From Sphingomonas sp. 28-63-12 (GTDB lineage Bacteria > Pseudomonadota > Alphaproteobacteria > Sphingomonadales > Sphingomonadaceae): 64,000 nucleotides of DNA. The notes under the pieces are model-generated. The model saw nothing but the letters and a program-made list of their open reading frames with translations, searched no databases and had not been told where the DNA came from. This document shows positions 1-64,000 of this stretch, one piece after another. The stretch covers positions 62,001-126,000 of the forward strand of contig NCGD01000008.1 in the NCBI GenBank assembly GCA_002281535.1, given 5' to 3'. The position numbers and the translations under genes are program-made. The first letter of the stretch is position 1, and each line of letters opens with the position of its first letter.

Positions 1-1
1 G

Positions 2-589
2 GCGGCATTCAGCCGCAACTTTTATGCCGCGCCCCCGCTACTCGCCCGCATGGTCAAGAGCCGCCTGTTGTTGCCACCCGATCTCTTGCGGCTGTACGAA
101 AGGCAGGATGCCCGCGCGCTCGATGTCGCGATGCTGCACGCCATCCAACGCCTTCCGCATCCCAACCAGGCGATCGAATCTGCCAGTTGCGGGCTGTTGT
201 TGACGAACCCGATGCTCGACAAGCGCATCGTGGCATTTGGGCAGGCCATACCGGAACATCTTCATTTTGCCGACGGCCGGATGCGCCACCTTGCCCGCCT
301 GGCCCTGCAGGACATCCTGCCACCGGCACTGCTCGCAGCTGCGCGCGGACAGGAATATTTCGACCCAAGCTTCAGGGACACCGTCGACGGCATGACGGCG
401 GCGATCACTGACCTAATCACCAGGATGGCCGACAATCCAGTCCTCAACAACTATATCGATGTCGATCGCCTTCGCGCCGACCAGCAAGCGGGACAATTGT
501 TGGACGGCCCGCCCAGCCAGGCACTGCGGCTCATCAACACGCTCAGAATTGCGCGGTATATTGATTGGTTTGACCGCCAAAATCGATGA
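2..589 (+). CDS. Asparagine synthetase-like lasso cyclase (C protein), 3' part
   Basis: The reading frame is open from base 2, so the gene begins upstream of the window and only the C-terminal ~195 residues are visible. The stretch around bases 185-330 has the typical C-terminal pattern of class B asparagine synthetases: NPMLDKR, a hydrophobic helix, P-x-x-L-x-x-x-DG-x-x-R, then DILPPALL. In lasso-peptide systems this family activates a core Asp/Glu side chain with ATP and closes the macrolactam ring. That role is inferred from a candidate precursor (707-868) and a lasso-type B2 protease (4558-5055) nearby; the fragment alone cannot separate a lasso cyclase from other AsnB homologues. The ATP-binding region is outside the window. 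It is convergent with the precursor, which is unusual because lasso A and C genes are normally co-directional. Confidence 0.72.
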   Translation, partial: AAFSRNFYAAPPLLARMVKSRLLLPPDLLRLYERQDARALDVAMLHAIQRLPHPNQAIESASCGLLLTNPMLDKRIVAFGQAIPEHLHFADGRMRHLARLALQDILPPALLAAARGQEYFDPSFRDTVDGMTAAITDLITRMADNPVLNNYIDVDRLRADQQAGQLLDGPPSQALRLINTLRIARYIDWFDRQNR

Positions 590-706
590 AATTACGGCGC
601 AAAGACGGCCCGTCGGGCTAGCTGGTGAGGGTCGTCTCTGCCAGCCAGGTTGATCGCTAAATTGGGTTACAACCCCGGCCAGGATACCGCAGCCAGGGCA
701 AGATCA
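590..706. other. Convergent intergenic gap
   Basis: 117 bases separate the stop of the cyclase fragment from the stop of the minus-strand precursor ORF. I see no convincing terminator hairpin followed by a T run on either strand. Confidence 0.4.
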
Positions 707-868
707 TCAACTGACTGGGCCACCCATGCCACCAGGGACCCCCGGGACCGGCTGACCTTCAGGAGTGGACGGTGAGCTGCCTGACAACGTGTCCAGAACA
801 ATCTCCGAGACAATCACCAAAGGCGTTTGCCAGGGGCGTTTCGGCTCAACGTCATCTCGATTAGTCAT
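707..868 (-). CDS. Candidate lasso/RiPP precursor peptide (53 aa)
   Basis: This short ORF starts with ATG (868-866) and stops with TGA (709-707). An AAGGGG Shine-Dalgarno-like run lies 7 bases before the start. The first ~28 residues look like a lasso leader: a charged N-terminus (MTNRDDVEPKR), then WQTPLV at 13-18, which fits the (Y/W)-x-x-P-x-(L/V) motif bound by PqqD-like B1 proteins. Residues 29-53 are Gly/Pro/Ser rich. If Thr27 is the conserved -2 residue, the core begins at Ser29 and Glu37 is position 9, the right spacing for a 9-residue isopeptide ring; a Gly30-Glu37 8-residue ring is the alternative. The tail ends in GGMGGPVS. There is no Cys in the peptide, so the nearby thiol oxidoreductase would not act on it directly. 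The assignment is inference from motif spacing and neighbours; Ser1 is rare in known lasso peptides and the orientation is unusual, so another RiPP class is possible. Confidence 0.6.
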   Translation of the reverse strand: MTNRDDVEPKRPWQTPLVIVSEIVLDTLSGSSPSTPEGQPVPGVPGGMGGPVS

Positions 869-1251
869 AGTTTAGCCCCTTACCCATGCCATTTTGACAG
901 CAATCTCCTAAACAATAGTGGGAGCCATGTCCATATACCCGCGCCCCAACTGCGCAGTCAGCTGCTCCCCTGACGCCGCCAGCTATTTTGTCATTGCCCT
1001 ATGGCAAAGTTAATCCACTATCGGAAAATTTATGACGAAGCTGACCTTATCGCATTTTATAGCATTGATTGATTTCAAGACTCACATCGGACGACATATC
1101 AATAACAATGATATTACGGTAACAAAATTGTTGCAGCGCACCTCAACAATGGCCTTGCAACGTTTTTCGAGATTCTTATGCTTGCAGGCATCAAGGCCCG
1201 TTAATCGAGTCGTTTTGGAAACGGCGCACAATACCAGGGGGAGGCGTTACA
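869..1251. promoter_or_regulatory. AT-rich divergent regulatory region
   Basis: 383 bases lie between the precursor start (minus) and the first tail-collar gene (plus). Bases ~1000-1180 are clearly richer in A and T than the rest of the window. A TTGACA box is present on the plus strand at 894-899, but no good -10 stands at the right distance. The region should hold divergent promoters for both units. Small ORFs inside it (927-1013 and 1032-1271, plus) lack coding-like composition or collide with the next start, and I do not call them. Confidence 0.45.
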
Positions 1252-1761
1252 ATGAATCCGTTCATTGGTGAAGTGAAGCTGCTACCATGGAATTGGGCGC
1301 CGAAGGGATGGGCGTTTTGTGACGGCAGGCTCTTGCCTATTCAACAAAATACGGCACTCTTTTCTTTGCTTGGCACCCAATATGGTGGCAATGGAACCAC
1401 TAATTTTGCTTTGCCCGATTTGCGCGGCCGCACGCCTGAACACTATAGCAACTCCCTGCCGCAAGGCGCGGCAGTTGGCGTAGAGACCGTTGGCCTGACG
1501 CTGACGACGATGCCCGCCCATACACACGGGTTTTCTGCAACATCGGCAACGGCGAGCGCCAATTCGGCGGCTAATGCGATCATTGGTACCGATCCTTCGG
1601 GCCCAATCGACTTCCTGGCAGCCGGCCCTGCCGCCCCCTTTACCATCACCCCAACATCGATCGGCATTACCGGGAATGGCATTCCGCACGAAAATATGCA
1701 GCCCTATCTGGTGATGAACTACTGCATCGCCCTGGTGGGCATTTTCCCGTCACGCAATTGA
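1252..1761 (+). CDS. Phage tail-collar domain protein 1 (Mdp-like)
   Basis: 169 residues. The N-terminus reads PFIGEVKLLPWNWAPKGWAF, followed by FCDGRLLPI and FALPDLRGR near residues 50-60, the hallmark of the tail collar domain (Pfam Phage_Collar; microcystin-dependent protein MdpB family). The end, GIFPSRN, is shared exactly with the two following paralogues. A strong GGGGGAGG site precedes the ATG. Members of this family outside phages are small trimer-forming proteins of unclear function, often in tandem sets, and no other phage morphogenesis gene is near. It is the first gene of a run of three paralogues plus an acetyltransferase. A central Ala/Ser/Pro-rich segment (residues ~85-135) is where the paralogues differ most. 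Confidence 0.85.
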   Translation: MNPFIGEVKLLPWNWAPKGWAFCDGRLLPIQQNTALFSLLGTQYGGNGTTNFALPDLRGRTPEHYSNSLPQGAAVGVETVGLTLTTMPAHTHGFSATSATASANSAANAIIGTDPSGPIDFLAAGPAAPFTITPTSIGITGNGIPHENMQPYLVMNYCIALVGIFPSRN

Positions 1762-1797
1762 ACAATCGCCGCTGCAAGAAAAAGAGGGAGGGGCGCC

Positions 1798-2334
1798 ATG
1801 TCCGAACAATTCCTGGGTGAAGTTCGCATGTTTGGGGGCAATTTTGCACCGACAGGCTGGGCGTTGTGCAATGGCCAATTAATGTCGATCTCGCAGAATT
1901 CGGCGCTGTTTTCGCTGATCGGCACCACTTATGGCGGCGACGGCGTGCAGACATTTGGTTTGCCCGACATGCGCGGGCGCTTGCCGATCTCGCAGGGCAC
2001 TGGCCCGGGCCTGACGCCCCGCGTGATTGGCGAAAGGGCAGGCACGGAGAACGTCACGTTGCTGACGGGCAATCTCCCGGCGCACCAGCACCCATTCAAT
2101 GTCTACAACGCGCCAGCGACCACCTCGACTCCCGGGCCAACGGTTCTTCCCGGCGTCCCGACCGGCGCAGGCAAGATCTATACTGTGCCGACGAATTTGC
2201 CGACGACCACTGATCAATATGCGCCCGGTGCCGTCACCATGACGGGTAACAATCAGTCGCACACCAATTTGATGCCCGCCTTGTGCGTCAGCTTCATCAT
2301 TGCCCTGCAGGGCATCTTCCCAAGCCGCAACTAG
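1798..2334 (+). CDS. Phage tail-collar domain protein 2 (Mdp-like)
   Basis: 178 residues, paralogous to its neighbours. It has FLGEVRMFGGNFAPTGWALC at the start, FGLPDMRGRLPI near residues 57-68, and PAHQHPFNVY, the His-containing PxHxH turn common in these proteins. It ends in GIFPSRN. GAGGGAGGGG lies just before the ATG. The 36-base gap after gene 1 and the 17-base gap to gene 3 suggest one transcript. The middle, from ~residue 105, is rich in Thr, Pro and Gly and would be the exposed variable part if it folds like a collar or fibre trimer. Function is not known from sequence. Confidence 0.85.
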   Translation: MSEQFLGEVRMFGGNFAPTGWALCNGQLMSISQNSALFSLIGTTYGGDGVQTFGLPDMRGRLPISQGTGPGLTPRVIGERAGTENVTLLTGNLPAHQHPFNVYNAPATTSTPGPTVLPGVPTGAGKIYTVPTNLPTTTDQYAPGAVTMTGNNQSHTNLMPALCVSFIIALQGIFPSRN

Positions 2335-2351
2335 CACGCAGGAGCAAGCTT

Positions 2352-2885
2352 ATGGCAGAGCCATTTATCGGTGAAATCCGGGCCCTCGGCTTCCACTTCA
2401 ATCCGCGGGGGTGGGTATTTTGTAACGGCCAGTTGCTGCCGATCGCGCAATATTCCCCGTTGTTCGCGGTGATTGGCGTTATCTATGGCGGCAACGGAAC
2501 AACCAATTTTGCGGTCCCCAACTTCCAGGGCGTTGCCCCGATGGGATGGGGCAACGGCCCCGGCCTGACTTCACGGCAGATCGGCGAAACCAGCGGCACA
2601 CCGTCTGTGACGCTGACCGCGCAGGAGATGCCAGGCCATAACCATTCGGCCAATGGACTGGTACCGTCCAATGCCCCCGTTCAGCAGAGCAATACGCCCA
2701 CCGCCGATGCCGGCCTGGGAACGTCGCTGGGGGCAAAATTATTTGCCCCCCCACCGGCCACCACCACCATGGCCCCGCAGGCGATCGGCCAGATGGGCAA
2801 TTCACTCCCGCATGAGAATCAGCAACCGTTGCTGGCGCTGAATTTTTGTATCGCAACCGAAGGCATTTTCCCGTCGCGCAATTGA
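2352..2885 (+). CDS. Phage tail-collar domain protein 3 (Mdp-like)
   Basis: 177 residues from the ATG at 2352, which has a GCAGGAGC ribosome site; the open frame extends upstream to 2283 but that stretch only overlaps gene 2. PFIGEIRALGFHFNPRGWVF opens the protein. The collar motif is altered to FAVPNFQGVAP where genes 1 and 2 have (A/G)LPD(L/M)RGR, so this copy has diverged at the most conserved site. PGHNH is present and the C-terminus is again GIFPSRN. The stop overlaps the ATG of the GNAT gene by one base (TGATG), indicating translational coupling. Confidence 0.85.
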   Translation: MAEPFIGEIRALGFHFNPRGWVFCNGQLLPIAQYSPLFAVIGVIYGGNGTTNFAVPNFQGVAPMGWGNGPGLTSRQIGETSGTPSVTLTAQEMPGHNHSANGLVPSNAPVQQSNTPTADAGLGTSLGAKLFAPPPATTTMAPQAIGQMGNSLPHENQQPLLALNFCIATEGIFPSRN

Positions 2886-3460
2886 TGTCGATGAACCACC
2901 CCATCCCCGCGACGCCGCCGGTCCTTCCCCTGCCGGCGGCGCTGCTGGATGATGGTTACCGTTTGCGGGCCGAGACCGACGCAGACTTGCCGTTCCTCCG
3001 CGCGCTCTATGGATCGACCCGGGACGAAGAACTCGCCCAGTTGGCGACTTGGTCGGGCGCCCAGAAGCAGGCTTTTATCGCGCAGCAGTTCGACGCGCAG
3101 CGCAGCCATTATCGCCACTATTTCCCTAATTGTGCTTTTGACGTGATCGAGCAGCATGGCCAGCCCGTCGGGCGCTTCTATCTCGATCGCCGCGCAACCC
3201 AGCTCCACGTGATCGATATCGCGCTGATGCCGCAGTGGCGCGGCATCGGCCTTGGCACGGCGATCCTAACCGCCTTGATTAAAACCGCAGCGCAAGCGGG
3301 GCTTGGCGTTGGCATCTTCGTCGAGAAATTCAATCCAGCGCTACGGCTCTATCGCCGGCTGGGCTTTGTGGAGATTGCTGACACCGGCGTGTATCTGGAA
3401 ATGGAGCAAATCATCAGCGGCGACCCCGGCGCAGGCGGCGCACCGGCCAATGTCAGTTGA
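2885..3460 (+). CDS. GNAT family N-acetyltransferase
   Basis: 191 residues from ATG 2885. The acetyl-CoA binding motif A is visible as QWRGIGLGTAIL (RGIGLG at 119-124), preceded by the strand LHVIDIALMP and followed by NPALRLYRRLGFVEI, the standard GNAT beta6-beta7 end. The substrate cannot be told from sequence. Its start overlaps the stop of tail-collar gene 3, so it belongs to that operon and may modify one of its products or a peptide made by the locus; this is inference. Its last 8 bases overlap the convergent DUF6916 gene. Confidence 0.85.
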   Translation: MSMNHPIPATPPVLPLPAALLDDGYRLRAETDADLPFLRALYGSTRDEELAQLATWSGAQKQAFIAQQFDAQRSHYRHYFPNCAFDVIEQHGQPVGRFYLDRRATQLHVIDIALMPQWRGIGLGTAILTALIKTAAQAGLGVGIFVEKFNPALRLYRRLGFVEIADTGVYLEMEQIISGDPGAGGAPANVS

Positions 3461-3758
3461 AGCTCGCTGCATAGTGCACGCCGTCATCAACCCGCTTGAT
3501 GGGACCAATGAAAATTTCCAGCGCCCCCATCCCGGCATGCTGGAAGGGGTAACTGCCCTGGGGGAGCACATCGTCCGACGCGCAATGGAATATCAGCGTG
3601 AACGCGTCGCGTTTCTGCCCAGCCCAATCGGTGCGCAGGCCACGTTCGACCGCCACCAGCGTCATCGGCATCTCCGCGCCATCGATGCTGGTGACGGTGA
3701 ATGACGAACCAAGATGCGGCGCGAAATCATCCTGAACCAACAAGCTGTCGTCAATCAT
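3453..3758 (-). CDS. DUF6916-like small protein
   Basis: 101 residues. It resembles the DUF6916 family: an N-terminal FAPHLGSSFTV segment, alternating short beta strands (MPMTLVAVERG; AFTLIFHCAS), a Gln-Gly-(S/T)-Tyr turn, and a closing segment on a physical or structural Ile-Phe-Ile-Gly-Pro strand (EIFIGPI). No catalytic motif, signal peptide or membrane segment is visible. A strong GGGAGGAA site precedes the ATG. The family recurs near tail-collar proteins (recalled association, not checked here), which fits this position. It could be a chaperone or partner of the collar proteins. Confidence 0.6.
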   Translation of the reverse strand: MIDDSLLVQDDFAPHLGSSFTVTSIDGAEMPMTLVAVERGLRTDWAGQKRDAFTLIFHCASDDVLPQGSYPFQHAGMGALEIFIGPIKRVDDGVHYAASFN

Positions 3759-3855
3759 CGCCGTTCCTCCCTTCGCCTTGGCCGGGCCCTCCCGACAGGC
3801 TGGCCGATCCGGGCAGCGCGATCAAGCCCCTGTCTGGCCGGTGTTTTTCAGCCAG

Positions 3856-4503
3856 TCATCCCTCGGCCGCAATCGCTCGCAGCGCCTTTTCAAAGGCCTC
3901 GGGCGGCTGGCCGCCCAGGATCAGATATTTGCCGTTGATGACCACCGCGGGCACGGCGCTAATCCCGCGCGTCCGCCACAATTGCTCGGCGGCGCGGACG
4001 TCCTCGGCATATTGGCCCGAGGCCAGTACCGCGCCTGCCGCGACCGGATCGAGCCCCACCGCCGCCGCCGCCGCAACCAGCACCTGGTGATCGCCCGGAT
4101 TCTGCCCATGGGTAAAATAGGCCTCGAACAAGGCATTTTTCAGCGCCGCCTGGTGGCCGCTTGTTTCCGCCCAATGCAACAGCCGGTGGGCGTCGAACGT
4201 GTTGTATATCCTGCTGTCGCTGGAACCGGCCATCGTAAAGCCAAGCTCGGCGGCGCGCGCGCGGATCGTCTCCCGGGTCGCGGCCGACTGTTCCGGCGTT
4301 GCGCCATATTTTTGCGCAACATGCTCCATGATGTTCTGTCCCTCAGCCGGCATATCCGGGTTGAGCTCAAAAGGCTGGAAGGTTATCGTTGCCTCAACAA
4401 CATCGTTACTGCGGGCAAGCGCCTGCTCCAGCGCGCGCAGGCCGATAATGCACCATGGGCACGAGACATCGGAAACAAAATCTATCTTCAGGCGCGTACG
4501 CAT
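3856..4503 (-). CDS. FrnE/DsbA-like thiol oxidoreductase
   Basis: 215 residues from ATG 4503; the frame is open to 4557 but only this start leaves the usual family N-terminus (KIDFVSDVSCPWC). It is a DsbA-superfamily protein of the FrnE subgroup: thioredoxin strand, CPWC at 15-18, an all-alpha insertion with FELNPDMP and a GxSxDSRIYNTFDAHRL stretch, and the cis-Pro loop GISAVPAVVINGKYLILGGQP near the end. No signal peptide is seen, so it is probably cytoplasmic. It lies 54 bases downstream of the lasso B2-like protease on the same strand. Since the candidate precursor has no Cys, its link with the peptide, if any, is indirect. Confidence 0.85.
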   Translation of the reverse strand: MRTRLKIDFVSDVSCPWCIIGLRALEQALARSNDVVEATITFQPFELNPDMPAEGQNIMEHVAQKYGATPEQSAATRETIRARAAELGFTMAGSSDSRIYNTFDAHRLLHWAETSGHQAALKNALFEAYFTHGQNPGDHQVLVAAAAAVGLDPVAAGAVLASGQYAEDVRAAEQLWRTRGISAVPAVVINGKYLILGGQPPEAFEKALRAIAAEG

Positions 4504-4557
4504 CGTGACATGAGTCCAGCTATAACGGGCCACCATCCTAACGCCGACGGACACCAA

Positions 4558-5055
4558 TTACAGTGCCGAACACGTGGCCGGCACAAAACAGCTTATCGCG
4601 ACGTAATCGCGCGGAACGGGGTAGCCAATCACCCTGATACCGACGGCATCGAGCCATGCGTGCGCCTCAATCTCACCCGAGACCGTCGAGACGCCGAAAT
4701 AAGTGAATGCCCCGATGCCCCGGACGTTCAGCATCGCATGGGCTGCAATCGCTTGTTCGAGGCATTTGGCGCGAAACGGCATGAACCGTGCAATCGCACC
4801 CACTGCCCAACCCACATCGCGCGCCAACCGCGCAGCCGTCAAATCCGCCACACTGATCGGCGCCTGCAACGCGGGCACATCGAGTGCCGCGATCATCGTG
4901 CCGAGCCTGGCCGACACGCTGGCCCAGCCATGCTGCCGCAACAGCCAGCGTGCGCGACCCAGCTGGACGATCGCCTGCAATACCAGCAATTGACGCCGCG
5001 GGCCCACGCTAATCAGCGTGCCCAGCTTCCGCGTCATCGTCGCTGCCCGTGTCAT
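4558..5055 (-). CDS. Lasso peptide B2-type transglutaminase-like leader protease
   Basis: 165 residues from ATG 5055 (AGAAGG 6 bases upstream); ATG 5037 is a close alternative. The N-terminal half is helical (RRQLLVLQAIVQLGRARWLL). The C-terminal half carries the papain/transglutaminase-like motifs of lasso B2 proteins: RFMPFRAKCLEQAIAAHAML with the candidate nucleophile Cys98, and EIEAHAWLDAVGIRVIG with His132. In lasso pathways B2 cuts the leader, guided by a separate B1 leader-binding protein; no PqqD-like B1 domain is fused here or found in the window. Divergent from the ABC exporter across a 77-base gap. The family match is strong; pairing with the precursor at 707-868 is inferred. Confidence 0.82.
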   Translation of the reverse strand: MTRAATMTRKLGTLISVGPRRQLLVLQAIVQLGRARWLLRQHGWASVSARLGTMIAALDVPALQAPISVADLTAARLARDVGWAVGAIARFMPFRAKCLEQAIAAHAMLNVRGIGAFTYFGVSTVSGEIEAHAWLDAVGIRVIGYPVPRDYVAISCFVPATCSAL

Positions 5056-5132
5056 CTGCGCCTTCTGCTCAAGCTCGGAAAAATAGCGGGCGAGCCTGCA
5101 AAAGCCAAGCATTTCGCCCGGCGCGTCCTGCG

Positions 5133-6848
5133 GTGACACGGGCGAGATGGCCAACATTCCGGCGCTATGTCGGCGCGCTGATCACGAGCAGCGGCAAGCG
5201 CGGTGCGTACGCGTTCGGCGCGATTCTGCTGGCGGCGTTGTTCGAGGGGCTTGGACTGGCACTGCTCATCCCGATCATCGGCCTTATCTTGGCCCCCGGC
5301 GGCAGCGATGCCGGCAATGGCAGGGCCCAGATGCTGATTCACGGGGCGCAAGCCATGCTTGGCGACGATCGGCAACGGCTGCTGGTCACGGCGCTGGGCG
5401 CGTTCCTGCTGGTGATGATCGTCCGCGGCGGCGTGATCTTCGTGCGCGACCGGATGCTCTGGCAGCTCCAGCACTGCTTCATCGCAGAGCAGCGCAGCCG
5501 GCTCGTTACCCAGCTTGCCGAGGCCAACTGGTCTGATCTGGTTACGCTCGATCATGCCCGGGTGACCAGCCAGTTGAGCGGCGAGATTGCCCGCGTCTCG
5601 GTCGCCACGACAATGACCTTTCAGATCATTGTCGCGCTGGCGATGCTGATCGTTCAGGGTGGGCTGGCCCTGCTGATCGCGCCCGCCTTTGGCGCGTTGA
5701 TCCTGATCCTGCTGGCCGCGATCACCCTGCCGGCCCTGTCCCGGCTTGACCGGATCGGCACGCTTGGCCAGCACAGTACGCGCGGCCATGCCGAATTGCT
5801 GTCCGCAATCAATCAGTTGCTGAACGGGCTGAAGGTCGCGCTCGCCCAGGGCATGGGTCGGCATTTCTCGCGCGAGTTCGATACGCTCCAGGCGCGGCAC
5901 CTGGGCATCCAGCGCGAATATTCACTGGGCCGGGCGCGCGACCAACTGATCTTCGGGCTCGTCGCGGCGCTGGCCATGACCCTGCTGGTCGGGATTGGCG
6001 TGACCCTCTTCGGCCTGTCGGCAACGATCGTCGCCACCATGATCGTCATCTTTAGCCGCATCGCCGGGCCGGTCCGGTCGCTGCAGCAAGCCGTACCGCA
6101 ATTATTCTTCATGCTGCCCGCTTTTGAATCGGTCACGGCGCTCGGCGCCACGCTGGCGGCGGCGCGTGCCATGCCGGCCGAGCCGCAGCCGCTGCCAACC
6201 GGGCCGCTTGCCTTTCGCGACGTCCGCTATCTCCATCCACCGGGTGGCGGGGTCCGCCACGCATCCTTCACCCTGGCCGCAGGCGAATGTGTGGGTATTT
6301 GCGGACCATCGGGTGGCGGCAAGACCACCTTGCTCGATCTCGCCGCAGGGCTGCTGATGCCGCAGTCAGGCAGTATCTGGGTTGGCGACGCCCCGCTCGA
6401 CGCCCCCCGGCTGGCGGCGTGGCAGGACCGCATCGCCTATGCCACGCAGGAGCCGTTCTTGTTCTTCGGCAGCGTGCGTCATAATATTTGTTGGGGTGGG
6501 TCTGCCGATCCGGCGGATCTATCGGCGGCGATTGGCCTGGTTGGCGCAACGGCGCTGATCGAGGGGCTGCCCGATGGGATTGATACGCTGGTCGGTGAGC
6601 GCGGGGCCTCGCTGTCCGGTGGCGAGCGCCAGCGGCTGATCCTGGCACGCGCGTTGCTGCGCAAGCCGGCATTGCTGATCCTTGACGAGTCGACCAGTTC
6701 GCTCGATGCAGCGTCGGAGGCGGCGATCCTGGCAGCGTTCCGCCGTGTCACGCCGCGCCCGGCGATTCTGTTCGTAACCCACCGCGCCGAGAGCCTTGCC
6801 CTGTGCGACCGCGTGCTGACGATGGACAACGGCACGATCATCGACTGA
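5133..6848 (+). CDS. ABC exporter (fused permease-ATPase), likely peptide export
   Basis: 571 residues from GTG 5133, chosen because the upstream frame to 5049 only overlaps the divergent B2 gene and is not membrane-like. The N-terminal part has about six membrane segments (for example residues 25-55, 85-110, 165-205, 275-305). The nucleotide-binding domain has Walker A GPSGGGKT (391-398), signature LSGGE (494-498), Walker B LLILDE (514-519) and the H-loop His (~550). There is no N-terminal C39 peptidase, so leader cleavage must happen elsewhere, matching the B2 protease next door. McjD-like transporters export lasso peptides and give self-immunity; that role is inferred from position. No strong ribosome site precedes the GTG. 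Confidence 0.83.
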   Translation: MTRARWPTFRRYVGALITSSGKRGAYAFGAILLAALFEGLGLALLIPIIGLILAPGGSDAGNGRAQMLIHGAQAMLGDDRQRLLVTALGAFLLVMIVRGGVIFVRDRMLWQLQHCFIAEQRSRLVTQLAEANWSDLVTLDHARVTSQLSGEIARVSVATTMTFQIIVALAMLIVQGGLALLIAPAFGALILILLAAITLPALSRLDRIGTLGQHSTRGHAELLSAINQLLNGLKVALAQGMGRHFSREFDTLQARHLGIQREYSLGRARDQLIFGLVAALAMTLLVGIGVTLFGLSATIVATMIVIFSRIAGPVRSLQQAVPQLFFMLPAFESVTALGATLAAARAMPAEPQPLPTGPLAFRDVRYLHPPGGGVRHASFTLAAGECVGICGPSGGGKTTLLDLAAGLLMPQSGSIWVGDAPLDAPRLAAWQDRIAYATQEPFLFFGSVRHNICWGGSADPADLSAAIGLVGATALIEGLPDGIDTLVGERGASLSGGERQRLILARALLRKPALLILDESTSSLDAASEAAILAAFRRVTPRPAILFVTHRAESLALCDRVLTMDNGTIID

Positions 6849-6879
6849 CCGATGGCGGCTTACAGCCGCTTGGGCGCGA

Positions 6880-7512
6880 TCAGTCGTGCGGCTTCAGGCC
6901 GTGAAGCTTGTGACGGATATACCAGCCCGCCGCCAAGACGATGGCGACGCCAATGATGAGATCGGCGCTGTGGAACGCCGCCTTCATCCAGGGGCTGTTG
7001 TTCCACTGGTCGCCGAGCACCATCCCGACATAGGCAAGCCCAAAGCACCACGGCCATGACCCGACAAAAGTATAGAGGTGGAACCGCGCCAGCGGCATCC
7101 GCGCGACGCCTGCCGGAAAGGCGATAAACGAGCGGATCACTGGCAGTAGCCGGCCGATCAGCACCGCGCTATTGCCATAGCGTTCAAAGAACCGGTCCGC
7201 CTTGTCGATCTCGCCCGGTCCAATCAGCACATATTTGCCCCAGCGCAAAAAGGCGGGGCGGCCGCCGCGCTTGCCAAGCTCATATGCGGGGATCGACCCC
7301 AGATTACAGCCGATCGCACCCGCCGTCGCCGCCAGATACAGATTGAACTGGCCGGTGGAGACCAAATAGCCGGCAAACGGCATGATGATCTCCGATGGCA
7401 GCGGAATGCAGGCGGATTCAATTGCCATCAGCAGCACGATGCCCAGATAGCCACCGCTCGATATCACCCAGATGGTAAAGCCGGCAAGGATGCCCAGAAG
7501 ATGTTCGACCAT
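6880..7512 (-). CDS. DedA family membrane protein
   Basis: 210 residues from ATG 7512; the open frame to 7818 is arginine-rich noise overlapping the next gene. Typical DedA features are present: an N-terminal membrane helix, the amphipathic re-entrant motif with IESACIPLPSEIIMPFAGYL, a GxxLGSIPAYELGKRGG turn, and FxxRYGNSAVLIGRLLPVIRSFIAFPAGVARMPLARF, the conserved F-x-R-x(4-9)-R-F-x-P-x-x-R-x-x-x-x-x-x-A-G region with essential Arg residues. DedA proteins act in membrane lipid flipping and proton-dependent envelope homeostasis. It is convergent with the ABC exporter (31 bases apart). Confidence 0.9.
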   Translation of the reverse strand: MVEHLLGILAGFTIWVISSGGYLGIVLLMAIESACIPLPSEIIMPFAGYLVSTGQFNLYLAATAGAIGCNLGSIPAYELGKRGGRPAFLRWGKYVLIGPGEIDKADRFFERYGNSAVLIGRLLPVIRSFIAFPAGVARMPLARFHLYTFVGSWPWCFGLAYVGMVLGDQWNNSPWMKAAFHSADLIIGVAIVLAAGWYIRHKLHGLKPHD

Positions 7513-7564
7513 AGGCTGGCGATTGCGCGAACCGGCGGCGGATTGGAAGCGATTTCTGGCAGAC

Positions 7565-9028
7565 TCAGTCCGCCATGGCCGCCCGCCGCGCCGTCCGCAT
7601 CGCGGCGAGCAGCGCGCCGGACACACAGCCGGCCAGCAGCAGATACAGCGCCATGCCGCTCCAGGGCGACCAGCCCCAGAACTGGCTGGGCAGATCGCGG
7701 AAATAGCCAAGCGCGACATCGTCTGCCAGAATCGGCCGCCACAAGGGAAAAGCGACCGTATCGGGGACGGCGATTTCCGTGGCGGCGATCGCCAGGTTGA
7801 TGGCGATCGAAAGCCCAAACACGATCAACAGCGCGATCCGCGCGCGCAGACGCACCAGCGACGCCCAGAGTGGTGCCACCCCCAGTGCGAGCAGCGGCAA
7901 TGCCGGCACCGAATGGCGCGGCCCGGTCGAATAGCCGCCATCCCAATAGACATAGGCAGCGTTGACCAGGAGCACGATCAGAATCGCCGCGCTCGCCATT
8001 GCGCCGACCCCGCGGGTCGGGGGGTCGCGGCACAGGCGGACGAGCCCGAGCGGTGCCAGCACCAGCACCGGCGCGACCCAGAGCAGCCCGCGCCGGAGCC
8101 CGAACACCAGCTCGAACAGTACCGGCAGCTTGGGATAGGTCAGCCCGAAAAACCCCTGCTGCATCCCGTCAAACCCAACCACGCCCGAATAACCGAACTT
8201 CAGCGGCACTCCAAAGACAGCCATATTATAGGCAATCAGCGGCAATCCCGCCGCGAGCCCGCCAGCCAATGCGGCCAGGATCAGCGGGAGCCGGGCAGGG
8301 ATCGGCAGCGCCCGGATCCGCCACAGCGCCCAAAGCCCGATCGCCGTGCCGGCCAGCGCCGCCTGAAACTCGACCACCACCGCCCAGCCGAGCGCTGCCC
8401 CGGCCAGCGCAGCCAGCCACCTCTGGCCGCCGCCAGTGGCGCCCTTGTCCCGCGTCCCCCACCAGATTGCCCAAGCAGCAATCGTGAACAACGCCGCCAC
8501 CGAGGCATGCCCAAAGATCGTCGTCGACCACCCCCAGGCCGGGCTGCCCAGCGCATAGGCGAGCGCCGCGACCATCCCGGCGGTGGCGTTGCCGGTGATC
8601 GCGCCGGCCAGCGACCACAAGGCGACCGCCGCCAGCGCGGTCAGCAGTGCCGAACTGAGGATCGCCGCCAGTCGCAGCCGGATCTTCATGAAATGCCCCA
8701 GTGCCGGATCATAAACATCCCTGGTGCGCGGTGCGGTGCGTTCGGCGGTCAGGCCATTGGCCAGCGCCACTGCGGGCATGGCCATCAGCGTCATGCCCGG
8801 CGCCTTGTCCAGATAGACGTGATCGCCGAACCGGGCCTTGTCGATCGTCAGTGGGGCGAATTCGTCGATCGTCGCATCGCCGTCGTTGACCAGTGAAATC
8901 GCTGCAAACAGCCGCGTGGAATTATTGGGGTTGAGCTCCCACGAGCCGAACCAACTGCATGACAGCCAGACCAGCGCAAACAGCAGCAGCGGCACCGCCC
9001 ATCGCCGCCCGAAAAGGTCGCGCCACAT
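7565..9028 (-). CDS. Multi-pass membrane protein, PMT/ArnT-like (GT-C) glycosyltransferase candidate
   Basis: 487 residues with about 11-12 predicted membrane helices. After the first helix comes a long loop with acidic residues (NDGDATIDEFAPLTIDK) and YLDKAPGMTLMAMP, which resembles the Y-L-D-K-P-P loop of PMT/ArnT-like lipid-linked sugar transferases; GHASVAALF and YNMAVFG follow. The actual donor and acceptor are unknown. ATG 9028 overlaps the TGA of the upstream DUF2306 gene by one base, so both are probably translated together; the frame upstream to 9160 is a shadow of that gene. Not assigned to a named family with certainty. Confidence 0.6.
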   Translation of the reverse strand: MWRDLFGRRWAVPLLLFALVWLSCSWFGSWELNPNNSTRLFAAISLVNDGDATIDEFAPLTIDKARFGDHVYLDKAPGMTLMAMPAVALANGLTAERTAPRTRDVYDPALGHFMKIRLRLAAILSSALLTALAAVALWSLAGAITGNATAGMVAALAYALGSPAWGWSTTIFGHASVAALFTIAAWAIWWGTRDKGATGGGQRWLAALAGAALGWAVVVEFQAALAGTAIGLWALWRIRALPIPARLPLILAALAGGLAAGLPLIAYNMAVFGVPLKFGYSGVVGFDGMQQGFFGLTYPKLPVLFELVFGLRRGLLWVAPVLVLAPLGLVRLCRDPPTRGVGAMASAAILIVLLVNAAYVYWDGGYSTGPRHSVPALPLLALGVAPLWASLVRLRARIALLIVFGLSIAINLAIAATEIAVPDTVAFPLWRPILADDVALGYFRDLPSQFWGWSPWSGMALYLLLAGCVSGALLAAMRTARRAAMAD

Positions 9029-9540
9029 CAGCTGAACAGGAATTGGCCAAGCATACGATTGAACGGGAAGGTGAAGAACCCGGCAATCAGCAGCGCGCCA
9101 AACACCATGCCCCGCACGCCGGCCCGGTGCCGGGCGATCCGATGCGTGCGCGCCGACCACCAGAGCAACGGCACCTGGATCAACACCCAGACCGACAGGA
9201 TATGGATGATGCTGAAATTGCCGTGATTGCTATTGCGCACCGTCAGACTGATCAGCGCGGTCAGCAGCATCGCGCCAACCCAGATCGTACCGAGCAACCG
9301 GTGCGGGCGATCGCCGCGGCGCCGCAGCAGCATCACCGGCGTCAACGCCAAAGCCACGATCATCGCGCCAAGATGGCCCCAGACATTGATCGGAATTTTC
9401 GCCCAATAGGGTTGGCCCTTGGCGAGCGCGACGATCACGCAACCGAGCAGGACGATCGCCCCGATGGCAAGAAAGCGTTCAAAACGATCAGCGCCAAGCG
9501 GCTTTTGCTGCCGCAATTTCGGTTCCACTTTCGTCGCCAT
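9028..9540 (-). CDS. DUF2306-like four-to-five-helix membrane protein
   Basis: 170 residues from ATG 9540. A short basic N-terminus is followed by about four or five membrane helices, with His residues in NVWGHLGAM, RPHRLLGTIWV, NHGNFSIIHILSVWVLI and RTHRIARHRAGVRGM. This His-rich pattern matches the DUF2306 family of predicted cytochrome-like membrane proteins; function is unknown. The Shine-Dalgarno region is a run of nine G residues (complement of C 9546-9554) a few bases before the ATG, which is unusual. It is the first gene of a two-gene unit with the membrane protein at 7565-9028. Confidence 0.72.
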   Translation of the reverse strand: MATKVEPKLRQQKPLGADRFERFLAIGAIVLLGCVIVALAKGQPYWAKIPINVWGHLGAMIVALALTPVMLLRRRGDRPHRLLGTIWVGAMLLTALISLTVRNSNHGNFSIIHILSVWVLIQVPLLWWSARTHRIARHRAGVRGMVFGALLIAGFFTFPFNRMLGQFLFS

Positions 9541-9583
9541 CGCTGCCCCCCCCCGGCTCGTTGTTGGCCCGTCCGTGCCCGGA

Positions 9584-10057
9584 TTATTGCGGCCCGTTGG
9601 CCTTGGCTGCTTCCTTGCGCGCCTTATTGGCGCGCCGCGCCTCTTCAAAGGCCTGCGACGCGCAACCCGATGCACCGCCGACGCCTTCGGTAGAGCAGCT
9701 GCCATTGCCGCTCCGGCCGACCTCGGCGACGGTTTCGGCACCGCGCAGCGCCCAGCTGCGATATTCAGGCTTCAACGTATCGGGGCGCAATTCCTTAGGG
9801 ATGCGGAACTGATCGCCCGGGCTGCGGCGGACGCACACCGTGATTTCATTGCCATCCGAATCGGTCGGGCATTTCTGCGTCGCGGTATAAAGATAGGTGA
9901 TGCCATTGACCGGTGCATCGGGCGTGTCCTTGGCCGGATCGAGCTTGGCGGGCGTCGGCCGGGTTGGGAGAACGACCGTGGTCTGCGCCTGAAGCGTCGA
10001 TGGGATCAGCAGCAAGACGATTGTCGCCATTGCACTCCGCAGCGGTCGGGTCACCAT
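9584..10057 (-). CDS. Secreted hypothetical protein
   Basis: 157 residues from ATG 10057, which has a clear AGGAGAAT site; the frame to 10111 overlaps coq7. A Sec signal peptide is evident (basic start, then ATIVLLLIPSTLQAQ, with cleavage expected after AQA or nearby). The mature protein has an ITYLYTATQKCPTDSDGNEITVCVRR segment with two Cys, a central RIPKELRPDTLKPEYRSWALR motif, another Cys pair in NGSCSTEGVGGASGCASQAFEEARR, and a charged helical C-terminus. It is likely periplasmic with up to two disulfides. I do not recognise a named domain. It follows coq7 by 50 bases on the same strand, downstream of dsbB. Confidence 0.72.
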   Translation of the reverse strand: MVTRPLRSAMATIVLLLIPSTLQAQTTVVLPTRPTPAKLDPAKDTPDAPVNGITYLYTATQKCPTDSDGNEITVCVRRSPGDQFRIPKELRPDTLKPEYRSWALRGAETVAEVGRSGNGSCSTEGVGGASGCASQAFEEARRANKARKEAAKANGPQ

Positions 10058-10107
10058 TGGATATTCTCCTTCATCCGGCCTGGCGAGCATCCCGGATCGA
10101 TATCTTT

Positions 10108-10644
10108 TCAAATCCGCTTCGCCGTTGCGATGGCAAAGCGGCAGCCCAGTCGAATCAGGCCCGTCAACAGCGGATAGGCCGGCGCGCTTTCCGCGCCGCT
10201 GGCAAGCGCGGTTTCGCGGTGCTCGACCTCGTCGGCCTGGAAATCGGCAATAGCAACCGACAATTCGGGATCATCTTCGCCGAGTTGCGCGAGCTGTTCG
10301 GCATAATGATTGTCGATCTCGGTTTCGACCGCGACGGTGCACGCCATCGCGGCTTCGGGCCCGATCGCGGCGGTCACCGCGCCGAGCGCAAAGCCGGCGA
10401 CATCCCAAAAGGGCTGCAGGATCGTCGGCCGAACGCCGCGCGTGACCATCATCTTGTCGAAAAACGCACGGTGGCGCTCTTCCTGCACCGCCATACCGGC
10501 AATCTTGCGCGCCGCTGCGCCGCGATCACCCATCACGGCAAGCTGCCCGGCATAGATGCGGCTCGCGCCATATTCGCCGGCTTGGTTGACGCGGATCATC
10601 GACTCGGTCCGGCGCCTACCATCGCCTGGCTTCCAATCGGTCAC
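10108..10644 (-). CDS. coq7: Demethoxyubiquinone hydroxylase COQ7 family
   Basis: 178 residues from GTG 10644, chosen over ATG 10674 because a perfect GAGGAGG site stands 8 bases before it and TDWKPGDGRRRTESMIRVNQAGEYGA is the usual start. The di-iron carboxylate motifs are visible: NQAGEYGA, EERHRAFFD, VAVETEIDNHYAEQL and DEVEHRE (E...ExxH repeated). The enzyme hydroxylates demethoxyubiquinone, the last ring hydroxylation of ubiquinone synthesis, and works at the membrane. The GTG overlaps the TGA of dsbB, so the two are translationally coupled. ubiG in the same window serves the same pathway. Confidence 0.93.
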   Translation of the reverse strand: MTDWKPGDGRRRTESMIRVNQAGEYGASRIYAGQLAVMGDRGAAARKIAGMAVQEERHRAFFDKMMVTRGVRPTILQPFWDVAGFALGAVTAAIGPEAAMACTVAVETEIDNHYAEQLAQLGEDDPELSVAIADFQADEVEHRETALASGAESAPAYPLLTGLIRLGCRFAIATAKRI

Positions 10645-11129
10645 GCGCTTCGCCTCCTCAGCAATAAGGCCCATATGGCGATGCCGCCGGCAATCGAAAA
10701 GAGCGCATTGAACCCGGCGAGCGAAATGCCGAACAACGACCATTGCGGGACATCGCAGGCAATCACTGGCGTACTCAGAATTCGCGCCAGCATTTCATCC
10801 GGGGTGCCGCTGGTTGCGGGCGGCAGCGAACAGGCGGTGATCCCCTGCCACCAGTGATATTCGACCCCGGCATGGAACACGCCGATCGCCCCGCTGGTAG
10901 CTATCGCCAGCGCGGCAAGCGCCACCAGGATGCGCTTGGGCCCGTCGCCGGGGATCACGAAGGCGAGTGCGGCGATCACGATGGCACTGTAATGCGGCCA
11001 CCGTTGCCAATGGCACATTTCGCAAGGGATCAGCCCACCAAACAGTTGCGAGCCCCAGGCGCCGGCCATCAGCGCAACCGGCAACAGCAACGCAAGCCAG
11101 CGGGCCGCGCGGAAAGACTCTGTCGACAT
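10641..11129 (-). CDS. dsbB: Disulfide bond formation protein DsbB
   Basis: 162 residues with four membrane helices. The first periplasmic loop has the redox pair Cys36-Cys39 (IPCEMCHWQRWPHY, including the conserved Arg after W) and the second loop has a Cys in GITACSLP and another in PVIACDVPQWS. DsbB reoxidises DsbA and passes electrons to ubiquinone, which makes the coupling with coq7 functionally sensible. It starts 5 bases after the ctpA stop and overlaps coq7, so it is part of a ctpA-dsbB-coq7 operon. Confidence 0.93.
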   Translation of the reverse strand: MSTESFRAARWLALLLPVALMAGAWGSQLFGGLIPCEMCHWQRWPHYSAIVIAALAFVIPGDGPKRILVALAALAIATSGAIGVFHAGVEYHWWQGITACSLPPATSGTPDEMLARILSTPVIACDVPQWSLFGISLAGFNALFSIAGGIAIWALLLRRRSA

Positions 11130-11134
11130 CGCGA

Positions 11135-12517
11135 TCAGTTCGGCTTGGGCGCCGACGGGGTTTCAGGATCGACCGGCTGGGGATTGGGCGTGCCCAGACG
11201 CGCGACCGCCGCCACCTGCTGCGGCCCGCCGAGCCGGGCGATGGTCTGCAGCGCGTAATAAAGCTGGAAATCGTCGATCTTGCGCTTTTTGAGCTCGTCG
11301 GGCGTCGCCGCGAAGCGCGGATCGGGCTGGGTATCTTCCTCCAATACCTTGTTGTCGACCTTGGCTTCGTTGATCAAATGGCGGCGCAGATCGTCTTCGC
11401 GGAAGACGGGACGCGTCTTGTAATCGGGATCGCTGATCTGCGGCACCAGCACGTCGGGATCGATGCCGCCTTCCTGCACCGATCGTCCCGATGGCGTGAA
11501 ATAGCGCGCCGTCGTCAAGCGCACTTCGGTCTTGGGTCCAAGCTTGAGCAGTGACTGGACCGATCCCTTGCCAAAGCTGCGTTCGCCCAGCACCAGCCCG
11601 CGGTGCTGGTCCTGCAGCGCGCCGGCAACGATTTCAGATGCCGACGCCGTTCCCGAATTGACCAACACCACGACGGGCAGGCCGTTGGCGGCATCGCCGG
11701 GATGGGCATAATAACGCTGGATATCATCCTTTTCGCGGCCGCGCTGCGAGACGATCTCGCCATGGTCGAGGAAAGTATCCGAAACGCTGATCGCCTCGTT
11801 GAGCAAGCCGCCGCCATTGTCGCGCAGGTCGACGACATAGCCGAGCGGATCATGGCCGAGCTTCTTGCGGATCTGGAAGATCGCATCGCGCGTGTAATCG
11901 CCGGTCCGGTCCGAAAAGGTGTTGATGTTGATGATGCCGATATCGCCCTTCACTTCCCATTTGACGGGCTTTTGGACGATGATTTCGCGGATCAACGACA
12001 ATTCGATCGGCTTGTCTCGGCCGCGCCTGACGATGGTGATCGACAGTTTCGTGCCCGGCTTGCCGCGCATCTCGCTGATCGCCTCGTCAAGCGTCAGCCC
12101 GTAGAGCAGTTTGCCGTTGAGGCGGGTGATGTAATCGCCTGATTTGATTCCGGCCCGAAAGGCAGGCGTGTCTTCCTGCGGGGCAATGACCTTGACGGCG
12201 CCATCCTCCTGCGTGACCGACAGGCCAAGCCCACCATAATTGCCTTCGGTCTGGATTCGCAGATTTTCGAAATCGACCCCGTCGGCAAAGGAGCTGTGCG
12301 GATCCAGCGCCGCCAGCATCCCTTCGATCGCGCCCTTCACCAGCACCTTGTTGTCGACCGGATCGACATAATTGGCGCGGATCAGATTATAGACATCCAT
12401 AAACTGATCAAGCTCGCGATAGGTGTTGGTATCGACCTGCGCCATCGCCCCTGTGGCGACAGGCACCATGGCAAGAGCGGCAACGATCGCGGTAGCCTGG
12501 AGCAGAGGACGGGCCAT
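11135..12517 (-). CDS. ctpA: S41 carboxyl-terminal processing protease
   Basis: 460 residues. A signal peptide (LLQATAIVAALAMVPVATGAMAQ) places it in the periplasm. An N-terminal helical segment ends with MLAALDPHSSF; a PDZ domain follows (~90-170, with GNYGGLGLSV and GIKSGDYITRLNG); then the S41 core. The catalytic Ser lies in NSGTASASEI (~292) and the general-base Lys in GERSFGKGSVQS (Lys317). The segment after ~residue 340 includes FTPSGRSVQEGGIDPDV, typical of CtpA. These enzymes trim or degrade periplasmic proteins from the C-terminus. The downstream neighbours are dsbB and coq7. Confidence 0.94.
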   Translation of the reverse strand: MARPLLQATAIVAALAMVPVATGAMAQVDTNTYRELDQFMDVYNLIRANYVDPVDNKVLVKGAIEGMLAALDPHSSFADGVDFENLRIQTEGNYGGLGLSVTQEDGAVKVIAPQEDTPAFRAGIKSGDYITRLNGKLLYGLTLDEAISEMRGKPGTKLSITIVRRGRDKPIELSLIREIIVQKPVKWEVKGDIGIININTFSDRTGDYTRDAIFQIRKKLGHDPLGYVVDLRDNGGGLLNEAISVSDTFLDHGEIVSQRGREKDDIQRYYAHPGDAANGLPVVVLVNSGTASASEIVAGALQDQHRGLVLGERSFGKGSVQSLLKLGPKTEVRLTTARYFTPSGRSVQEGGIDPDVLVPQISDPDYKTRPVFREDDLRRHLINEAKVDNKVLEEDTQPDPRFAATPDELKKRKIDDFQLYYALQTIARLGGPQQVAAVARLGTPNPQPVDPETPSAPKPN

Positions 12518-12618
12518 GGACGCTGAACTTTCGGGGATGGGGCAGGGATTGGGACCAATGTAGCGCTAAATTGCCGAGGGATCAAAGCCGATCGCAGCTG
12601 AACCGGCGCTGGACGGCT

Positions 12619-13818
12619 TCAGCCAAGCAGCCGGGTCATGTCGATCGCGCGATCCTTGCGGCGAAGTTCAATCGTGACCCGGGGCGCATCGCCCGTCACC
12701 GCGCGGCCAACCGGGGCGCCCTGCCCCACCCGATCCCCCACCGCGACCGAAATGCTGCCCAGATTGGCGATCAGTGAGGTCCAGCCGCCGCCATGATCGA
12801 TGATCACCACCATGCCATAATCGCGGAAGCGACGGGCGAAGACGACCCGGCCGGCTGCCGGCGCGATCACCTGTGCGGCCGACTCGGTCTGGATCGTCAA
12901 CCCGCGCGATCGCACCCCGGCATCCGATATCTCGCCAAGGCCCGTCACGACCTTGCCATCGACCGGCAAGCGATAGGGTGGCGCATCGCGCGACCAGGCC
13001 AGCGTGTCGATCGGCGACGACGCTTCACCCGGCTTGGGCGGCCGCGGCAGCGGCCCCGGCAGCGATTCGAGTGCCGCCCGGGTCTCTGCCTGATCGCCCA
13101 ACTGGTCCATCAGATCGACGATGTCGCGGGCGCGTTCACCAAGCCCGATCGCACGATCCGATTCGAACAAGGCATCGCGGCCAAGCGCGCGCGATTTCAG
13201 CCGGTGTTCGGCCTCGAGCCGGGTCAGCACCAGCCGTTCCGCCTCCAGCCGGCGACGGCTTTCGTTCAATGTGTCGACGGCAAGCGCGGCACCGGCCTGC
13301 AAGCGCCGCGTCCGCGCCAGATCCGCGCGCACATCAGCCGTGCGCGCCTTGACCTGCGGCATCACGCTGCCGAGCACCGCGCGGACATGGACCAGATCAT
13401 TGACCGATCCGGGCTGGACGAGGCTGATCACGACGGGCCGCCGGGCGAGCGCCTGCAACGCTGCCAGCAGCCGCACTACCGGCCCCTGCTTGGTCGCGAG
13501 CCGTGCGCGCTGGCTGTCGAGCAAGCGACGGATGATCGTGATGCGCGCCTGCGCGGCGGCGATATCGGCTTCGCCGCGCTGGATGCGCGCGGCGACGGCC
13601 GCTTCCTGCTGGCGCGCCTTCAGGGCTTCGTCGCGCTCGGCGGCCGCCGCCTGTTCCAGCTTGACCGAACGCGCCTGCGCCGCTGCCGATTGCGCCTTGG
13701 CCTCAATCAGCCGCGCCCGATCGGCGGCGATGCCGCCCGCCGGGGCCTGCGCCGCCAGCGCGCCGCCAATGGCCATCAAGCCGGCCAGCAGAAAAGGTCC
13801 GATATACCAGCGCCGCAT
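12619..13818 (-). CDS. EnvC-like murein hydrolase activator with degenerate LytM domain
   Basis: 399 residues from ATG 13818 (57 bases inside the longer open frame). A signal peptide (FLLAGLMAIGGALAAQA) is followed by long coiled coil (~25-240, with repeated Ala/Arg/Glu heptads), a linker, and a C-terminal LytM/M23 fold (~290-399). The zinc ligands of active M23 peptidases are absent: the H-x-x-x-D site reads SRGLTIQT, the Y-x-H-L motif reads IANL, and the final HLHFE motif reads RVTIE. The protein therefore should not cut peptidoglycan but may activate amidases at the septum as EnvC and NlpD do. It begins 5 bases after rlmH. Confidence 0.88.
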   Translation of the reverse strand: MRRWYIGPFLLAGLMAIGGALAAQAPAGGIAADRARLIEAKAQSAAAQARSVKLEQAAAAERDEALKARQQEAAVAARIQRGEADIAAAQARITIIRRLLDSQRARLATKQGPVVRLLAALQALARRPVVISLVQPGSVNDLVHVRAVLGSVMPQVKARTADVRADLARTRRLQAGAALAVDTLNESRRRLEAERLVLTRLEAEHRLKSRALGRDALFESDRAIGLGERARDIVDLMDQLGDQAETRAALESLPGPLPRPPKPGEASSPIDTLAWSRDAPPYRLPVDGKVVTGLGEISDAGVRSRGLTIQTESAAQVIAPAAGRVVFARRFRDYGMVVIIDHGGGWTSLIANLGSISVAVGDRVGQGAPVGRAVTGDAPRVTIELRRKDRAIDMTRLLG

Positions 13819-13823
13819 CGCTG

Positions 13824-14246
13824 CTATCCTTCGCGGTGATAGGGATGATTGGCAAGGATGCTGGTCGCGCGCCATAATTGTTCGGCGAGCATCGCGCGCG
13901 CCAGCAGATGCGGCCAGGTCGCGCGACCAAAGGAGAAAAGCAGATCGGCCTGGGCGCGGGCGGCATCATCAAAGCCGTCGGCCGCGCCGATCATGAAGCG
14001 CACTTCACGCACGCCATCGTCGCGCCAGCGCCCAAGCCTCTCGGCAAAAGCCAGCGATCCCATCGCCTCTCCCGTCTCGTCGAGCAGCACCAGCCGGGTC
14101 TGCGGCTCGATCACCGGCACCCGGCCACCAATATCGGGCAGCTCGGTGATCCGTACCGGCCAACTCAGCCGCTTGACATAGCGCGCGACCAGATCGGCTT
14201 CGGGGCTGCGCCCGATCCGCCCGCGCGCGACGATGTGGAGCAGCAA
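13824..14246 (-). CDS. rlmH: 23S rRNA (pseudouridine-1915-N3) methyltransferase RlmH
   Basis: 140 residues. The start is TTG 14246, giving the family N-terminus LLHIVARGRIGRSPEADLVARYVKR; no ATG or GTG is available nearby. The SPOUT-fold signatures are present: LVLLDETGEAMGS, FMIGAADGFDDAARAQADLLFSFG, and ATWPHLLARAMLAEQLWRATSILANHPYHRE, with the conserved C-terminal YHRE. It methylates a ribosomal helix-69 pseudouridine. It follows rsfS by 6 bases in a widely conserved gene order. Confidence 0.95.
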   Translation of the reverse strand: MLLHIVARGRIGRSPEADLVARYVKRLSWPVRITELPDIGGRVPVIEPQTRLVLLDETGEAMGSLAFAERLGRWRDDGVREVRFMIGAADGFDDAARAQADLLFSFGRATWPHLLARAMLAEQLWRATSILANHPYHREG

Positions 14247-14252
14247 GGCGGC

Positions 14253-14666
14253 TCAGTCGTCCGCGGTCGGTTCGGGATCCGAATCGGCCACCACAACCGG
14301 CGCATCGCCAAATGCCCACATCCGTTCAAGATTGTAGAAGCTGCGCACTTCGGGGCGGAACAGATGGATGATGACATCGCCGGCATCGATCAATACCCAG
14401 TCCGCGGTCGGCAAGCCTTCGATCCGCGCGCTGCGGCCGAATTCGGCCTTGATCTTCTCGGTCAACTTGTGGGCCATCGACGCGACCTGCCGGGTCGAAC
14501 GACCGCTGGCGATCACCATATGATCGGCAATGCTGCTCTTGCCGGCAAGCGGGATCGAGACGGTTTCCACCGCCTGATCATCGTCCAGCGACGCGAGGAC
14601 AAGTTGATGCAGCGCCTCGACACGGTCCGTGTCGGACGAACGAAAGCTTTGCGGGGATGAGGCCAA
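14253..14666 (-). CDS. rsfS: Ribosome silencing factor RsfS
   Basis: 137 residues. The start is TTG 14666 preceded by GGAG at 5-base spacing; no other in-frame start keeps the family N-terminus. DQAVETVSIPLAGKSSIADHMVIASGRSTRQVASMA and EGLPTADWVLIDAGDVIIHLFRPEVRSFYNLERMW are diagnostic of the RsfS/Iojap family, which binds uL14 and blocks subunit joining under low nutrients. The C-terminus has a short acidic tail. It is next to nadD and rlmH as in many bacteria. Confidence 0.95.
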   Translation of the reverse strand: MASSPQSFRSSDTDRVEALHQLVLASLDDDQAVETVSIPLAGKSSIADHMVIASGRSTRQVASMAHKLTEKIKAEFGRSARIEGLPTADWVLIDAGDVIIHLFRPEVRSFYNLERMWAFGDAPVVVADSDPEPTADD

Positions 14667-14674
14667 GGGAACTC

Positions 14675-15328
14675 CTAGAATGGCGGCGCGCCGGGCGCGT
14701 CACCGGGTGAGGTTTCGAAAACAACAGAATCAGTTGGCAGAAAATGACGCTGCCAGGCGGGATCGGCCTTTCTGAGCCGGGTCGCCGACGTCTCATCAGG
14801 GCGAAAGCGCAACAGCACGAGTGCCGGCATTCTCCACCTCGTCCAGCTTGATGCCTGATATGCGGGGTGGACGAACCGCCGCAACCAACCCATCGCGGGG
14901 GCCGCGCGGGCAGCGTGATCATAGCCCGGTCGGGCGATAACCGCAATCGGAACCTGTCGGGCGATGTCGCGCCATCCACGCCACTGATGAAATTGCGCCA
15001 GATTGTCACCACCCATCAGCCAGATGAACCGCTTTCTGGGATAAAGCGCGATCAGCTTGTGGAGCGTATCGACGGTATAGCGGGTGCCGAGCCGTTGCTC
15101 GATCGCGCTGACCTTGATCGGCGCATGCCGGGCGACCTTGAGCGCCGAAGCAAAGCGTACCGCAAAGGGTGCCATGTCATCGGCCTCCTCCTTAAGCGGA
15201 TTGCCCGGCGAGACCAGCCACCAGACCTCATCCAGGTCAAGCGCCGCCATGGCCGCCAGGCTGATGGCGCGATGCCCGCGATGCGCCGGATTGAAGGAGC
15301 CGCCAAGGATACCAATGCGGGTCACCAT
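14675..15328 (-). CDS. nadD: Nicotinate-nucleotide adenylyltransferase NadD
   Basis: 217 residues, normal family length. The nucleotidyl-transferase motif GGSFNPAHRGH (His16-x-x-His19) opens the protein, and FIWLMGGDNLAQFHQWRGWRDIARQVPIAVIARPGY is the typical substrate pocket region. The C-terminal S-A-T-R-x-R motif is a variant of the family ISSTxIR. It makes NaAD in NAD synthesis. It lies 85 bases after proA and 8 bases before rsfS on the same strand. Confidence 0.95.
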   Translation of the reverse strand: MVTRIGILGGSFNPAHRGHRAISLAAMAALDLDEVWWLVSPGNPLKEEADDMAPFAVRFASALKVARHAPIKVSAIEQRLGTRYTVDTLHKLIALYPRKRFIWLMGGDNLAQFHQWRGWRDIARQVPIAVIARPGYDHAARAAPAMGWLRRFVHPAYQASSWTRWRMPALVLLRFRPDETSATRLRKADPAWQRHFLPTDSVVFETSPGDAPGAPPF

Positions 15329-15413
15329 CGCCCTTCCCCATCGGCCAGCCCGTTCTCGCTAGCGCGCCGGATGAGCGCGGTTTCACCTTCGCCCTTGCGC
15401 AACCGGCAGGCGA

Positions 15414-16679
15414 TCAAGCCCGCACCTGGCCCGTCCCCCGACCCACCCATTTATATGTCGTCAGCCCTTCGAGCGCGACGGGCCCGCGCGCGTGCAGCCG
15501 CCCGGTCGCAATACCGATTTCCGCACCCAGCCCGAATTCACCGCCATCGGCATATTGGGTCGAAGCGTTCCACAGCACGATCGCACTATCAACGCCCGCC
15601 AGAAAGCGCTCAGCGGTCGCCGCGTCGCCAGTGACGATCGCGTCGGTATGGTGCGATCCGTGGGCGGCGATATGCGCCATTGCTCCCGCCACCCCGTCAA
15701 CCACGGCCGCCGAGGCAATCGCCTCGAGATATTCGGTGTCCCAGTCTTCGCTATTGGCGGCGATGACGTGCGGGGCGATCGCCCGGACGGCGCCGTCACC
15801 ACGCACTTCGCAGCCGCTGGCGCGCAGGGCGTCGATCAGCGCGGCACCGGCCGCATAATCGCGATCGATCAGCAGCGTCTCCATCGCCCCGCACACGCCG
15901 GTGCGGCGCATCTTGGCGTTGACGACGATCGCCTCTGCCATCGCCGGATCGGCAGCGGCATCGACATAGACATGGTTGATCCCGTCGAGATGGGCGAGCA
16001 CCGGCACACGGGCATCGGCCTGGACACGCGCGACTAGATTCTTGCCGCCGCGCGGCACGATCATGTCGATCAGCCCGGCAGCGGTGAGCATCGCGCCGAC
16101 CAGGGCGCGATCGGTGGACTCGACCCGCAGCACCGCATCGATCGGCAACCCCGCTGCGGCCAGCCCCTCGACAAAGGCGCCGTGGATGGCCCGGTTGCTC
16201 GCCACCGCTTCGCTGCCGCCGCGCAGGATCACGGCATTGCCCGACATGACGCACAGCGCTGCCGCATCGGCTGTCACATTGGGACGACTTTCATAGACGA
16301 TCCCGATTACCCCGATCGGCACGCGCAGCCGGGTAAGCGTGATGCCGCTCGGCGCTCGCGTCACGTCGATCACCTGGCCGACCGGATCGGGGAGTCCCGC
16401 CACCGCCTCGACCCCCGCCGCCATCGCTTCGATCCGCGCGGGATCGAGCCGCAGCCGGTCGAGCATCGCCGACGACAGGCCGCCTGCCGCTGCTTGGGTC
16501 ATATCGGTTGCGTTGGCGGCCTCGATCACCGGCGCGGCCGCGCGGATCGCCCCCGCGGCCTGGCGCAATCCCTCGGCTTTGGCCGCTGTCGGCATTCCCG
16601 CCAGAATCATCGATGCGCGCCGCGCGCGTGTGCCAAGTGCGGTGATGGTTTGAACGGGATCAGGCGTCGCTTCAGTCAT
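15414..16679 (-). CDS. proA: Gamma-glutamyl phosphate reductase ProA
   Basis: 421 residues, full length. [49 protein letters not shown], and the active-site Cys in [15 protein letters not shown] are all conserved; [31 protein letters not shown] closes the protein. It reduces gamma-glutamyl phosphate to the semialdehyde for proline synthesis. The proB partner is not in the window. It is divergent from the DUF3667 gene across a 92-base gap that should hold both promoters. Confidence 0.96.
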
Positions 16680-16771
16680 CAGACCAACCTAGCAGCGCTA
16701 ATCGCGCGCGCCAATGTCGCACCGCACAAGATTTAGTCGCACCGGCCTCATCCTTTTGATAGCATTGGCCC

Positions 16772-17854
16772 ATGACGGGGGGATTCGAAGCGGCGGGTGA
16801 TCTCGCCACCGGGGGACTGATTGGCCGCGCCTTTGAGCCGCCGGCCGGCGAGGTCGTGCATGGCGCCCATGGCGAAGGGCTGTGCCTTAACTGTGGCACC
16901 GCGCTGAAGGGTGAATTCTGCTATCGCTGTGGCCAGACTGCGCATGTCCATCGCACGCTCAGCTCGATCGTGCACGATCTGCTCCACGGCGTCTGGCATT
17001 TCGAGGGCAAGATCTGGTCAACCCTGCCGATGCTGTTCACCCGGCCCGGCGAGCTGACCCGGCGCTACATTGCCGGCGAACGCGCGCGTTTCGTCTCGCC
17101 GCTGGCGCTGTTCCTGTTCTCGGTATTCCTGATGGTCGCCACCTTTGAGACAATCGGCGGCCCGATCGGCGGAGACAACGCCAAAGTTCGACGCAATGGC
17201 TCGGAGTTCAACGTCAAAGGCATTGCCGCAGCGCTGGCCGAGGCAGAGGCGCAACAAAAGACGCTGGAGGCCCAACGTGCCGCCATCGTGGCAAAACACG
17301 GCGACACCGAAGCGATCGATGACAAGCTGGAAAGCCTACGCAGCGATATTGGCGGGCTGCGTACCGCCAGCGCCGTCACCACCGGCAAGATCGAGGACGT
17401 CAAGCTGAGCAGCAAGGTCCACACGGGGATCGACTCGATCGATCACCGCATCGATTACGCGATCAAGGAGCCCAAGCTGTTCCTCTACAAGCTCCAATCC
17501 AGCGCCTATAAATATAGCTGGGCCCTGATCCCGATCTCAATCCCGTTTATCTGGCTGCTCTTCCCGTTCCGGCGCGATGTCGGACCCTATGATCATGCGA
17601 TCTTCGCGATCTACTCGCTCTCGGCGATGACAATGGGGGCGGTTGGCCTCAGCCTTGCCAAGGTGATCGGCCTGCCAGGCGGGATGATCGCCACCGTTTT
17701 CACCGCAGGCCCGCCGCTGCACATGTACAAGCAATTGCGCGGTGCCTACGGCATCGGTCGGTTCGGCGCGATCTGGCGAACCATCGCGCTACTGGTGTTC
17801 GCGCTGGTCGCCGGCCTGATCTTCTTCATCGTTATCCTCGGGCTGATCGCCTGA
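16772..17854 (+). CDS. DUF3667 zinc-ribbon membrane protein
   Basis: 360 residues. The N-terminus carries a zinc ribbon, Cys38-x2-Cys41 and Cys50-x2-Cys53, followed by VHRTLSSIVHDLLHGVWHFEGKIWSTLPMLFTRPGELTRRYIAGERARFVSPLALFLFSVFL, the DUF3667 signature. A charged predicted coiled coil occupies ~145-215, and three or four membrane helices fill the C-terminal part. No enzymatic motif is seen, and the family function is unknown. It is monocistronic, convergent with the secreted protein that follows. Confidence 0.88.
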   Translation: MTGGFEAAGDLATGGLIGRAFEPPAGEVVHGAHGEGLCLNCGTALKGEFCYRCGQTAHVHRTLSSIVHDLLHGVWHFEGKIWSTLPMLFTRPGELTRRYIAGERARFVSPLALFLFSVFLMVATFETIGGPIGGDNAKVRRNGSEFNVKGIAAALAEAEAQQKTLEAQRAAIVAKHGDTEAIDDKLESLRSDIGGLRTASAVTTGKIEDVKLSSKVHTGIDSIDHRIDYAIKEPKLFLYKLQSSAYKYSWALIPISIPFIWLLFPFRRDVGPYDHAIFAIYSLSAMTMGAVGLSLAKVIGLPGGMIATVFTAGPPLHMYKQLRGAYGIGRFGAIWRTIALLVFALVAGLIFFIVILGLIA

Positions 17855-17881
17855 TCGGCGCCATTCGCGCCGCGCGGGTCA

Positions 17882-18259
17882 TCAGGCCTTGCAGGGATAG
17901 CGCTTCGTCATAAAGGCAGCGAAGGCAGTCTCGACACTGGTCTTACTGCGCTGCGCGACCGGAATTCGGCTGAATTCGGCGATGATATCGTCGCTGGTGA
18001 CATTGGCGGTGCCCTTGGGCGGCGGGCAGCTGCCGGGCTTACGGCCGGCGGCGACATCGGCATCGATCTTGGCGCGATAGGCGGTGCCGGCGCCCTTGAT
18101 CTCGTTGCGCAGCACAGTGATATCGGGCGATCCCATCGCCAGAATACCCTTGGCCTTGAGCGCTTCGGTCTTGGCGAGAAAGTCGGCGACGGTCATCGCC
18201 TGCGCCATAGCCGGTACGATCATCGCCAGCCCGGCTGCAGCCATCAAGAACTTGCGCAT
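17882..18259 (-). CDS. Small secreted protein, possibly Rap1a/Tai-like
   Basis: 125 residues from ATG 18259 with an AAAGGAGA site. The signal peptide is [20 protein letters not shown]. The mature part has two Cys, in GSCPPPKG and at the C-terminus RYPCKA. A helical segment ending [25 protein letters not shown] recalls the C-terminal pattern of Rap1a/Tai periplasmic proteins, but this resemblance is weak and a plain sphingomonad secreted protein is equally likely. It lies downstream of ftsH past a terminator, so it is probably transcribed alone. Confidence 0.6.
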
Positions 18260-18340
18260 CAACTCATCTCCTTTGGCATGGCAAATGCCATATCATTGCC
18301 GGACGCGCGATGACAATCCGACAGGCCATCGCCACCAGCG

Positions 18341-18372
18341 AAAAAGGCCGGCCCGTTGGCGCCGGGCCGGCC
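18341..18372 (-). terminator. Rho-independent terminator after ftsH
   Basis: A 10-bp GC-rich stem (18346-18355 with 18363-18372) closes a 7-base loop and is followed on the minus strand by five T (complement of A 18341-18345). It begins 12 bases past the ftsH stop. Confidence 0.8.
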
Positions 18373-18384
18373 ATGATGTTCTGG

Positions 18385-20352
<1,968 letters not shown>

Positions 20353-20432
20353 CGTCGTGTACTACCTTTCCGAGTCACCAAGATAGGCAGCCACGGGTTA
20401 ATGGCAATGGAACAGTTATACCGTAGCGCTGA

Positions 20433-21482
20433 TCACGCCGATTGACGCGATGGCGCCGCCGAAAAGCGCCAAATTCCGCCCTTTGGCGCCACTAAAATGC
20501 CAGCCTGGGTGGCCTTTTTGCCCCTTTCCAGCGCATCGAGCAGCGATTCAATGTTGGTTGCGTCCGAAAATTCAGGGCGATTAATGGCGTTTACGCGCCG
20601 GACGGAGTCGATCGCCGCCCGGCATAGCCGCCGTTTCAGCTCGCGCGGCAAGTCCGCCATGTCGAGCCAGGCCTGCATATCGGGATCAGCGACGCCGGCG
20701 GGGGCCACGCGTCTGATTGCCCACAGCCACTCTTCTGTCGATCGCAGCGCGGCATCGGCCTCGGCTGCGTGTGCGGCCGAACGGGCCAGCTGAACCGGGT
20801 CGAGCAAGGCGGCATCGCGGAGCAGGGCGCGGAAATGGGTGCGGTCATAACGGCCATCGGCATTGCTCGGATCGTCAACGAACGGCGCCGCCGCCGCCGT
20901 CGCAACCGCGCGTAGCTCCCGCCCCCGCCAACCAAGCAGCGGACGGACTAGATCGATCGACAGGGCGTTACGGGCATCGCCGGTATCGATGGCAGGATCG
21001 GCAAAGTCCTGACGCTGCCGCGGGCGAATCCCGGCCAGTCCGGCAACGCCGGACCCGCGCGCCGCGCGCATCAGGAAAGTTTCTGCCTGATCATCGGCAT
21101 GATGCGCGGTTGCCAGCAGTTGGGCGCCGGCGGCGATCGCCCAGCGCTGCAATGCCCGATAGCGTGCCATGCGCGCGCCAGCCTGGACATTGCGGCGATC
21201 GATCGGCGTATCGGGCTGGAGAATGGCGTGCGCCACACCGATCCGCGCGCAATAGGCCGCGACCATCGCTGCCTCATCGGCTGCATCAGCGCGCAAGCCA
21301 TGATCCATCGTCGCGGCGATCGCTTGGCCGGGAAAGGCCGTGGCCGCCAGTACGAGCATCCCCATGCTGTCGGGCCCGCCCGACACGGCAAGTGCCATTG
21401 GCGCCACCGGATCCACCGCCCGGCCAAGCGCCGCCGCCAGATCCGCCCGGAAGCGCGCCACGCCTGCCGGATCGGGCGGCAT
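20433..21482 (-). CDS. tilS: tRNA(Ile)-lysidine synthase TilS
   Basis: 349 residues from ATG 21482, 10 bases after cpoB; a longer frame would overlap cpoB. The PP-loop SGGPDS is at 34-39, followed by ATMDHGLRADAADEAAMVAAYC, LLATAHHADDQAETFLMRAARGSGVAGLAGI, the family fingerprint, and VRPLLGWRGRELRAVA. The enzyme puts lysidine on C34 of the AUA-decoding tRNA. The C-terminal domain is short, as in other alphaproteobacteria. Confidence 0.95.
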   Translation of the reverse strand: MPPDPAGVARFRADLAAALGRAVDPVAPMALAVSGGPDSMGMLVLAATAFPGQAIAATMDHGLRADAADEAAMVAAYCARIGVAHAILQPDTPIDRRNVQAGARMARYRALQRWAIAAGAQLLATAHHADDQAETFLMRAARGSGVAGLAGIRPRQRQDFADPAIDTGDARNALSIDLVRPLLGWRGRELRAVATAAAAPFVDDPSNADGRYDRTHFRALLRDAALLDPVQLARSAAHAAEADAALRSTEEWLWAIRRVAPAGVADPDMQAWLDMADLPRELKRRLCRAAIDSVRRVNAINRPEFSDATNIESLLDALERGKKATQAGILVAPKGGIWRFSAAPSRQSA

Positions 21483-21492
21483 CGTCACCAGA

Positions 21493-22488
21493 TCAGTTGG
21501 CCTTGCACTTTTCCTGGGCGCGACCGCGCGCGACATCTGCCTTCATCTCGGCGGTGATCTTGGTCGGATAGACCTCAAGCAGCTCGTCATAGACCTGGCA
21601 GATATCGGCCGATGGCTTGCCGAGCTTCTTCAGCGCGACGGTCAGGAAATACAGGCTGTCCGGTGCACGTTCGCCGTCATGAAATTTCTTGTAATTCTCG
21701 TAAAAGGCAAGCGAGGCGAGCGAAGGCTTGCCCTCGTCCAGATACGAACGGCCGAGCAGATTCTGCGCCCAGCTGGCGCGGCGATGGGTCGGATATTTGG
21801 CAACGACCTGCTTCAACTGAGCCTGCGCCTCCGGATAGAGCTTCGCCTGCCACAACCGATAGCCATAGACATAGCCATCATCGGCAGGATCGTCGGTCGC
21901 CGGACGCTCGACCGCTGCGACCAGGCGCGCGCGCGCCGGATCGGCCGCGGTCGGCGCTGGCGTGGCGGCTGCCGGCTTCGGCAGAGTCGCCGGCTTGACG
22001 ATCGGCAGCGGCTTTGCAGAGGCAGGCGTTGTCCCTAGAGGGGGGGCGCCACCAAATGTGCCGGGCGATCCAGATGCCGCGGCGCTGCCGGGGGTCGACG
22101 CGCCTTCTTCCAGTGCGGTCAGCCGGGCGTCGGTGGATCGACGATAGGCGGCAAAGGCTTCTTCAAACTGTTGCTGCTTATGCTGGGTCTGTTCGATTTG
22201 CCCCGTCATCGCTGCCAGCTGACCTTCAAGGGCGCTGACCCGGCCGTTCAGATCGGCGACCGGTGTGGTTGCCGGCGTGCCGGGCGCGGTTGCCGGTACA
22301 CCGGTTTGGGGACTGATTTCGGGTGGAAAATATTGGCCATTGCCGCCGGGAAAGACCTTGCGTTGAACCGCGCGCATTTCCCGCTCGAGCCGATCGACCC
22401 GGCCATCGATCGCCGTCTGGGCCGTGGCCATGGTCGAGCTCATCGAGAGCCCGGCCAGCAACGCAATTCCGATCAACTTGGTCCGCAT
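21493..22488 (-). CDS. cpoB: Tol-Pal system protein YbgF/CpoB
   Basis: 331 residues. A signal peptide (IGIALLAGLSMSSTMATAQ), then an N-terminal trimerising coiled coil (DRLEREMRAVQRKVF; SALEGQLAAMTGQIEQTQHKQQQFEEAF), a Pro/Ala-rich linker, and C-terminal tetratricopeptide repeats (YGYRLWQAKLYPEAQAQLKQVVAKYP; ASWAQNLLGRSYLDEGKPSLASLAFYENYKKF). The periplasmic protein coordinates peptidoglycan synthesis with Tol-mediated outer-membrane constriction. The other tol-pal genes are not in the window, so the locus is separated from them. Confidence 0.92.
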   Translation of the reverse strand: MRTKLIGIALLAGLSMSSTMATAQTAIDGRVDRLEREMRAVQRKVFPGGNGQYFPPEISPQTGVPATAPGTPATTPVADLNGRVSALEGQLAAMTGQIEQTQHKQQQFEEAFAAYRRSTDARLTALEEGASTPGSAAASGSPGTFGGAPPLGTTPASAKPLPIVKPATLPKPAAATPAPTAADPARARLVAAVERPATDDPADDGYVYGYRLWQAKLYPEAQAQLKQVVAKYPTHRRASWAQNLLGRSYLDEGKPSLASLAFYENYKKFHDGERAPDSLYFLTVALKKLGKPSADICQVYDELLEVYPTKITAEMKADVARGRAQEKCKAN

Positions 22489-22564
22489 ATCACTCCCCAG
22501 GCACCGCTTGATAATGGGGGTATAGCGGACAGAACCGCCTTGTCGCCAGCCTTAAGGAAATCCC

Positions 22565-23557
22565 TTATGGGGTCGCGTCTGTCCCGGTTGTGGGCGACGG
22601 CACGGGCTGTGGCAGCAATGCCGTCGGTGCGGCGGCCGGGGTCGTTGCTTTGACGACCGGCGGCTTGCTGCTGCGTTCGATCAACGGCCGCGGCGGCCTC
22701 GGCGCAGCGGTCTTCACCACAGCGGTCGCCGGTGCTGTTGTCGGCGCGGCTGCCGTAGCGGCGGGAGACGCCGCAGGCGTCGTGGCAGTGCCGCGCGCGA
22801 GCAGCGCCTGCGCCGTAATCTCGACATCCTTGATGGCGCGGGCACCATCACCAAGTGGCGGCACCGACGAGCCATTGACCGTGACCTGCAGCTTGTCCGG
22901 CCGGCCGACATTGATCATCGGCCGATTGGCATCGGCGGGCACTTCGTAGCGCTCACCCGCCTTTAGTTCATTTTCGAACAGCGATTTGCCATCGGCATCA
23001 TAGACCCGCAGCCAGACGACATCGGTTGCGGTGAGCGTGACCTGGCCATTTGCCGGTGCTGCTGGCGCGGGCGGCGCAACCACCACTGGCGCCGGCGCAC
23101 GCTCGGTGGAGGCGACCGCTGGCGCAGGCTGACCGTCGCCGCGAAACAAGGTTGTGCCATACCAGAGCCCGACCGCGATAAGCACCAGCACTGCCACCAC
23201 CGCACCGGCCATCGCCACGCCGCGGGGCGGCAAGCGCCGCGGGTCCTGCATTTCATACGGCTGATATTCGGGCGGGCGACGCACCAGATCCGCCTGGCTG
23301 CGGACGTCGCGGGCGATCGGCACTTCGTCCATGCCGATAGCGCGGGCATAGGCCTTGGCAAAGCCGACCGAATAGGTGTGCGACGGCAGCCCGGCATAAT
23401 TGGACTGCTCGATCGCTTCGAGATGACGGATCGGCACGCGGGTTCGCGCCGCCACTTCGGCCAGCGTCAGCCCCTGCGCCTCGCGATATTCACGCAGCCG
23501 TTCGCCCGCCGTCTTGGGGAACAGGCTCGCTTCCTCGCCGGGATCGGAATCAGTCAT
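22565..23557 (-). CDS. RodZ-like helix-turn-helix membrane protein
   Basis: 330 residues from ATG 23557. The N-terminal HTH reads AGERLREYREAQGLTLAEVAARTRVPIRHLEAIEQSNYAGLPSHTYSVGFAKAYARAIG, the standard RodZ/Xre fold. A single membrane helix (VAMAGAVVAVLVLIAVGLWYG) follows, then a periplasmic DUF4115-like beta domain (VTLTATDVVWLRVYDADGKSLFENELKAGERYEVP) and a Pro/Ala-rich tail. RodZ links MreB to the cell wall machinery; whether this is the true RodZ or a paralogue cannot be said. It sits between ptsP and cpoB. Confidence 0.88.
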   Translation of the reverse strand: MTDSDPGEEASLFPKTAGERLREYREAQGLTLAEVAARTRVPIRHLEAIEQSNYAGLPSHTYSVGFAKAYARAIGMDEVPIARDVRSQADLVRRPPEYQPYEMQDPRRLPPRGVAMAGAVVAVLVLIAVGLWYGTTLFRGDGQPAPAVASTERAPAPVVVAPPAPAAPANGQVTLTATDVVWLRVYDADGKSLFENELKAGERYEVPADANRPMINVGRPDKLQVTVNGSSVPPLGDGARAIKDVEITAQALLARGTATTPAASPAATAAAPTTAPATAVVKTAAPRPPRPLIERSSKPPVVKATTPAAAPTALLPQPVPSPTTGTDATP

Positions 23558-23645
23558 GGTCTTCTCCGGCTCGGATGAATGGTCGCGGCTATGTCCCAAA
23601 GGCCCCAACAACTGTCAACGCGCGACAAGGCGACTCGGCGCCACA

Positions 23646-25922
23646 TCAGCTCAACTCGACATTATTGTCACTGGCCCAACTGGCAAGCGCTGCCCGCATG
23701 TCGCGCGGTGGGCGGGCGAGCATCACCGCCATGTCCGTCATCAGCTGCCCGCGATCGAGCGAACGGATCATCGCCTTGACCGGCCCGACCGCTGCCGGCG
23801 TGATCGACAGCCGTTCGATGCCGAGCCCGATCAACGCCATCGCCTCCAGCGTACGCCCGCCCATTTCACCGCACACGGCCAGATCAACGCCCGCGGCGCG
23901 GGTCGGCCCCACCACCCGGGCCAGAAAGCGCAAGATCGCCGGGCTCAGCCAGTCATAGCGCTCGGCAAGCTTGGGATTGGCGCGATCCGCCGCGAACAGG
24001 AACTGGGTTAAATCATTGGTGCCGATCGACAGAAAATCGAGTCGCGGCAGCAGCACATCGAGCATCTCCGCCAGCGCCGGCACTTCGAGCATCGCGCCAT
24101 AGCGAATCAGCGTCGGCAATTTGCGTTGGCGGGAGGCGATCCAGGCGCGCTGCGTCTCGAACAAAGCCTGGGCTTCGTCAAATTCCCAGGGTTCGGAGAC
24201 CATCGGGAACATCACATTCAGCGTGCGGCCTGCCGCCGCCTCGATCAGCGCGCGCGCCTGCGCCTTCATCAGCCCGTCGCGTTCGAGCGCGAGCCGGATC
24301 GCGCGCCAGCCCATCGCCGGGTTTTCCTCATCGCCCGCATCGTCTTTGAGATAGGGCAAGGCCTTGTCGCCGCCGATATCGACTGTCCGGAAGATCACCG
24401 GCCGGTCGCCGGCCGCTTCGAGCACATCGCGGTAGAGCCGCTGCTGGCGTTCGCGCTGCGGCAGCGTTGCTGAAACCAGAAACTGGAATTCGGTACGGAA
24501 CAGACCGATTCCGTCGGCCCCGGTCAAATCGAGCGCGGCGACATCATCGCGCAATCCGGCATTGACCATCAATGTCATCCGCGTGCCGTCCAGCGTGGTC
24601 GGCGGCGCATCCTTGAGCGCGGCGAACGACGCCCGCCGCTTCTGGCTGAGCAGCAGCTTGCCCTCGAACGATTCCTCGATCAGCGGCGTCGGGCGCGCAA
24701 AGACGCTGCCGTCGGTCACGTCGAGCAACAGCAAATCGCCCTCGCCGATCAAGCGCCGGACATCCTTGACGCGTCCAAGCACCGGCACGCCCATCGCGCG
24801 GGCGACAATCGTGACATGGGCGGTCAGCGATCCTTCCTCCAGCAGCACGCCCTTCAGCCGCCGCCGATCATATTCGAGCAATTCAGCCGGCCCGAGATTG
24901 CGCGCGATCAGAATCGAATCGGCACGCAGCCCAAGTTGCGCCGCGGTGCCCATCTGGCCCGAGACGATGCGCAGCAGCCGGTTCGACAGATCCTCGAGAT
25001 CGTGCATCCGCTCGGCCAGCAGTGGATCGTCGATCTGGCGCATCCGCATCCGGGTGCGCTGCTGCACGCGCTCGATTGCCGCCTCGGCGGTTAGCCCGCT
25101 GTCGATCGCTTCGTTGATCCGGCGCGCCCAGCCCTCGTCATAGGCAAACATCTTGTAGGTCTCGAGCACCTCGTCATGCTCGCCGCCGCTACCGAACTCG
25201 GCTTGCGCTGCCATCCGCTCGATCTGCTCGCGCATCTTGTCGAACGCGCCATAGACGCGGTGGCGCTCGGCCTCAACGTCTTCGGCGACGGTATGTTCGA
25301 TGGTGATCCGCGGCTGGTGAAAAACAGCAACGCCGCGCGCCATCCCTTCGACCAGCTTGAGGCCCGGGATGCGCATCGCCGCAGTCGATTGCGGGCGCGT
25401 CGTCGCCGCGCCGGTCGCGTCGATCAGATCGGCATTGGCGATCAACTCGGACAGCACCATCGCCACCGTCTGCAGCGCCTCGACCTCGACATCGGCATAA
25501 CGGTGCGGTTCGATGTGCTGGACGCACAATACGCCCACCGCACGCTCGCGCCGGATGATCGGCACCCCGGCGAAGCTGTGGAATTTTTCCTCGCCGGTTT
25601 CGGGCTTATAGGCAAAATCGGGATGGCTCGCCGCCTCGTCGAGGTTGAGCATCTCGACATGCTGGGCAATCGTCCCGACCAGCCCCTCGCCCAGCGCCAT
25701 CTTGGTGACATGGACGGCCGCCTGATCCAGCCCTTGCGTCGCGAACAGCTCGAGCACGCCATCGCGCAGCAAATAGATCGAACAGACTTCGCTATTGGTC
25801 GCTGCGCCGATGATCTTGACGACGCTGTTGAGCTTGGCCTGCGCCGTCGTCCGTGCAGCCATCACATCATGCAGGCGGACGAGCATTTCGCGGGCGGAAG
25901 TGGCGGCAGAAGACAAGGTCAT
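23646..25922 (-). CDS. ptsP: PTS enzyme I-Ntr (PtsP)
   Basis: 758 residues. An N-terminal GAF domain (~15-160) precedes the enzyme I module. The phospho-His is in GSLTAHVTIVARAMGVPVLG; the PEP-binding C-terminal barrel has DGIGLFRTEFQF, FRTVDIGGDKALPYL, ENPAMGWRAIRL, MFPMVSEPWEFDEAQALF and the catalytic-Cys motif AVCGEMGG. It starts the nitrogen-related phosphorelay. The partner genes ptsN/ptsO are not in the window. It is preceded by an 83-base gap from the TonB-like gene. Confidence 0.95.
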   Translation of the reverse strand: MTLSSAATSAREMLVRLHDVMAARTTAQAKLNSVVKIIGAATNSEVCSIYLLRDGVLELFATQGLDQAAVHVTKMALGEGLVGTIAQHVEMLNLDEAASHPDFAYKPETGEEKFHSFAGVPIIRRERAVGVLCVQHIEPHRYADVEVEALQTVAMVLSELIANADLIDATGAATTRPQSTAAMRIPGLKLVEGMARGVAVFHQPRITIEHTVAEDVEAERHRVYGAFDKMREQIERMAAQAEFGSGGEHDEVLETYKMFAYDEGWARRINEAIDSGLTAEAAIERVQQRTRMRMRQIDDPLLAERMHDLEDLSNRLLRIVSGQMGTAAQLGLRADSILIARNLGPAELLEYDRRRLKGVLLEEGSLTAHVTIVARAMGVPVLGRVKDVRRLIGEGDLLLLDVTDGSVFARPTPLIEESFEGKLLLSQKRRASFAALKDAPPTTLDGTRMTLMVNAGLRDDVAALDLTGADGIGLFRTEFQFLVSATLPQRERQQRLYRDVLEAAGDRPVIFRTVDIGGDKALPYLKDDAGDEENPAMGWRAIRLALERDGLMKAQARALIEAAAGRTLNVMFPMVSEPWEFDEAQALFETQRAWIASRQRKLPTLIRYGAMLEVPALAEMLDVLLPRLDFLSIGTNDLTQFLFAADRANPKLAERYDWLSPAILRFLARVVGPTRAAGVDLAVCGEMGGRTLEAMALIGLGIERLSITPAAVGPVKAMIRSLDRGQLMTDMAVMLARPPRDMRAALASWASDNNVELS

Positions 25923-26005
25923 GCTACCCGGCTACCAGATTGAGCCGAGCCGCGCCAACCTGCTTGCGGCGTTGCAATATTATTCCGTCCCCAGCGCGCC
26001 AAAGC

Positions 26006-26719
26006 TCAGCCGCCCAGCGCCGAGAAGCGGCTATGCACACCGACCCGCCATTCGAACTCGACGGGTTGATCGATCAGCGGCCGGCCGTCGCGCATCGGCG
26101 GGCGCATGCGCAGCAGCGGCAGCCCGCGCAGCACTGCCTTGCGTACACCCGGAATGGTTGGCGATTCGCTCAAGATACGGCAATCGATCCGGGTGTCGGC
26201 TGCAACCAGGCAGCGCAGCCGAAAGGTCACGTCCATCGGCACGCGCCACAAATCCTCGTCCATCAGCGGGAAGAACTCATCATCGGTGAGGGTGCGGACC
26301 CAGCGCGGCGGCTGGAGGCCGGGCAGTGCCGACCGTCCGCCGCCGATCACAATGTCGCCGCTGCCGTTGGCCGGCACGGGCGCCGGCAGCGCCACCGGCC
26401 GGACATCGACCGGCCGTGGCAAGGGTTTTGGCGCAAGCGAGGGCGAGATGGGCTGAACCTCAACCGGTTTTGCCGGAGCGGGGGTGGCCGGCTGCGCGCC
26501 CGCGCGCGCGGGCGGAACGGGTAGCGCCGGCGCCGGTTCGCGGTCGATCGGCAGGAGCTTGACCAGGAACGGACTATTTTCAATAACGACCCGCCGCGCG
26601 ACCGGCGCCAGCGTCACTAACAGGACGATCGCGAGATGCAGCGCCAGCACCAGGGCGAGAGTCGAAGCGCGGCGAACCATCGGCCGCTCTTCGTCATCCC
26701 ATGCACTGCGCATTGCCAT
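26006..26719 (-). CDS. TonB-like membrane-anchored protein
   Basis: About 237 residues from ATG 26719; ATG 26713 and 26680 are alternatives and no clear ribosome site decides. One N-terminal membrane helix (TLALVLALHLAIVLLVTLAPVA) is followed by a Pro/Ala-rich spacer (~65-130) and a C-terminal domain with LRCLVAADTRIDCRILSESPTIPGVRKAVLRGLPLLRMRPPMRDGRP, a pattern related to TonB/energy-transducer C-termini. Such proteins could span the periplasm and energise outer-membrane receptors; the exact partner is unknown. Confidence 0.6.
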   Translation of the reverse strand: MAMRSAWDDEERPMVRRASTLALVLALHLAIVLLVTLAPVARRVVIENSPFLVKLLPIDREPAPALPVPPARAGAQPATPAPAKPVEVQPISPSLAPKPLPRPVDVRPVALPAPVPANGSGDIVIGGGRSALPGLQPPRWVRTLTDDEFFPLMDEDLWRVPMDVTFRLRCLVAADTRIDCRILSESPTIPGVRKAVLRGLPLLRMRPPMRDGRPLIDQPVEFEWRVGVHSRFSALGG

Positions 26720-26780
26720 CGTGCCCATAGCGCAGATTACGCAGCGAGCCGCGGGGAACACAACTAGCCATGAACCGCGA

Positions 26781-27767
26781 TCAGGCCGCCCGCTTCTCCA
26801 AAGCGTGCGCTGCCTCGGCCACCAGCTGCGCGATGATCTCGGCGACCGGCTCTTCCTTGGTTACCATCCCGACCGACTGGCCCGCCATCAGTGAACCATG
26901 TTCGACATCGCCGTCGATCACTGCGCGGCGCAGCGCGCCCGCCCAATAATGTTCGATCTCCAGCTGCGCCTCGCCCATCTGGACCGACCCGGCATCGAGC
27001 AGCGCCGCGACTTCGCGCTGCTTGGCGGTAAACAGCTCGGCGCCGGCATTTTTCAGCGCGCGCACCGGGATCACCGGCAGGCGCGGATCGATCTGCACGC
27101 TGGCAATCGCATCGCGTGCCGACGCGCGGAAGAACGCCTTTTTGAAATTGGCATGGGCGATGCTCTCGGTCGCACAGGCAAAGCGCGTGCCGAGCTGGAC
27201 CCCAGCTGCACCCATATCGAGATACGCCGCAATTGCTTCACCCCGCCCGATACCGCCCGCCACGAACACCGGCACCTGGTCGGCGACCTCGGGCAAAATC
27301 TCCTGGGCAAGCACGCTGGTCGACACCGGGCCGATATGGCCGCCCGCCTCCATCCCCTCGACCACCAGCGCATCGACGCCCGACCGGATCAGCTTCTTGG
27401 CCAGGCTCAGTGCCGGTGCAAAGCAGAGCACCTTGGCCCCGCCACCCTTGATCGCATCGAGCGCGCCCGCAGGCGGCAACCCGCCTGCCAGCACGACATG
27501 TGTGACCTGATGCCTGGCGCAGACTGCGATCAGGTCGAATAATTGCGGGTGCATCGTAATCAGGTTCACGCCGAACGGCTTCGCGGTCATCGTCTTGGTC
27601 GCGGCAATCTCGGCATCGAGCAGCGCAGGCGTCATCGCCCCACAGGCGATCAGGCCGAACCCGCCCGCATTGGAGATGGCGGAGACGAGGTGGCGCTCGC
27701 TCACCCAGGACATGGCGCCACAGATTATCGCGGTCTCGCTGCCCAGAAAGGCGCAGCCGCGCGCCAT
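26781..27767 (-). CDS. Nitronate monooxygenase-like flavin oxidoreductase
   Basis: 328 residues from ATG 27767. Longer starts (27830, 27836) would put a palindromic repeat at 27787-27806 into the N-terminus as Thr/Pro noise, so I prefer the shorter form. GCAFLGSETAIICGAMSWVSERHLVSAISNAGGFGLIACGAM, PFGVNLI, VVEGMEAGGHIGP and PVFVAGGIGRGEAIAAYLDMGAAGVQLGTRFACATES are the FMN-binding TIM-barrel motifs of the NMO/2-nitropropane dioxygenase family, with the catalytic-type His in EAGGHIG. In this subgroup the physiological substrate is uncertain; some members act as NAD(P)H-quinone reductases. Confidence 0.88.
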   Translation of the reverse strand: MARGCAFLGSETAIICGAMSWVSERHLVSAISNAGGFGLIACGAMTPALLDAEIAATKTMTAKPFGVNLITMHPQLFDLIAVCARHQVTHVVLAGGLPPAGALDAIKGGGAKVLCFAPALSLAKKLIRSGVDALVVEGMEAGGHIGPVSTSVLAQEILPEVADQVPVFVAGGIGRGEAIAAYLDMGAAGVQLGTRFACATESIAHANFKKAFFRASARDAIASVQIDPRLPVIPVRALKNAGAELFTAKQREVAALLDAGSVQMGEAQLEIEHYWAGALRRAVIDGDVEHGSLMAGQSVGMVTKEEPVAEIIAQLVAEAAHALEKRAA

Positions 27768-27786
27768 ACGGCGGGCGAGGCGGTCA

Positions 27787-27806
27787 CCCCCCGTTTGCGG
27801 GAGGGG
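27787..27806. repeat. REP-like palindrome
   Basis: A 7-bp C-rich stem (27787-27793) pairs with 27798-27805 across a TTTG loop with one bulged A, flanked by GGATGGGTTGGGG. This layout (short GC palindrome plus a G-rich tail) is typical of REP elements. A more degenerate copy may lie around 27850-27880. Dispersion elsewhere in the genome cannot be seen from this window. Confidence 0.45.
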
Positions 27807-27937
27807 ATGGGTTGGGGTGTGATCAGCCATGGTCATCGGGCGGCTATGCCCACCCTCAGCCCCGCCCGCAAGCAGGAGAGGAGAGGCGCGCACCCGCCGC
27901 GCTCTCTGCCCACGTCACCCCAGCCCAAGCTAGGGTC

Positions 27938-29203
27938 TCAAGCCACCTCTTCCGCATCCAGGCCATAGGCCGTGTGCAGCACGCGCACCGCCAGCTCGGT
28001 ATAATCCTCCTCGATCAGCACGCTGACCTTGATCTCGCTGGTCGAGATCGCCTGAATGTTGATGCCGCGATCGGCCAGCGCCTTGAACATCGCCGAGGCG
28101 ACACCGGCATGGCTGCGCATGCCGACGCCGACCACCGATATCTTGGCGACCTTGCTGTCATGGACCAGGCTGGCATAGCCGATATCGCCCTTGGCCCTGT
28201 CCAGCGCATCGAGCGCGCGGGCGAGTTCGGCCTGCGGCACGGTGAAGGTCACATCGGTCGATCCGCTGTTATGCGCGATATTCTGGATGATCATGTCGAC
28301 ATTGATATTGATATCGGCGAGCGGGCCGAAAATCCCGGCCACCGCGCCGGGCTTGTCGGGCACTTCAATCAACGTGATCTTGGCCTCGTTCTTGTCATGC
28401 GCGATGCCGGTGATGAGCTGGCGTTCCATATCGTCTCCGATTTCGTCGTCGCCGACGATCATTGTGCCGGGCAGCGTATCCGCCGTAGCCGAATTATTGG
28501 GATCATCGAAGCTGGAGAGCACCTGGATGCGCACCCCTTCCTTCATCGCCAGCCCGACCGATCGGGTCTGCAGCACCTTGGCGCCGACGCTGGCAAGCTC
28601 GAGCATTTCCTCATAGGTCACGCGGCTGAGCTTGCGCGCGCGCGGCACGATACGGGGATCGGTGGTATAGACGCCGTCGACATCGGTATAGATATCGCAG
28701 CGATCGGCCTTCACGGCCGCGGCGACCGCCACTGCCGATGTGTCCGATCCCCCACGCCCCAGCGTCGATATCCGGCTATCGTCGGCCACGCCCTGGAAAC
28801 CGGGGATGACAGCGACTTCGCCCGAGGCCATCGCCGCGATCAGCGCCTCTGCATTGATCTCGTCAATCCGGGCAGAGGCATGCGCGCTGGTGGTGCGGAT
28901 CGGCAATTGCCAGCCGAGCCAGCTGCGCGCCGGCACGCCGATTGCCTGCAAGGCAATCGCCAGCAAACCGCTCGTTACCTGTTCGCCGCTGGCCACCACC
29001 ACGTCATATTCGCGCGGATCGTACAGCGAGGACGCTTCGCGGCAGAAATTGACGAGCCGGTCGGTCTCGCCGGCCATCGCCGAGACGACGACGGCAACCT
29101 CATTGCCCGCCGCCACCTCACGCTTGACGCGCGCCGCAACGCTGCGGATCCGCTCGATCCCGGCCATCGACGTGCCGCCGAACTTCATCACGATACGGGC
29201 CAT
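27938..29203 (-). CDS. lysC: Aspartate kinase LysC
   Basis: 421 residues from ATG 29203; the upstream frame to 29293 overlaps ubiG. KFGGTSMAGIERIR opens the kinase domain, followed by TLGRGGSDTSAVAVAAAVKADRCDIYTDVDGVYTTDPRIV. Two C-terminal ACT domains follow (LIEVPDKPGAVAGIFGPLADININVDMI and VVGVGMRSHAGVASAMFKALADRGINIQAISTSEIKVSVLI), the allosteric lysine/threonine sites. It is a monofunctional kinase at the entry to Lys, Met and Thr synthesis. It is divergent from ubiG with only 53 bases between starts. Confidence 0.96.
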   Translation of the reverse strand: MARIVMKFGGTSMAGIERIRSVAARVKREVAAGNEVAVVVSAMAGETDRLVNFCREASSLYDPREYDVVVASGEQVTSGLLAIALQAIGVPARSWLGWQLPIRTTSAHASARIDEINAEALIAAMASGEVAVIPGFQGVADDSRISTLGRGGSDTSAVAVAAAVKADRCDIYTDVDGVYTTDPRIVPRARKLSRVTYEEMLELASVGAKVLQTRSVGLAMKEGVRIQVLSSFDDPNNSATADTLPGTMIVGDDEIGDDMERQLITGIAHDKNEAKITLIEVPDKPGAVAGIFGPLADININVDMIIQNIAHNSGSTDVTFTVPQAELARALDALDRAKGDIGYASLVHDSKVAKISVVGVGMRSHAGVASAMFKALADRGINIQAISTSEIKVSVLIEEDYTELAVRVLHTAYGLDAEEVA

Positions 29204-29256
29204 GGGCGGTATTGGTTTCCCTTGGGTTGCGAGGGGGTGCCTGATAAGTGGGGTCC

Positions 29257-30006
29257 ATGACGAAGGCAAGCACAGCGGCAGGCACAGCCGCAACCACGAT
29301 CAATCCCATCGAAGCCGCCCATTTCGGCGCGATGGCGGCTGATTGGTGGGACCCCAAGGGATCATCGGCGATGCTCCACCGCCTCAATCCCGCCCGGCTC
29401 GGCTATATTCGCGCAGCGGCGGACGCGCATTGGCGGCTCGATGACCGCAGCTTTACCCCGCTCGCCGGCAAGGCCGCGCTCGATGTCGGCTGTGGCGCCG
29501 GGCTGCTGTGCGAGCCGCTCGCCCGGCTCGGTGCCAGCGTCGTGGGGCTGGATGCCGCGCCCGAAAACATCGCGGCCGCCAGCGCCCATGCCAGCCAATC
29601 GGGGCTGATGATCGATTATCGCACCGGCAGCGTCGAAAATCTCGGCCACGCGCGCTTCGATCTCGTCACCTCGATGGAAGTAATCGAGCACGTTACCGAT
29701 CCCGCCGCCTTTGTCGCCGGGCTGGCCGGCGCATTGGCCGATGACGGGCTGCTGATCCTGTCCACCCCCAACCGCACAGCGCTGTCACGCGTCGCGCTGA
29801 TTTCGGTTGCCGAAGGGCTTGGCCAGATCCCGCGCGGCACGCATGACTGGGATAAATTCCTGACGCCCGACGAATTGACCGCGATCGTCGAAGGCGCAGG
29901 GCTTCGGGTAACCGATCTGCGCGGCCTGACCTTTTCGCCCGCCAAGGGTTTTGTCATCGGCGACGATCTGAAGCTGAATTACCTGATGACGGCGGTGCGG
30001 GGATAG
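29257..30006 (+). CDS. ubiG: Ubiquinone O-methyltransferase UbiG
   Basis: 249 residues from ATG 29257 (GTG 29248 is less likely). The SAM site is AALDVGCGAGLLCEPLARLGASVVGLDA (~72-99), and NPIEAAHFGAMAADWWDPKG and TSMEVIEHVTDPAAFV, LSTPNRT and IPRGTHDWDKFLTPDEL are the UbiG-specific regions. It performs both O-methylations of ubiquinone synthesis. Convergent with the autotransporter gene; a hairpin lies between them. Confidence 0.96.
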   Translation: MTKASTAAGTAATTINPIEAAHFGAMAADWWDPKGSSAMLHRLNPARLGYIRAAADAHWRLDDRSFTPLAGKAALDVGCGAGLLCEPLARLGASVVGLDAAPENIAAASAHASQSGLMIDYRTGSVENLGHARFDLVTSMEVIEHVTDPAAFVAGLAGALADDGLLILSTPNRTALSRVALISVAEGLGQIPRGTHDWDKFLTPDELTAIVEGAGLRVTDLRGLTFSPAKGFVIGDDLKLNYLMTAVRG

Positions 30007-30007
30007 C

Positions 30008-30051
30008 GCCTGGCGGGGCAAGGCCGTACCCGGCCGGTCGCCCGGCCAGGC
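30008..30051. terminator. Hairpin between convergent genes
   Basis: An outer inverted repeat (GCCTGGC 30008-30014 with GCCAGGC 30045-30051) and an inner alternative stem (GGCCGG 30032-30037 with CCGGCC 30042-30047) fill the gap between the ubiG stop and the autotransporter stop. There is no T run on either strand, so efficient intrinsic termination is doubtful. Confidence 0.35.
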
Positions 30052-30059
30052 ATCGCCGC

Positions 30060-32339
30060 TTAGAATCGCGCGCTTAATTTCAGCGTGCCCTGCTGCGCAC
30101 TATAGCCTGCATTGGACCCGTAATAATCATAGCCAGCCTCAAGCGACCATGCGTGTTTGGTGCAAGCGCAGGAAGCGACGATGATGCCGGCGCCCGCATT
30201 CCATAGGTCCTGCGCGGCCTGGATACCGGGCACGGCGAAGGTTTGCGAACCGGGGACATCGAACGCCGCAACTTGCACCTGTCTCGGATTTTTCAGCTCG
30301 CGGATCCATTTCGCGTGCACTTCCGGAACAAAGCTGCCCTTGCCCATCGCGAAATCATGGGCGACCTTCACCCCGAGCGTGGATTCGAGGAAATCATACC
30401 GCCGTGGCTTGATCGCCAGATTGATGTCCCCCGCACCGGTTTCGGTAAACCGGCGGATCTGCTCGTGGCTGTACAGCAGCGAAGCGAGCGGCGTGATCGT
30501 CAGCCCCCCGGCCTGCAGGTGCCAGCCAGTCGCAGCGAAGGCGGTCAGCGCTTCGCCGCTATATTCCGCGCTGGCCTCACGGTTCACCGCTGCAAAGATG
30601 ATCTGACGACGGCCACGATACTGGTTCGCCATGGCCGACAGTGCGGCATTGAAGAACCAAGTGCCGGGTTCGTAATTGACATAGGCAGTGACCTGGAAGC
30701 TATCCACGGTGGTCCGGGCGCGCACATCATTGCTGTTGATCGTGCTGTTCGCATAGCCGAACCCGGCACCGGCCGATGCGCTGGCGCTGATCGGCGCTTC
30801 CCAGGCGATCATCACGCCGCCGCTATCGGCCTTATATCCGGTCGCTGCCTGCTGATCATGCTGACGGGCAAAATAGCCGAATCCCTGCAGCCAAAGGCCA
30901 CCTTTGCGCCGATCGCAGCCCGCGTCCTCTCGGTCCGCGCGCTCGCCGAGCGGGCGGACCTGATCGCAGGCGGGGGCGGCGAAACGCGACGACCATAGCG
31001 TCTGGAACTGTCGGATCGTGGCTAATGTCACCAGCCCAACAGCGCCGTCAGCGGGCGATGGTGATAATTGGACGACGGCATTCACCACCGCAGCAGGATC
31101 GGATAAGGCGTTTATAGGTGCGAGTACGGCAATGAGATCGGGGGTCGGGGTAACGCCGAGGATGACCGGCACGATCGCAGCCGCAACCGGCAGCGTGGCT
31201 GGCAACGGGACAATTGGCGTCGGCGTGCCGCCGGGCGGGGAGACCGCAGGCGGCGCGATCGCGACCTGGATCGGAATACCTGTCGTCTCGATGGTCACCA
31301 GCCCGGCGATAGTGCCCGCCGCCGGTATGGCGCGGAAAGTGTAAAGCGGATTGGTCGGGTTCTGCACGGTGATCCCGACGACGCTGCCGTTGGTGCCGCT
31401 CTGCACGGTTCCGGCCTGTGTCTGAATGATATTGAACTGGGTGCCGACGGGAATATAGGCCGTCGGCGAGACGGTGACGTTGATCAATGTGCTGGCACCC
31501 AGGTTGGTCGTGCCGACCGGGCGGATATTGCCGTAGACAGAAGGGCTCGCCAGCGTCGTACTGATAACGCCGCGATTGGCCAGCGTCAGCGCGCCGCCGA
31601 TGTTCAGGGTGTTGGTTCCCAGCGCGAAGCCATAGGCGTTGGTTGCGCCCGTGATCGTCGCAGACACGCCGGCCGTGGTGCTGCCGCCCACCACATTGAT
31701 CGTCCGAAGCCCGATCGCCCCGCCAACGGCGCCGTTGAGCACGCTGCCACCGCCAAGCAAGAGCGTACCGGTCTGCGCGCCCGCCGTGGTGGTCAGCGCG
31801 CCGATCAAGGTAGTGTTGGGTGCCAGGCTGATCGTCCCATCGGCAGCAAAATTGCTCGCGCTGACGTTGGTTGAACCGCTGTTGAAGTTTAGTGTGCCGC
31901 CGCCCGTCACGTTGGTGGTGGTCGCAAAAACCGGCCCGTTGAAATTGATGACGGTGCCCGTGTTGCCACCAGTGATGGCGAGCAAGAATGGTCCTGCCGG
32001 TTGAGTCTGCCCGATCGCACCATAAACATTGGAACTACTGTTGAACGTCACGTTGCCCTGGCTGCTCGCAGCCGTCGAGATTGCGATCGTATTGGGGGCG
32101 ACCGGATTGTTCAGTGTGAAGATATCGACCTTAGGGCCGCCGACCACGCCGACGATGAGCGTTCCGGTGGTGGCGGAGCCCGACATATCGACACCGCTGG
32201 TGCTGCCGTCGACACTGAGAGGGGTAGGCCCCGGCCCCACCACTTTCTGGCGCTGCGCCTCGGCAGCAGTGCAGGAAATAATCGAAATGGCGCCCAGCAA
32301 AGATAAACGGATTGGGCGCGAAAAGGCTGTGATACGCAT
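30060..32339 (-). CDS. Autotransporter with C-terminal beta-barrel
   Basis: 759 residues from ATG 32339 with a GAGGAAAG site. The signal peptide is RLSLLGAISIISCTAAEAQ. The passenger (~30-400) is low-complexity, rich in Thr, Gly, Asn, Ser and Ala with repeated TINVVGG/TLNFNSGS-like beta-helix strands. A Pro-rich stretch (SPPGGTPTPIVPLP) leads to the C-terminal autotransporter barrel (~500-759), where alternating aromatic strands end in KLSARF; the terminal Phe marks outer-membrane insertion. A disulfide-capable CAC motif lies near VASCACTKHAW. No enzyme motif is visible in the passenger, so an adhesin-like or structural role is more likely. The 442 bases upstream hold no other gene. Confidence 0.85.
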   Translation of the reverse strand: MRITAFSRPIRLSLLGAISIISCTAAEAQRQKVVGPGPTPLSVDGSTSGVDMSGSATTGTLIVGVVGGPKVDIFTLNNPVAPNTIAISTAASSQGNVTFNSSSNVYGAIGQTQPAGPFLLAITGGNTGTVINFNGPVFATTTNVTGGGTLNFNSGSTNVSASNFAADGTISLAPNTTLIGALTTTAGAQTGTLLLGGGSVLNGAVGGAIGLRTINVVGGSTTAGVSATITGATNAYGFALGTNTLNIGGALTLANRGVISTTLASPSVYGNIRPVGTTNLGASTLINVTVSPTAYIPVGTQFNIIQTQAGTVQSGTNGSVVGITVQNPTNPLYTFRAIPAAGTIAGLVTIETTGIPIQVAIAPPAVSPPGGTPTPIVPLPATLPVAAAIVPVILGVTPTPDLIAVLAPINALSDPAAVVNAVVQLSPSPADGAVGLVTLATIRQFQTLWSSRFAAPACDQVRPLGERADREDAGCDRRKGGLWLQGFGYFARQHDQQAATGYKADSGGVMIAWEAPISASASAGAGFGYANSTINSNDVRARTTVDSFQVTAYVNYEPGTWFFNAALSAMANQYRGRRQIIFAAVNREASAEYSGEALTAFAATGWHLQAGGLTITPLASLLYSHEQIRRFTETGAGDINLAIKPRRYDFLESTLGVKVAHDFAMGKGSFVPEVHAKWIRELKNPRQVQVAAFDVPGSQTFAVPGIQAAQDLWNAGAGIIVASCACTKHAWSLEAGYDYYGSNAGYSAQQGTLKLSARF

Positions 32340-32781
32340 GCGGCTTTCCTCAAAGGCACGCGACCGGCGCACAGCGGTATGGCTAGAGATCGGGACAAGC
32401 TTATTTTTTGTCGGTGACGGGACATTTGTCAGTTCGCTTCACGGCGGTGCGCATTCATTGCCGCAAAGGAAATCCACTTTGTGTTGGCTAGGACGGCACG
32501 CCACGCAGACGCTCGAGTGATTTCATGGTCGTAACAGCCGGCAACACTGATTGTTCCGTCGATGCACGGGCTCCCCCGAACAATCGCCGGTCATGTCGCG
32601 CTGGCAAAAACGAATCGGCGGGATTTCGCCGCCACCGGTCGTTCGCGTTTATGGGCAGATGGCCAGGATCACCCAAGCGGCGCGCCCTTGCGCACGCCGG
32701 GGCACAGAGCCGCAGATCGCTGTGGCCGGCACGCAAGACTCGCGCGTTCGCCGCTAACGTTCCGGCAAAACAAAATCGACG
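32340..32781. other. Intergenic region, no gene seen
   Basis: 442 bases between the autotransporter start and the SDR stop. Open frames in both directions here (32488-32736 minus; 32525-32785 plus) are Arg/Ala-rich shadows with no ribosome site or family match. No tRNA-like cloverleaf or terminator was found. The 3' part near 32340 must contain the autotransporter promoter, but no clear boxes stand out. Confidence 0.5.
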
Positions 32782-33582
32782 CTAGTCCCTCGGCGTTACC
32801 ACTCCGCGCCGCATCTGCTTGCGCAGCCGGCCGGGCATCCAGCGGGCCGCAAAGGCCAGGCGGAAGGCGGTCTTGCCGACATAGGTGTGGACCTTGTCGC
32901 CATGCACCGCCGCCCATGCCGCCGCCGCGACGTCGCTGGCCGGGGTCAGTTCGAGCCCGGCGCCGGTAACCGATTCACGGATCGACCGATTGGTGCCGCC
33001 CGCGACGCCATCCAGCAACGGCGTTTCGATGAAGCCGGGGACAAGATCGCGGACATTGATGCCGTCGGCCGCCCATTCGCCGTCAAGTGCTTCGGTCAGC
33101 GCGCGCACTGCGAATTTGGTCGCGGAATAAACGGCCAGACCCGCCGACCCATAAATCGCCGAGGCTGATGCCGTATTGAGCAGGCAAGATCCGGGCGTGC
33201 GCGCAAGATAGGCATGGCCAATCCGCGCGCCATTGACGACGCCGGTGAAGTTGATCGCGATCGTCCGGTCGATATCGTCAAAGGTCGCCTGTGCAAACGG
33301 GCCGCCGGTGCCGATGCCGGCATTGTTGAACAACACATCCAACCGCCCGCCGGCCAGTTCGGTAAAATCATCAAGGCTGGCGATCCAGGCATCGCGGTCG
33401 CGCACGTCCATCTTGTAGAGATGGGCCATGTCCGCTGGCAGCATCCCTGCGGTCTCGGCAAGCCCCGCCTCGTTGACATCGGCCAGCCCGACGCGCCACC
33501 CGCGTGCGGCGAAATAGACCGCGACCGCGCGGCCAATACCGGAACCGCCGCCGGTGATGAAAATTGCCTTGATGTCGCTCAT
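32782..33582 (-). CDS. SDR family oxidoreductase
   Basis: 266 residues from ATG 33582 with GGGGCAGG just upstream. Cofactor motif TGGGSGIGRA (10-19), NNAGIG, and the active-site Ser-Tyr-Lys set with LLNTASASAIYGSAGLAVYSATKFAV are all intact. Preference between NAD and NADP is not determined; the substrate is unknown. The C-terminus has a basic patch (RWMPGRLRKQMRRG). It is divergent from the osmoprotectant ABC genes with a 72-base gap. Confidence 0.92.
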   Translation of the reverse strand: MSDIKAIFITGGGSGIGRAVAVYFAARGWRVGLADVNEAGLAETAGMLPADMAHLYKMDVRDRDAWIASLDDFTELAGGRLDVLFNNAGIGTGGPFAQATFDDIDRTIAINFTGVVNGARIGHAYLARTPGSCLLNTASASAIYGSAGLAVYSATKFAVRALTEALDGEWAADGINVRDLVPGFIETPLLDGVAGGTNRSIRESVTGAGLELTPASDVAAAAWAAVHGDKVHTYVGKTAFRLAFAARWMPGRLRKQMRRGVVTPRD

Positions 33583-33654
33583 CCTGCCCCCTTTGCGGGG
33601 AACCGTCCCGCCGGTGTTTGACCTTGTGCGCTTCATCCCGCATCACCGCTGGCG

Positions 33655-34452
33655 ATGCTAGAAGAATCGCGCAACCAAGGCCCGTCGGTCGTCTTTGAGG
33701 GCGTGACCAAGCAGTATCCAGGCGGCGCCATCGCCGTGTGTGGCGTGTCCGTTACCATCGCCGCCGGCAGCTTTGTCGCATTGGTCGGCAGCTCGGGATC
33801 GGGCAAGTCGACATTGCTCAAGATGATCAACCGACTGGTCGAACCGAGCAGCGGCCAGGTTCTGGTCGGTGACACGCCGGTCGAGCGCGAGGACGTCCAT
33901 CTGCTGCGCCGCCGGATCGGCTATATTTTCCAGAATGTGGGGCTATTCCCGCATTTCACCGTCGCCGAGAATATCGCCATCGGCCTGCGGCTGGGCGGCG
34001 GGACGGACAATCGTGCCCGCGTCGACATGCTGCTCGATCTGGTCGATCTGCCGCGTGACTTCGGCACGCGAACCCCCGATGCACTGTCGGGCGGACAGCG
34101 TCAGCGCGTTGGCGTGGCGCGTGCGCTCGCTACCAAGCCCGGGCTGCTGATCATGGATGAGCCGTTCGGCGCGCTCGATCCCGTCACCCGCGACCAGCTC
34201 GGCAAGGCGATCCGTCGGCTGCACGATCAGTTTGGGCTGACGACGATCATGGTGACGCACGACATGGCCGAAGCGCTGTTGCTGGCCGATCGCGTGCTGG
34301 TGATGGACGCCGGGCGGATTGTTGCGGATTGCCCCCCGCGCGCGCTGATCGCCGGGGAAGGTGGCCCGGCCGCCGATGCGCTGGTCGCGGTGCCGCGCGA
34401 ACAGGCCCGGCGGTTGCGCGCGCTGGAAAACGGCATCGGGGCCGGGACATGA
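33655..34452 (+). CDS. Osmoprotectant-type ABC importer ATPase
   Basis: 265 residues. Walker A GSSGSGKS (45-52), Q-loop YIFQNVGLFPHFTV, signature LSGGQRQRVGVARAL, Walker B LLIMDEPFGALDP and the H-loop MVTHDMAEAL are complete. QNVGLFPHFTV and LVDLPRDFGTRTPDALSGG match the glycine betaine/choline (OpuCA/ProV-like) subgroup, but there is no C-terminal CBS pair, so osmotic gating by CBS is absent. It overlaps the permease/binding-protein gene by 4 bases (ATGA). Confidence 0.9.
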   Translation: MLEESRNQGPSVVFEGVTKQYPGGAIAVCGVSVTIAAGSFVALVGSSGSGKSTLLKMINRLVEPSSGQVLVGDTPVEREDVHLLRRRIGYIFQNVGLFPHFTVAENIAIGLRLGGGTDNRARVDMLLDLVDLPRDFGTRTPDALSGGQRQRVGVARALATKPGLLIMDEPFGALDPVTRDQLGKAIRRLHDQFGLTTIMVTHDMAEALLLADRVLVMDAGRIVADCPPRALIAGEGGPAADALVAVPREQARRLRALENGIGAGT

Positions 34453-35984
34453 ATAGCCCGTTTTTCGCCGCGCTCGCCCGCGTACCCGATCTGCTTGCCG
34501 CCCACGTGTTGCTCGCGGCATCGGCACTGGTGCTCGGGCTGGTGATCAGCCTGCCGCTGGCGATCTGGTCGGCGCGGCGGCCGCTGGTGGCGCGCACGGC
34601 GCTCGGCTTTGCCAGCCTCGTCCAGACGATCCCGAGCCTCGCCTTGCTCGCACTGTTCTATCCGCTGTTGCTATCGCTCTCGGCACTGGTCGGTGGCGGC
34701 ATTCCGGCGCTCGGCTTCCTGCCCTCGCTGCTCGCGCTGACGCTCTATGCGCTGCTGCCGATCCTGCGCAACGGTGTGACCGGACTCAACAGCATCGACC
34801 CTGCCGTGATCGAGGCGGCGGATGGCGTCGGCATGACCGGCTGGCAGAAATTGCTGCTGGTTGAGGCGCCGCTCGTCTCGCCGGTGCTGATGGCCGGCAT
34901 CCGCACCGCCGCAGTCTGGACGATCGGTGCGGCGACACTGTCGACGACGGTCGGCCAGCCCAGCTTGGGCGACATGATCTTTGCCGGGCTGCAAACCCAG
35001 AATTGGGCGCTGGTATTGGCCGGCTGCCTGACGGCAGCGACGCTGGCGCTGGTCGTCGACGCGCTGCTCGGCGTGGTCGAACATGGCATCGCCCGGCGCC
35101 AGCGGGTGCGCGCCTTTGTCGCGCTTGGCGTGCTGGCGGCGGGCATTTTGGTGGCGCTGACGCCGATGCTGCCGACCGGGCAGAAAAGTGTCGTGGTCGG
35201 CGCCAAGGGCTTTTCGGAGCAATATATCCTGGCGCGGCTGATCGGCCACCGGCTCGAGCGCGCCGGCTACCGTGTCACCTATCGCGAAGGCCTTGGATCC
35301 GCGGTGGCGTTTGCAGCGCTCAGGGGCGGCGACATCAATGTCTATGTCGATTATTCGGGCACGATCTGGACCAACGAGATGAAGCGGCAAGACGTGCCGT
35401 CGCGCGCGCAAATCGTGAAGGGCATCGCCGCCTGGAGCGAGCAGACCCACGGCATCCGCCTGCTCGGCAGCCTGGGCTTTGAAAACGCCTATGCCTTTGC
35501 GATGCGCGGGGATCAGGCGAAGCGGCTCGGCATCGCGTCGCTTAGCGACCTTGTCGCCCAGGCGCCCGCGCTCAATTTCGGCGCCGATCTCGAATTTCTC
35601 GAGCGGCCCGAATGGGCGGCGGTCAAGCGCGCCTATCCGCTCAGCTTCAAATCGGCGCAGGCCTATAACCCGACCTTCATGTACCGCGCCATTGAGAGTG
35701 GCCGGGCCGATGTGATCTCCGCCTTCTCGTCGGACGGCCGCATCGCTGCGCAGCATCTGGCCGTGCTCGCCGACCCGAAGGGCGCGATCCCCGGCTATGA
35801 CGCGATCCTGCTGGTCGACCGTGCCCATGACAGCGATGATCGCTTCCTCAACGCGATCACGCCGTTGGTCGGCCATATCCCGGTCGAGCTGATGCGCGAG
35901 GCCAATTACATGGTCGACCGCGACGCCAACAAGGCCAGCCCTGAGGAAGCGGCGACCTGGCTTGAGGCGCGAATCGGGCAGTAG
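34449..35984 (+). CDS. Osmoprotectant ABC permease fused to substrate-binding protein
   Basis: 511 residues from ATG 34449. The N-terminal ~210 residues are an OpuCB-type permease with about six helices and the EAA-like loop IEAADGVGMTGWQKLLLVEAPLVSPVLMAGIRTAAVWTIGAATLSTTVG. After another helix (VALGVLAAGILVALTPML) the C-terminal ~270 residues form an OpuAC/QAT-type binding protein: VVVGAKGFSEQYILARLIGHRLERAGYRV, LGSAVAFAALRGGDINVYVDYSGT and FSSDGRIAAQHLAVLADPKGAIPGYDAILL. The binding domain is therefore tethered to the membrane. The likely ligands are choline, glycine betaine or related quaternary amines; not proven. Confidence 0.92.
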   Translation: MNSPFFAALARVPDLLAAHVLLAASALVLGLVISLPLAIWSARRPLVARTALGFASLVQTIPSLALLALFYPLLLSLSALVGGGIPALGFLPSLLALTLYALLPILRNGVTGLNSIDPAVIEAADGVGMTGWQKLLLVEAPLVSPVLMAGIRTAAVWTIGAATLSTTVGQPSLGDMIFAGLQTQNWALVLAGCLTAATLALVVDALLGVVEHGIARRQRVRAFVALGVLAAGILVALTPMLPTGQKSVVVGAKGFSEQYILARLIGHRLERAGYRVTYREGLGSAVAFAALRGGDINVYVDYSGTIWTNEMKRQDVPSRAQIVKGIAAWSEQTHGIRLLGSLGFENAYAFAMRGDQAKRLGIASLSDLVAQAPALNFGADLEFLERPEWAAVKRAYPLSFKSAQAYNPTFMYRAIESGRADVISAFSSDGRIAAQHLAVLADPKGAIPGYDAILLVDRAHDSDDRFLNAITPLVGHIPVELMREANYMVDRDANKASPEEAATWLEARIGQ

Positions 35985-36019
35985 GGCGGCCGATCGCCTA
36001 TCTCGTCGACTGGAGCAGC

Positions 36020-39000
36020 CTATCCCGTCACCGCCACAACATTATCGTCCGAGTTCCGATCGATATATTTGTTGTACGGATCGATCCCCGCAAAAGCCGG
36101 CTTTTTCTTCGAGATGATCGTGATCTTCTGCTCGCCCGATGCCACCGGACGGCGTTCGATCAGGTCGACATCCTTGGCACTGAACGCGCCGATGCCCGGC
36201 CGGGCATCGAACAGGCCGATATCGATCACGTCGCTCAGCGCCGCCTTGGTCTCCTTGCCCTTGCCATCGGCGTAGAATTTGTCGCCGGTGACGGTCAGCA
36301 CCGTCTGGTAACGGCCATCGGCCAGCTTGGTGACGGTCGCATCCTTGGTCTTCAGGTCCCAGATCGTGATCTTTTCGAACAGGTCGCTGATCAGCTGGCG
36401 CTCGCCCTCATTGCGCGCCAGAGATTTCAGACCATCGACCAGATCGAGCGAGCGGGCATAAGGCTGGCTCTTGAAGCGATATTTGTCGAGCAGGCCGCTG
36501 AGCATCTGGTTCATCCGCGCCTCGCCCAGCCGATCCTGGAGCAGATACATCACCAACGATCCCTTGCGGTAGTGGATATAGCCCTGATTTTCGACGCGCT
36601 CGAGCGGTAGTTCCTCGATCACTTCGCTGCCGCGCGCGCGCAGATAGCTGTCGAGCTCATATTTCAGGAAGCGGCGCATTTTGTCTTCGCCGTACAGGTG
36701 CTTCATCACCATCATCGCCGAATATTGCGCCATGGTTTCGACCAGCACCGTGCCGCCCTGCATGTCGGCGCTGGCGAGCTGGTGCGCCCAATATTGGTGC
36801 GCCAGTTCATGCGCGGTCACATAGGAAACGAAATCGATATTATTGGGGTCGCGCGTGTCGGCGATAAAGCCGATCCGCTCAGAATAAGGGATCGTTCCGC
36901 CAAATGCCTGCGCAAAGGTGGCATAGCCCGGAAATTCGACGATCCGCGCATAATCGAACTGATAGGGGCCGAAATTGGCGCGGTAATAATCAAGGCTCAG
37001 CTTCATCGCCTTGAGCATGCGATCGACATTATAGCCATGCTTGGGATCGTAGAAGACACTGGTGGTCACCCCGCCGCCGGCATCGGCCGACTTCTCCGCA
37101 TAGGCCGCCGACTGTACCGAAAAGAACGCCAGGATCGGCGCGGTCGAGACGAAATGCGCGGTGCGCCGGCCGCCGGCGATCACGTCGGACATTTTCTTGC
37201 CCGGGGCGATCGGCGTCTGGCCGGCATCGGTGGAGACGGTGATGTCCGAATGCACCCAATCGGCATTGATCAGATAATTGCGCTGCTGGGCTGAGATATC
37301 CTCCAGCTTGGCCATGCGCCGTTCGGCCGGCAGGCCATATTTGCGGCGCTTGACCCGGTCTTGCAGCAACTGATCGCGGCTCATGCCGATGATCGGGGTG
37401 AAATCGATATTGTTCAGGAAGGTGCCGTTTTCGACCATCTGGGTATCGTCACCCTGCGCGCGAAAGCCATGCTGCCAGCGCTCGGTCTTGAAGGCCAGGC
37501 TGGCCGCCGCGCCGGGCGCCATGGGTTGGGTGAAATGATAGATGCGGTAGCGGTTTTCCTTGTCGTCCATCGCGAGCGTCGCGCCCGGCACGCTGACATC
37601 GAGGATATTGAGGTTGCGGCTGGCAAAGCGGACATGCAGGTCGTTCACTGGTGCGCCGGTATCGTTGATCAGCAGGTAGCGGCCCGATGCCTCCATCCGC
37701 TTTTGCGCCGGGTAGAGATCGACCTTCAGCGCGATGTCGGTGGTCGAAGGCTGCTTCAGCGTTTCATATTTGAGATATTTCTTCTCGTAATTGGCCTGCT
37801 GCTTTTCGTTATCGTCGCGGGTGCGATAATCGTTGAGCACATTCATATTGTAGAAAATGAACGCGCCCGATGCCGCTGCCGTCAGCACCCCGATCCCGGC
37901 CAGCACGCCGGGCACGCCGTTGAGCCGGCTCGGTACGCGCCGCAGCCTGGCCGATAGCGATACCGCCGTGCCACGCCGCCACAGCAGATGCGCGAGCACC
38001 GCCAGGATCAGCGCTATCGCGCCCCAATAGAGCCGCAACCACCAGCCGGTTGCCCCGCCGATATTGTCACCGTTCATGTCCGACAGCTGGACGTTGCCGG
38101 TGCTGCCATAGGTGTAGAGCGGGTGTTCGAAACCGATATTGCCCAGCGTGATCGTGGCGACGAAATAGATCACCATGATCGCCCAGCCGATATATTTGTT
38201 GGGGCTGAGCGCCTGAACGAAGATCGCCAGGATCGCCAGCAGGATCATGTCGACAGTGGTCGGCACGATATACCAGGCGAAATAATGGCCGAGCGCAAGA
38301 TCGGTCTGGCCGCGGCTAAGCTGGATCAGCACCCCGGCGAGCATCGAGATCAGGATCGTCGCGAACAACACGCCGGAGACAGCCAGCACCTTGGGCACCA
38401 GATAGGCCCAATTGGGCAGCGACGTCGCGTCGATGATCTCGTGCATCTTGCGATCACGGTCGCGCCAGACCAGCTCGCCCGAATAATAGATCGCGATGAT
38501 GATCGGGATCAGCCCAAAGGCGCCGAACAGCACCTGGAGCACCGCAAAGGTCAGCGGCCGCGCCGGCGTGCCATAAAGCTCATTGGCAAAATACAGACCA
38601 CCGCCGGCGTTGAACAGGCCGACCAGCATCAGCACAAAAAAGGCGGGGCTTTTGAAAACCTGCGCCATTTCGAAGCGAACCCGCGCGATCATCCGGGCGG
38701 TCGCCGCCGCCTTGGGTCGCGTTGCCGGGAGCATGGCGACGATCAGCGGCGCGGTCGCAGCAAGCCTGGCTTCCTTCTTCGCCATCTTGGAGAGCTTACG
38801 CTTCGAAACGCCGCGCTCGGTAAAGCTGAACCGCGCATAGGCCAGCGCGAGTGCCCCCAGGGCAACACCAATCCAGACGACCCGATTGGCGATCAGCATG
38901 CCGGTCAGCGGCGGCGTCAGCGTATTTGATTCGGTCGCCGTCCAGTAGCGCGTGACGGTCGAAAAGGCGCCGATCCCGAACGGCTCCACATAGCCCGCCC

Positions 39001-39610
39001 ATTCCCGGAAATTGGGCTGGGTGCGGATGACGCTGTTGAAGACGACATAGATGACCAGGAAAACGATCACGCCGACATAGCTGTACATCATCGAACGCGT
39101 CATCGTCGCGACGGCGAAGAAAATGGCCGAGGTCAAAAAGACGTTGGGCAGCGCCAGAACGAAATAGGCATAGGCATAATCCGCCAGCCGGTTCGCGCCC
39201 AACGTTTCCGGATCGACCCAGGGCATGAACGAGCCGACCCACATCGCCAGCGGCACCGCGGCAAAAGCGACCACCGCTGCCACAAATGCGCCGAGAAAGC
39301 GCGCGAGCAGATAATCAAATTTGGTCACCCGGGTCGATCGGACCATCGGCCCGAAGCCGCTCTCGTCATCGCGCACGATCACATTGGCGACGAACGCCGT
39401 CGTCACGAACATGAAGAATAGCGACATGATCAAATGCGTCTGCGCGATCGCAAACGGGCTGTTCTTGTGGATATTGCCGCCGCTGCCGATCTGCACCTGC
39501 TGGATCGTCGCCGCGCCAAAGACGAGCAGGAAGAATAGGATCGAGACGACCCAGAAAACGGGGTTGCGGAACTGATAGCGCAGCTCGAACGCGGCGATCT
39601 TAGCGAACAT
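36020..39610 (-). CDS. ABC-2 type permease fused to M1 aminopeptidase
   Basis: 1196 residues from ATG 39610; the preceding frame overlaps the ATPase gene. The N-terminal ~600 residues hold two sets of membrane helices separated by a soluble stretch, a duplicated ABC-2 permease (FAKIAAFELRYQFRNPVFWVVSILFFLL; ARVRFEMAQVFKSPAFFVLMLVG). The C-terminal ~600 residues are an M1-family metallopeptidase with HELAH at 934-938 and the third zinc ligand Glu958 in TVLVETMAQYSA, 19 residues later. The peptidase would face the periplasm. The ATPase is the gene just upstream (13 bases apart), completing the transporter. The substrate is unknown. Confidence 0.92.
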   Translation of the reverse strand: MFAKIAAFELRYQFRNPVFWVVSILFFLLVFGAATIQQVQIGSGGNIHKNSPFAIAQTHLIMSLFFMFVTTAFVANVIVRDDESGFGPMVRSTRVTKFDYLLARFLGAFVAAVVAFAAVPLAMWVGSFMPWVDPETLGANRLADYAYAYFVLALPNVFLTSAIFFAVATMTRSMMYSYVGVIVFLVIYVVFNSVIRTQPNFREWAGYVEPFGIGAFSTVTRYWTATESNTLTPPLTGMLIANRVVWIGVALGALALAYARFSFTERGVSKRKLSKMAKKEARLAATAPLIVAMLPATRPKAAATARMIARVRFEMAQVFKSPAFFVLMLVGLFNAGGGLYFANELYGTPARPLTFAVLQVLFGAFGLIPIIIAIYYSGELVWRDRDRKMHEIIDATSLPNWAYLVPKVLAVSGVLFATILISMLAGVLIQLSRGQTDLALGHYFAWYIVPTTVDMILLAILAIFVQALSPNKYIGWAIMVIYFVATITLGNIGFEHPLYTYGSTGNVQLSDMNGDNIGGATGWWLRLYWGAIALILAVLAHLLWRRGTAVSLSARLRRVPSRLNGVPGVLAGIGVLTAAASGAFIFYNMNVLNDYRTRDDNEKQQANYEKKYLKYETLKQPSTTDIALKVDLYPAQKRMEASGRYLLINDTGAPVNDLHVRFASRNLNILDVSVPGATLAMDDKENRYRIYHFTQPMAPGAAASLAFKTERWQHGFRAQGDDTQMVENGTFLNNIDFTPIIGMSRDQLLQDRVKRRKYGLPAERRMAKLEDISAQQRNYLINADWVHSDITVSTDAGQTPIAPGKKMSDVIAGGRRTAHFVSTAPILAFFSVQSAAYAEKSADAGGGVTTSVFYDPKHGYNVDRMLKAMKLSLDYYRANFGPYQFDYARIVEFPGYATFAQAFGGTIPYSERIGFIADTRDPNNIDFVSYVTAHELAHQYWAHQLASADMQGGTVLVETMAQYSAMMVMKHLYGEDKMRRFLKYELDSYLRARGSEVIEELPLERVENQGYIHYRKGSLVMYLLQDRLGEARMNQMLSGLLDKYRFKSQPYARSLDLVDGLKSLARNEGERQLISDLFEKITIWDLKTKDATVTKLADGRYQTVLTVTGDKFYADGKGKETKAALSDVIDIGLFDARPGIGAFSAKDVDLIERRPVASGEQKITIISKKKPAFAGIDPYNKYIDRNSDDNVVAVTG

Positions 39611-39623
39611 CGGTGCGATCCCC

Positions 39624-40517
39624 TTATGCGGCTTGCGCGGCGGGGGCGCGGCGCGAACGCGCAAGCGTGGAGAAATAAACATCCTCCAGCCCGCCATCGA
39701 CGGCCGTGAAGCCGTTGCCAGGATCATTGTCCGACAAAATGTGAATGATCGTCCGGCCGGCGAACAGCCGGGTCGAGATCACCTCGTGGGCAGCGGCGAA
39801 ATCGGCCATTTGGTCGCGCTCGATGGTCTTGGCCCAGACGGTACCACGCGAACGCTCGATCAGGTCGAGTGGCGCGCCTTCCAGCTGGATTTTACCGCCG
39901 GCCAGCACCGCCATCCGCGGGCAGAGATCGGCAACGTCATCGACGATATGGGTCGACAGGATGATGACTACATTGTCGCCAATCTCGGCAAGCAGATTGA
40001 GGAAACGGTTGCGCTCCTCGGGATCGAGCCCGGCGGTCGGCTCGTCGACGATGATCAGCTCGGGGTTGCCGATCAGCGCCTGGGCGATGCCGAAGCGCTG
40101 GCGCATGCCGCCCGAAAAGCCGGCAATCGCCTTCTTACGGACAGTCCAGAGATTGGTCTGGTTGAGCAGCGTCTCGACCGTCTCCTTGCGCTCACGCGCC
40201 GAGGCCACCCCCTTCAGCACCGCCATGTGATCGAGCATGTCATAGGCCGAGACACGCGGATAAACGCCGAAATCCTGCGGCAGATAGCCAAGCTGCTGGC
40301 GAAGCTTTTCAGGATCGGCGATCACATCGATGTCACCGAAGCGGATGCTGCCCGATGTCGGGGTCTGCAGCGTCGCCACGGTGCGCATCAGCGTCGATTT
40401 GCCCGCGCCATTGGGGCCGAGCAGCCCGTACATGCCCTTGGGGATCGACAGGCTGACATCGTCGAGCGCGCGCGTGCCGTTGGCATAGACGTGCGTGACA
40501 TGGCTGAGTTCAAGCAT
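39624..40517 (-). CDS. ABC transporter ATPase (partner of permease-M1 fusion)
   Basis: 297 residues. Walker A GPNGAGKS, Q-loop YLPQDFGVYPRVSAYDML, signature FSGGMRQRFGIAQAL, Walker B LIIVDEPTAGLDP and STHIVDDVA are intact. QDFGVYP and the absence of a fused permease match the ATPases that pair with ABC-2/M1 permease fusions. The last ~80 residues form a small C-terminal regulatory domain. A GGGGGG-rich ribosome site precedes the ATG. It is 87 bases after the YCF48-like gene. Confidence 0.93.
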   Translation of the reverse strand: MLELSHVTHVYANGTRALDDVSLSIPKGMYGLLGPNGAGKSTLMRTVATLQTPTSGSIRFGDIDVIADPEKLRQQLGYLPQDFGVYPRVSAYDMLDHMAVLKGVASARERKETVETLLNQTNLWTVRKKAIAGFSGGMRQRFGIAQALIGNPELIIVDEPTAGLDPEERNRFLNLLAEIGDNVVIILSTHIVDDVADLCPRMAVLAGGKIQLEGAPLDLIERSRGTVWAKTIERDQMADFAAAHEVISTRLFAGRTIIHILSDNDPGNGFTAVDGGLEDVYFSTLARSRRAPAAQAA

Positions 40518-40604
40518 CTTTTCCCCCCTGGGCGGACCAAGCCGCCATCATAATCATGGTGTGTTAGTAGAGTAAAGCAGAATGATGGTGTCGCCGCGTC
40601 CTGA

Positions 40605-41717
40605 TCACGGATGCCAATCGAGCCGCTGGACTGCCGTGCCGATCGCATAGACGCGGGTGCCGGTTGGCGACTTCACGAAGCGGAACTTGTTGGCAGCCTT
40701 GGCGATCGGCGCGGGCACAAAGCTCTTGCCGCCATCCTTGGTCTCGAACCCGCCGACCGTGGTGCCGACCCAGCCGTGCTGCGCATCGACAAAACCGATG
40801 CCCAGCTCAACCGCCGCGCCATTGTCGACCAGCGGCAGCTCGACCCATGTCTTGCCGCCATCCACCGTCTTGACGATGTGTTTCTGCGTCGCTGCCTGAT
40901 CATAGCTCATCACCGTCGCATAGCCGGTGGTCGCATCGACGAACGATGCCTTCCAGATCAACTCGGCGGGGCGATCGCTTTGATAGACCTTGGCCCAGCT
41001 CTTGCCGCCATCGGTGGTGCGCAGGATCAGCGCATTACCGCTCGCCGCGTCGCGGCTGCTGGCGGCGAAGATCAGCCCGGTTTGTTCGTCAAGAAACTTG
41101 ATGTCCAGGATCATGCCCGCCGTGTCGCTCAAATCGGTCGCGGTCCAGGTCGCGCCGCCATCGACCGATCGAATCATCCCTGTCGGCCCGCCGACGCGGC
41201 CCGCTGCGGTGATGATCACCCGCGGCTCGAGCTTACCCTGATAGATGCGCTTGGTGCGCAGGATGTCGATCGAACATATCCCCGCCACCTTCACCCCGCC
41301 AATGTCGATCGGCGTCCAGGTTACCCCGCCGTCATCGGTGCGGTAGAGCGGCGTCGTGTCGGTCACGCCGGGATAATAACCGGTCCCGACATTGCCGACA
41401 TAACCGGTCTTGGCATCAACGAAGCCAACCGCGCGGATGAAGGTACCGGGCTTGCTCGCCACCTTGGTCCAGCTGTCGCCGCCGTCCTTGGTCGCGAACA
41501 GATCGCCCTTGCCGGTGCCGTACCAGCCATGCTGCGCATCGGCGAAACTGATATCGTCGCGCTTGCCCGCATAGGCCTCGGTCGGCAGCGTCTGCCAGGC
41601 CACCTGAATGGTTGGCGCCCCCACAACCGGGGGACTCGGCGCCTGCGCCATCGCCGCGCCGCTCATACCACCCAGCACCAGCGCGATCATGGCGTTGGTC
41701 AAACCTGATTTTGTCAT
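40605..41717 (-). CDS. Secreted YCF48/BNR-repeat beta-propeller protein
   Basis: 370 residues. A signal peptide (NAMIALVLGGMSGAAMAQA) is followed by repeated beta-propeller blades with the BNR/YCF48 pattern (S/A)xDGGxxW: ATKDGGDSWTKV, RTDDGGVTWTPI, RSVDGGATWTAT, RTTDGGKSWAKV, KTVDGGKTWVEL and ETKDGGKSFVP. Such propellers (Ycf48, sortilin-like) bind proteins or sugars; no catalytic residues are assured. It is the second gene of a unit starting with the small membrane protein and leading to the ABC ATPase, so it may be a periplasmic partner of the M1 fusion. Confidence 0.85.
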   Translation of the reverse strand: MTKSGLTNAMIALVLGGMSGAAMAQAPSPPVVGAPTIQVAWQTLPTEAYAGKRDDISFADAQHGWYGTGKGDLFATKDGGDSWTKVASKPGTFIRAVGFVDAKTGYVGNVGTGYYPGVTDTTPLYRTDDGGVTWTPIDIGGVKVAGICSIDILRTKRIYQGKLEPRVIITAAGRVGGPTGMIRSVDGGATWTATDLSDTAGMILDIKFLDEQTGLIFAASSRDAASGNALILRTTDGGKSWAKVYQSDRPAELIWKASFVDATTGYATVMSYDQAATQKHIVKTVDGGKTWVELPLVDNGAAVELGIGFVDAQHGWVGTTVGGFETKDGGKSFVPAPIAKAANKFRFVKSPTGTRVYAIGTAVQRLDWHP

Positions 41718-41741
41718 TCCCGCCCTCCCCGGCGCGATTGT

Positions 41742-41936
41742 TCAGCGCTTGGCGCAATCCTTGCCCTTGGCCGCGGCCGGCAACATCGTCAGCAACGACG
41801 GAGCGATGGCGATCAGGACGATACCGATCGTGCGATCGCCGCCGACGAAGCAGAGATAGAGCCCGATCAGCGCGACGAATCCCGCCGCGATTCCGATCAG
41901 CGTCGCCGCCATGCCTGCCGACATCCCATTCGCCAC
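41742..41936 (-). CDS. Small two-helix membrane protein
   Basis: 64 residues from GTG 41936, which has GGAGGG at 4-base spacing. The longer frame from ATG 42011 is rejected because that ATG falls on the -35 box of a good promoter (41988-42016). The peptide has two hydrophobic segments, MAATLIGIAAGFVALIGLYL and IGIVLIAIAPSLLTML, separated by GGDRT, and ends with a Lys-rich tail with one Cys. No family is recognised. It lies 24 bases upstream of the YCF48-like gene and appears to be the first gene of the M1/ABC operon. Confidence 0.7.
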   Translation of the reverse strand: MANGMSAGMAATLIGIAAGFVALIGLYLCFVGGDRTIGIVLIAIAPSLLTMLPAAAKGKDCAKR

Positions 41937-41987
41937 ATTTCCCTCCACGATGTCGTTTACCCATGACCAAATGTCAGGGTTGGGTGA

Positions 41988-42016
41988 CATATGCCCAAGA
42001 GTTGGATGCATGTCAA
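41988..42016 (-). promoter_or_regulatory. Sigma-70-like promoter for the M1/ABC unit
   Basis: On the minus strand TTGACA (complement of 42011-42016) is followed after exactly 17 bases by CATATG (complement of 41988-41993), which matches three of six consensus -10 positions. It stands ~55 bases upstream of the GTG at 41936. Confidence 0.55.
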
Positions 42017-42052
42017 GCGACCCTTACTATCGCCGCGAGATGCACCGGCGGC

Positions 42053-44047
42053 TCAGCTCTTGAAGCCGATCTTGCGGTGGGTGCCGTCGCAATAGGGCTT
42101 GTTGGCCGATCCGCCGCAGCGACACAGCCAGGTCGAGGTGACCCGGTCGAATGTCCGCCCGGTGCCCGCGCAGAGTTCCAGATTGCCGGTTACCGCCAGC
42201 GGCCCGTCCTGCTGCGGCTCGATCAGCAACGGGCCATCGCGCACCGCCAGCGGTTGCGACTCCTGGGTGGCGGGTTCGCCCGTCGCCTGGAAACCGATGC
42301 CGGTATGGCTGCCGTCGCAAAACGGCTTGTTCTTGGACGCGCCACAACGGCACAAGGTGGCGCGATACCCGATTTTCTCGCCCGCCAGCACCATATCGGC
42401 GCGCACGCCGATCGGGCCATTTTCGCGCAACTGCACCAGATTGACCGGCGGCGCCTGCTCTTCGGTCCCGCCATCGTGGCGACGATATTGGATCGCGCCC
42501 GACGGGCACATATGCGCCACCGTCACCAGCCCTTCGGTACTGGTCGCATCGGGATCGATCCACGGCCCTTCGACATTGGCCTTGAAGACCTTTGGCTGGC
42601 CTAGCACGCAATTGCGGGCATGGATGCAGCGATCACCGGCAAAGACCAGGTCGATCGCCGCGCCGGGAATGATCTCGGTGCCATCGGCCCGAATCACGGG
42701 CGCCGGCGGGGCGGCTGGCGCGGGCGCATCGGACATTGGCAACGGATCGCCCGTCTTCTGTGGAGTCATCACGGCCTCCATGGCTGGGGGAGTGGCAAGG
42801 GTCGCCGCCGCCAGGCGCGCGGCAAGGTTGTCGAGGCTGGCTGCGGTGCGCTCGGCAAGGTCGCCAAGTCCTTCCTGCTGGGCGGCCAATGACGTCGCCT
42901 TGGCAGCAATGTCGCGCATCCGTTCGACCAGCACCGCGATCGCGCCGGGCGTCGCCGGCAGCGCCGCCATCGACCGCATCGTCGCAAAGCTCAGGCCCGC
43001 CGTGCAGCCGGGATGATCGGGATTGGCGGGCAAACTGGTCAATTGCGCCGCCACCGGCGTGAGGAAGCGCATCAACTCGATCGCTGCGTCGATCAGCGCG
43101 CGCTGCGCCGCCGGATCGACCCCCGCATATCCAAGCGCCAGGCAGCGCACGCTGTGGTTATAGATGGCATTGCCGATATCGAGCAGGCTGGCCGCCGGCT
43201 CGGCGCTGATCCACATCTTGCCCTCGGGCAGCGGTGGCTTGCGCATCACCGGATTATGGGCGGCGGCGCGGCCCGGCCTGAAGCTCGGTCGCGCCTCCAG
43301 CAATGCCTGATATTCGGCCCGAATCGCCAGGAAGCGCTGGAAGTGCGATCCTTCCTCATCGGGATGCGCGCCCTCGCCCTGCCGAACGATTGCCTCGATC
43401 GCCTGACAGGCGGTCTTCACGCAGCGCACCACCGTCAGATTGGGCAGGTGCACCACCGACGGGCTGAGCTGGTGGGCCGCATCGCCGACGAACAAGGCGT
43501 CTTCGCCCAGCGTATCGGCAAGCCCGCGAATCCCGTCCTCGATCGCGCGGTACAGCGCGCCCACCGTCGCATAGTCCATCGTGGCCGACATCAGCCGGCC
43601 GGTGGCCAGCGCCCGCGTATAACTGCGCTCCGGCGCAAAGCCGTCGCCATCGGCGATATCCAAATTCTCGGGCCGTTCGAGGAAGATGAAGTGATCGAGC
43701 GTTTCGACATTGAATGGCGCCAGCTTCACGACCACGCCAGCCGGGTGATAGCCCGGCGCAATGGGGAAATTCTGCCGCCCGAAATGGGCGGGTGCGCCAA
43801 GCGCCGACAGGATGTTGGAGACAATGGCCAGGTGCGCCATCTCCTCGATCGCGACGTCGAGGATCTCACTGCGCCAGCGCTGGATCGCGGCCAGTTCGGT
43901 ACCGGTTAGATCCTCGTCGAGCGATTCCTTCAGGCTGAACATCGCGTAGAGATAGCAGCACATCAGATTGTGCTCGATCTCGGCCGCCTCGGCCAGCACG
44001 CCCCATAATTGCTCACGCGTCGCGGGAACGGGATGCAGATCGGCCAT
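42053..44047 (-). CDS. Ferritin-like / 4Fe-4S mono-cluster / double CDGSH fusion protein
   Basis: 664 residues. Residues 1-~330 form a ferritin-like domain of the VioB type, with EAAEIEHNLMCCYLYAMFSLK, IEEMAHLAIVSNILSALGAPAHFGR and a late HNxxVRCLALGY motif. Residues ~400-450 are a Pro/Ala linker. A divergent small ferredoxin-like (Fer4_19 type) unit follows with Cys474, Cys480 and Cys514 in CIHARNCVLGQPKVF and VAHMCPSGAI. Two CDGSH iron-sulfur domains close the protein: Cys566/568/577 with His581 and Cys642/644/653 with His657 (CRCGxSxNKPFCDGSH pattern). No signal peptide is seen, so it is cytoplasmic. The combination suggests a di-iron oxidase-like domain with attached electron-transfer centres. 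The reaction is unknown. Confidence 0.87.
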   Translation of the reverse strand: MADLHPVPATREQLWGVLAEAAEIEHNLMCCYLYAMFSLKESLDEDLTGTELAAIQRWRSEILDVAIEEMAHLAIVSNILSALGAPAHFGRQNFPIAPGYHPAGVVVKLAPFNVETLDHFIFLERPENLDIADGDGFAPERSYTRALATGRLMSATMDYATVGALYRAIEDGIRGLADTLGEDALFVGDAAHQLSPSVVHLPNLTVVRCVKTACQAIEAIVRQGEGAHPDEEGSHFQRFLAIRAEYQALLEARPSFRPGRAAAHNPVMRKPPLPEGKMWISAEPAASLLDIGNAIYNHSVRCLALGYAGVDPAAQRALIDAAIELMRFLTPVAAQLTSLPANPDHPGCTAGLSFATMRSMAALPATPGAIAVLVERMRDIAAKATSLAAQQEGLGDLAERTAASLDNLAARLAAATLATPPAMEAVMTPQKTGDPLPMSDAPAPAAPPAPVIRADGTEIIPGAAIDLVFAGDRCIHARNCVLGQPKVFKANVEGPWIDPDATSTEGLVTVAHMCPSGAIQYRRHDGGTEEQAPPVNLVQLRENGPIGVRADMVLAGEKIGYRATLCRCGASKNKPFCDGSHTGIGFQATGEPATQESQPLAVRDGPLLIEPQQDGPLAVTGNLELCAGTGRTFDRVTSTWLCRCGGSANKPYCDGTHRKIGFKS

Positions 44048-44065
44048 GAAAATTACATCTTTCGG

Positions 44066-45535
44066 CTAGGGTTTTGCAGGTGAAGCGGGGCGACGCTCGG
44101 GGGCCGGCGCATCTTGCCAGCCGCCGCCCAGCGCCTTGAACAGACTGATCTGCGCATCCGCCACCGCCGCATCGGCCTGTGCGCGCGCAGCACGGGCATT
44201 GGCGCGATCACGCTCGGCGTCGATCAGCTGAAAGAAATTGTCGGCACCATTGTCGAAGCGCAGGCGTGACAGTCGGGCTGCCTCGCTGCTCGACGCTTCC
44301 GCCCTGACCAGCGCGGAATCACGATCGAGCGCCCCGGCATAGCGGGCCAGTGCTTGCTCGGTCTCGCGCAACGCGGTCAGCACCGCGCCGTCAAAGCGGG
44401 CGAGCGCCGCATCGGCCCCGGCCTTGGCCTGCCGCACCCGGGCACGGGCAACCGTCTGGTTGGGCAGGCTCCACGAAATCAGCGGCCCGATCGAGTAATT
44501 GACCGATGTCGGCTTGAACAACTGGCTGCCACGCGTGGCATTGAGGCCGATGCCGCCGGCCAGGGTGATCGATGGGTAGAGGTCGGCCACTGCCACACCG
44601 ATTCGCGCAGTATCGGCAGCCAGCGTGCGCTCGGCAGCGCGGACATCGGGCCGGCGCGCGAGCAGCGCGGCGCCGTCGCCGGCAGGAATCACGATATTGA
44701 GCTGCGGGGGGCGCGTGCAGCGCGCCGCATCGGTATCGATCTCGGCCGGCGGTCGCCCGGTCAGCGTTGCCAGCGCATAGAGCGCGGCGCGCTGCTCGGC
44801 CTCGAACCCCGGCAGCTGCGCCTGCGTCTGCGCAAGCAGCACGTCGGCCCGCTCGACATCGCGCCGCGTGCCACGACCGGCGTCGAACAACGTCTGCGTC
44901 AAGCCCATCGTCTTTCGCTGGAGGTCGACCGTCTCGCGCGCTACCGCCAGCTGCGCCGCGTTCGAACAGGCCGTGACATAGGCACTCGCTGTCTCTGCCG
45001 CCACCGACACCCGCGCGGCATCGAGCTGTGCCGCCGATGCCTCGACATCGCCACGTCCGGCCTCGATCGCCCGGGTCACGCCACCGAACAGGTCGATTTC
45101 ATACGATACGTCAAAGCCAAGTTTGAACAAGTCGAACTGAAAAGTTTGCGGCTTGGCAGCACTGCCGCCGAACGCCGCCGAATTGGCGCTGTTCCCCTGC
45201 TCTCGCTGATAGGAAGATGACAGGCCCGTGGTGGGCAGCCGTGCGCCCTTTTGCTCGGACAGTACTGCCCGCGCCCGCATCAGATTGGCGGCGGCTGCGC
45301 GAATATCGGTATTATGAGCGAGCGCATCCTGGACCAGCCGATCGAGCACCGGGTCCTGATACAGCTGCCACCAATGATCGGGCAGGCTGGCGGCATTGGC
45401 CGCGCTTTGCGCCCGCGCCGCCTCGATCAACGCGCCGGTCGCTGCGGTGGGGGGCGCCGGCCGCTGATAATGCGGTCCGACGACACAGCCTGACAGCGCC
45501 ATCATCGCCAGCAAAACAAGGCTGCGTCGCTTCAT
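44066..45535 (-). CDS. RND efflux outer-membrane lipoprotein (NodT/OprM family)
   Basis: 489 residues from ATG 45535, overlapping the RND permease stop by 4 bases. A lipoprotein signal (LVLLAMMALSGC, lipobox Cys) is followed by PHYQRPAPPTA, typical of the family. Paired helical hairpin regions (e.g. DIRAAAANLMRARAVLSEQKG, SVAAETASAYVTACSNAAQLAVARETVDLQ) and the family strands GLSSSYQRE and PSITLAGGIGLNATRG are visible. It forms the outer-membrane exit duct of the tripartite pump. It is the last gene of the three-gene operon. Confidence 0.94.
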   Translation of the reverse strand: MKRRSLVLLAMMALSGCVVGPHYQRPAPPTAATGALIEAARAQSAANAASLPDHWWQLYQDPVLDRLVQDALAHNTDIRAAAANLMRARAVLSEQKGARLPTTGLSSSYQREQGNSANSAAFGGSAAKPQTFQFDLFKLGFDVSYEIDLFGGVTRAIEAGRGDVEASAAQLDAARVSVAAETASAYVTACSNAAQLAVARETVDLQRKTMGLTQTLFDAGRGTRRDVERADVLLAQTQAQLPGFEAEQRAALYALATLTGRPPAEIDTDAARCTRPPQLNIVIPAGDGAALLARRPDVRAAERTLAADTARIGVAVADLYPSITLAGGIGLNATRGSQLFKPTSVNYSIGPLISWSLPNQTVARARVRQAKAGADAALARFDGAVLTALRETEQALARYAGALDRDSALVRAEASSSEAARLSRLRFDNGADNFFQLIDAERDRANARAARAQADAAVADAQISLFKALGGGWQDAPAPERRPASPAKP

Positions 45536-48500
45536 GCCGACACCTCCGCTGCGGGGGCATCGATCGCCCCATCGGGCTTGCGATGACGGTTGATCCAAGC
45601 GCTGGCGCGGTCGCCTAGCGTCCGGCTGATCACATAGAAGCTCGGCGTGAACAACAGGCCAAAGGTCGTCACCCCGATCATCCCGAAGAACACTGCCACG
45701 CCCAGTGCCTTGCGCAGCTCGGCACCCGGTCCGGTGCCGATCACCAGCGGCAAGGTGCCAAGGATGAACGCAATCGATGTCATCAGGATCGGCCGAAGCC
45801 GCTGCGCCGCCGCATGTTCGGCCGCTGCGCGCAGTTCCATGCCCGCATCTTCATTCTGCTTGGCGAATTCCACGATGAGAATCGCGTTCTTCGCAGCCAG
45901 CCCGATCAGCACGACAAGGCCGATCTGCGTCAGGATATTATTGTCGAGCCCCATCAGATTCACCCCGACGATCGCCGCCAGCAGGCACATCGGCACGATC
46001 AGGATCACAGCAAAGGGCAGCACCAGGCTTTCATAATTGGCCGCCAGCAGCAGGAAGACGAACAGCACGGCGAGTCCGAACACCAGGCTCCCGGTGCTCC
46101 CCGCCTGTTGCTGGGCAAAAGCCAGCTCGGTCCATTCGAAGCTCATGCCTGCGGGCAGGGTCTCACCCGCAATCTTGGCCATCGTCGCCAGCGACTGGCC
46201 CGATGAATAGCCATGCGCGGTATCGCCCTGCAGTTCCGCCGACGGATAGAGATTATAGCGCACCACGCGGTACGGCCCGCTATCGTTCTTCAACGTCATC
46301 ACCGCATCGAGCGGCACCATTGCCCCCGATGCAGACCGCGTCTTCAGCTTGCCGACATCGGCGATTTCGTCGCGGTACGGCGCATCGGCCTGCGCGGTGA
46401 CGCGGTAGGTCCGACCCAGAAAATTGAAGTCGTTGATATAGCTCGATCCCAGATAGGTCCCCAGCGTCGAGAAGATATTCTGCACCGGTACGCCCAATTG
46501 CTCCGCACGCGGCCGGTCGATATCGGCAAAGAGACGCGGGGTGCGGACGTTGAAGGTGGTGAAGGTACTGGTGATGCCCGGCGTTTGGTTGGCCTTCATC
46601 ATCATCGCGAACGCGGCACCCTCCAGTGCGGCATAGCCCGCATTGGTGCGATCCTCGATCAGCAGTTTCCAACCGCCGCCCGTCCCGATCCCGCGCACTG
46701 GCGGCGGCGGGATGACGAGAAGGACACCGTCGGTGATCGGCGCCAGCGCTTGACGTATCTCGTTCGCTACCTCATCGGCATGCTTGCGGCCTGAGGCGGG
46801 TTTCAACGGCACGAACATCGCCGCGGCATTGGGCGCGGTGGAGAAGGTCGCGCCGTCCAGGCCCGCAAATGCCACGGTTGCCTCGGTCGCCGGGTTCTTC
46901 AGCGCAATCGCCGACGCCCGCTGCAACACTTCGGTCGTGCGCTGCAGCGACGACCCCGGCGGCAATTGCGCGGCCACGATCAGATACCCCTGGTCCTGCG
47001 CCGGGATGAAGCCGGTCGGCGTCACGGTGAATCGCCAGCCCGTCAGCGCGATCAGCACCGCGTAACAGATGACGATCAGGCCGAGCGACCGGATCGCCCG
47101 CGCCGTGAACTTGCCGAACCGGTCGGACAGCCCGTCAAACCCGCGATTAAAACCCTTTGCAAATCGTGCAGGCGCGCCACGCCAGCCATCGGCGGGTTCG
47201 CTCCTATGTTTCGGCTTTAGCAGCAGCGCGGCAATGGCGGGCGACAGCGTCAGCGACACAAACGCCGAAATCGCGGTCGCCGACACGATCGTCAGCGCGA
47301 ATTGCTGGTAAAATTGCCCCGAAATGCCCGGAATGAAGCTGGTGGGGATAAAGACGCCGCACAGCACGAGCGCAATCGCGATCAGCGCGCCCGACACCTC
47401 GTCCATCGTCTCGTGCGCGGCCGCGCGGGGAGAGAGTCCTTTCTCCTCCATCAGCCGCTCGATATTCTCGACCACCACGATCGCGTCATCGACGACGATG
47501 CCGATCGCCAGCACCATCCCGAACAGCGACAGATTGTTGATCGAAAAACCGAACAGCGCCAGCGCGGCCAGAGACCCCACCAGCGACACCGGAATCGCGA
47601 TGATCGGGATCAGTGCCGCGCGCCAGCTCTGCAGGAACAGCAGCACGACGAGCGCGACCAGCACCAACGCCTCGATGAGCGTGCGATACACCTCGTCGAT
47701 CGACGCCGCGATATATTCGGTCGGGTTGTACGGGATTCGATAGGCCAGCCCCGGCGGGAAGCTCTCGGCAGCCCGGGCGAGTTCGTCCTTTACCAGCTGC
47801 GCCGTGGTCAGCGCATTCGATCCCGGCAACTGCGTCACGCCGATTGCCGTCGTCGGCTGCCCGCTCAACATCGCGTTGATGCCATAATCCTGCGCGCCGA
47901 GCTCGATCCGCGCGAGATCGCGCAGTCGCGTCAACCGCCCCTCGGCATCGCGCTTGATAATGATCTGGCCGAACTGTTCGGGCGTGGTCAGGCGTCCCTC
48001 GGTCTGGATGCCCAGCTGGAACGCCGTGCCGCCCCGGTTGAACGGCGGCTGGCCGACCGAACCGACCGCAACCTGCGCGTTCTGCGCGCGAATTGCGCTG
48101 GTAATCTCATCGACGGTAAGATTGCGCGCGGCGGCGAGATCGGGATCGATCCACACGCGCATGCTGTAATCGCGACCACCAAAGCTGCGGATACCGCCCA
48201 CGCCCTGGATACGGTTGATCCGGTCGATGATCTGCGTCGTCGCATAGTTGGAAATATATTGCTGGCTCAGCGATTTGTCGGGCGAATACAGCGTTGCCAC
48301 CAGCAATATGTCGGGCGAATTCTTGCGCACCGTCACGCCGATCCGGCGGACATCCTCGGGCAGGCGCGGCTCGGCCGAAGAAACACGGTTCTGCACCAGC
48401 ACCTGCGCCTGATCGACATTGGTGCCCTGCTTGAAGGTCACCGTAATCGCAATCGCGCCGTCGCCGGTCGACGAGGAGGACATGTAGATCATGTTCTCCA

Positions 48501-48720
48501 CGCCGTTGATCGATTCCTCCAGCGGCGCGGCCACCGTCTCGGCCAATGTTTCCGCCGTCGCGCCCGGATAATTGGCACTCACCACCACCGTCGGCGGCGC
48601 GATTTCGGGATATTGCGCGACCGGCAGGCCGGGATAGGCGACCAGCCCGAACACGATAATCAGCACCGACAATACAGCGGCAAAGATCGGGCGATCGATG
48701 AAGAAATGCGGGAAGCGCAC
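45532..48720 (-). CDS. RND multidrug efflux permease (HAE1 family)
   Basis: 1062 residues, GTG start at 48720, 4 bases after the adaptor stop. The full AcrB-like architecture is present: FFIDRPIFAAVLSVLIIVFGLVAYPGLPVAQYPEIAPPTVVVSANYPGA at the start, VGVGGIRSFGG-like loops, twelve membrane helices, and GIVVDDAIVVVENIERLMEEKG with the two proton-relay Asp residues in TM4; NILTQIGLVVLIGLAAKNAILIVEFA in TM10-11. It exports hydrophobic compounds using the proton gradient. No regulator gene is adjacent, unlike many acrAB-type operons. Confidence 0.96.
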   Translation of the reverse strand: MRFPHFFIDRPIFAAVLSVLIIVFGLVAYPGLPVAQYPEIAPPTVVVSANYPGATAETLAETVAAPLEESINGVENMIYMSSSSTGDGAIAITVTFKQGTNVDQAQVLVQNRVSSAEPRLPEDVRRIGVTVRKNSPDILLVATLYSPDKSLSQQYISNYATTQIIDRINRIQGVGGIRSFGGRDYSMRVWIDPDLAAARNLTVDEITSAIRAQNAQVAVGSVGQPPFNRGGTAFQLGIQTEGRLTTPEQFGQIIIKRDAEGRLTRLRDLARIELGAQDYGINAMLSGQPTTAIGVTQLPGSNALTTAQLVKDELARAAESFPPGLAYRIPYNPTEYIAASIDEVYRTLIEALVLVALVVLLFLQSWRAALIPIIAIPVSLVGSLAALALFGFSINNLSLFGMVLAIGIVVDDAIVVVENIERLMEEKGLSPRAAAHETMDEVSGALIAIALVLCGVFIPTSFIPGISGQFYQQFALTIVSATAISAFVSLTLSPAIAALLLKPKHRSEPADGWRGAPARFAKGFNRGFDGLSDRFGKFTARAIRSLGLIVICYAVLIALTGWRFTVTPTGFIPAQDQGYLIVAAQLPPGSSLQRTTEVLQRASAIALKNPATEATVAFAGLDGATFSTAPNAAAMFVPLKPASGRKHADEVANEIRQALAPITDGVLLVIPPPPVRGIGTGGGWKLLIEDRTNAGYAALEGAAFAMMMKANQTPGITSTFTTFNVRTPRLFADIDRPRAEQLGVPVQNIFSTLGTYLGSSYINDFNFLGRTYRVTAQADAPYRDEIADVGKLKTRSASGAMVPLDAVMTLKNDSGPYRVVRYNLYPSAELQGDTAHGYSSGQSLATMAKIAGETLPAGMSFEWTELAFAQQQAGSTGSLVFGLAVLFVFLLLAANYESLVLPFAVILIVPMCLLAAIVGVNLMGLDNNILTQIGLVVLIGLAAKNAILIVEFAKQNEDAGMELRAAAEHAAAQRLRPILMTSIAFILGTLPLVIGTGPGAELRKALGVAVFFGMIGVTTFGLLFTPSFYVISRTLGDRASAWINRHRKPDGAIDAPAAEVSA

Positions 48721-48724
48721 GGCC

Positions 48725-49930
48725 CTAGCGCGCCTGGGCTTCGGCCGCCGGCGGCGCGGTGTTGGGCTGCGAAATCGGCGACGTATTTGACGCGCGCGGT
48801 TTCAGCACCGTCATCGACGCCTTGACCGGCATGCCCGGCTGCAACCGCGTCAGCCCGTTGATGACGACATGGTCGGTCGGCGCAATCCCTTCGCGCACCA
48901 CGCGCAACCCTTCGACCGGCGGACCCGTGACGACCGGGCGCGGCGCGACCGTGCCGTCCTTGCCGACGACATAGACCAGCTTGCGCGTCTGGTCGGTGAT
49001 GATCGCCTCATCGGGCACCAGCATCGCATGATACGTGCCCGATCCCAGCAGCCGCGCGCGACCGAACAGCCCGGGCGTCAGGAAGCCATCGGGGTTGGAG
49101 ACCACCGCATGCGCGCGGATCGTGCCCGAATTGGGGTCGATCGCATTGTCGACAAAGTCCATCCGGCCATGCCAGCGATAGCCGCTTTCATCGGCGAGCT
49201 GGATCTCGACCGGGTTGGGCGTGCTGCGCGATGAGCCGCGCTCGCCGGCTTTGTCCTGGCGCAGATATTTGAGGTAAAAGCTCTCCGCCCCGTCAAAGGA
49301 GAACCAGATCGGATCGGTCGAAACGACGCGCGTCAGCACCGTCTGGCCATCAGCTACCAGATTGCCGCGGCTGACCTTGCGGTCAGACACCCGGCCGGTA
49401 ATCGGCGAACGCACGGTCGTGAATCCCAGATTGAGCATCGCCGCGCTCGCTTGCGCACGCGCTGCTTCCATATCAGCGCTGGCGCTGCGCGCGGCGGCCT
49501 GTTTGGTTTCAAACTCCTCTTTCGAGATCGCCTGTGCGCTCAACAACGTCTGGGCACGCGCCAGCTCGGTGCCGGCATTGGCGACCGATGCGCGCGCCTT
49601 CGACACCGCCGCCTGGGCCTGCATCAGCGTGGCGCGATAGGGGCGCGGATCGATCGTGAACAGCGCCTGGCCGCGCCGCACGACCTGGCCGTCACGGAAC
49701 AACACCTGATCGATTGCGCCCGACACGCGGGGCCGAATCTCGACATCCTGGATCGCTTCGAAGCGGCCGATATATTCGTCCCAATCGACGATATCGCGCT
49801 GTAGCGGTGTGGCGACGGTCACCTGAGTCGGTGGTGGCCCCGGCGGCGGTGCATTGTTCGAACAAGCGGCCAAAGCCGCCGCCAGGGCACCCCAGACGAC
49901 GACCTGTCCCTGCCTGCGCTGTCCGACCAT
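48725..49930 (-). CDS. RND efflux periplasmic adaptor (AcrA family)
   Basis: 401 residues. A lipoprotein signal ends LAAALAACSNN (lipobox LAAC). Lipoyl halves FEAIQDVEIRPRVSGAIDQVLFRDGQVVRRGQALFTID and TVRSPITGRVSDRKVSRGNLVADGQ flank an alpha-hairpin with AQTLLSAQAISKEEFETKQAAARSA. It links the permease to the outer-membrane duct. It is the first gene of the operon and divergent from the carotenoid-oxygenase gene across ~110 bases. Confidence 0.95.
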   Translation of the reverse strand: MVGQRRQGQVVVWGALAAALAACSNNAPPPGPPPTQVTVATPLQRDIVDWDEYIGRFEAIQDVEIRPRVSGAIDQVLFRDGQVVRRGQALFTIDPRPYRATLMQAQAAVSKARASVANAGTELARAQTLLSAQAISKEEFETKQAAARSASADMEAARAQASAAMLNLGFTTVRSPITGRVSDRKVSRGNLVADGQTVLTRVVSTDPIWFSFDGAESFYLKYLRQDKAGERGSSRSTPNPVEIQLADESGYRWHGRMDFVDNAIDPNSGTIRAHAVVSNPDGFLTPGLFGRARLLGSGTYHAMLVPDEAIITDQTRKLVYVVGKDGTVAPRPVVTGPPVEGLRVVREGIAPTDHVVINGLTRLQPGMPVKASMTVLKPRASNTSPISQPNTAPPAAEAQAR

Positions 49931-50041
49931 TATTGCCCCCGAAATTTCTCGAGCGGCACTGCCTGATAATGCTGCGCCTGCTCACTGGCCCATGAAGTGC
50001 GGATGCGAAAGGATGTTTGCAAGGGGGAACAAAGCAAATTG

Positions 50042-51655
50042 ATGCGAATATTCAAATTCGTGGCTGGCTGTGGCCAAGACGAGCGGCAAGAGTCATGGCG
50101 CATCGACAACTATCCGACTAGCCTTGCCAAAACGCCAATCAATGCCTGGAGCCGCGCCGTGCAGATCGATCGTCTTGCCCCCGTTCTGTCCTCGCTGCAG
50201 CCAAGCAACCATCCCTATCTCAACGGGGCCTGGACGCCGCAGCACGAGGAGGTTACCGCCCATCATCTCGACGTGATCGAGGGCGCGATCCCGGCCGACA
50301 TCGACGGCGTCTATCTGCGCAACACCGAAAACCAGCTCCACCAGCCGCTCGGCCGTTATCACCCGTTCGACGGCGACGGCATGGTCCATCAGATCAGCTT
50401 TTCGGGCGGCACTGCCAGCTATCGCAATCGCTGGGTCCGCACGCGCTGCTTTGCCGCCGAGCAGGAGGCAGGAGGCGCCCTATGGGGCGGGTTGATGGAC
50501 AAGACCGGCACATCGAAGCGCCCCGGCTTTGGCGCGCATGGCGGGCTGAAGGATTCATCGAGCACTGACATTATCGTCCATGCCGGCAAGGCGCTGTCGA
50601 CCTTCTATCAATGCGGCGAAGGCTATTTGATCGATCCCGAAACGCTTGCGCCGCTGGGGCTTGCGCCCTGGGTGCCGCTCGACGGCATTTCCGCCCACCC
50701 CAAGGTCGATGAACGCACCGGCGAACTGCTGTTCTTCAACTATTCGAAGCACGCGCCCTATATGCATTATGGCGTCGTCGATCGCGACGAACGGCTCGTG
50801 CATTACATCCCGGTGCCGCTGCCAGGCCCGCGCCTGCCGCATGACATGGTGTTCAGCGAGCATTGGGCGATCGTCAACGATCTGCCGATGTTCTGGGATC
50901 AGGATTTGCTCAAGCGCGATATCCACGCTGCGCGGATGCATGACGGGCTGCCAAGCCGCTTTGGCCTGATCCCGCGGCACGGTGCGCCCGAAGACATTCG
51001 CTGGTTCGATGCCGCCCCCACCTATATCCTCCATTTCCTCAACGCCTATGAAGAGGGCGACGAGGTCGTGATGGATGCCTATTTTCAGGATAATCCGCAG
51101 CCGGCGCCGCTCCCCAATGAAGACGGCTATGGCCACATGATGGCCTATGTCGACGAACACAGTTTCCTGCCCAGGCTCCATCGCTGGCGCTTCAACCTCA
51201 CGGACGGCTCGACCCGTGAAGAGCGGCTCGACGATCGGGTGCTCGAATTCGGCATGATCAACCAGCGCGTCGCCGGCCAGAAGCATCGCTACATCTATTC
51301 GACGACGACCAGGCCCGGCTGGTTCCTGTTCACCGGCTTCGTCAAGCATGATCTTGAAACCGGCAAGAGCTGGACCTTGATGCTCGAAGATGGCCGCTAC
51401 GCCAGCGAAGCACCCTTTGCGCCGCGGATCGGCGGCACCGCCGAAGATGACGGCTATCTGGTGAGCTTCATCACCGATGAAAATCGCGGCACCAGCGAAT
51501 GCGTGCTGATCGACGCGCGCGATATCGAAGCCCGCCCGGTTTGCCGCATCGCCCTGCCGCACAAGATATCAAGTGGGACGCATAGCTGGTGGGCAGATCG
51601 CGCGGTGCTGGGCAACCGGGCCGACACGCCGGTTGATCCTGCCCATAATGGGTAG
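50042..51655 (+). CDS. Carotenoid cleavage oxygenase family protein
   Basis: About 537 residues from ATG 50042. Homology clearly begins near NHPYLNGAWTPQHEEVTAHHLDVIEGAIPADIDGVYLRNTEN, so a GTG at 50159 is a possible true start. The four iron-binding His are seen in ISAHPKVDERTGELLFFNY, PHDMVFSEHWAIV, the YILHFLNAYEEGDEVV motif and the C-terminal SGTHSWW. These enzymes split carotenoid, apocarotenoid or stilbene double bonds using Fe(II) and O2; sphingomonad members include lignostilbene dioxygenases. The substrate cannot be told. It is followed 99 bases later by a hemerythrin gene. Confidence 0.92.
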   Translation: MRIFKFVAGCGQDERQESWRIDNYPTSLAKTPINAWSRAVQIDRLAPVLSSLQPSNHPYLNGAWTPQHEEVTAHHLDVIEGAIPADIDGVYLRNTENQLHQPLGRYHPFDGDGMVHQISFSGGTASYRNRWVRTRCFAAEQEAGGALWGGLMDKTGTSKRPGFGAHGGLKDSSSTDIIVHAGKALSTFYQCGEGYLIDPETLAPLGLAPWVPLDGISAHPKVDERTGELLFFNYSKHAPYMHYGVVDRDERLVHYIPVPLPGPRLPHDMVFSEHWAIVNDLPMFWDQDLLKRDIHAARMHDGLPSRFGLIPRHGAPEDIRWFDAAPTYILHFLNAYEEGDEVVMDAYFQDNPQPAPLPNEDGYGHMMAYVDEHSFLPRLHRWRFNLTDGSTREERLDDRVLEFGMINQRVAGQKHRYIYSTTTRPGWFLFTGFVKHDLETGKSWTLMLEDGRYASEAPFAPRIGGTAEDDGYLVSFITDENRGTSECVLIDARDIEARPVCRIALPHKISSGTHSWWADRAVLGNRADTPVDPAHNG

Positions 51656-51754
51656 AAATGGCGCCTTTCCAGCGCAGTCCCGGCGCCGATTCCGGTTTTT
51701 ACTCACCGCTTGTCAACCTTTCGCCTTCTAATTGGCAGTAGCGAAAGGGACGCC

Positions 51755-52201
51755 ATGAGCTATCAAAAACTGATCGACGAACACGCCCGGATCGATACGG
51801 CGCTGGCCCGGCTGACCAACATTCTCGACCGTCCCGAGCGCGATGCGGAAGCCGCGACAGCAGCCCTGAGCCATCTCGCCGAGGAGCTTCATGACCATTT
51901 GGCCCATGAGGATGCGATGCTGTACCACGAGCTGATCATCGCCAATAAGCCTGCCTATGCGCATGCTGTAGAACAGTTTACTCAGCAATTTGATGCACTT
52001 CGCCGCGACTGGAGCGCTTATCTCGGGGGGTGGACGACGGCAGCGATCGCCGCCGACTGGCCGATCTTTCGCACCGCTACCCGATTGATGGTCGAACGTC
52101 TGGCCGAACGCGTCGCCGCAGAGAACGACCTGCTCTATTGCGCCGCGCTGCAGTTCGGCGCGATCACGCTGCGCGACCAACAGATCTCTGCGGCCGCCTA
52201 G
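51755..52201 (+). CDS. Hemerythrin HHE domain protein
   Basis: 148 residues from ATG 51755 with AAAGGGA upstream. The di-iron ligands of a four-helix hemerythrin fit LIDEHARID, ELHDHLAHEDAMLYHELI and, in the C-terminal half, LAERVAAENDLLYCAAL. The third helix lacks a clear HxxxH set, so the metal site may be atypical. Such proteins bind O2 or NO or act in iron handling. It is convergent with the molybdenum-enzyme gene. Confidence 0.82.
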   Translation: MSYQKLIDEHARIDTALARLTNILDRPERDAEAATAALSHLAEELHDHLAHEDAMLYHELIIANKPAYAHAVEQFTQQFDALRRDWSAYLGGWTTAAIAADWPIFRTATRLMVERLAERVAAENDLLYCAALQFGAITLRDQQISAAA

Positions 52202-52255
52202 CGCAGCGTCAGGCCAACCCGAACCGCCGGCCGCCGGTGGCTGGCCTTACCGGGC

Positions 52256-54454
52256 TCAGACCTTGGCCTGCGCCAGGATCGGCAGCTGGCGCACGCGCTT
52301 GCCCGTTGCCGCGAACAGCGCATTGGCGAGCGCCGGCGCGGCCGGCGGCAGGCCAGGTTCGCCAAGGCCACCCATGTCGGCACCGCTATTGATGAAATGC
52401 ACATCGATGGCCGGGGCATCCGCGAGCTTCAGCACGGTGTAGTCGCTGAAATTGCTCTGCTGCACCGCGCCCTTGTCGAGCGTGATCGCCTCACCGATCG
52501 CGGTCGACAGGCCCATCACGATCCCGCCCATCACCTGGGCTTCGGCATTGCGCGGATTGACCACGGTGCCGCAATCGACAACCGCTGTTACCTTGATCAC
52601 CTTGGGGCTGCCATCATCGTTGAGCGTGGCCTCGGTGACGTGCGCGGCGATCGTGTTGAACGATTCAACAATGGCGATGCCACGTCCGGTCCCGGCCGGC
52701 AGCGGCGTGCCCCAGCCGCCCAGCTTGGCCGCCTGCTCAAGCACGGCCAGATGGCGCGAGCCAGGCTTCAGGTGGCGCTTGCGGAATTCGAACGGGTCGA
52801 CGCCAGCGGCATGCGCCAGTTCGTCGATAAAGCTTTCGGTATAAAAACCGTGCTGGGTTGCATTGACCGAGCGCCACGCGCCGACCGTCTGGTTGGACAC
52901 CTGCTTGAAATGCCGCCGCGAAACGGCCGGCAGGTCGTAGAAGAACGGCACCTCTTTCGAAGCATCCTCGGGCTGGGCATAATCATTCTGCCAGGCGGTG
53001 ATCTTGCCGTCCGCTGTCAGCGCCGCCTTGATCCTTGCCGAGCTTTGCGGGCGATAAGCGCCTTGCGTCACCTCCTCCTCGCGCGCCCAGATCAGCTTGA
53101 CCGGATAGGGCACCTGCATCGCGACGCGGGCGACCTGATCGACGATTTCCATATACATGGGCAGGCGGCGGCCAAAGCTGCCGCCAATCAGCATCGGGTG
53201 AAAGGTTACCCTGTCGGGCGCGAGACCGGCCGCCTTGGCGGCGCCCATTTTCGAGGCCAGCGGATCTTGCATCCCGCCCCATATCTCAAGCGTGCCGTCC
53301 TTGTGATGCGCGGTCAGCGCGAACGGCTCCATCATCGCGTGATGGAGGAATGGCAGCCGATAATCAGCCTCGACCAGCCTGGCACCCTTTGCCTTGAACG
53401 CGGCATCGATATCGCCGCTGCCTGCCGTGCCATCGGGCTTGTTGGCGCTGCGCAATTTGTCCTGATCGGCGAAGATGCCGGCTGTCGAAATGGCACCATT
53501 GCCGCCATCGCTGAACTTCGGCGCCAGCGCGCGCGCGCCTTTCAGCGCCTGCCAATAGCCCTTGGCGACCACCACCACCGCGCTGTCGAGCTTGATCACC
53601 TTTTCGACGCCCGCCACCGCCATTGCCGGGGCAGGATCGACCGAGACAAGCTTGCCGCCGCGGATTGGCGCCGCGATCACCGTCGCCACCCGCATGTCGG
53701 GCTTGATCACGTCGATGCCATATTGGGCGCTGCCGTTGATTTTGGCCGGGATGTCGAAACGCGGCATCGATTTGCCGATGAAGCGGAATTCCTTTGGCTG
53801 CTTCAGCGTCGGCGCGCTGGCGAGCGAATGCGTCGCGGCTTCGGCGGCGAGGGCGCCATAGGGGAGCGACCGGCCGGATTTGGCATGGATCACCTTGCTG
53901 TCGGCCGTCGTCAGCTCGGCAGCCGGTACGCCAAGCCGCTTGGCGGCGGTATCGACCAAGGCAAGCCGCGTTGCCGCCCCGATGACGCGCATTCCCTTTT
54001 GCCCCGTGAAGCGCAATGCCGAGGAGCCGCCGGTGATTTGCAGATCGAGCGAGCGGGTGATCATCGACACCAACGATGTCGGCAGGACGGCGACGATTCC
54101 GGGATAGCCGCTCATCTCGGCCAGGAATCCACGACCAAGCGGCACATTGGCAAAGGCCGATTCCGCCGGCGCCGAGACCACCTCGACCTTGGCCCAATCG
54201 GCATCGAGCTCATCGGCGAGCATCTGCGCGAGACCGGTATTCGATCCCTGGCCGATATCGATATGCGGCGAGAACAAGGTGATCTTGTCGTCTTCGCCAA
54301 TCCGCAGCCAGGTGGCGAAATTATGGCCGCTCTTGCCGTCAGTCATCGCCGCGGCGGCCGAGCGCGCCGAACTATCGGCATATTTGATGGCGAAAATGCC
54401 ACCGCCGACAACGGCTGCGCCGCCGATCAGGAAGGTCCTGCGGATCATGCCCAT
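52256..54454 (-). CDS. Molybdopterin-binding subunit, aldehyde/isoquinoline oxidoreductase type
   Basis: 732 residues from ATG 54454 with GAGGAGC upstream. A twin-arginine signal is present (MIRRTFLIGGAAVVGGG), predicting Tat export of the folded enzyme. Domain order is that of IorB/xanthine dehydrogenase family large subunits: HIDIGQGSNTGLAQMLADELD, FDIPAKINGSAQYGID, GGSFGRR, and near the C-terminus GGLGEPGLPPAAPALANALFAATG, with the catalytic Glu in GLGEPG. Together with the 2Fe-2S subunit upstream it makes a two-subunit periplasmic Mo hydroxylase. Its substrate is unknown; no FAD subunit or XdhC-like maturation gene is adjacent. Confidence 0.91.
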   Translation of the reverse strand: MGMIRRTFLIGGAAVVGGGIFAIKYADSSARSAAAAMTDGKSGHNFATWLRIGEDDKITLFSPHIDIGQGSNTGLAQMLADELDADWAKVEVVSAPAESAFANVPLGRGFLAEMSGYPGIVAVLPTSLVSMITRSLDLQITGGSSALRFTGQKGMRVIGAATRLALVDTAAKRLGVPAAELTTADSKVIHAKSGRSLPYGALAAEAATHSLASAPTLKQPKEFRFIGKSMPRFDIPAKINGSAQYGIDVIKPDMRVATVIAAPIRGGKLVSVDPAPAMAVAGVEKVIKLDSAVVVVAKGYWQALKGARALAPKFSDGGNGAISTAGIFADQDKLRSANKPDGTAGSGDIDAAFKAKGARLVEADYRLPFLHHAMMEPFALTAHHKDGTLEIWGGMQDPLASKMGAAKAAGLAPDRVTFHPMLIGGSFGRRLPMYMEIVDQVARVAMQVPYPVKLIWAREEEVTQGAYRPQSSARIKAALTADGKITAWQNDYAQPEDASKEVPFFYDLPAVSRRHFKQVSNQTVGAWRSVNATQHGFYTESFIDELAHAAGVDPFEFRKRHLKPGSRHLAVLEQAAKLGGWGTPLPAGTGRGIAIVESFNTIAAHVTEATLNDDGSPKVIKVTAVVDCGTVVNPRNAEAQVMGGIVMGLSTAIGEAITLDKGAVQQSNFSDYTVLKLADAPAIDVHFINSGADMGGLGEPGLPPAAPALANALFAATGKRVRQLPILAQAKV

Positions 54455-54465
54455 CGTCGTGCTCC

Positions 54466-54924
54466 TCAAGCCTGGCCGGCAACGGCGTGGATCGCCGCGC
54501 GGATACGGGGATAGGTGCCGCATCGGCAGATATTGGTCATCGCCGCATCGATCTGCGCATCGCTGGGCTTGGGGCTGGCCGCGAGCAAGGCAGCCGCCGC
54601 CATCAGCTGGCCCGATTGGCAATAGCCGCATTGCGGCACCTGATGCTCGATCCAGGCCGCCTGCAGCGCATGCAGCGTCCCGTCGGCCTTGGCGAGCCCC
54701 TCGATCGTCGTGATCGATTTGCCGGCGATGTCGCTCACCGGCACGCTGCACGAACGCATCACGTCGCCATTGATATGGACGCTGCATGCCCCGCAGGCGG
54801 CAATGCCGCAGCCGAATTTGGTGCCGGTCATGCCGAATTCTTCGCGGATCACCCAGAGCAACGGCGTATCGGGCTCAGCCGTAATCGTTACTGGCTTGCC
54901 GTTGATAGTCGCTTCGATTGGCAT
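54466..54924 (-). CDS. 2Fe-2S subunit of molybdenum hydroxylase
   Basis: 152 residues from ATG 54924. The plant-ferredoxin cluster ligands are Cys39, 44, 47 and 59, and the C-terminal helical-bundle cluster ligands are Cys99, 102, 133 and 135 (QCGYCQSG and CRCGTY). No signal peptide is seen, so it would be carried to the periplasm with its Tat-bearing partner. It precedes the large subunit by 11 bases and is probably cotranscribed. Confidence 0.95.
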
Positions 54925-55010
54925 CCCGCCCCCCCATGTCGCGCGTCGTTGGGTTGCGTATAGCAACGGACAGCCCGGCTTGCCATCGTCTTGACGCGCG
55001 GGCCAAGCGA

Positions 55011-55805
55011 TCAGGGCCTTTGGGGGAACCACGGGATGAACCCGCTGGTCCGCCGCGCATAATCTTCATAGTCCGGCTTTTTGCGCCGCATGCGTCCCTC
55101 GGTCGTCGGCACGCCGGACCATTTGATCAGCGTCCAGGTTAACAGGATTGGCCCGGGCAGCGCCCAGAGCCCGGTCATGCTCCCGGCGCCAATCAGATAC
55201 AGTCCCCACCAGGTGCAGGCATCGCCGAAATAATTGGGGTGGCGGGTGTAGCGCCACAGCCCGGTGGTCAGGATCCGCCCCTGGTTCGCGGGATCGGCGC
55301 GGAACCGGACGAGCTGCCAATCGCCGATTGTTTCAAAGGCAATGCCGATCATCGCGGCCACTGCACCGATCAGCCCGATCACCCCAATGCCGGGTTTGGG
55401 ATCGAGCTGGCCGAGCTGCACCGGCAGGCAAACGATGAACAGCAACGGCGCCTGGGTAAGGTACACCATCCGCGCCGAAGCCTGGCCAAAGCCCCAACCC
55501 TTCGCCTCCTCGGCCTTGGCGAACATCGTCACATAGCGCCGGTCCGGCCCCTGTTGACGCCAGCGCCACAACAAATAACCGCCGAGCCGCACCCCCCACA
55601 GCCCACACAACCCCAGCAGCAACGCCTTGCGCCCGGGGTCACCATCGGTTTGCAGCCAGCTTGCCAGCGCCAGCGCCACCATGCCGAGCGCCCAGACGCT
55701 GTCGACCGGCGTCACATCGCGCGTTTCCAGCGTGATCAGCCACATCAGCACGAACAACAACGTCAGTACCAGCGCGTTGGTAGCGAGCAGCACGACGACG
55801 CTCAT
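55011..55805 (-). CDS. DUF1295 (steroid 5-alpha-reductase-like) membrane protein
   Basis: 264 residues with seven or so membrane helices. The C-terminal region [37 protein letters not shown] is diagnostic of the DUF1295/3-oxo-5-alpha-steroid 4-dehydrogenase superfamily, whose members reduce double bonds in lipids with NADPH or methylate lipids or isoprenylcysteine. Its ATG overlaps the TGA of the thiolase by 4 bases. The coupling points to a lipid- or fatty-acid-related role, but the substrate is unknown. Confidence 0.9.
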
Positions 55806-57043
55806 GCTGCCATCCCCATATCGACGCGCTCGACAAGGAAGCTGACGCTCGTGGTGGTCGAACCCCCGATATTGAGCGTCTGCACCCGCCGGGCGCCTTC
55901 GACCTGATAGGCACCGGCGCCGCCGGTCACCTGCTTATAGCCGTCGAGCAGCATCCGCACCCCGGTCGCACCGACCGGATGGCCAAGTCCGATCAGCCCC
56001 CCCGACGGGTTGACCGGCAGCGCGCCGCCCATCTCGATCGTGCCGTCCTCGATCGCGCGCCAGCTTTCGCCCGGCGCGGTGATGCCGAGATGGTCGATTT
56101 CCATATATTCGCTCGAGGTGAAGCAATCATGCGTCTCGATGGCATCGATCTGGGCGATATCGGTAACGCCGGCGCGGGCGCGCGCATCCAGCACCGCGCG
56201 GCGAACCTGGGGGAAGACATAGGGCTGACCGGCGCTGTCGGCGATCTTGCGGGCATAGCTGATCGGCGCCGAGCGGTGCCCCCAGCCGCTGATCCGCGCC
56301 AGGCTCGCCAGCGGGATGCCGCGCCGGGCGGCATAAGCGGCGGCGCGCGCGGGCGAGGCCAGGAAAACCACGGCGCTGCCATCGGTCACCTGTCCGCAAT
56401 CCATCTTGCGGATCCGTCCTTCGACGATCGGGTTGGCGGCATCATCGTCAGTGAAGCTTTCGGGTGAGAAGCTGTAGCCGCGCGTCTGGGCATTGGGATT
56501 GCGCCTGGCGTTGGCGAAGTTGATTTCGGCGATGCGGCGCAGATGCGCGGGGTTCAGCCCGTGGCGACGATCATATTCCTCGGCAAGATCGGAAAAGGCG
56601 CGCGGCCACACGAAATCGGCGTCGCCAAACTCATGGCCCGACCAGGCCGCCGCACCCAGATGCTGTGCGGCGATCCGCCCGGGCACGTTGCGCATCTGCT
56701 CAATGCCGATGACACAGGCAAGGTCATAGCGCCCCGCTTCGATCTCGGCGGTCGCCGCCAGGATGGCGACGCTGCCCGATGCGCACGCCGCCTCGTGGCG
56801 CGCGGTCGGCAAGCCGTCAAAGGCCGCATCGGCCAGGCCGAAAAAGCCGCCGAGCAGCCCTTGTCCTGCAAATAATTCAGCAGTGAAATTGCCGACATGG
56901 CCGGTGTCGATCTCGGCGGCATCAAGGCTGGTCGCGGCGAGGCCAGCCTGAACGCACTGGCTGAAGGCATCGGCAATATCCAGCCCCTGCCGCTGCCAAT
57001 TGGCGGTGAAATCGCTCTGCCAGCCCCCCAGGATATAGACCAT
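55802..57043 (-). CDS. SCP-x/thiolase-like acetyl-CoA acyltransferase
   Basis: 413 residues from ATG 57043, with GGAGGG 6 bases before it. The acylated Cys87 lies in HEAACASGSVAILAAT and the C-terminal His in GLIGLGHPVGATG. The second catalytic Cys region of canonical thiolases (CxG) is replaced by NIGGSTTTSV, the pattern of SCP-x/lipid-transfer-type thiolases, which act on branched or sterol side chains. Coupled to the DUF1295 gene that follows. It is divergent from the halogenase-fold gene. Confidence 0.9.
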   Translation of the reverse strand: MVYILGGWQSDFTANWQRQGLDIADAFSQCVQAGLAATSLDAAEIDTGHVGNFTAELFAGQGLLGGFFGLADAAFDGLPTARHEAACASGSVAILAATAEIEAGRYDLACVIGIEQMRNVPGRIAAQHLGAAAWSGHEFGDADFVWPRAFSDLAEEYDRRHGLNPAHLRRIAEINFANARRNPNAQTRGYSFSPESFTDDDAANPIVEGRIRKMDCGQVTDGSAVVFLASPARAAAYAARRGIPLASLARISGWGHRSAPISYARKIADSAGQPYVFPQVRRAVLDARARAGVTDIAQIDAIETHDCFTSSEYMEIDHLGITAPGESWRAIEDGTIEMGGALPVNPSGGLIGLGHPVGATGVRMLLDGYKQVTGGAGAYQVEGARRVQTLNIGGSTTTSVSFLVERVDMGMAA

Positions 57044-57186
57044 GAACTTGCCCTCCCCATGAAGCACGGTTGTTGCAACTTCGCCGCGCTTTGGCAATTC
57101 GCCATGCCGCGTTGGCAAGGCGATGGTTGCCTTGCCCTGCAAAGGATTGCATCATCGCCAAATCAAGGCGTTGGGAGCAACGGGCA

Positions 57187-58713
57187 ATGGCAAGGATCGA
57201 ACGGCTGGTGATCCTGGGCGGCGGCACTGCGGGCTGGATGACTGCTGCTGCCCTCGCCAAAACCTTTGGCCGCGCGATCGCCATTGAGCTGCTGGAATCG
57301 GACGCTATCGGTACTGTGGGCGTCGGTGAAGCGACAATCCCAACGATCCACTGGTTCAACCAGCTTGTCGGCCTTGATGAGGCCGATTTTGTCCGCGCCA
57401 CCAAGGCGAGCTTCAAGCTGGGCATCGAATTTGTCGATTGGGCGCGGCCTGGCCACCGCTATTTTCACCCCTTTGGCCGCTATGGCGTCGAGCTTGGCCC
57501 GGTGCCGTTCCACCAATGCTGGCTGCGGGCCGGCAGCGACGGCGCGAAGACGCCGCTTGCCGCCTATTCGCTGGCGACCGCGCTGGCCGCTGCCAACCGA
57601 TTTGCCAAGCCGGTGGATGATCCGGGATCGATCCTGTCGACATTGGGCTATGCCTATCATTTCGATGCGTCGCTCTATGCCGCCCATTTGCGGCAACGTG
57701 CCGAGGCAAACGGGGTTCGTCGCCACGAGGGCAGGGTCATCGCCATTGAGCGCGATCCCGACACCGGCTTCGTCACCGCGCTGACCAGCGATCGCGGCGA
57801 TCGGCTGGCGGGGGATTTGTTCGTCGATTGCTCCGGGTTTCGCTCGCTGCTGATCGGCAACGAACTTGGTGCCGCGTTCGAGGACTGGTCGGCCTGGTTA
57901 CCCTGCGACAGCGCCGTGGCCGTGCCCTGCGCTCGAGCTGCCGAGACGACGCCCTTCACCCGATCGACGCTGCGCCCGGCTGGATGGCAATGGCGGATCC
58001 CGCTCCAGCACCGCACCGGCAATGGCTATGTCTATGCAAGCCGCTTTGTGTCGGACGATGAGGCGGCGGCGACATTGCTCGCCAATCTCGACGGCGAAGC
58101 GCTCGCCGATCCGCGCGTGCTGCGCTTCACCGCCGGCTTCCGGCGCGATAGCTGGACGAAGAATGTCGTCGCGATCGGGCTGTCGTCGGGCTTTCTCGAG
58201 CCGCTCGAATCGACCAGCATCCATTTGATCCAGAGCGGCATTGCCAAGCTGATCGCACTGTTTCCCGACCGGGCGTGCGACCCCGCGCTCGCGCGCCAGT
58301 TCAACGCGTTGTTCGGGCACGACATGGACGGGATCAGGGATTTCCTGATCCTCCATTACCATGCAACCAACGGCCATGATGCGCCGCTATGGCGGCGCTC
58401 GCGCGCAATGACATTGCCCGACAGCCTGGTCGAAAAGGAGGAACAATATCGCCGCACTGGCCGGCTGATGCTGTCGGGTGACGAGCTTTTCCGCGAGGCA
58501 AGCTGGCTGGCAGTGCTCAACGGCCAGGGGATTGTCGCGGCCGATCACAGCCCAGTCGCCGATACGCTCGACGGCGCTGCCAATCGTCACCAGCTTGATC
58601 AGCTCGCCGCAATCATCGCCCGCGCCGCGCCGACGCTGCCTAAACATGACGAGGCGATCGCGGCGCTGCTCGGGCAGGCCCCGCCGCGTGCCATGGCCCT
58701 CGCCCGCTCGTGA
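57187..58713 (+). CDS. Tryptophan-halogenase-fold flavoprotein
   Basis: 508 residues from ATG 57187. FAD motif GGGTAGW (11-17), GEATIP (48-52), Lys77 in ATKASFKLGIEF, the halogenase fingerprint WQWRIP (267-272) and SGFLEPLESTSIHLIQ (~335-349) are all intact. In sphingomonads and relatives this subfamily is found beside TonB receptors and DUF6445 genes and its substrate is not known; it need not be a tryptophan halogenase. The GTG of the next gene overlaps its stop by 4 bases. Confidence 0.93.
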   Translation: MARIERLVILGGGTAGWMTAAALAKTFGRAIAIELLESDAIGTVGVGEATIPTIHWFNQLVGLDEADFVRATKASFKLGIEFVDWARPGHRYFHPFGRYGVELGPVPFHQCWLRAGSDGAKTPLAAYSLATALAAANRFAKPVDDPGSILSTLGYAYHFDASLYAAHLRQRAEANGVRRHEGRVIAIERDPDTGFVTALTSDRGDRLAGDLFVDCSGFRSLLIGNELGAAFEDWSAWLPCDSAVAVPCARAAETTPFTRSTLRPAGWQWRIPLQHRTGNGYVYASRFVSDDEAAATLLANLDGEALADPRVLRFTAGFRRDSWTKNVVAIGLSSGFLEPLESTSIHLIQSGIAKLIALFPDRACDPALARQFNALFGHDMDGIRDFLILHYHATNGHDAPLWRRSRAMTLPDSLVEKEEQYRRTGRLMLSGDELFREASWLAVLNGQGIVAADHSPVADTLDGAANRHQLDQLAAIIARAAPTLPKHDEAIAALLGQAPPRAMALARS

Positions 58714-59384
58714 CACCACGCGTCACGGTCCACCATATCGGTGTGGAGGATGAACCCGTCGCCGTGATCGAGGATTTCGTGCCCGACCCGGCGGGCGTTC
58801 GGGCGGCGGCGATGACAGCGGCATTCGATACCGCCGGTGCGCATTATCCGGGCATCCGGGCAGCCGTGCCGCCCGACTATCTGCCGGCGATCCGGCCCGT
58901 GCTGGGCAAGGTGTTTCGCGAAGTCTTCGGCGTCACCGAAGCGGTATCGGTGATCGATATCCGCCTGTCGATCGTCACCGCAGCGCCGGACTCGCTCGCG
59001 CTCGAACAGCGCTTGCCCCATGTCGACGCACTCGAGCCGGGCCGGCTGGCGCTGGTGCATTTCCTTGGCGCTGGCGATGAGGACGGCACCGCCTTTTATC
59101 GCCACCGCACCACCGGCTTCGAGACGATCGACCGCAGCCGAAGCGCCGTCTATTTTGCGGCACTCAACGCGGATCTGCACCGCCATGGCCCGCCACCCCC
59201 GCGCTATCTGGCCGGGGACACTCCGATCTACGAGCGGATCGGGCAATTTGCCGGCTGCCGAAACCGGGCATTGGTGTACCGCGGCCGCCTGCTCCATTGT
59301 GGCCAGATCACGCCCGACCGGGTGCTCTCCACCGATCCTGGCCAGGGTCGGCTAACGGTCACCGGGTTTTTCGCCGCGCGATAG
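58710..59384 (+). CDS. DUF6445 family protein
   Basis: 224 residues from GTG 58710 (GTGA overlap with the halogenase-fold gene). The sequence fits the DUF6445 family, cupin-like proteins related to 2-oxoglutarate/Fe oxygenases: VVEDFV-type start (VIEDFVPDPAGVRAAAM), HYPGIRA, LPHVDALEPGRLALVHFLG, GTAFYRHRTTGFE and YRGRLLHCGQI. His and Asp residues in PHVDALEP could be metal ligands, together with the His in LLHCG. The reaction is unknown, but the coupling with the flavoenzyme suggests successive steps. Confidence 0.82.
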   Translation: MTPRVTVHHIGVEDEPVAVIEDFVPDPAGVRAAAMTAAFDTAGAHYPGIRAAVPPDYLPAIRPVLGKVFREVFGVTEAVSVIDIRLSIVTAAPDSLALEQRLPHVDALEPGRLALVHFLGAGDEDGTAFYRHRTTGFETIDRSRSAVYFAALNADLHRHGPPPPRYLAGDTPIYERIGQFAGCRNRALVYRGRLLHCGQITPDRVLSTDPGQGRLTVTGFFAAR

Positions 59385-59393
59385 CGGCGCCGG

Positions 59394-61421
59394 CTATCGA
59401 TGCCGTTTTGGCGCCTGGACCGCCAGATAGACCGTGCTCCACAATTGCGCTGCGTTAGATTCATCCACATCGGCCTTGCCCGCGCCGAAAGCGACTGGCT
59501 GGTACTGCCCGTCGCGATAACGCCATGACCATAATTCCGAACTCTGCAGCCCCCGTGTTGCCCTGATCACCCGCCACAGTGCCGCTTGCGCGCCAGCCAA
59601 CCGCGTCCGCACCGGCGCTGGCAGATCATGCCGTTTCAGCTGGCGCTCCAGTCCGGCGGCAAGCAAGGCCTGCTGCCAGGACCAGATCACCGCGCCATGA
59701 TAGGCGCCGGGCGTAAACCGCGCTTGCGCCTCGGCGCCGGCAAAGGCCGCATTGGCAACCAGCAGACCGGCATCAGTCATCAACCCCGCCGGAAAAGGGC
59801 GCATCAGCGCGGCAATGTCGCGATCCAGATCGGCCGGCGCCGGGTTGCCGAACAGCAGCGCAAAGCCCTCGTCCGAATTGATGATCGGCACGGCTTCTCC
59901 GGCTGCATCAATCGACAGCGCATGAAACCGGAGCGGGGCCCGCCCGAGCGCGGCGAGCGCGGCCGCCGGCGAGACGCCGAGCGTGCGGGCATATCCCCGG
60001 ATCGCCGACACGGCCTTCGCAGGCCCGATGGTGACGCGAAACAGCGGCGGTGCCTGGTCACGCCAGGTCGTTGCCATAGCGGCGGCACCGTCAAGCGCGG
60101 CGCGGTCCGCAGGCGTGAGATAGCGATCGAGCCGGCCCGATCGATAGAGCCGGTCGGCCGCCGCAAGCGCGGCGGGGACCAACGCCGCGTTGACATCATA
60201 GGGATAGATGCCGCGCCCCAGCCCCTCGTCGCTGTCGCGCCACTCGCCCGACATCCGCCCCGGCTTGATGGCGATCAGCGTCGCGGTCGACGGGGCGGCG
60301 GCGAAGTCGCGCGCCCTTTGCAGCACGAAGCGCACATTGCGCACCAGCAGCGTACCGATGGCGGCACGGTCGCCGGGCCGGGCGGCGCTGTCGATCATGG
60401 TGGCAAGGAACTCTGCCCCCCGATCCCGCGCGGGCCCTTCCAGATAGTCGGCGACGATCGGCGCAAGCATGTAATCATCGTCGATCATGCCGTAATCGAG
60501 TTCGGCTCCGTCACCCGGGCGGCCCGCTTTACGGTTCTGGATGACGGCGAATTCGCCAATGCCTTCCTCATGGGCGACTTCACCACCGGGCGACAGCCGC
60601 GCCAACACCGATCCGAGCCCGGCCTCAATCGCGGCGGGTTGCAGGACGGGCATCAGCAACCGCACCGACATCAGCGTATCGCGCCCGAAATAGGTGTTGA
60701 ACCGCCATGACCCGGCCAGGAATTTTTCGCGGTAACTCAGAAAGGCCAGCGCCTTGCGCGCTTCCGGATCGGGTGCGGCGCGCGGGTTCAGCAGCTGGCC
60801 GAGCGGCAGCGGTGTAAGCGGCGTATCGCCGGTGAGTGCTGTAATTTCGATGCGGATCCGCCCGGCCGCGCCAGCCATAATCGATCCGCGTTCGATCCGT
60901 CCCTCGATCACCCGCAGCGTCAGCGCATAGCCGGGTGCGCCGTCAATACGCGGGCGGCTGTATCGGATCGAGTCGGGCCCGATCTGGGCGTCGGCGGCGA
61001 CCTCGCCCGGGAATCGGCCGACCGCCTGATAGTCCCGGAGATAGCGGACGTTAGAAAGTACCGCCTGTTTGGGGGTCAACCGCGCCACATCGATGTGCGC
61101 CACCGCCGTGATGCCGTGCAGTGTGCCATCGGCGCTGTTAACCGGCTTCGGTGCCCGGTCGAGCGCCCAGGTCGCCGGGCGGCCGACTGGCGCGAACCAC
61201 AGACCGACCCCGCTATTACCCGCCGGAAAGGCGACGAGGATGCGCGGATCGATCCCCGATCGCAGGAGCAGATGCGCCGCCACCGTGCCGTCACGGACAA
61301 AGGCGTTGAGATTTTGCCCCTCGACCAGCTGAAAATGCAGTTCGGGGGATGACGCGGGCGCCGCACCAAGCGAAAGCGCCCCAGCCGCCAGAGCGGCGGC
61401 CAGTGTCAACGTGCGGGCCAT
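59394..61421 (-). CDS. Secreted (alpha/alpha)6-barrel glycosidase, GH63/amyloglucosidase-like
   Basis: 675 residues from ATG 61421. A signal peptide (TLTLAAALAAGALSLGAAPA) directs secretion. An N-terminal beta domain is followed by an (alpha/alpha)6 barrel with SWRFNTYFGRDTLMSVRLLMPVL, GGEVAHEEGIGEFAV, SGEWRDSDEGLGRGIYPYDVNAALVP and GAYHGAVIWSWQQALLAAGLERQL, motifs shared by amylo-alpha-1,6-glucosidases and MGH1-like glycosidases; acidic residues in FGRD, HEEG and WRDSDEG are candidate catalysts. The family is only loosely assigned. It begins 40 bases after the TonB-receptor stop and is likely cotranscribed, so it may trim the glycan that receptor imports. Confidence 0.72.
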   Translation of the reverse strand: MARTLTLAAALAAGALSLGAAPASSPELHFQLVEGQNLNAFVRDGTVAAHLLLRSGIDPRILVAFPAGNSGVGLWFAPVGRPATWALDRAPKPVNSADGTLHGITAVAHIDVARLTPKQAVLSNVRYLRDYQAVGRFPGEVAADAQIGPDSIRYSRPRIDGAPGYALTLRVIEGRIERGSIMAGAAGRIRIEITALTGDTPLTPLPLGQLLNPRAAPDPEARKALAFLSYREKFLAGSWRFNTYFGRDTLMSVRLLMPVLQPAAIEAGLGSVLARLSPGGEVAHEEGIGEFAVIQNRKAGRPGDGAELDYGMIDDDYMLAPIVADYLEGPARDRGAEFLATMIDSAARPGDRAAIGTLLVRNVRFVLQRARDFAAAPSTATLIAIKPGRMSGEWRDSDEGLGRGIYPYDVNAALVPAALAAADRLYRSGRLDRYLTPADRAALDGAAAMATTWRDQAPPLFRVTIGPAKAVSAIRGYARTLGVSPAAALAALGRAPLRFHALSIDAAGEAVPIINSDEGFALLFGNPAPADLDRDIAALMRPFPAGLMTDAGLLVANAAFAGAEAQARFTPGAYHGAVIWSWQQALLAAGLERQLKRHDLPAPVRTRLAGAQAALWRVIRATRGLQSSELWSWRYRDGQYQPVAFGAGKADVDESNAAQLWSTVYLAVQAPKRHR

Positions 61422-61461
61422 CGTCTCTCCTCTCGCGGCCCGAACCGGCCAGCTCAACCGG

Positions 61462-63941
61462 TCAGAATTTCAACGTCACCGATCCGCCATAGGTAGGCCC
61501 GGTGATTCCGCGCGCATAGAAAAATCCGGATGCGGCATTCTGCGTCTGGCCCTGGCGCGGATTGCCCTCGGTCAGGCCAAGCACATTGAAGACATTGTCC
61601 GCATTGAAACCAAGTTGCAGCCGATCGCTCAGGTTCAGATTGACGCCGAAACTGGTCACCCCATAGGCCGGCAGCGACACGCCATTGCCGGAATCAGCGA
61701 AAATATTGCCGATATATTTGTAGCGGCCATACACCTCGCCAACCTTGTGCGGCAGCGTGATCGTCGGCGTGATCGTGAACAGCGTCGCCGGGGTGCGTTC
61801 GGGGCGGTTGCCGTCAAAGCCCGGCTGCGCCACGCCGTTGAGCCGCAGATTGTTGAGAGTCGGGTTCTGGAACACGCCGAAGAAGTCGATCGAGAACCAG
61901 TCGATCGGCCGAATCAGCGCATCGACCTCGACCCCGGTGGTCCCCAGATCGGCGAGAAAGGTCGTCTGGATCGTGGGGTTCAGCGGATCGATGAAATTAT
62001 AGAATTGATTGCGGAAATTGGTGCGGAACACCGTCACCGAGGCATTGACCAGCCGGCGATATTTATACCGCACCCCGGCTTCATACAGCTCGATGCCGGT
62101 GGTTGGATTGACGCCATTGGTCTGGAAGCCATCGGCATAGCGCGCATAGACAGACAGGTTGTCGGTGAAGAGATAATTGGCGCCCACCGTCCAGGCAACA
62201 CGATCCTGGGTGCGGCGGGTGACGGTGTAGGTGCCATTAAAGGTCGAACCGACCGTCGGCACGACGGTGGCATTGATCAGCCCCGGCTGCACCGGCTGGT
62301 TGACCGCCGCGCTGTTGCCGTCGCGAAATTCGGCGCTGTCGCTTTCCCAGCGCAAACCAGCATCGAGATGGATGTGATCGCCGATCGCGAATTCGTCATT
62401 GGCGTACAGCGAGACCGAGCTGTCCTTGCTCTGGCGGATCCCCGCCCCCCAATTGCCATAGGAGATCTGGCCATTGTCGGTCAGCGTGCCGATCACATTG
62501 TTGGCGGCGTTGAGCGCCACGACATCGTAAATGTCGCTGTTGGTCTTGACGTCGTTGACCACCGCCGATGTCGCCGACTGGTTCTGGAACCGGCTGACAT
62601 CGTAATAGAGCACGCCTGCGGTCAGCGAATTGGTGAAGCCGTCGCCCTTATATTCCCAGCGCGCGCCGAAGTTCGATCCGAAATCATGGCCCGACTGGAA
62701 ATCATGGTTGAGCGTCGTTTGCTGCAGGAAGCCGTTGCCGTTGAGCGCGTTGAGCGCGGCGGCGTTGTTGGACGCGGTGACCACCCCAGTGCGCAGATTG
62801 CGAATGCCGAACCGCACCGTCGTCGGATAGGCCGCCTGCCCCGCCGCCAGCAGCCCCGCGATCGGTGACGCCGCGGGAACAGGCCGTTGAAATCATCGGT
62901 CAGCCCAAGATAGCGGGCCCGCGCGAATAGATCGATCGAATCGGACAGCGGCTTTTCGATATCGATCCGCAGCTGTTTGGTCTTGACGCGGACGCCCTGA
63001 TCATAGCGAAAATCGCGAAAGCCGTCGGCTTCGACAAAGGTCGATACCGGCACCGATATGCGCGCAAAGGCGCTGCCGCCGACATTGCCGAACTGGGTGT
63101 CGAGCCCGGGAATGCTGCTCGGCTTGCCATTGTTATACGCATAGGGCTGATCGGCATAATAGGCTGCCTTGATATCGCCGATCTTGCCTGTCAGCCGGAT
63201 ATAGCCGCCGCCGTCGAAGCGATATTCGAGCATCGCCTTCAGCCGATACCCGTCATAGCTGAACGGGTTGGTGCGGACTCCCGGATTGGTCTGGATATAG
63301 CCGCCGATGTTAAAGGCGAGCTTGTCGGTGAGCGGCGCCGAATAATAGAAATCACCGCGTCGCTGGCCATAATTATAGGCGGTAAAGCGTGCCAGGCCTT
63401 CGGATTTGTTGAAATTGGGCGTCCGCGACAGGAAGTTGATGGTCGCGCCAGCGCCATTCACCGTCAGCACGCCCGACGACCCGCCCTTGACCGCCTCGAG
63501 ACGATCGATCGTGATGTCGTTCGAAAAGAAGAAGTCGGCGCCACCACCACCATAGATGATCGGCAGCCCGTCTTCTTCGAGCTGGATGAAGCGCTGGCCG
63601 CCCCCCTGCAGGCCGCGCACCGAATAATTGTTGGACAGCTCGCCGGCGGTGCCCTCGACAAAGATCCCCGGCACCAATTCGAGCAGATCGGCAGTCGAAC
63701 GCGGCGCCTTGCGCTCGATATCGGCGGCAGTGGCATAGGTGATATCGGCAGAAGCGGTGATCAGCGCGCGGTTGCGCGAGGTTTGGCCGGTCACCACGAT
63801 ATCAGGGGTGGCTTCGTCATCGAGCGGGGCGGGGGTGGCGGTTGCCTGGTCGGCGGGATCAGCGCTCTGGGCAAAGGCTGGCGTTGCAAGACAGGCCGAC
63901 CCGGCGAGGAGAACGGCCCGAATGGTGATCCGCGAGTTCAT
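61462..63941 (-). pseudogene. TonB-dependent receptor, frameshifted
   Basis: The gene reads as two overlapping frames. The first, from ATG 63941 with a GGGAGG site, has a signal peptide (AVLLAGSACLATPAFAQ), a TonB-box-like PDIVVTGQT, the plug domain (LLELVPGIFVEGTAGELSNNYSVRGLQGG; AVKGGSSGVLTVNGAGATINF) and early barrel strands. After DDFNGLFP it turns into Arg-rich noise. The barrel resumes in the frame that ends at 61462, continuing AASPIAGLLAAG and finishing with SVTLKF, the C-terminal Phe. Adding one C to the CCC on the minus strand (G 62875-62877 on plus) restores FPAAS and one ~827-residue receptor. It is either a real inactivating deletion or a sequencing error. The downstream gene is the secreted glycosidase. 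Confidence 0.88.
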
Positions 63942-64000
63942 AAACCCTCCCAATGTGATTTCTCATTGTCACCCCGCCTTGAACGGCGGTGGCGATGGGG

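Follow-up and report, generated by a model that had tools for sequence, protein, structure and literature searches.

A probable precursor gene within a kinase-bearing lasso peptide cluster of a Sphingomonas-like genome

A 53-residue open reading frame (ORF) located at positions 707..868 of the window, on the minus strand (868→707), is in all likelihood the precursor gene (A) of a class II lasso peptide, the class without Cys, as judged from its sequence. By the window we mean the whole stretch of DNA analysed, 64 kb in length, which corresponds to bases 62001-126000 of contig 51 in a draft genome of 54 contigs. Gene A very probably belongs to a kinase-bearing lasso cluster of a Sphingomonas-like host, and this cluster is cut by the left edge of the window. 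An equivalent ORF occupies the same slot, convergent with the lasso cyclase gene C, in 13 of 17 close loci, the window included.

Precursor gene and biosynthetic neighbours

Translated from its ATG, the ORF reads MTNRDDVEPKRPWQTPLVIVSEIVLDTLSGSSPSTPEGQPVPGVPGGMGGPVS. It exists as the first-pass annotation had described it, except that its strand has to be corrected to minus. The features which that annotation had read in it are all found again: W-x-x-P at residues 13-16, Thr27-Leu28 before Ser29, Glu37 at position 9, no Cys, and a good ribosome-binding site, namely AAGGGG at 876..881 (minus), 7 nt before the ATG. Residues 1-28 (785..868, minus) would form the leader, which carries the aromatic-x-x-P motif as W13QTP16 within WQTPLVI, the stretch expected to bind B1, and which would place Thr27 at -2 from the predicted cleavage site. 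Residues 29-53 (710..784, minus) would form the core, SGSSPSTPEGQPVPGVPGGMGGPVS, with Ser29 as position 1, Glu37 as position 9 and Ser53 as the expected kinase site; the lasso precursor rule of Thr at -2 and an acid at core positions 7-9 is seen here as T27 and E37 at 9. A pattern picked after the ORF had been seen, W..P.[VIL], then 15-45 residues with Ser as the last, matched this ORF only among the 531 short ORFs (30-130 aa, six frames) of the 64 kb window. No Pfam model matched the window precursor, a promoter and terminator scan of 560..1260 returned no pattern, and Rfam gave nothing reaching gathering score in the window.

Linked B1, B2 and C genes are present at the locus. On the plus strand to the left of the window (contig stretch L007), the order is ST1, an HPr-kinase-like gene, ST2, B1 and C. 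Gene C, the 3′ end of which lies at 1..589 (plus), encodes 636 aa and starts 1,322 bases left of the window (contig 51 position 60679). Its best match is the lasso cyclase model NF033535 (E 2.1e-100; 337 bits, below the cut-off of 525), and it also matches PF00733, above cut-off, and GATase_7. It carries an SGGFDS motif, and Ser replaces the glutaminase Cys at position 2 (Met-Ser start, not Met-Cys), which we take to be consistent with loss of the glutaminase step. B1, the PqqD-like leader-binding protein, matches PF05402 above cut-off (64.7 bits), its best NCBIfam model being the lasso PqqD model NF033536 (72 versus a cut-off of 80). The leader peptidase gene B2 (4558..5157, minus) scores 70.5 bits with NF033537, the cut-off of which is 33, and is the one match in the whole genome to PF13471, also above cut-off; Cys132 and His166-Ala-Trp were read directly in it. 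The HPr-kinase-like gene (L007 8558-9514, start about 8558) shows, in order, a His, GPSGAGKS with the P-loop Lys, and Asp-Asp, and its family scores (TIGR04352, 41.6 bits, cut-off 200; PF07475, 29.4) are below cut-off. With respect to their best NCBIfam models, C, B1 and the kinase are all below cut-off and B2 is above.

Two sulfotransferases are candidate further tailoring enzymes: ST1 matches Sulfotransfer_3 with 21.7 bits, below the cut-off of 27, and ST2 matches PF00685 with 53.4 bits and contains SYPKSGNTW and RDPRD, which we take to be PAPS-binding motifs. An Asp/Asn-hydroxylase-like gene (PF05118; L007 6587-7261, minus), divergent from ST1, perhaps encodes an extra tailoring enzyme, and past it lie two minus-strand genes that are AraC-type by eye. 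An ABC transporter gene (5049..6848, plus; PF00005, E 9.7e-29; PF00664 below cut-off; true start probably inside) is a candidate for the exporter D. Directly after B2 there is a gene for a DsbA-like protein (3856..4557, minus; PF01323, E 1.8e-38), although the lasso core is without Cys.

By analogy with characterised systems, B1 would bind the WQTPLVI stretch of the leader, and the HPr-kinase-like enzyme would phosphorylate the Ser53 hydroxyl on the linear precursor. B2 would then cleave after Leu28, with Thr27 at -2, and C would activate the Glu37 side chain and join it to the Ser29 amine, giving a ring of nine residues that encloses a Gly/Pro-rich tail of 16. Export of the lasso product may fall to the ABC transporter.

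Recurrence of the precursor slot in related loci

At E <= 1e-60, C as query retrieved five of 397 family genomes, one of them that of the window itself. The fifth, G197, is laid out differently and was left out of further counts. The other three, G123, G091 and G155 (L071-L073), contain the same cassette as the window, described below, and in each of them a short convergent ORF lies between C and the first of the collar genes. These gap ORFs read ...PWSTPTVIRSELSQTAAHVTRFTDGSHAGISYGS (L071), ...LWSTPTVIVSDIAQSGAGVALATDGTSTGGYQYGS (L072) and ...QWETPVVIIASAERATLTSFNTVIPDTQATSTSQGS (L073). A scan of named genomes with a C alignment confirmed 532 relatives and listed 78 of these loci. The best 14 of the 78 (L082-L095, of which L086 is the contig of L073) were examined for precursors; for the remaining 64 (L096-L159) the gene content alone was read. 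The window, L071-L073 and the closest among the matches listed make up 17 distinct close loci.

As a slot ORF we counted any convergent ORF that is at least 50 aa long, has WxxP, ends in Ser and has its 3′ side within about 230 bases of C. Such an ORF is found in 13 of the 17 close loci among the matches listed (the window, L071, L072, L073, L083, L087-L092, L094 and L095), several of which are close kin, so that the 13 cases are not independent events. In the remaining loci the picture differs: the convergent ORF of L085 has the motif and the terminal Ser, with only 38 aa and too short a core; L082 and L093 contain YxxP-type ORFs, which with one exception share the strand of C (of six viewed, four have a final Ser and another a final Thr, one listing having been pre-filtered for Ser/Thr ends); and no ORF of L084 was judged to be a precursor. 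Judged by match to the window proteins among the matches listed, all loci but L082, a 4.6-kb contig that carries C only, have the kinase, ST2 and B1 (each 16 of 17); ST1 is present in 10 loci and the hydroxylase-like gene in 11. The ABC transporter and DsbA-like genes had no labelled match in the 16 close relatives.

The cores vary among the 13 loci, and a leader motif is kept. The motif W.[TSV]P.VI is present in 12 of the 13 slot loci versus 2 of the 2047 other short ORFs found there, counts that describe rather than test, because the slots had been selected by the looser WxxP motif. Conserved orthologues with variable cores beside the same genes, which the first-pass annotation had proposed to look for, are borne out in this way, and its reading of the ORF as a lasso precursor gains support from them as well as from the presence of B1, B2 and C. 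Both of the non-slot ORFs with W.[TSV]P.VI are tandem paralogues in L092 (11926-12629, minus; Erythrobacter colymbi), where three precursor paralogues with similar leaders stand in tandem. Two precursor candidates are also seen in L083 (11917-12072 and 12358-12663, minus; Rhizomicrobium electricum).

With the precursor alone as query against the 397 family genomes, nothing but itself was retrieved below E 0.01 (best other match, E 0.0104). At E <= 0.1, 34 of the 397 genomes matched, the window's own included, and G091, G123 and G155 were absent even at E 0.1; it was by position that their precursors came to light. An initial motif filter, which required Thr at -2, a small first residue and the motif inside the first 40 residues, failed on the precursors of these same three genomes. 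The group was found by position, not by sequence search, and the nine members tried, the window precursor and 8 relatives, match no NCBIfam model. That the precursor-only search found no relatives, together with the shortness of the ORF, might speak for a chance reading frame. The slot, its orientation, the leader motif and the terminal Ser nevertheless recur in 13 of 17 loci among the matches listed, and the probability of a chance frame is close to nil; we rejected it on this recurrence and on the single pattern match among the 531 short ORFs of the window.

The first-pass annotation had also allowed for a better precursor near the cyclase, upstream of base 1. When the 26 kb surrounding the cyclase, taken as two overlapping stretches with 141 and 165 short ORFs, were screened with a leader-plus-ring motif filter, the precursor ORF and three more passed: one lies some 8 kb to the left of C, and two are antisense within collar genes. 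As the filter demands Thr, Ile or Val before the core, a precursor of the Ala or Ser type would be missed. A better precursor elsewhere was rejected on the slot recurrence (13/17) together with the motif screens of the window and of the cyclase surroundings.

Core register, terminal serine and likeness to known systems

Five precursors, those of the window, L073, L083, L091 and L094, have a Thr 14 residues past the leader Trp. In the window, L073 and L094 this Thr is followed, by reading, by Leu and then Ser or Thr, with an acid at 9. This common Thr-Leu/acid-9 arrangement and the Thr spacing in L083 and L091 favour Thr(-2)/Ser1/Glu9 as the best register for the window. A Ser1 ring had been held unusual in the first-pass annotation; it is not isolated, since Sphingomonas mali (L094), with TL followed by SNFNSGGID, has the same Ser1/acid-9 layout. 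The two candidates of L083 have Lys1 and an acid at 7 when placed in the Thr(-2) register. Eight other loci (L071, L072, L087-L090, L092 and L095) read best with a core that starts 15 residues after Trp, which puts Ala, Gly or Asn first and the acid at position 8 or 9. At -2, L071 then has Thr, L072 and L087 have Ser, and L088, L089, L090, L092 and L095 have Ala. If these registers are right, Thr would stand at -2 in 6 of the 13 precursors and Ala or Ser in 7. Lasso leaders carry Thr at -2 nearly always, and these seven would offer a natural series on which the peptidase rule can be tested.

The same lasso precursor might be cut after Ser29, with Gly30 as position 1, Glu37 as position 8 and Leu28 at -2. 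Gly1 is typical of lasso cores. According to the available part of PMC10368454, moreover, Ile or Val at -2 is known in kinase-bearing lasso clusters, Sphingomonadales included, and this cut puts W13 at -17, where that source places the leader Tyr. It would throw away, however, the Thr at -2 that also stands 14 residues after Trp in L073, L083, L091 and L094, and in a paeninodin-type system the leader Trp is at -15 (PMC13381572, in part). Trp spacing varies between these systems (-17 versus -15) and is therefore not decisive on the register. We regard cleavage after Ser29 as unlikely and retain Thr(-2)/Ser1/Glu9.

A terminal Ser is present in all 13 slot ORFs versus 196 of the 2047 remaining short ORFs of these loci, a count only partly independent of the slot choice, so that the figure to judge by is the 13 of 17 loci. 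In the window, this residue, unremarked in the first-pass annotation, goes together with the HPr-kinase-like gene to the left. Terminal Ser and kinase together point to C-terminal Ser phosphorylation as in paeninodin, and the lasso product is likely phosphorylated on its last residue, Ser53. PadeK-type kinases phosphorylate the C-terminal Ser of the precursor (available parts of PMC9266682 and PMC8498205). The window kinase has the residue order His-Lys-Asp-Asp, the motif named for lasso kinases in the accessible text of PMC9266682, and the precursor has, besides its C-terminal Ser, Trp and not Tyr in the leader motif, as is the rule for paeninodins (PMC13381572, in part). A C-terminal Ser is not the universal kinase site, given that BsfK targets Ser3 and its precursor ends in Asp (PMC10368454, in part).

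An acid lies 22-24 residues past the leader Trp in all slot ORFs but one (12 of 13); the exception, L091, has no acid at ring distance. This retention bears on whether the product could instead be a linear phosphopeptide, similar to the LPP family, with C serving another purpose. LPP and paeninodin clusters have biosynthetic enzymes in common, as stated in the available part of PMC13381572, B2 and C are 4 kb apart in the window, and a collar-bearing relative (L176) has kinase-like, B1 and B2 matches with no C match in 14 kb. According to the same partial source, on the other hand, LPP clusters are without a macrolactam cyclase. Since the window has a C gene free of internal stops that adjoins A, and nearly all slot ORFs retain an acid at ring distance, we consider a linear product very improbable and a lasso product the preferred reading.

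The window cluster appears set up to operate as paeninodin-type systems do. Paeninodin and its relatives have, like the window, split B1 and B2 proteins, an HPr-kinase-like enzyme and a C-terminal Ser, and the paeninodin ring, too, ends in Ser-Thr-Pro-acid. The WxxP leader is shared with PadeA/PadeK (paeninodin) and ThcoA/ThcoK of Bacillota (PMC13381572, in part), and some paeninodin-type clusters have a sulfotransferase gene (PMC8498205, in part), the window cluster having two. Unlike in those systems, A is convergent with C in the window and a tail-collar cassette lies alongside. Paeninodins are called Bacillota-restricted in the portion available of PMC13381572, whereas the window cluster is alphaproteobacterial, which suggests that the design of WxxP leader, kinase and terminal Ser also runs in alphaproteobacteria. 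Likened by description only, SyanA/SyanK of Sphingobium yanoikuyae is another sphingomonad precursor with a kinase and a C-terminal Ser (PMC9266682, in part). BsfA/BsfK of Bradymonas sediminis is a kinase-bearing lasso cluster that departs from Thr(-2): BsfK acts on Ser3 and BsfA ends in Asp with Ile at -2 (PMC10368454, in part), whereas the window precursor has a terminal Ser and Thr, or in the rival register Leu, at -2. Sphingocin, of the benenodin family, shares a sphingomonad host with the window (Sphingomonas BPH), but its precursor ends in SDD, and its operon is adjoined by genes for an isopeptidase and a TonB-dependent receptor; neither a kinase nor a sulfotransferase is named in that paper (PMC11006600).

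The tail-collar cassette

Beside A, the window carries a plus-strand series of three collar-type genes, a tail-collar-domain protein (1252..1761; PF07484, E 1.2e-26) and two tail-collar-type proteins (1798..2334 and 2352..2885; phrog_9116 tail protein, E 3.7e-22 and 7.5e-21), followed by a GNAT acetyltransferase gene (2885..3460, plus; start uncertain; the longest ORF, from 2846, matches PF00583 with E 2.9e-11) and a DUF6916 gene (3453..3758, minus; PF21880, E 8.3e-26). Among the matches listed, 12 of the 17 close loci have this cassette (1252-3758) beside A, namely the window, L071-L073, L087-L092, L094 and L095. In these 12 loci A and the first collar gene diverge, with 53-383 bases between their first start codons (383 in the window), true starts being uncertain and L086 standing for L073 in this count. 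Among the 64 more distant listed loci, some of them short contigs, collar genes occur in three (L106, L139 and L147). Some distant loci have the cassette genes in the neighbourhood of kinase, B1 or lasso genes. DUF6916 is found in 10 of 298 family genomes, and lasso-type enzymes lie on the same stretch in six of the ten (G000, G091, G155, G123, G065 and G268); of the other four, G205 has ST1, G245 a weak kinase match, and G160 and G260 none, so that the association recurs and is not exclusive.

The roles of paeninodins are given as unknown in the available part of PMC13381572, and the recurrent cassette is a concrete lead on what a lasso peptide of this group may do. A single alphaproteobacterial functional unit, in which a phosphorylated and perhaps sulfated lasso peptide would be produced along with the collar-like proteins and act through or on them, for example as a ligand or cap, is a speculative and rather improbable proposal, which, if true, would give the group a partner and a role. 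The open-access literature searched contained no link of a lasso peptide with tail collar, microcystin-dependent protein or DUF6916.

In L176, positions 1-4300 hold collar, DUF6916 and GNAT genes beside the kinase-like, B1 and B2 matches. In a Croceibacterium MAG (L147 13723-13914, minus; contig shared with L177), a candidate WxxP precursor ending in FGS adjoins and converges with B2, not C. A short WxxP ORF of G205 (L172 6139-6429, plus), a possible precursor, lies about 4 kb from a group of GNAT, DUF6916, collar and ST1 genes.
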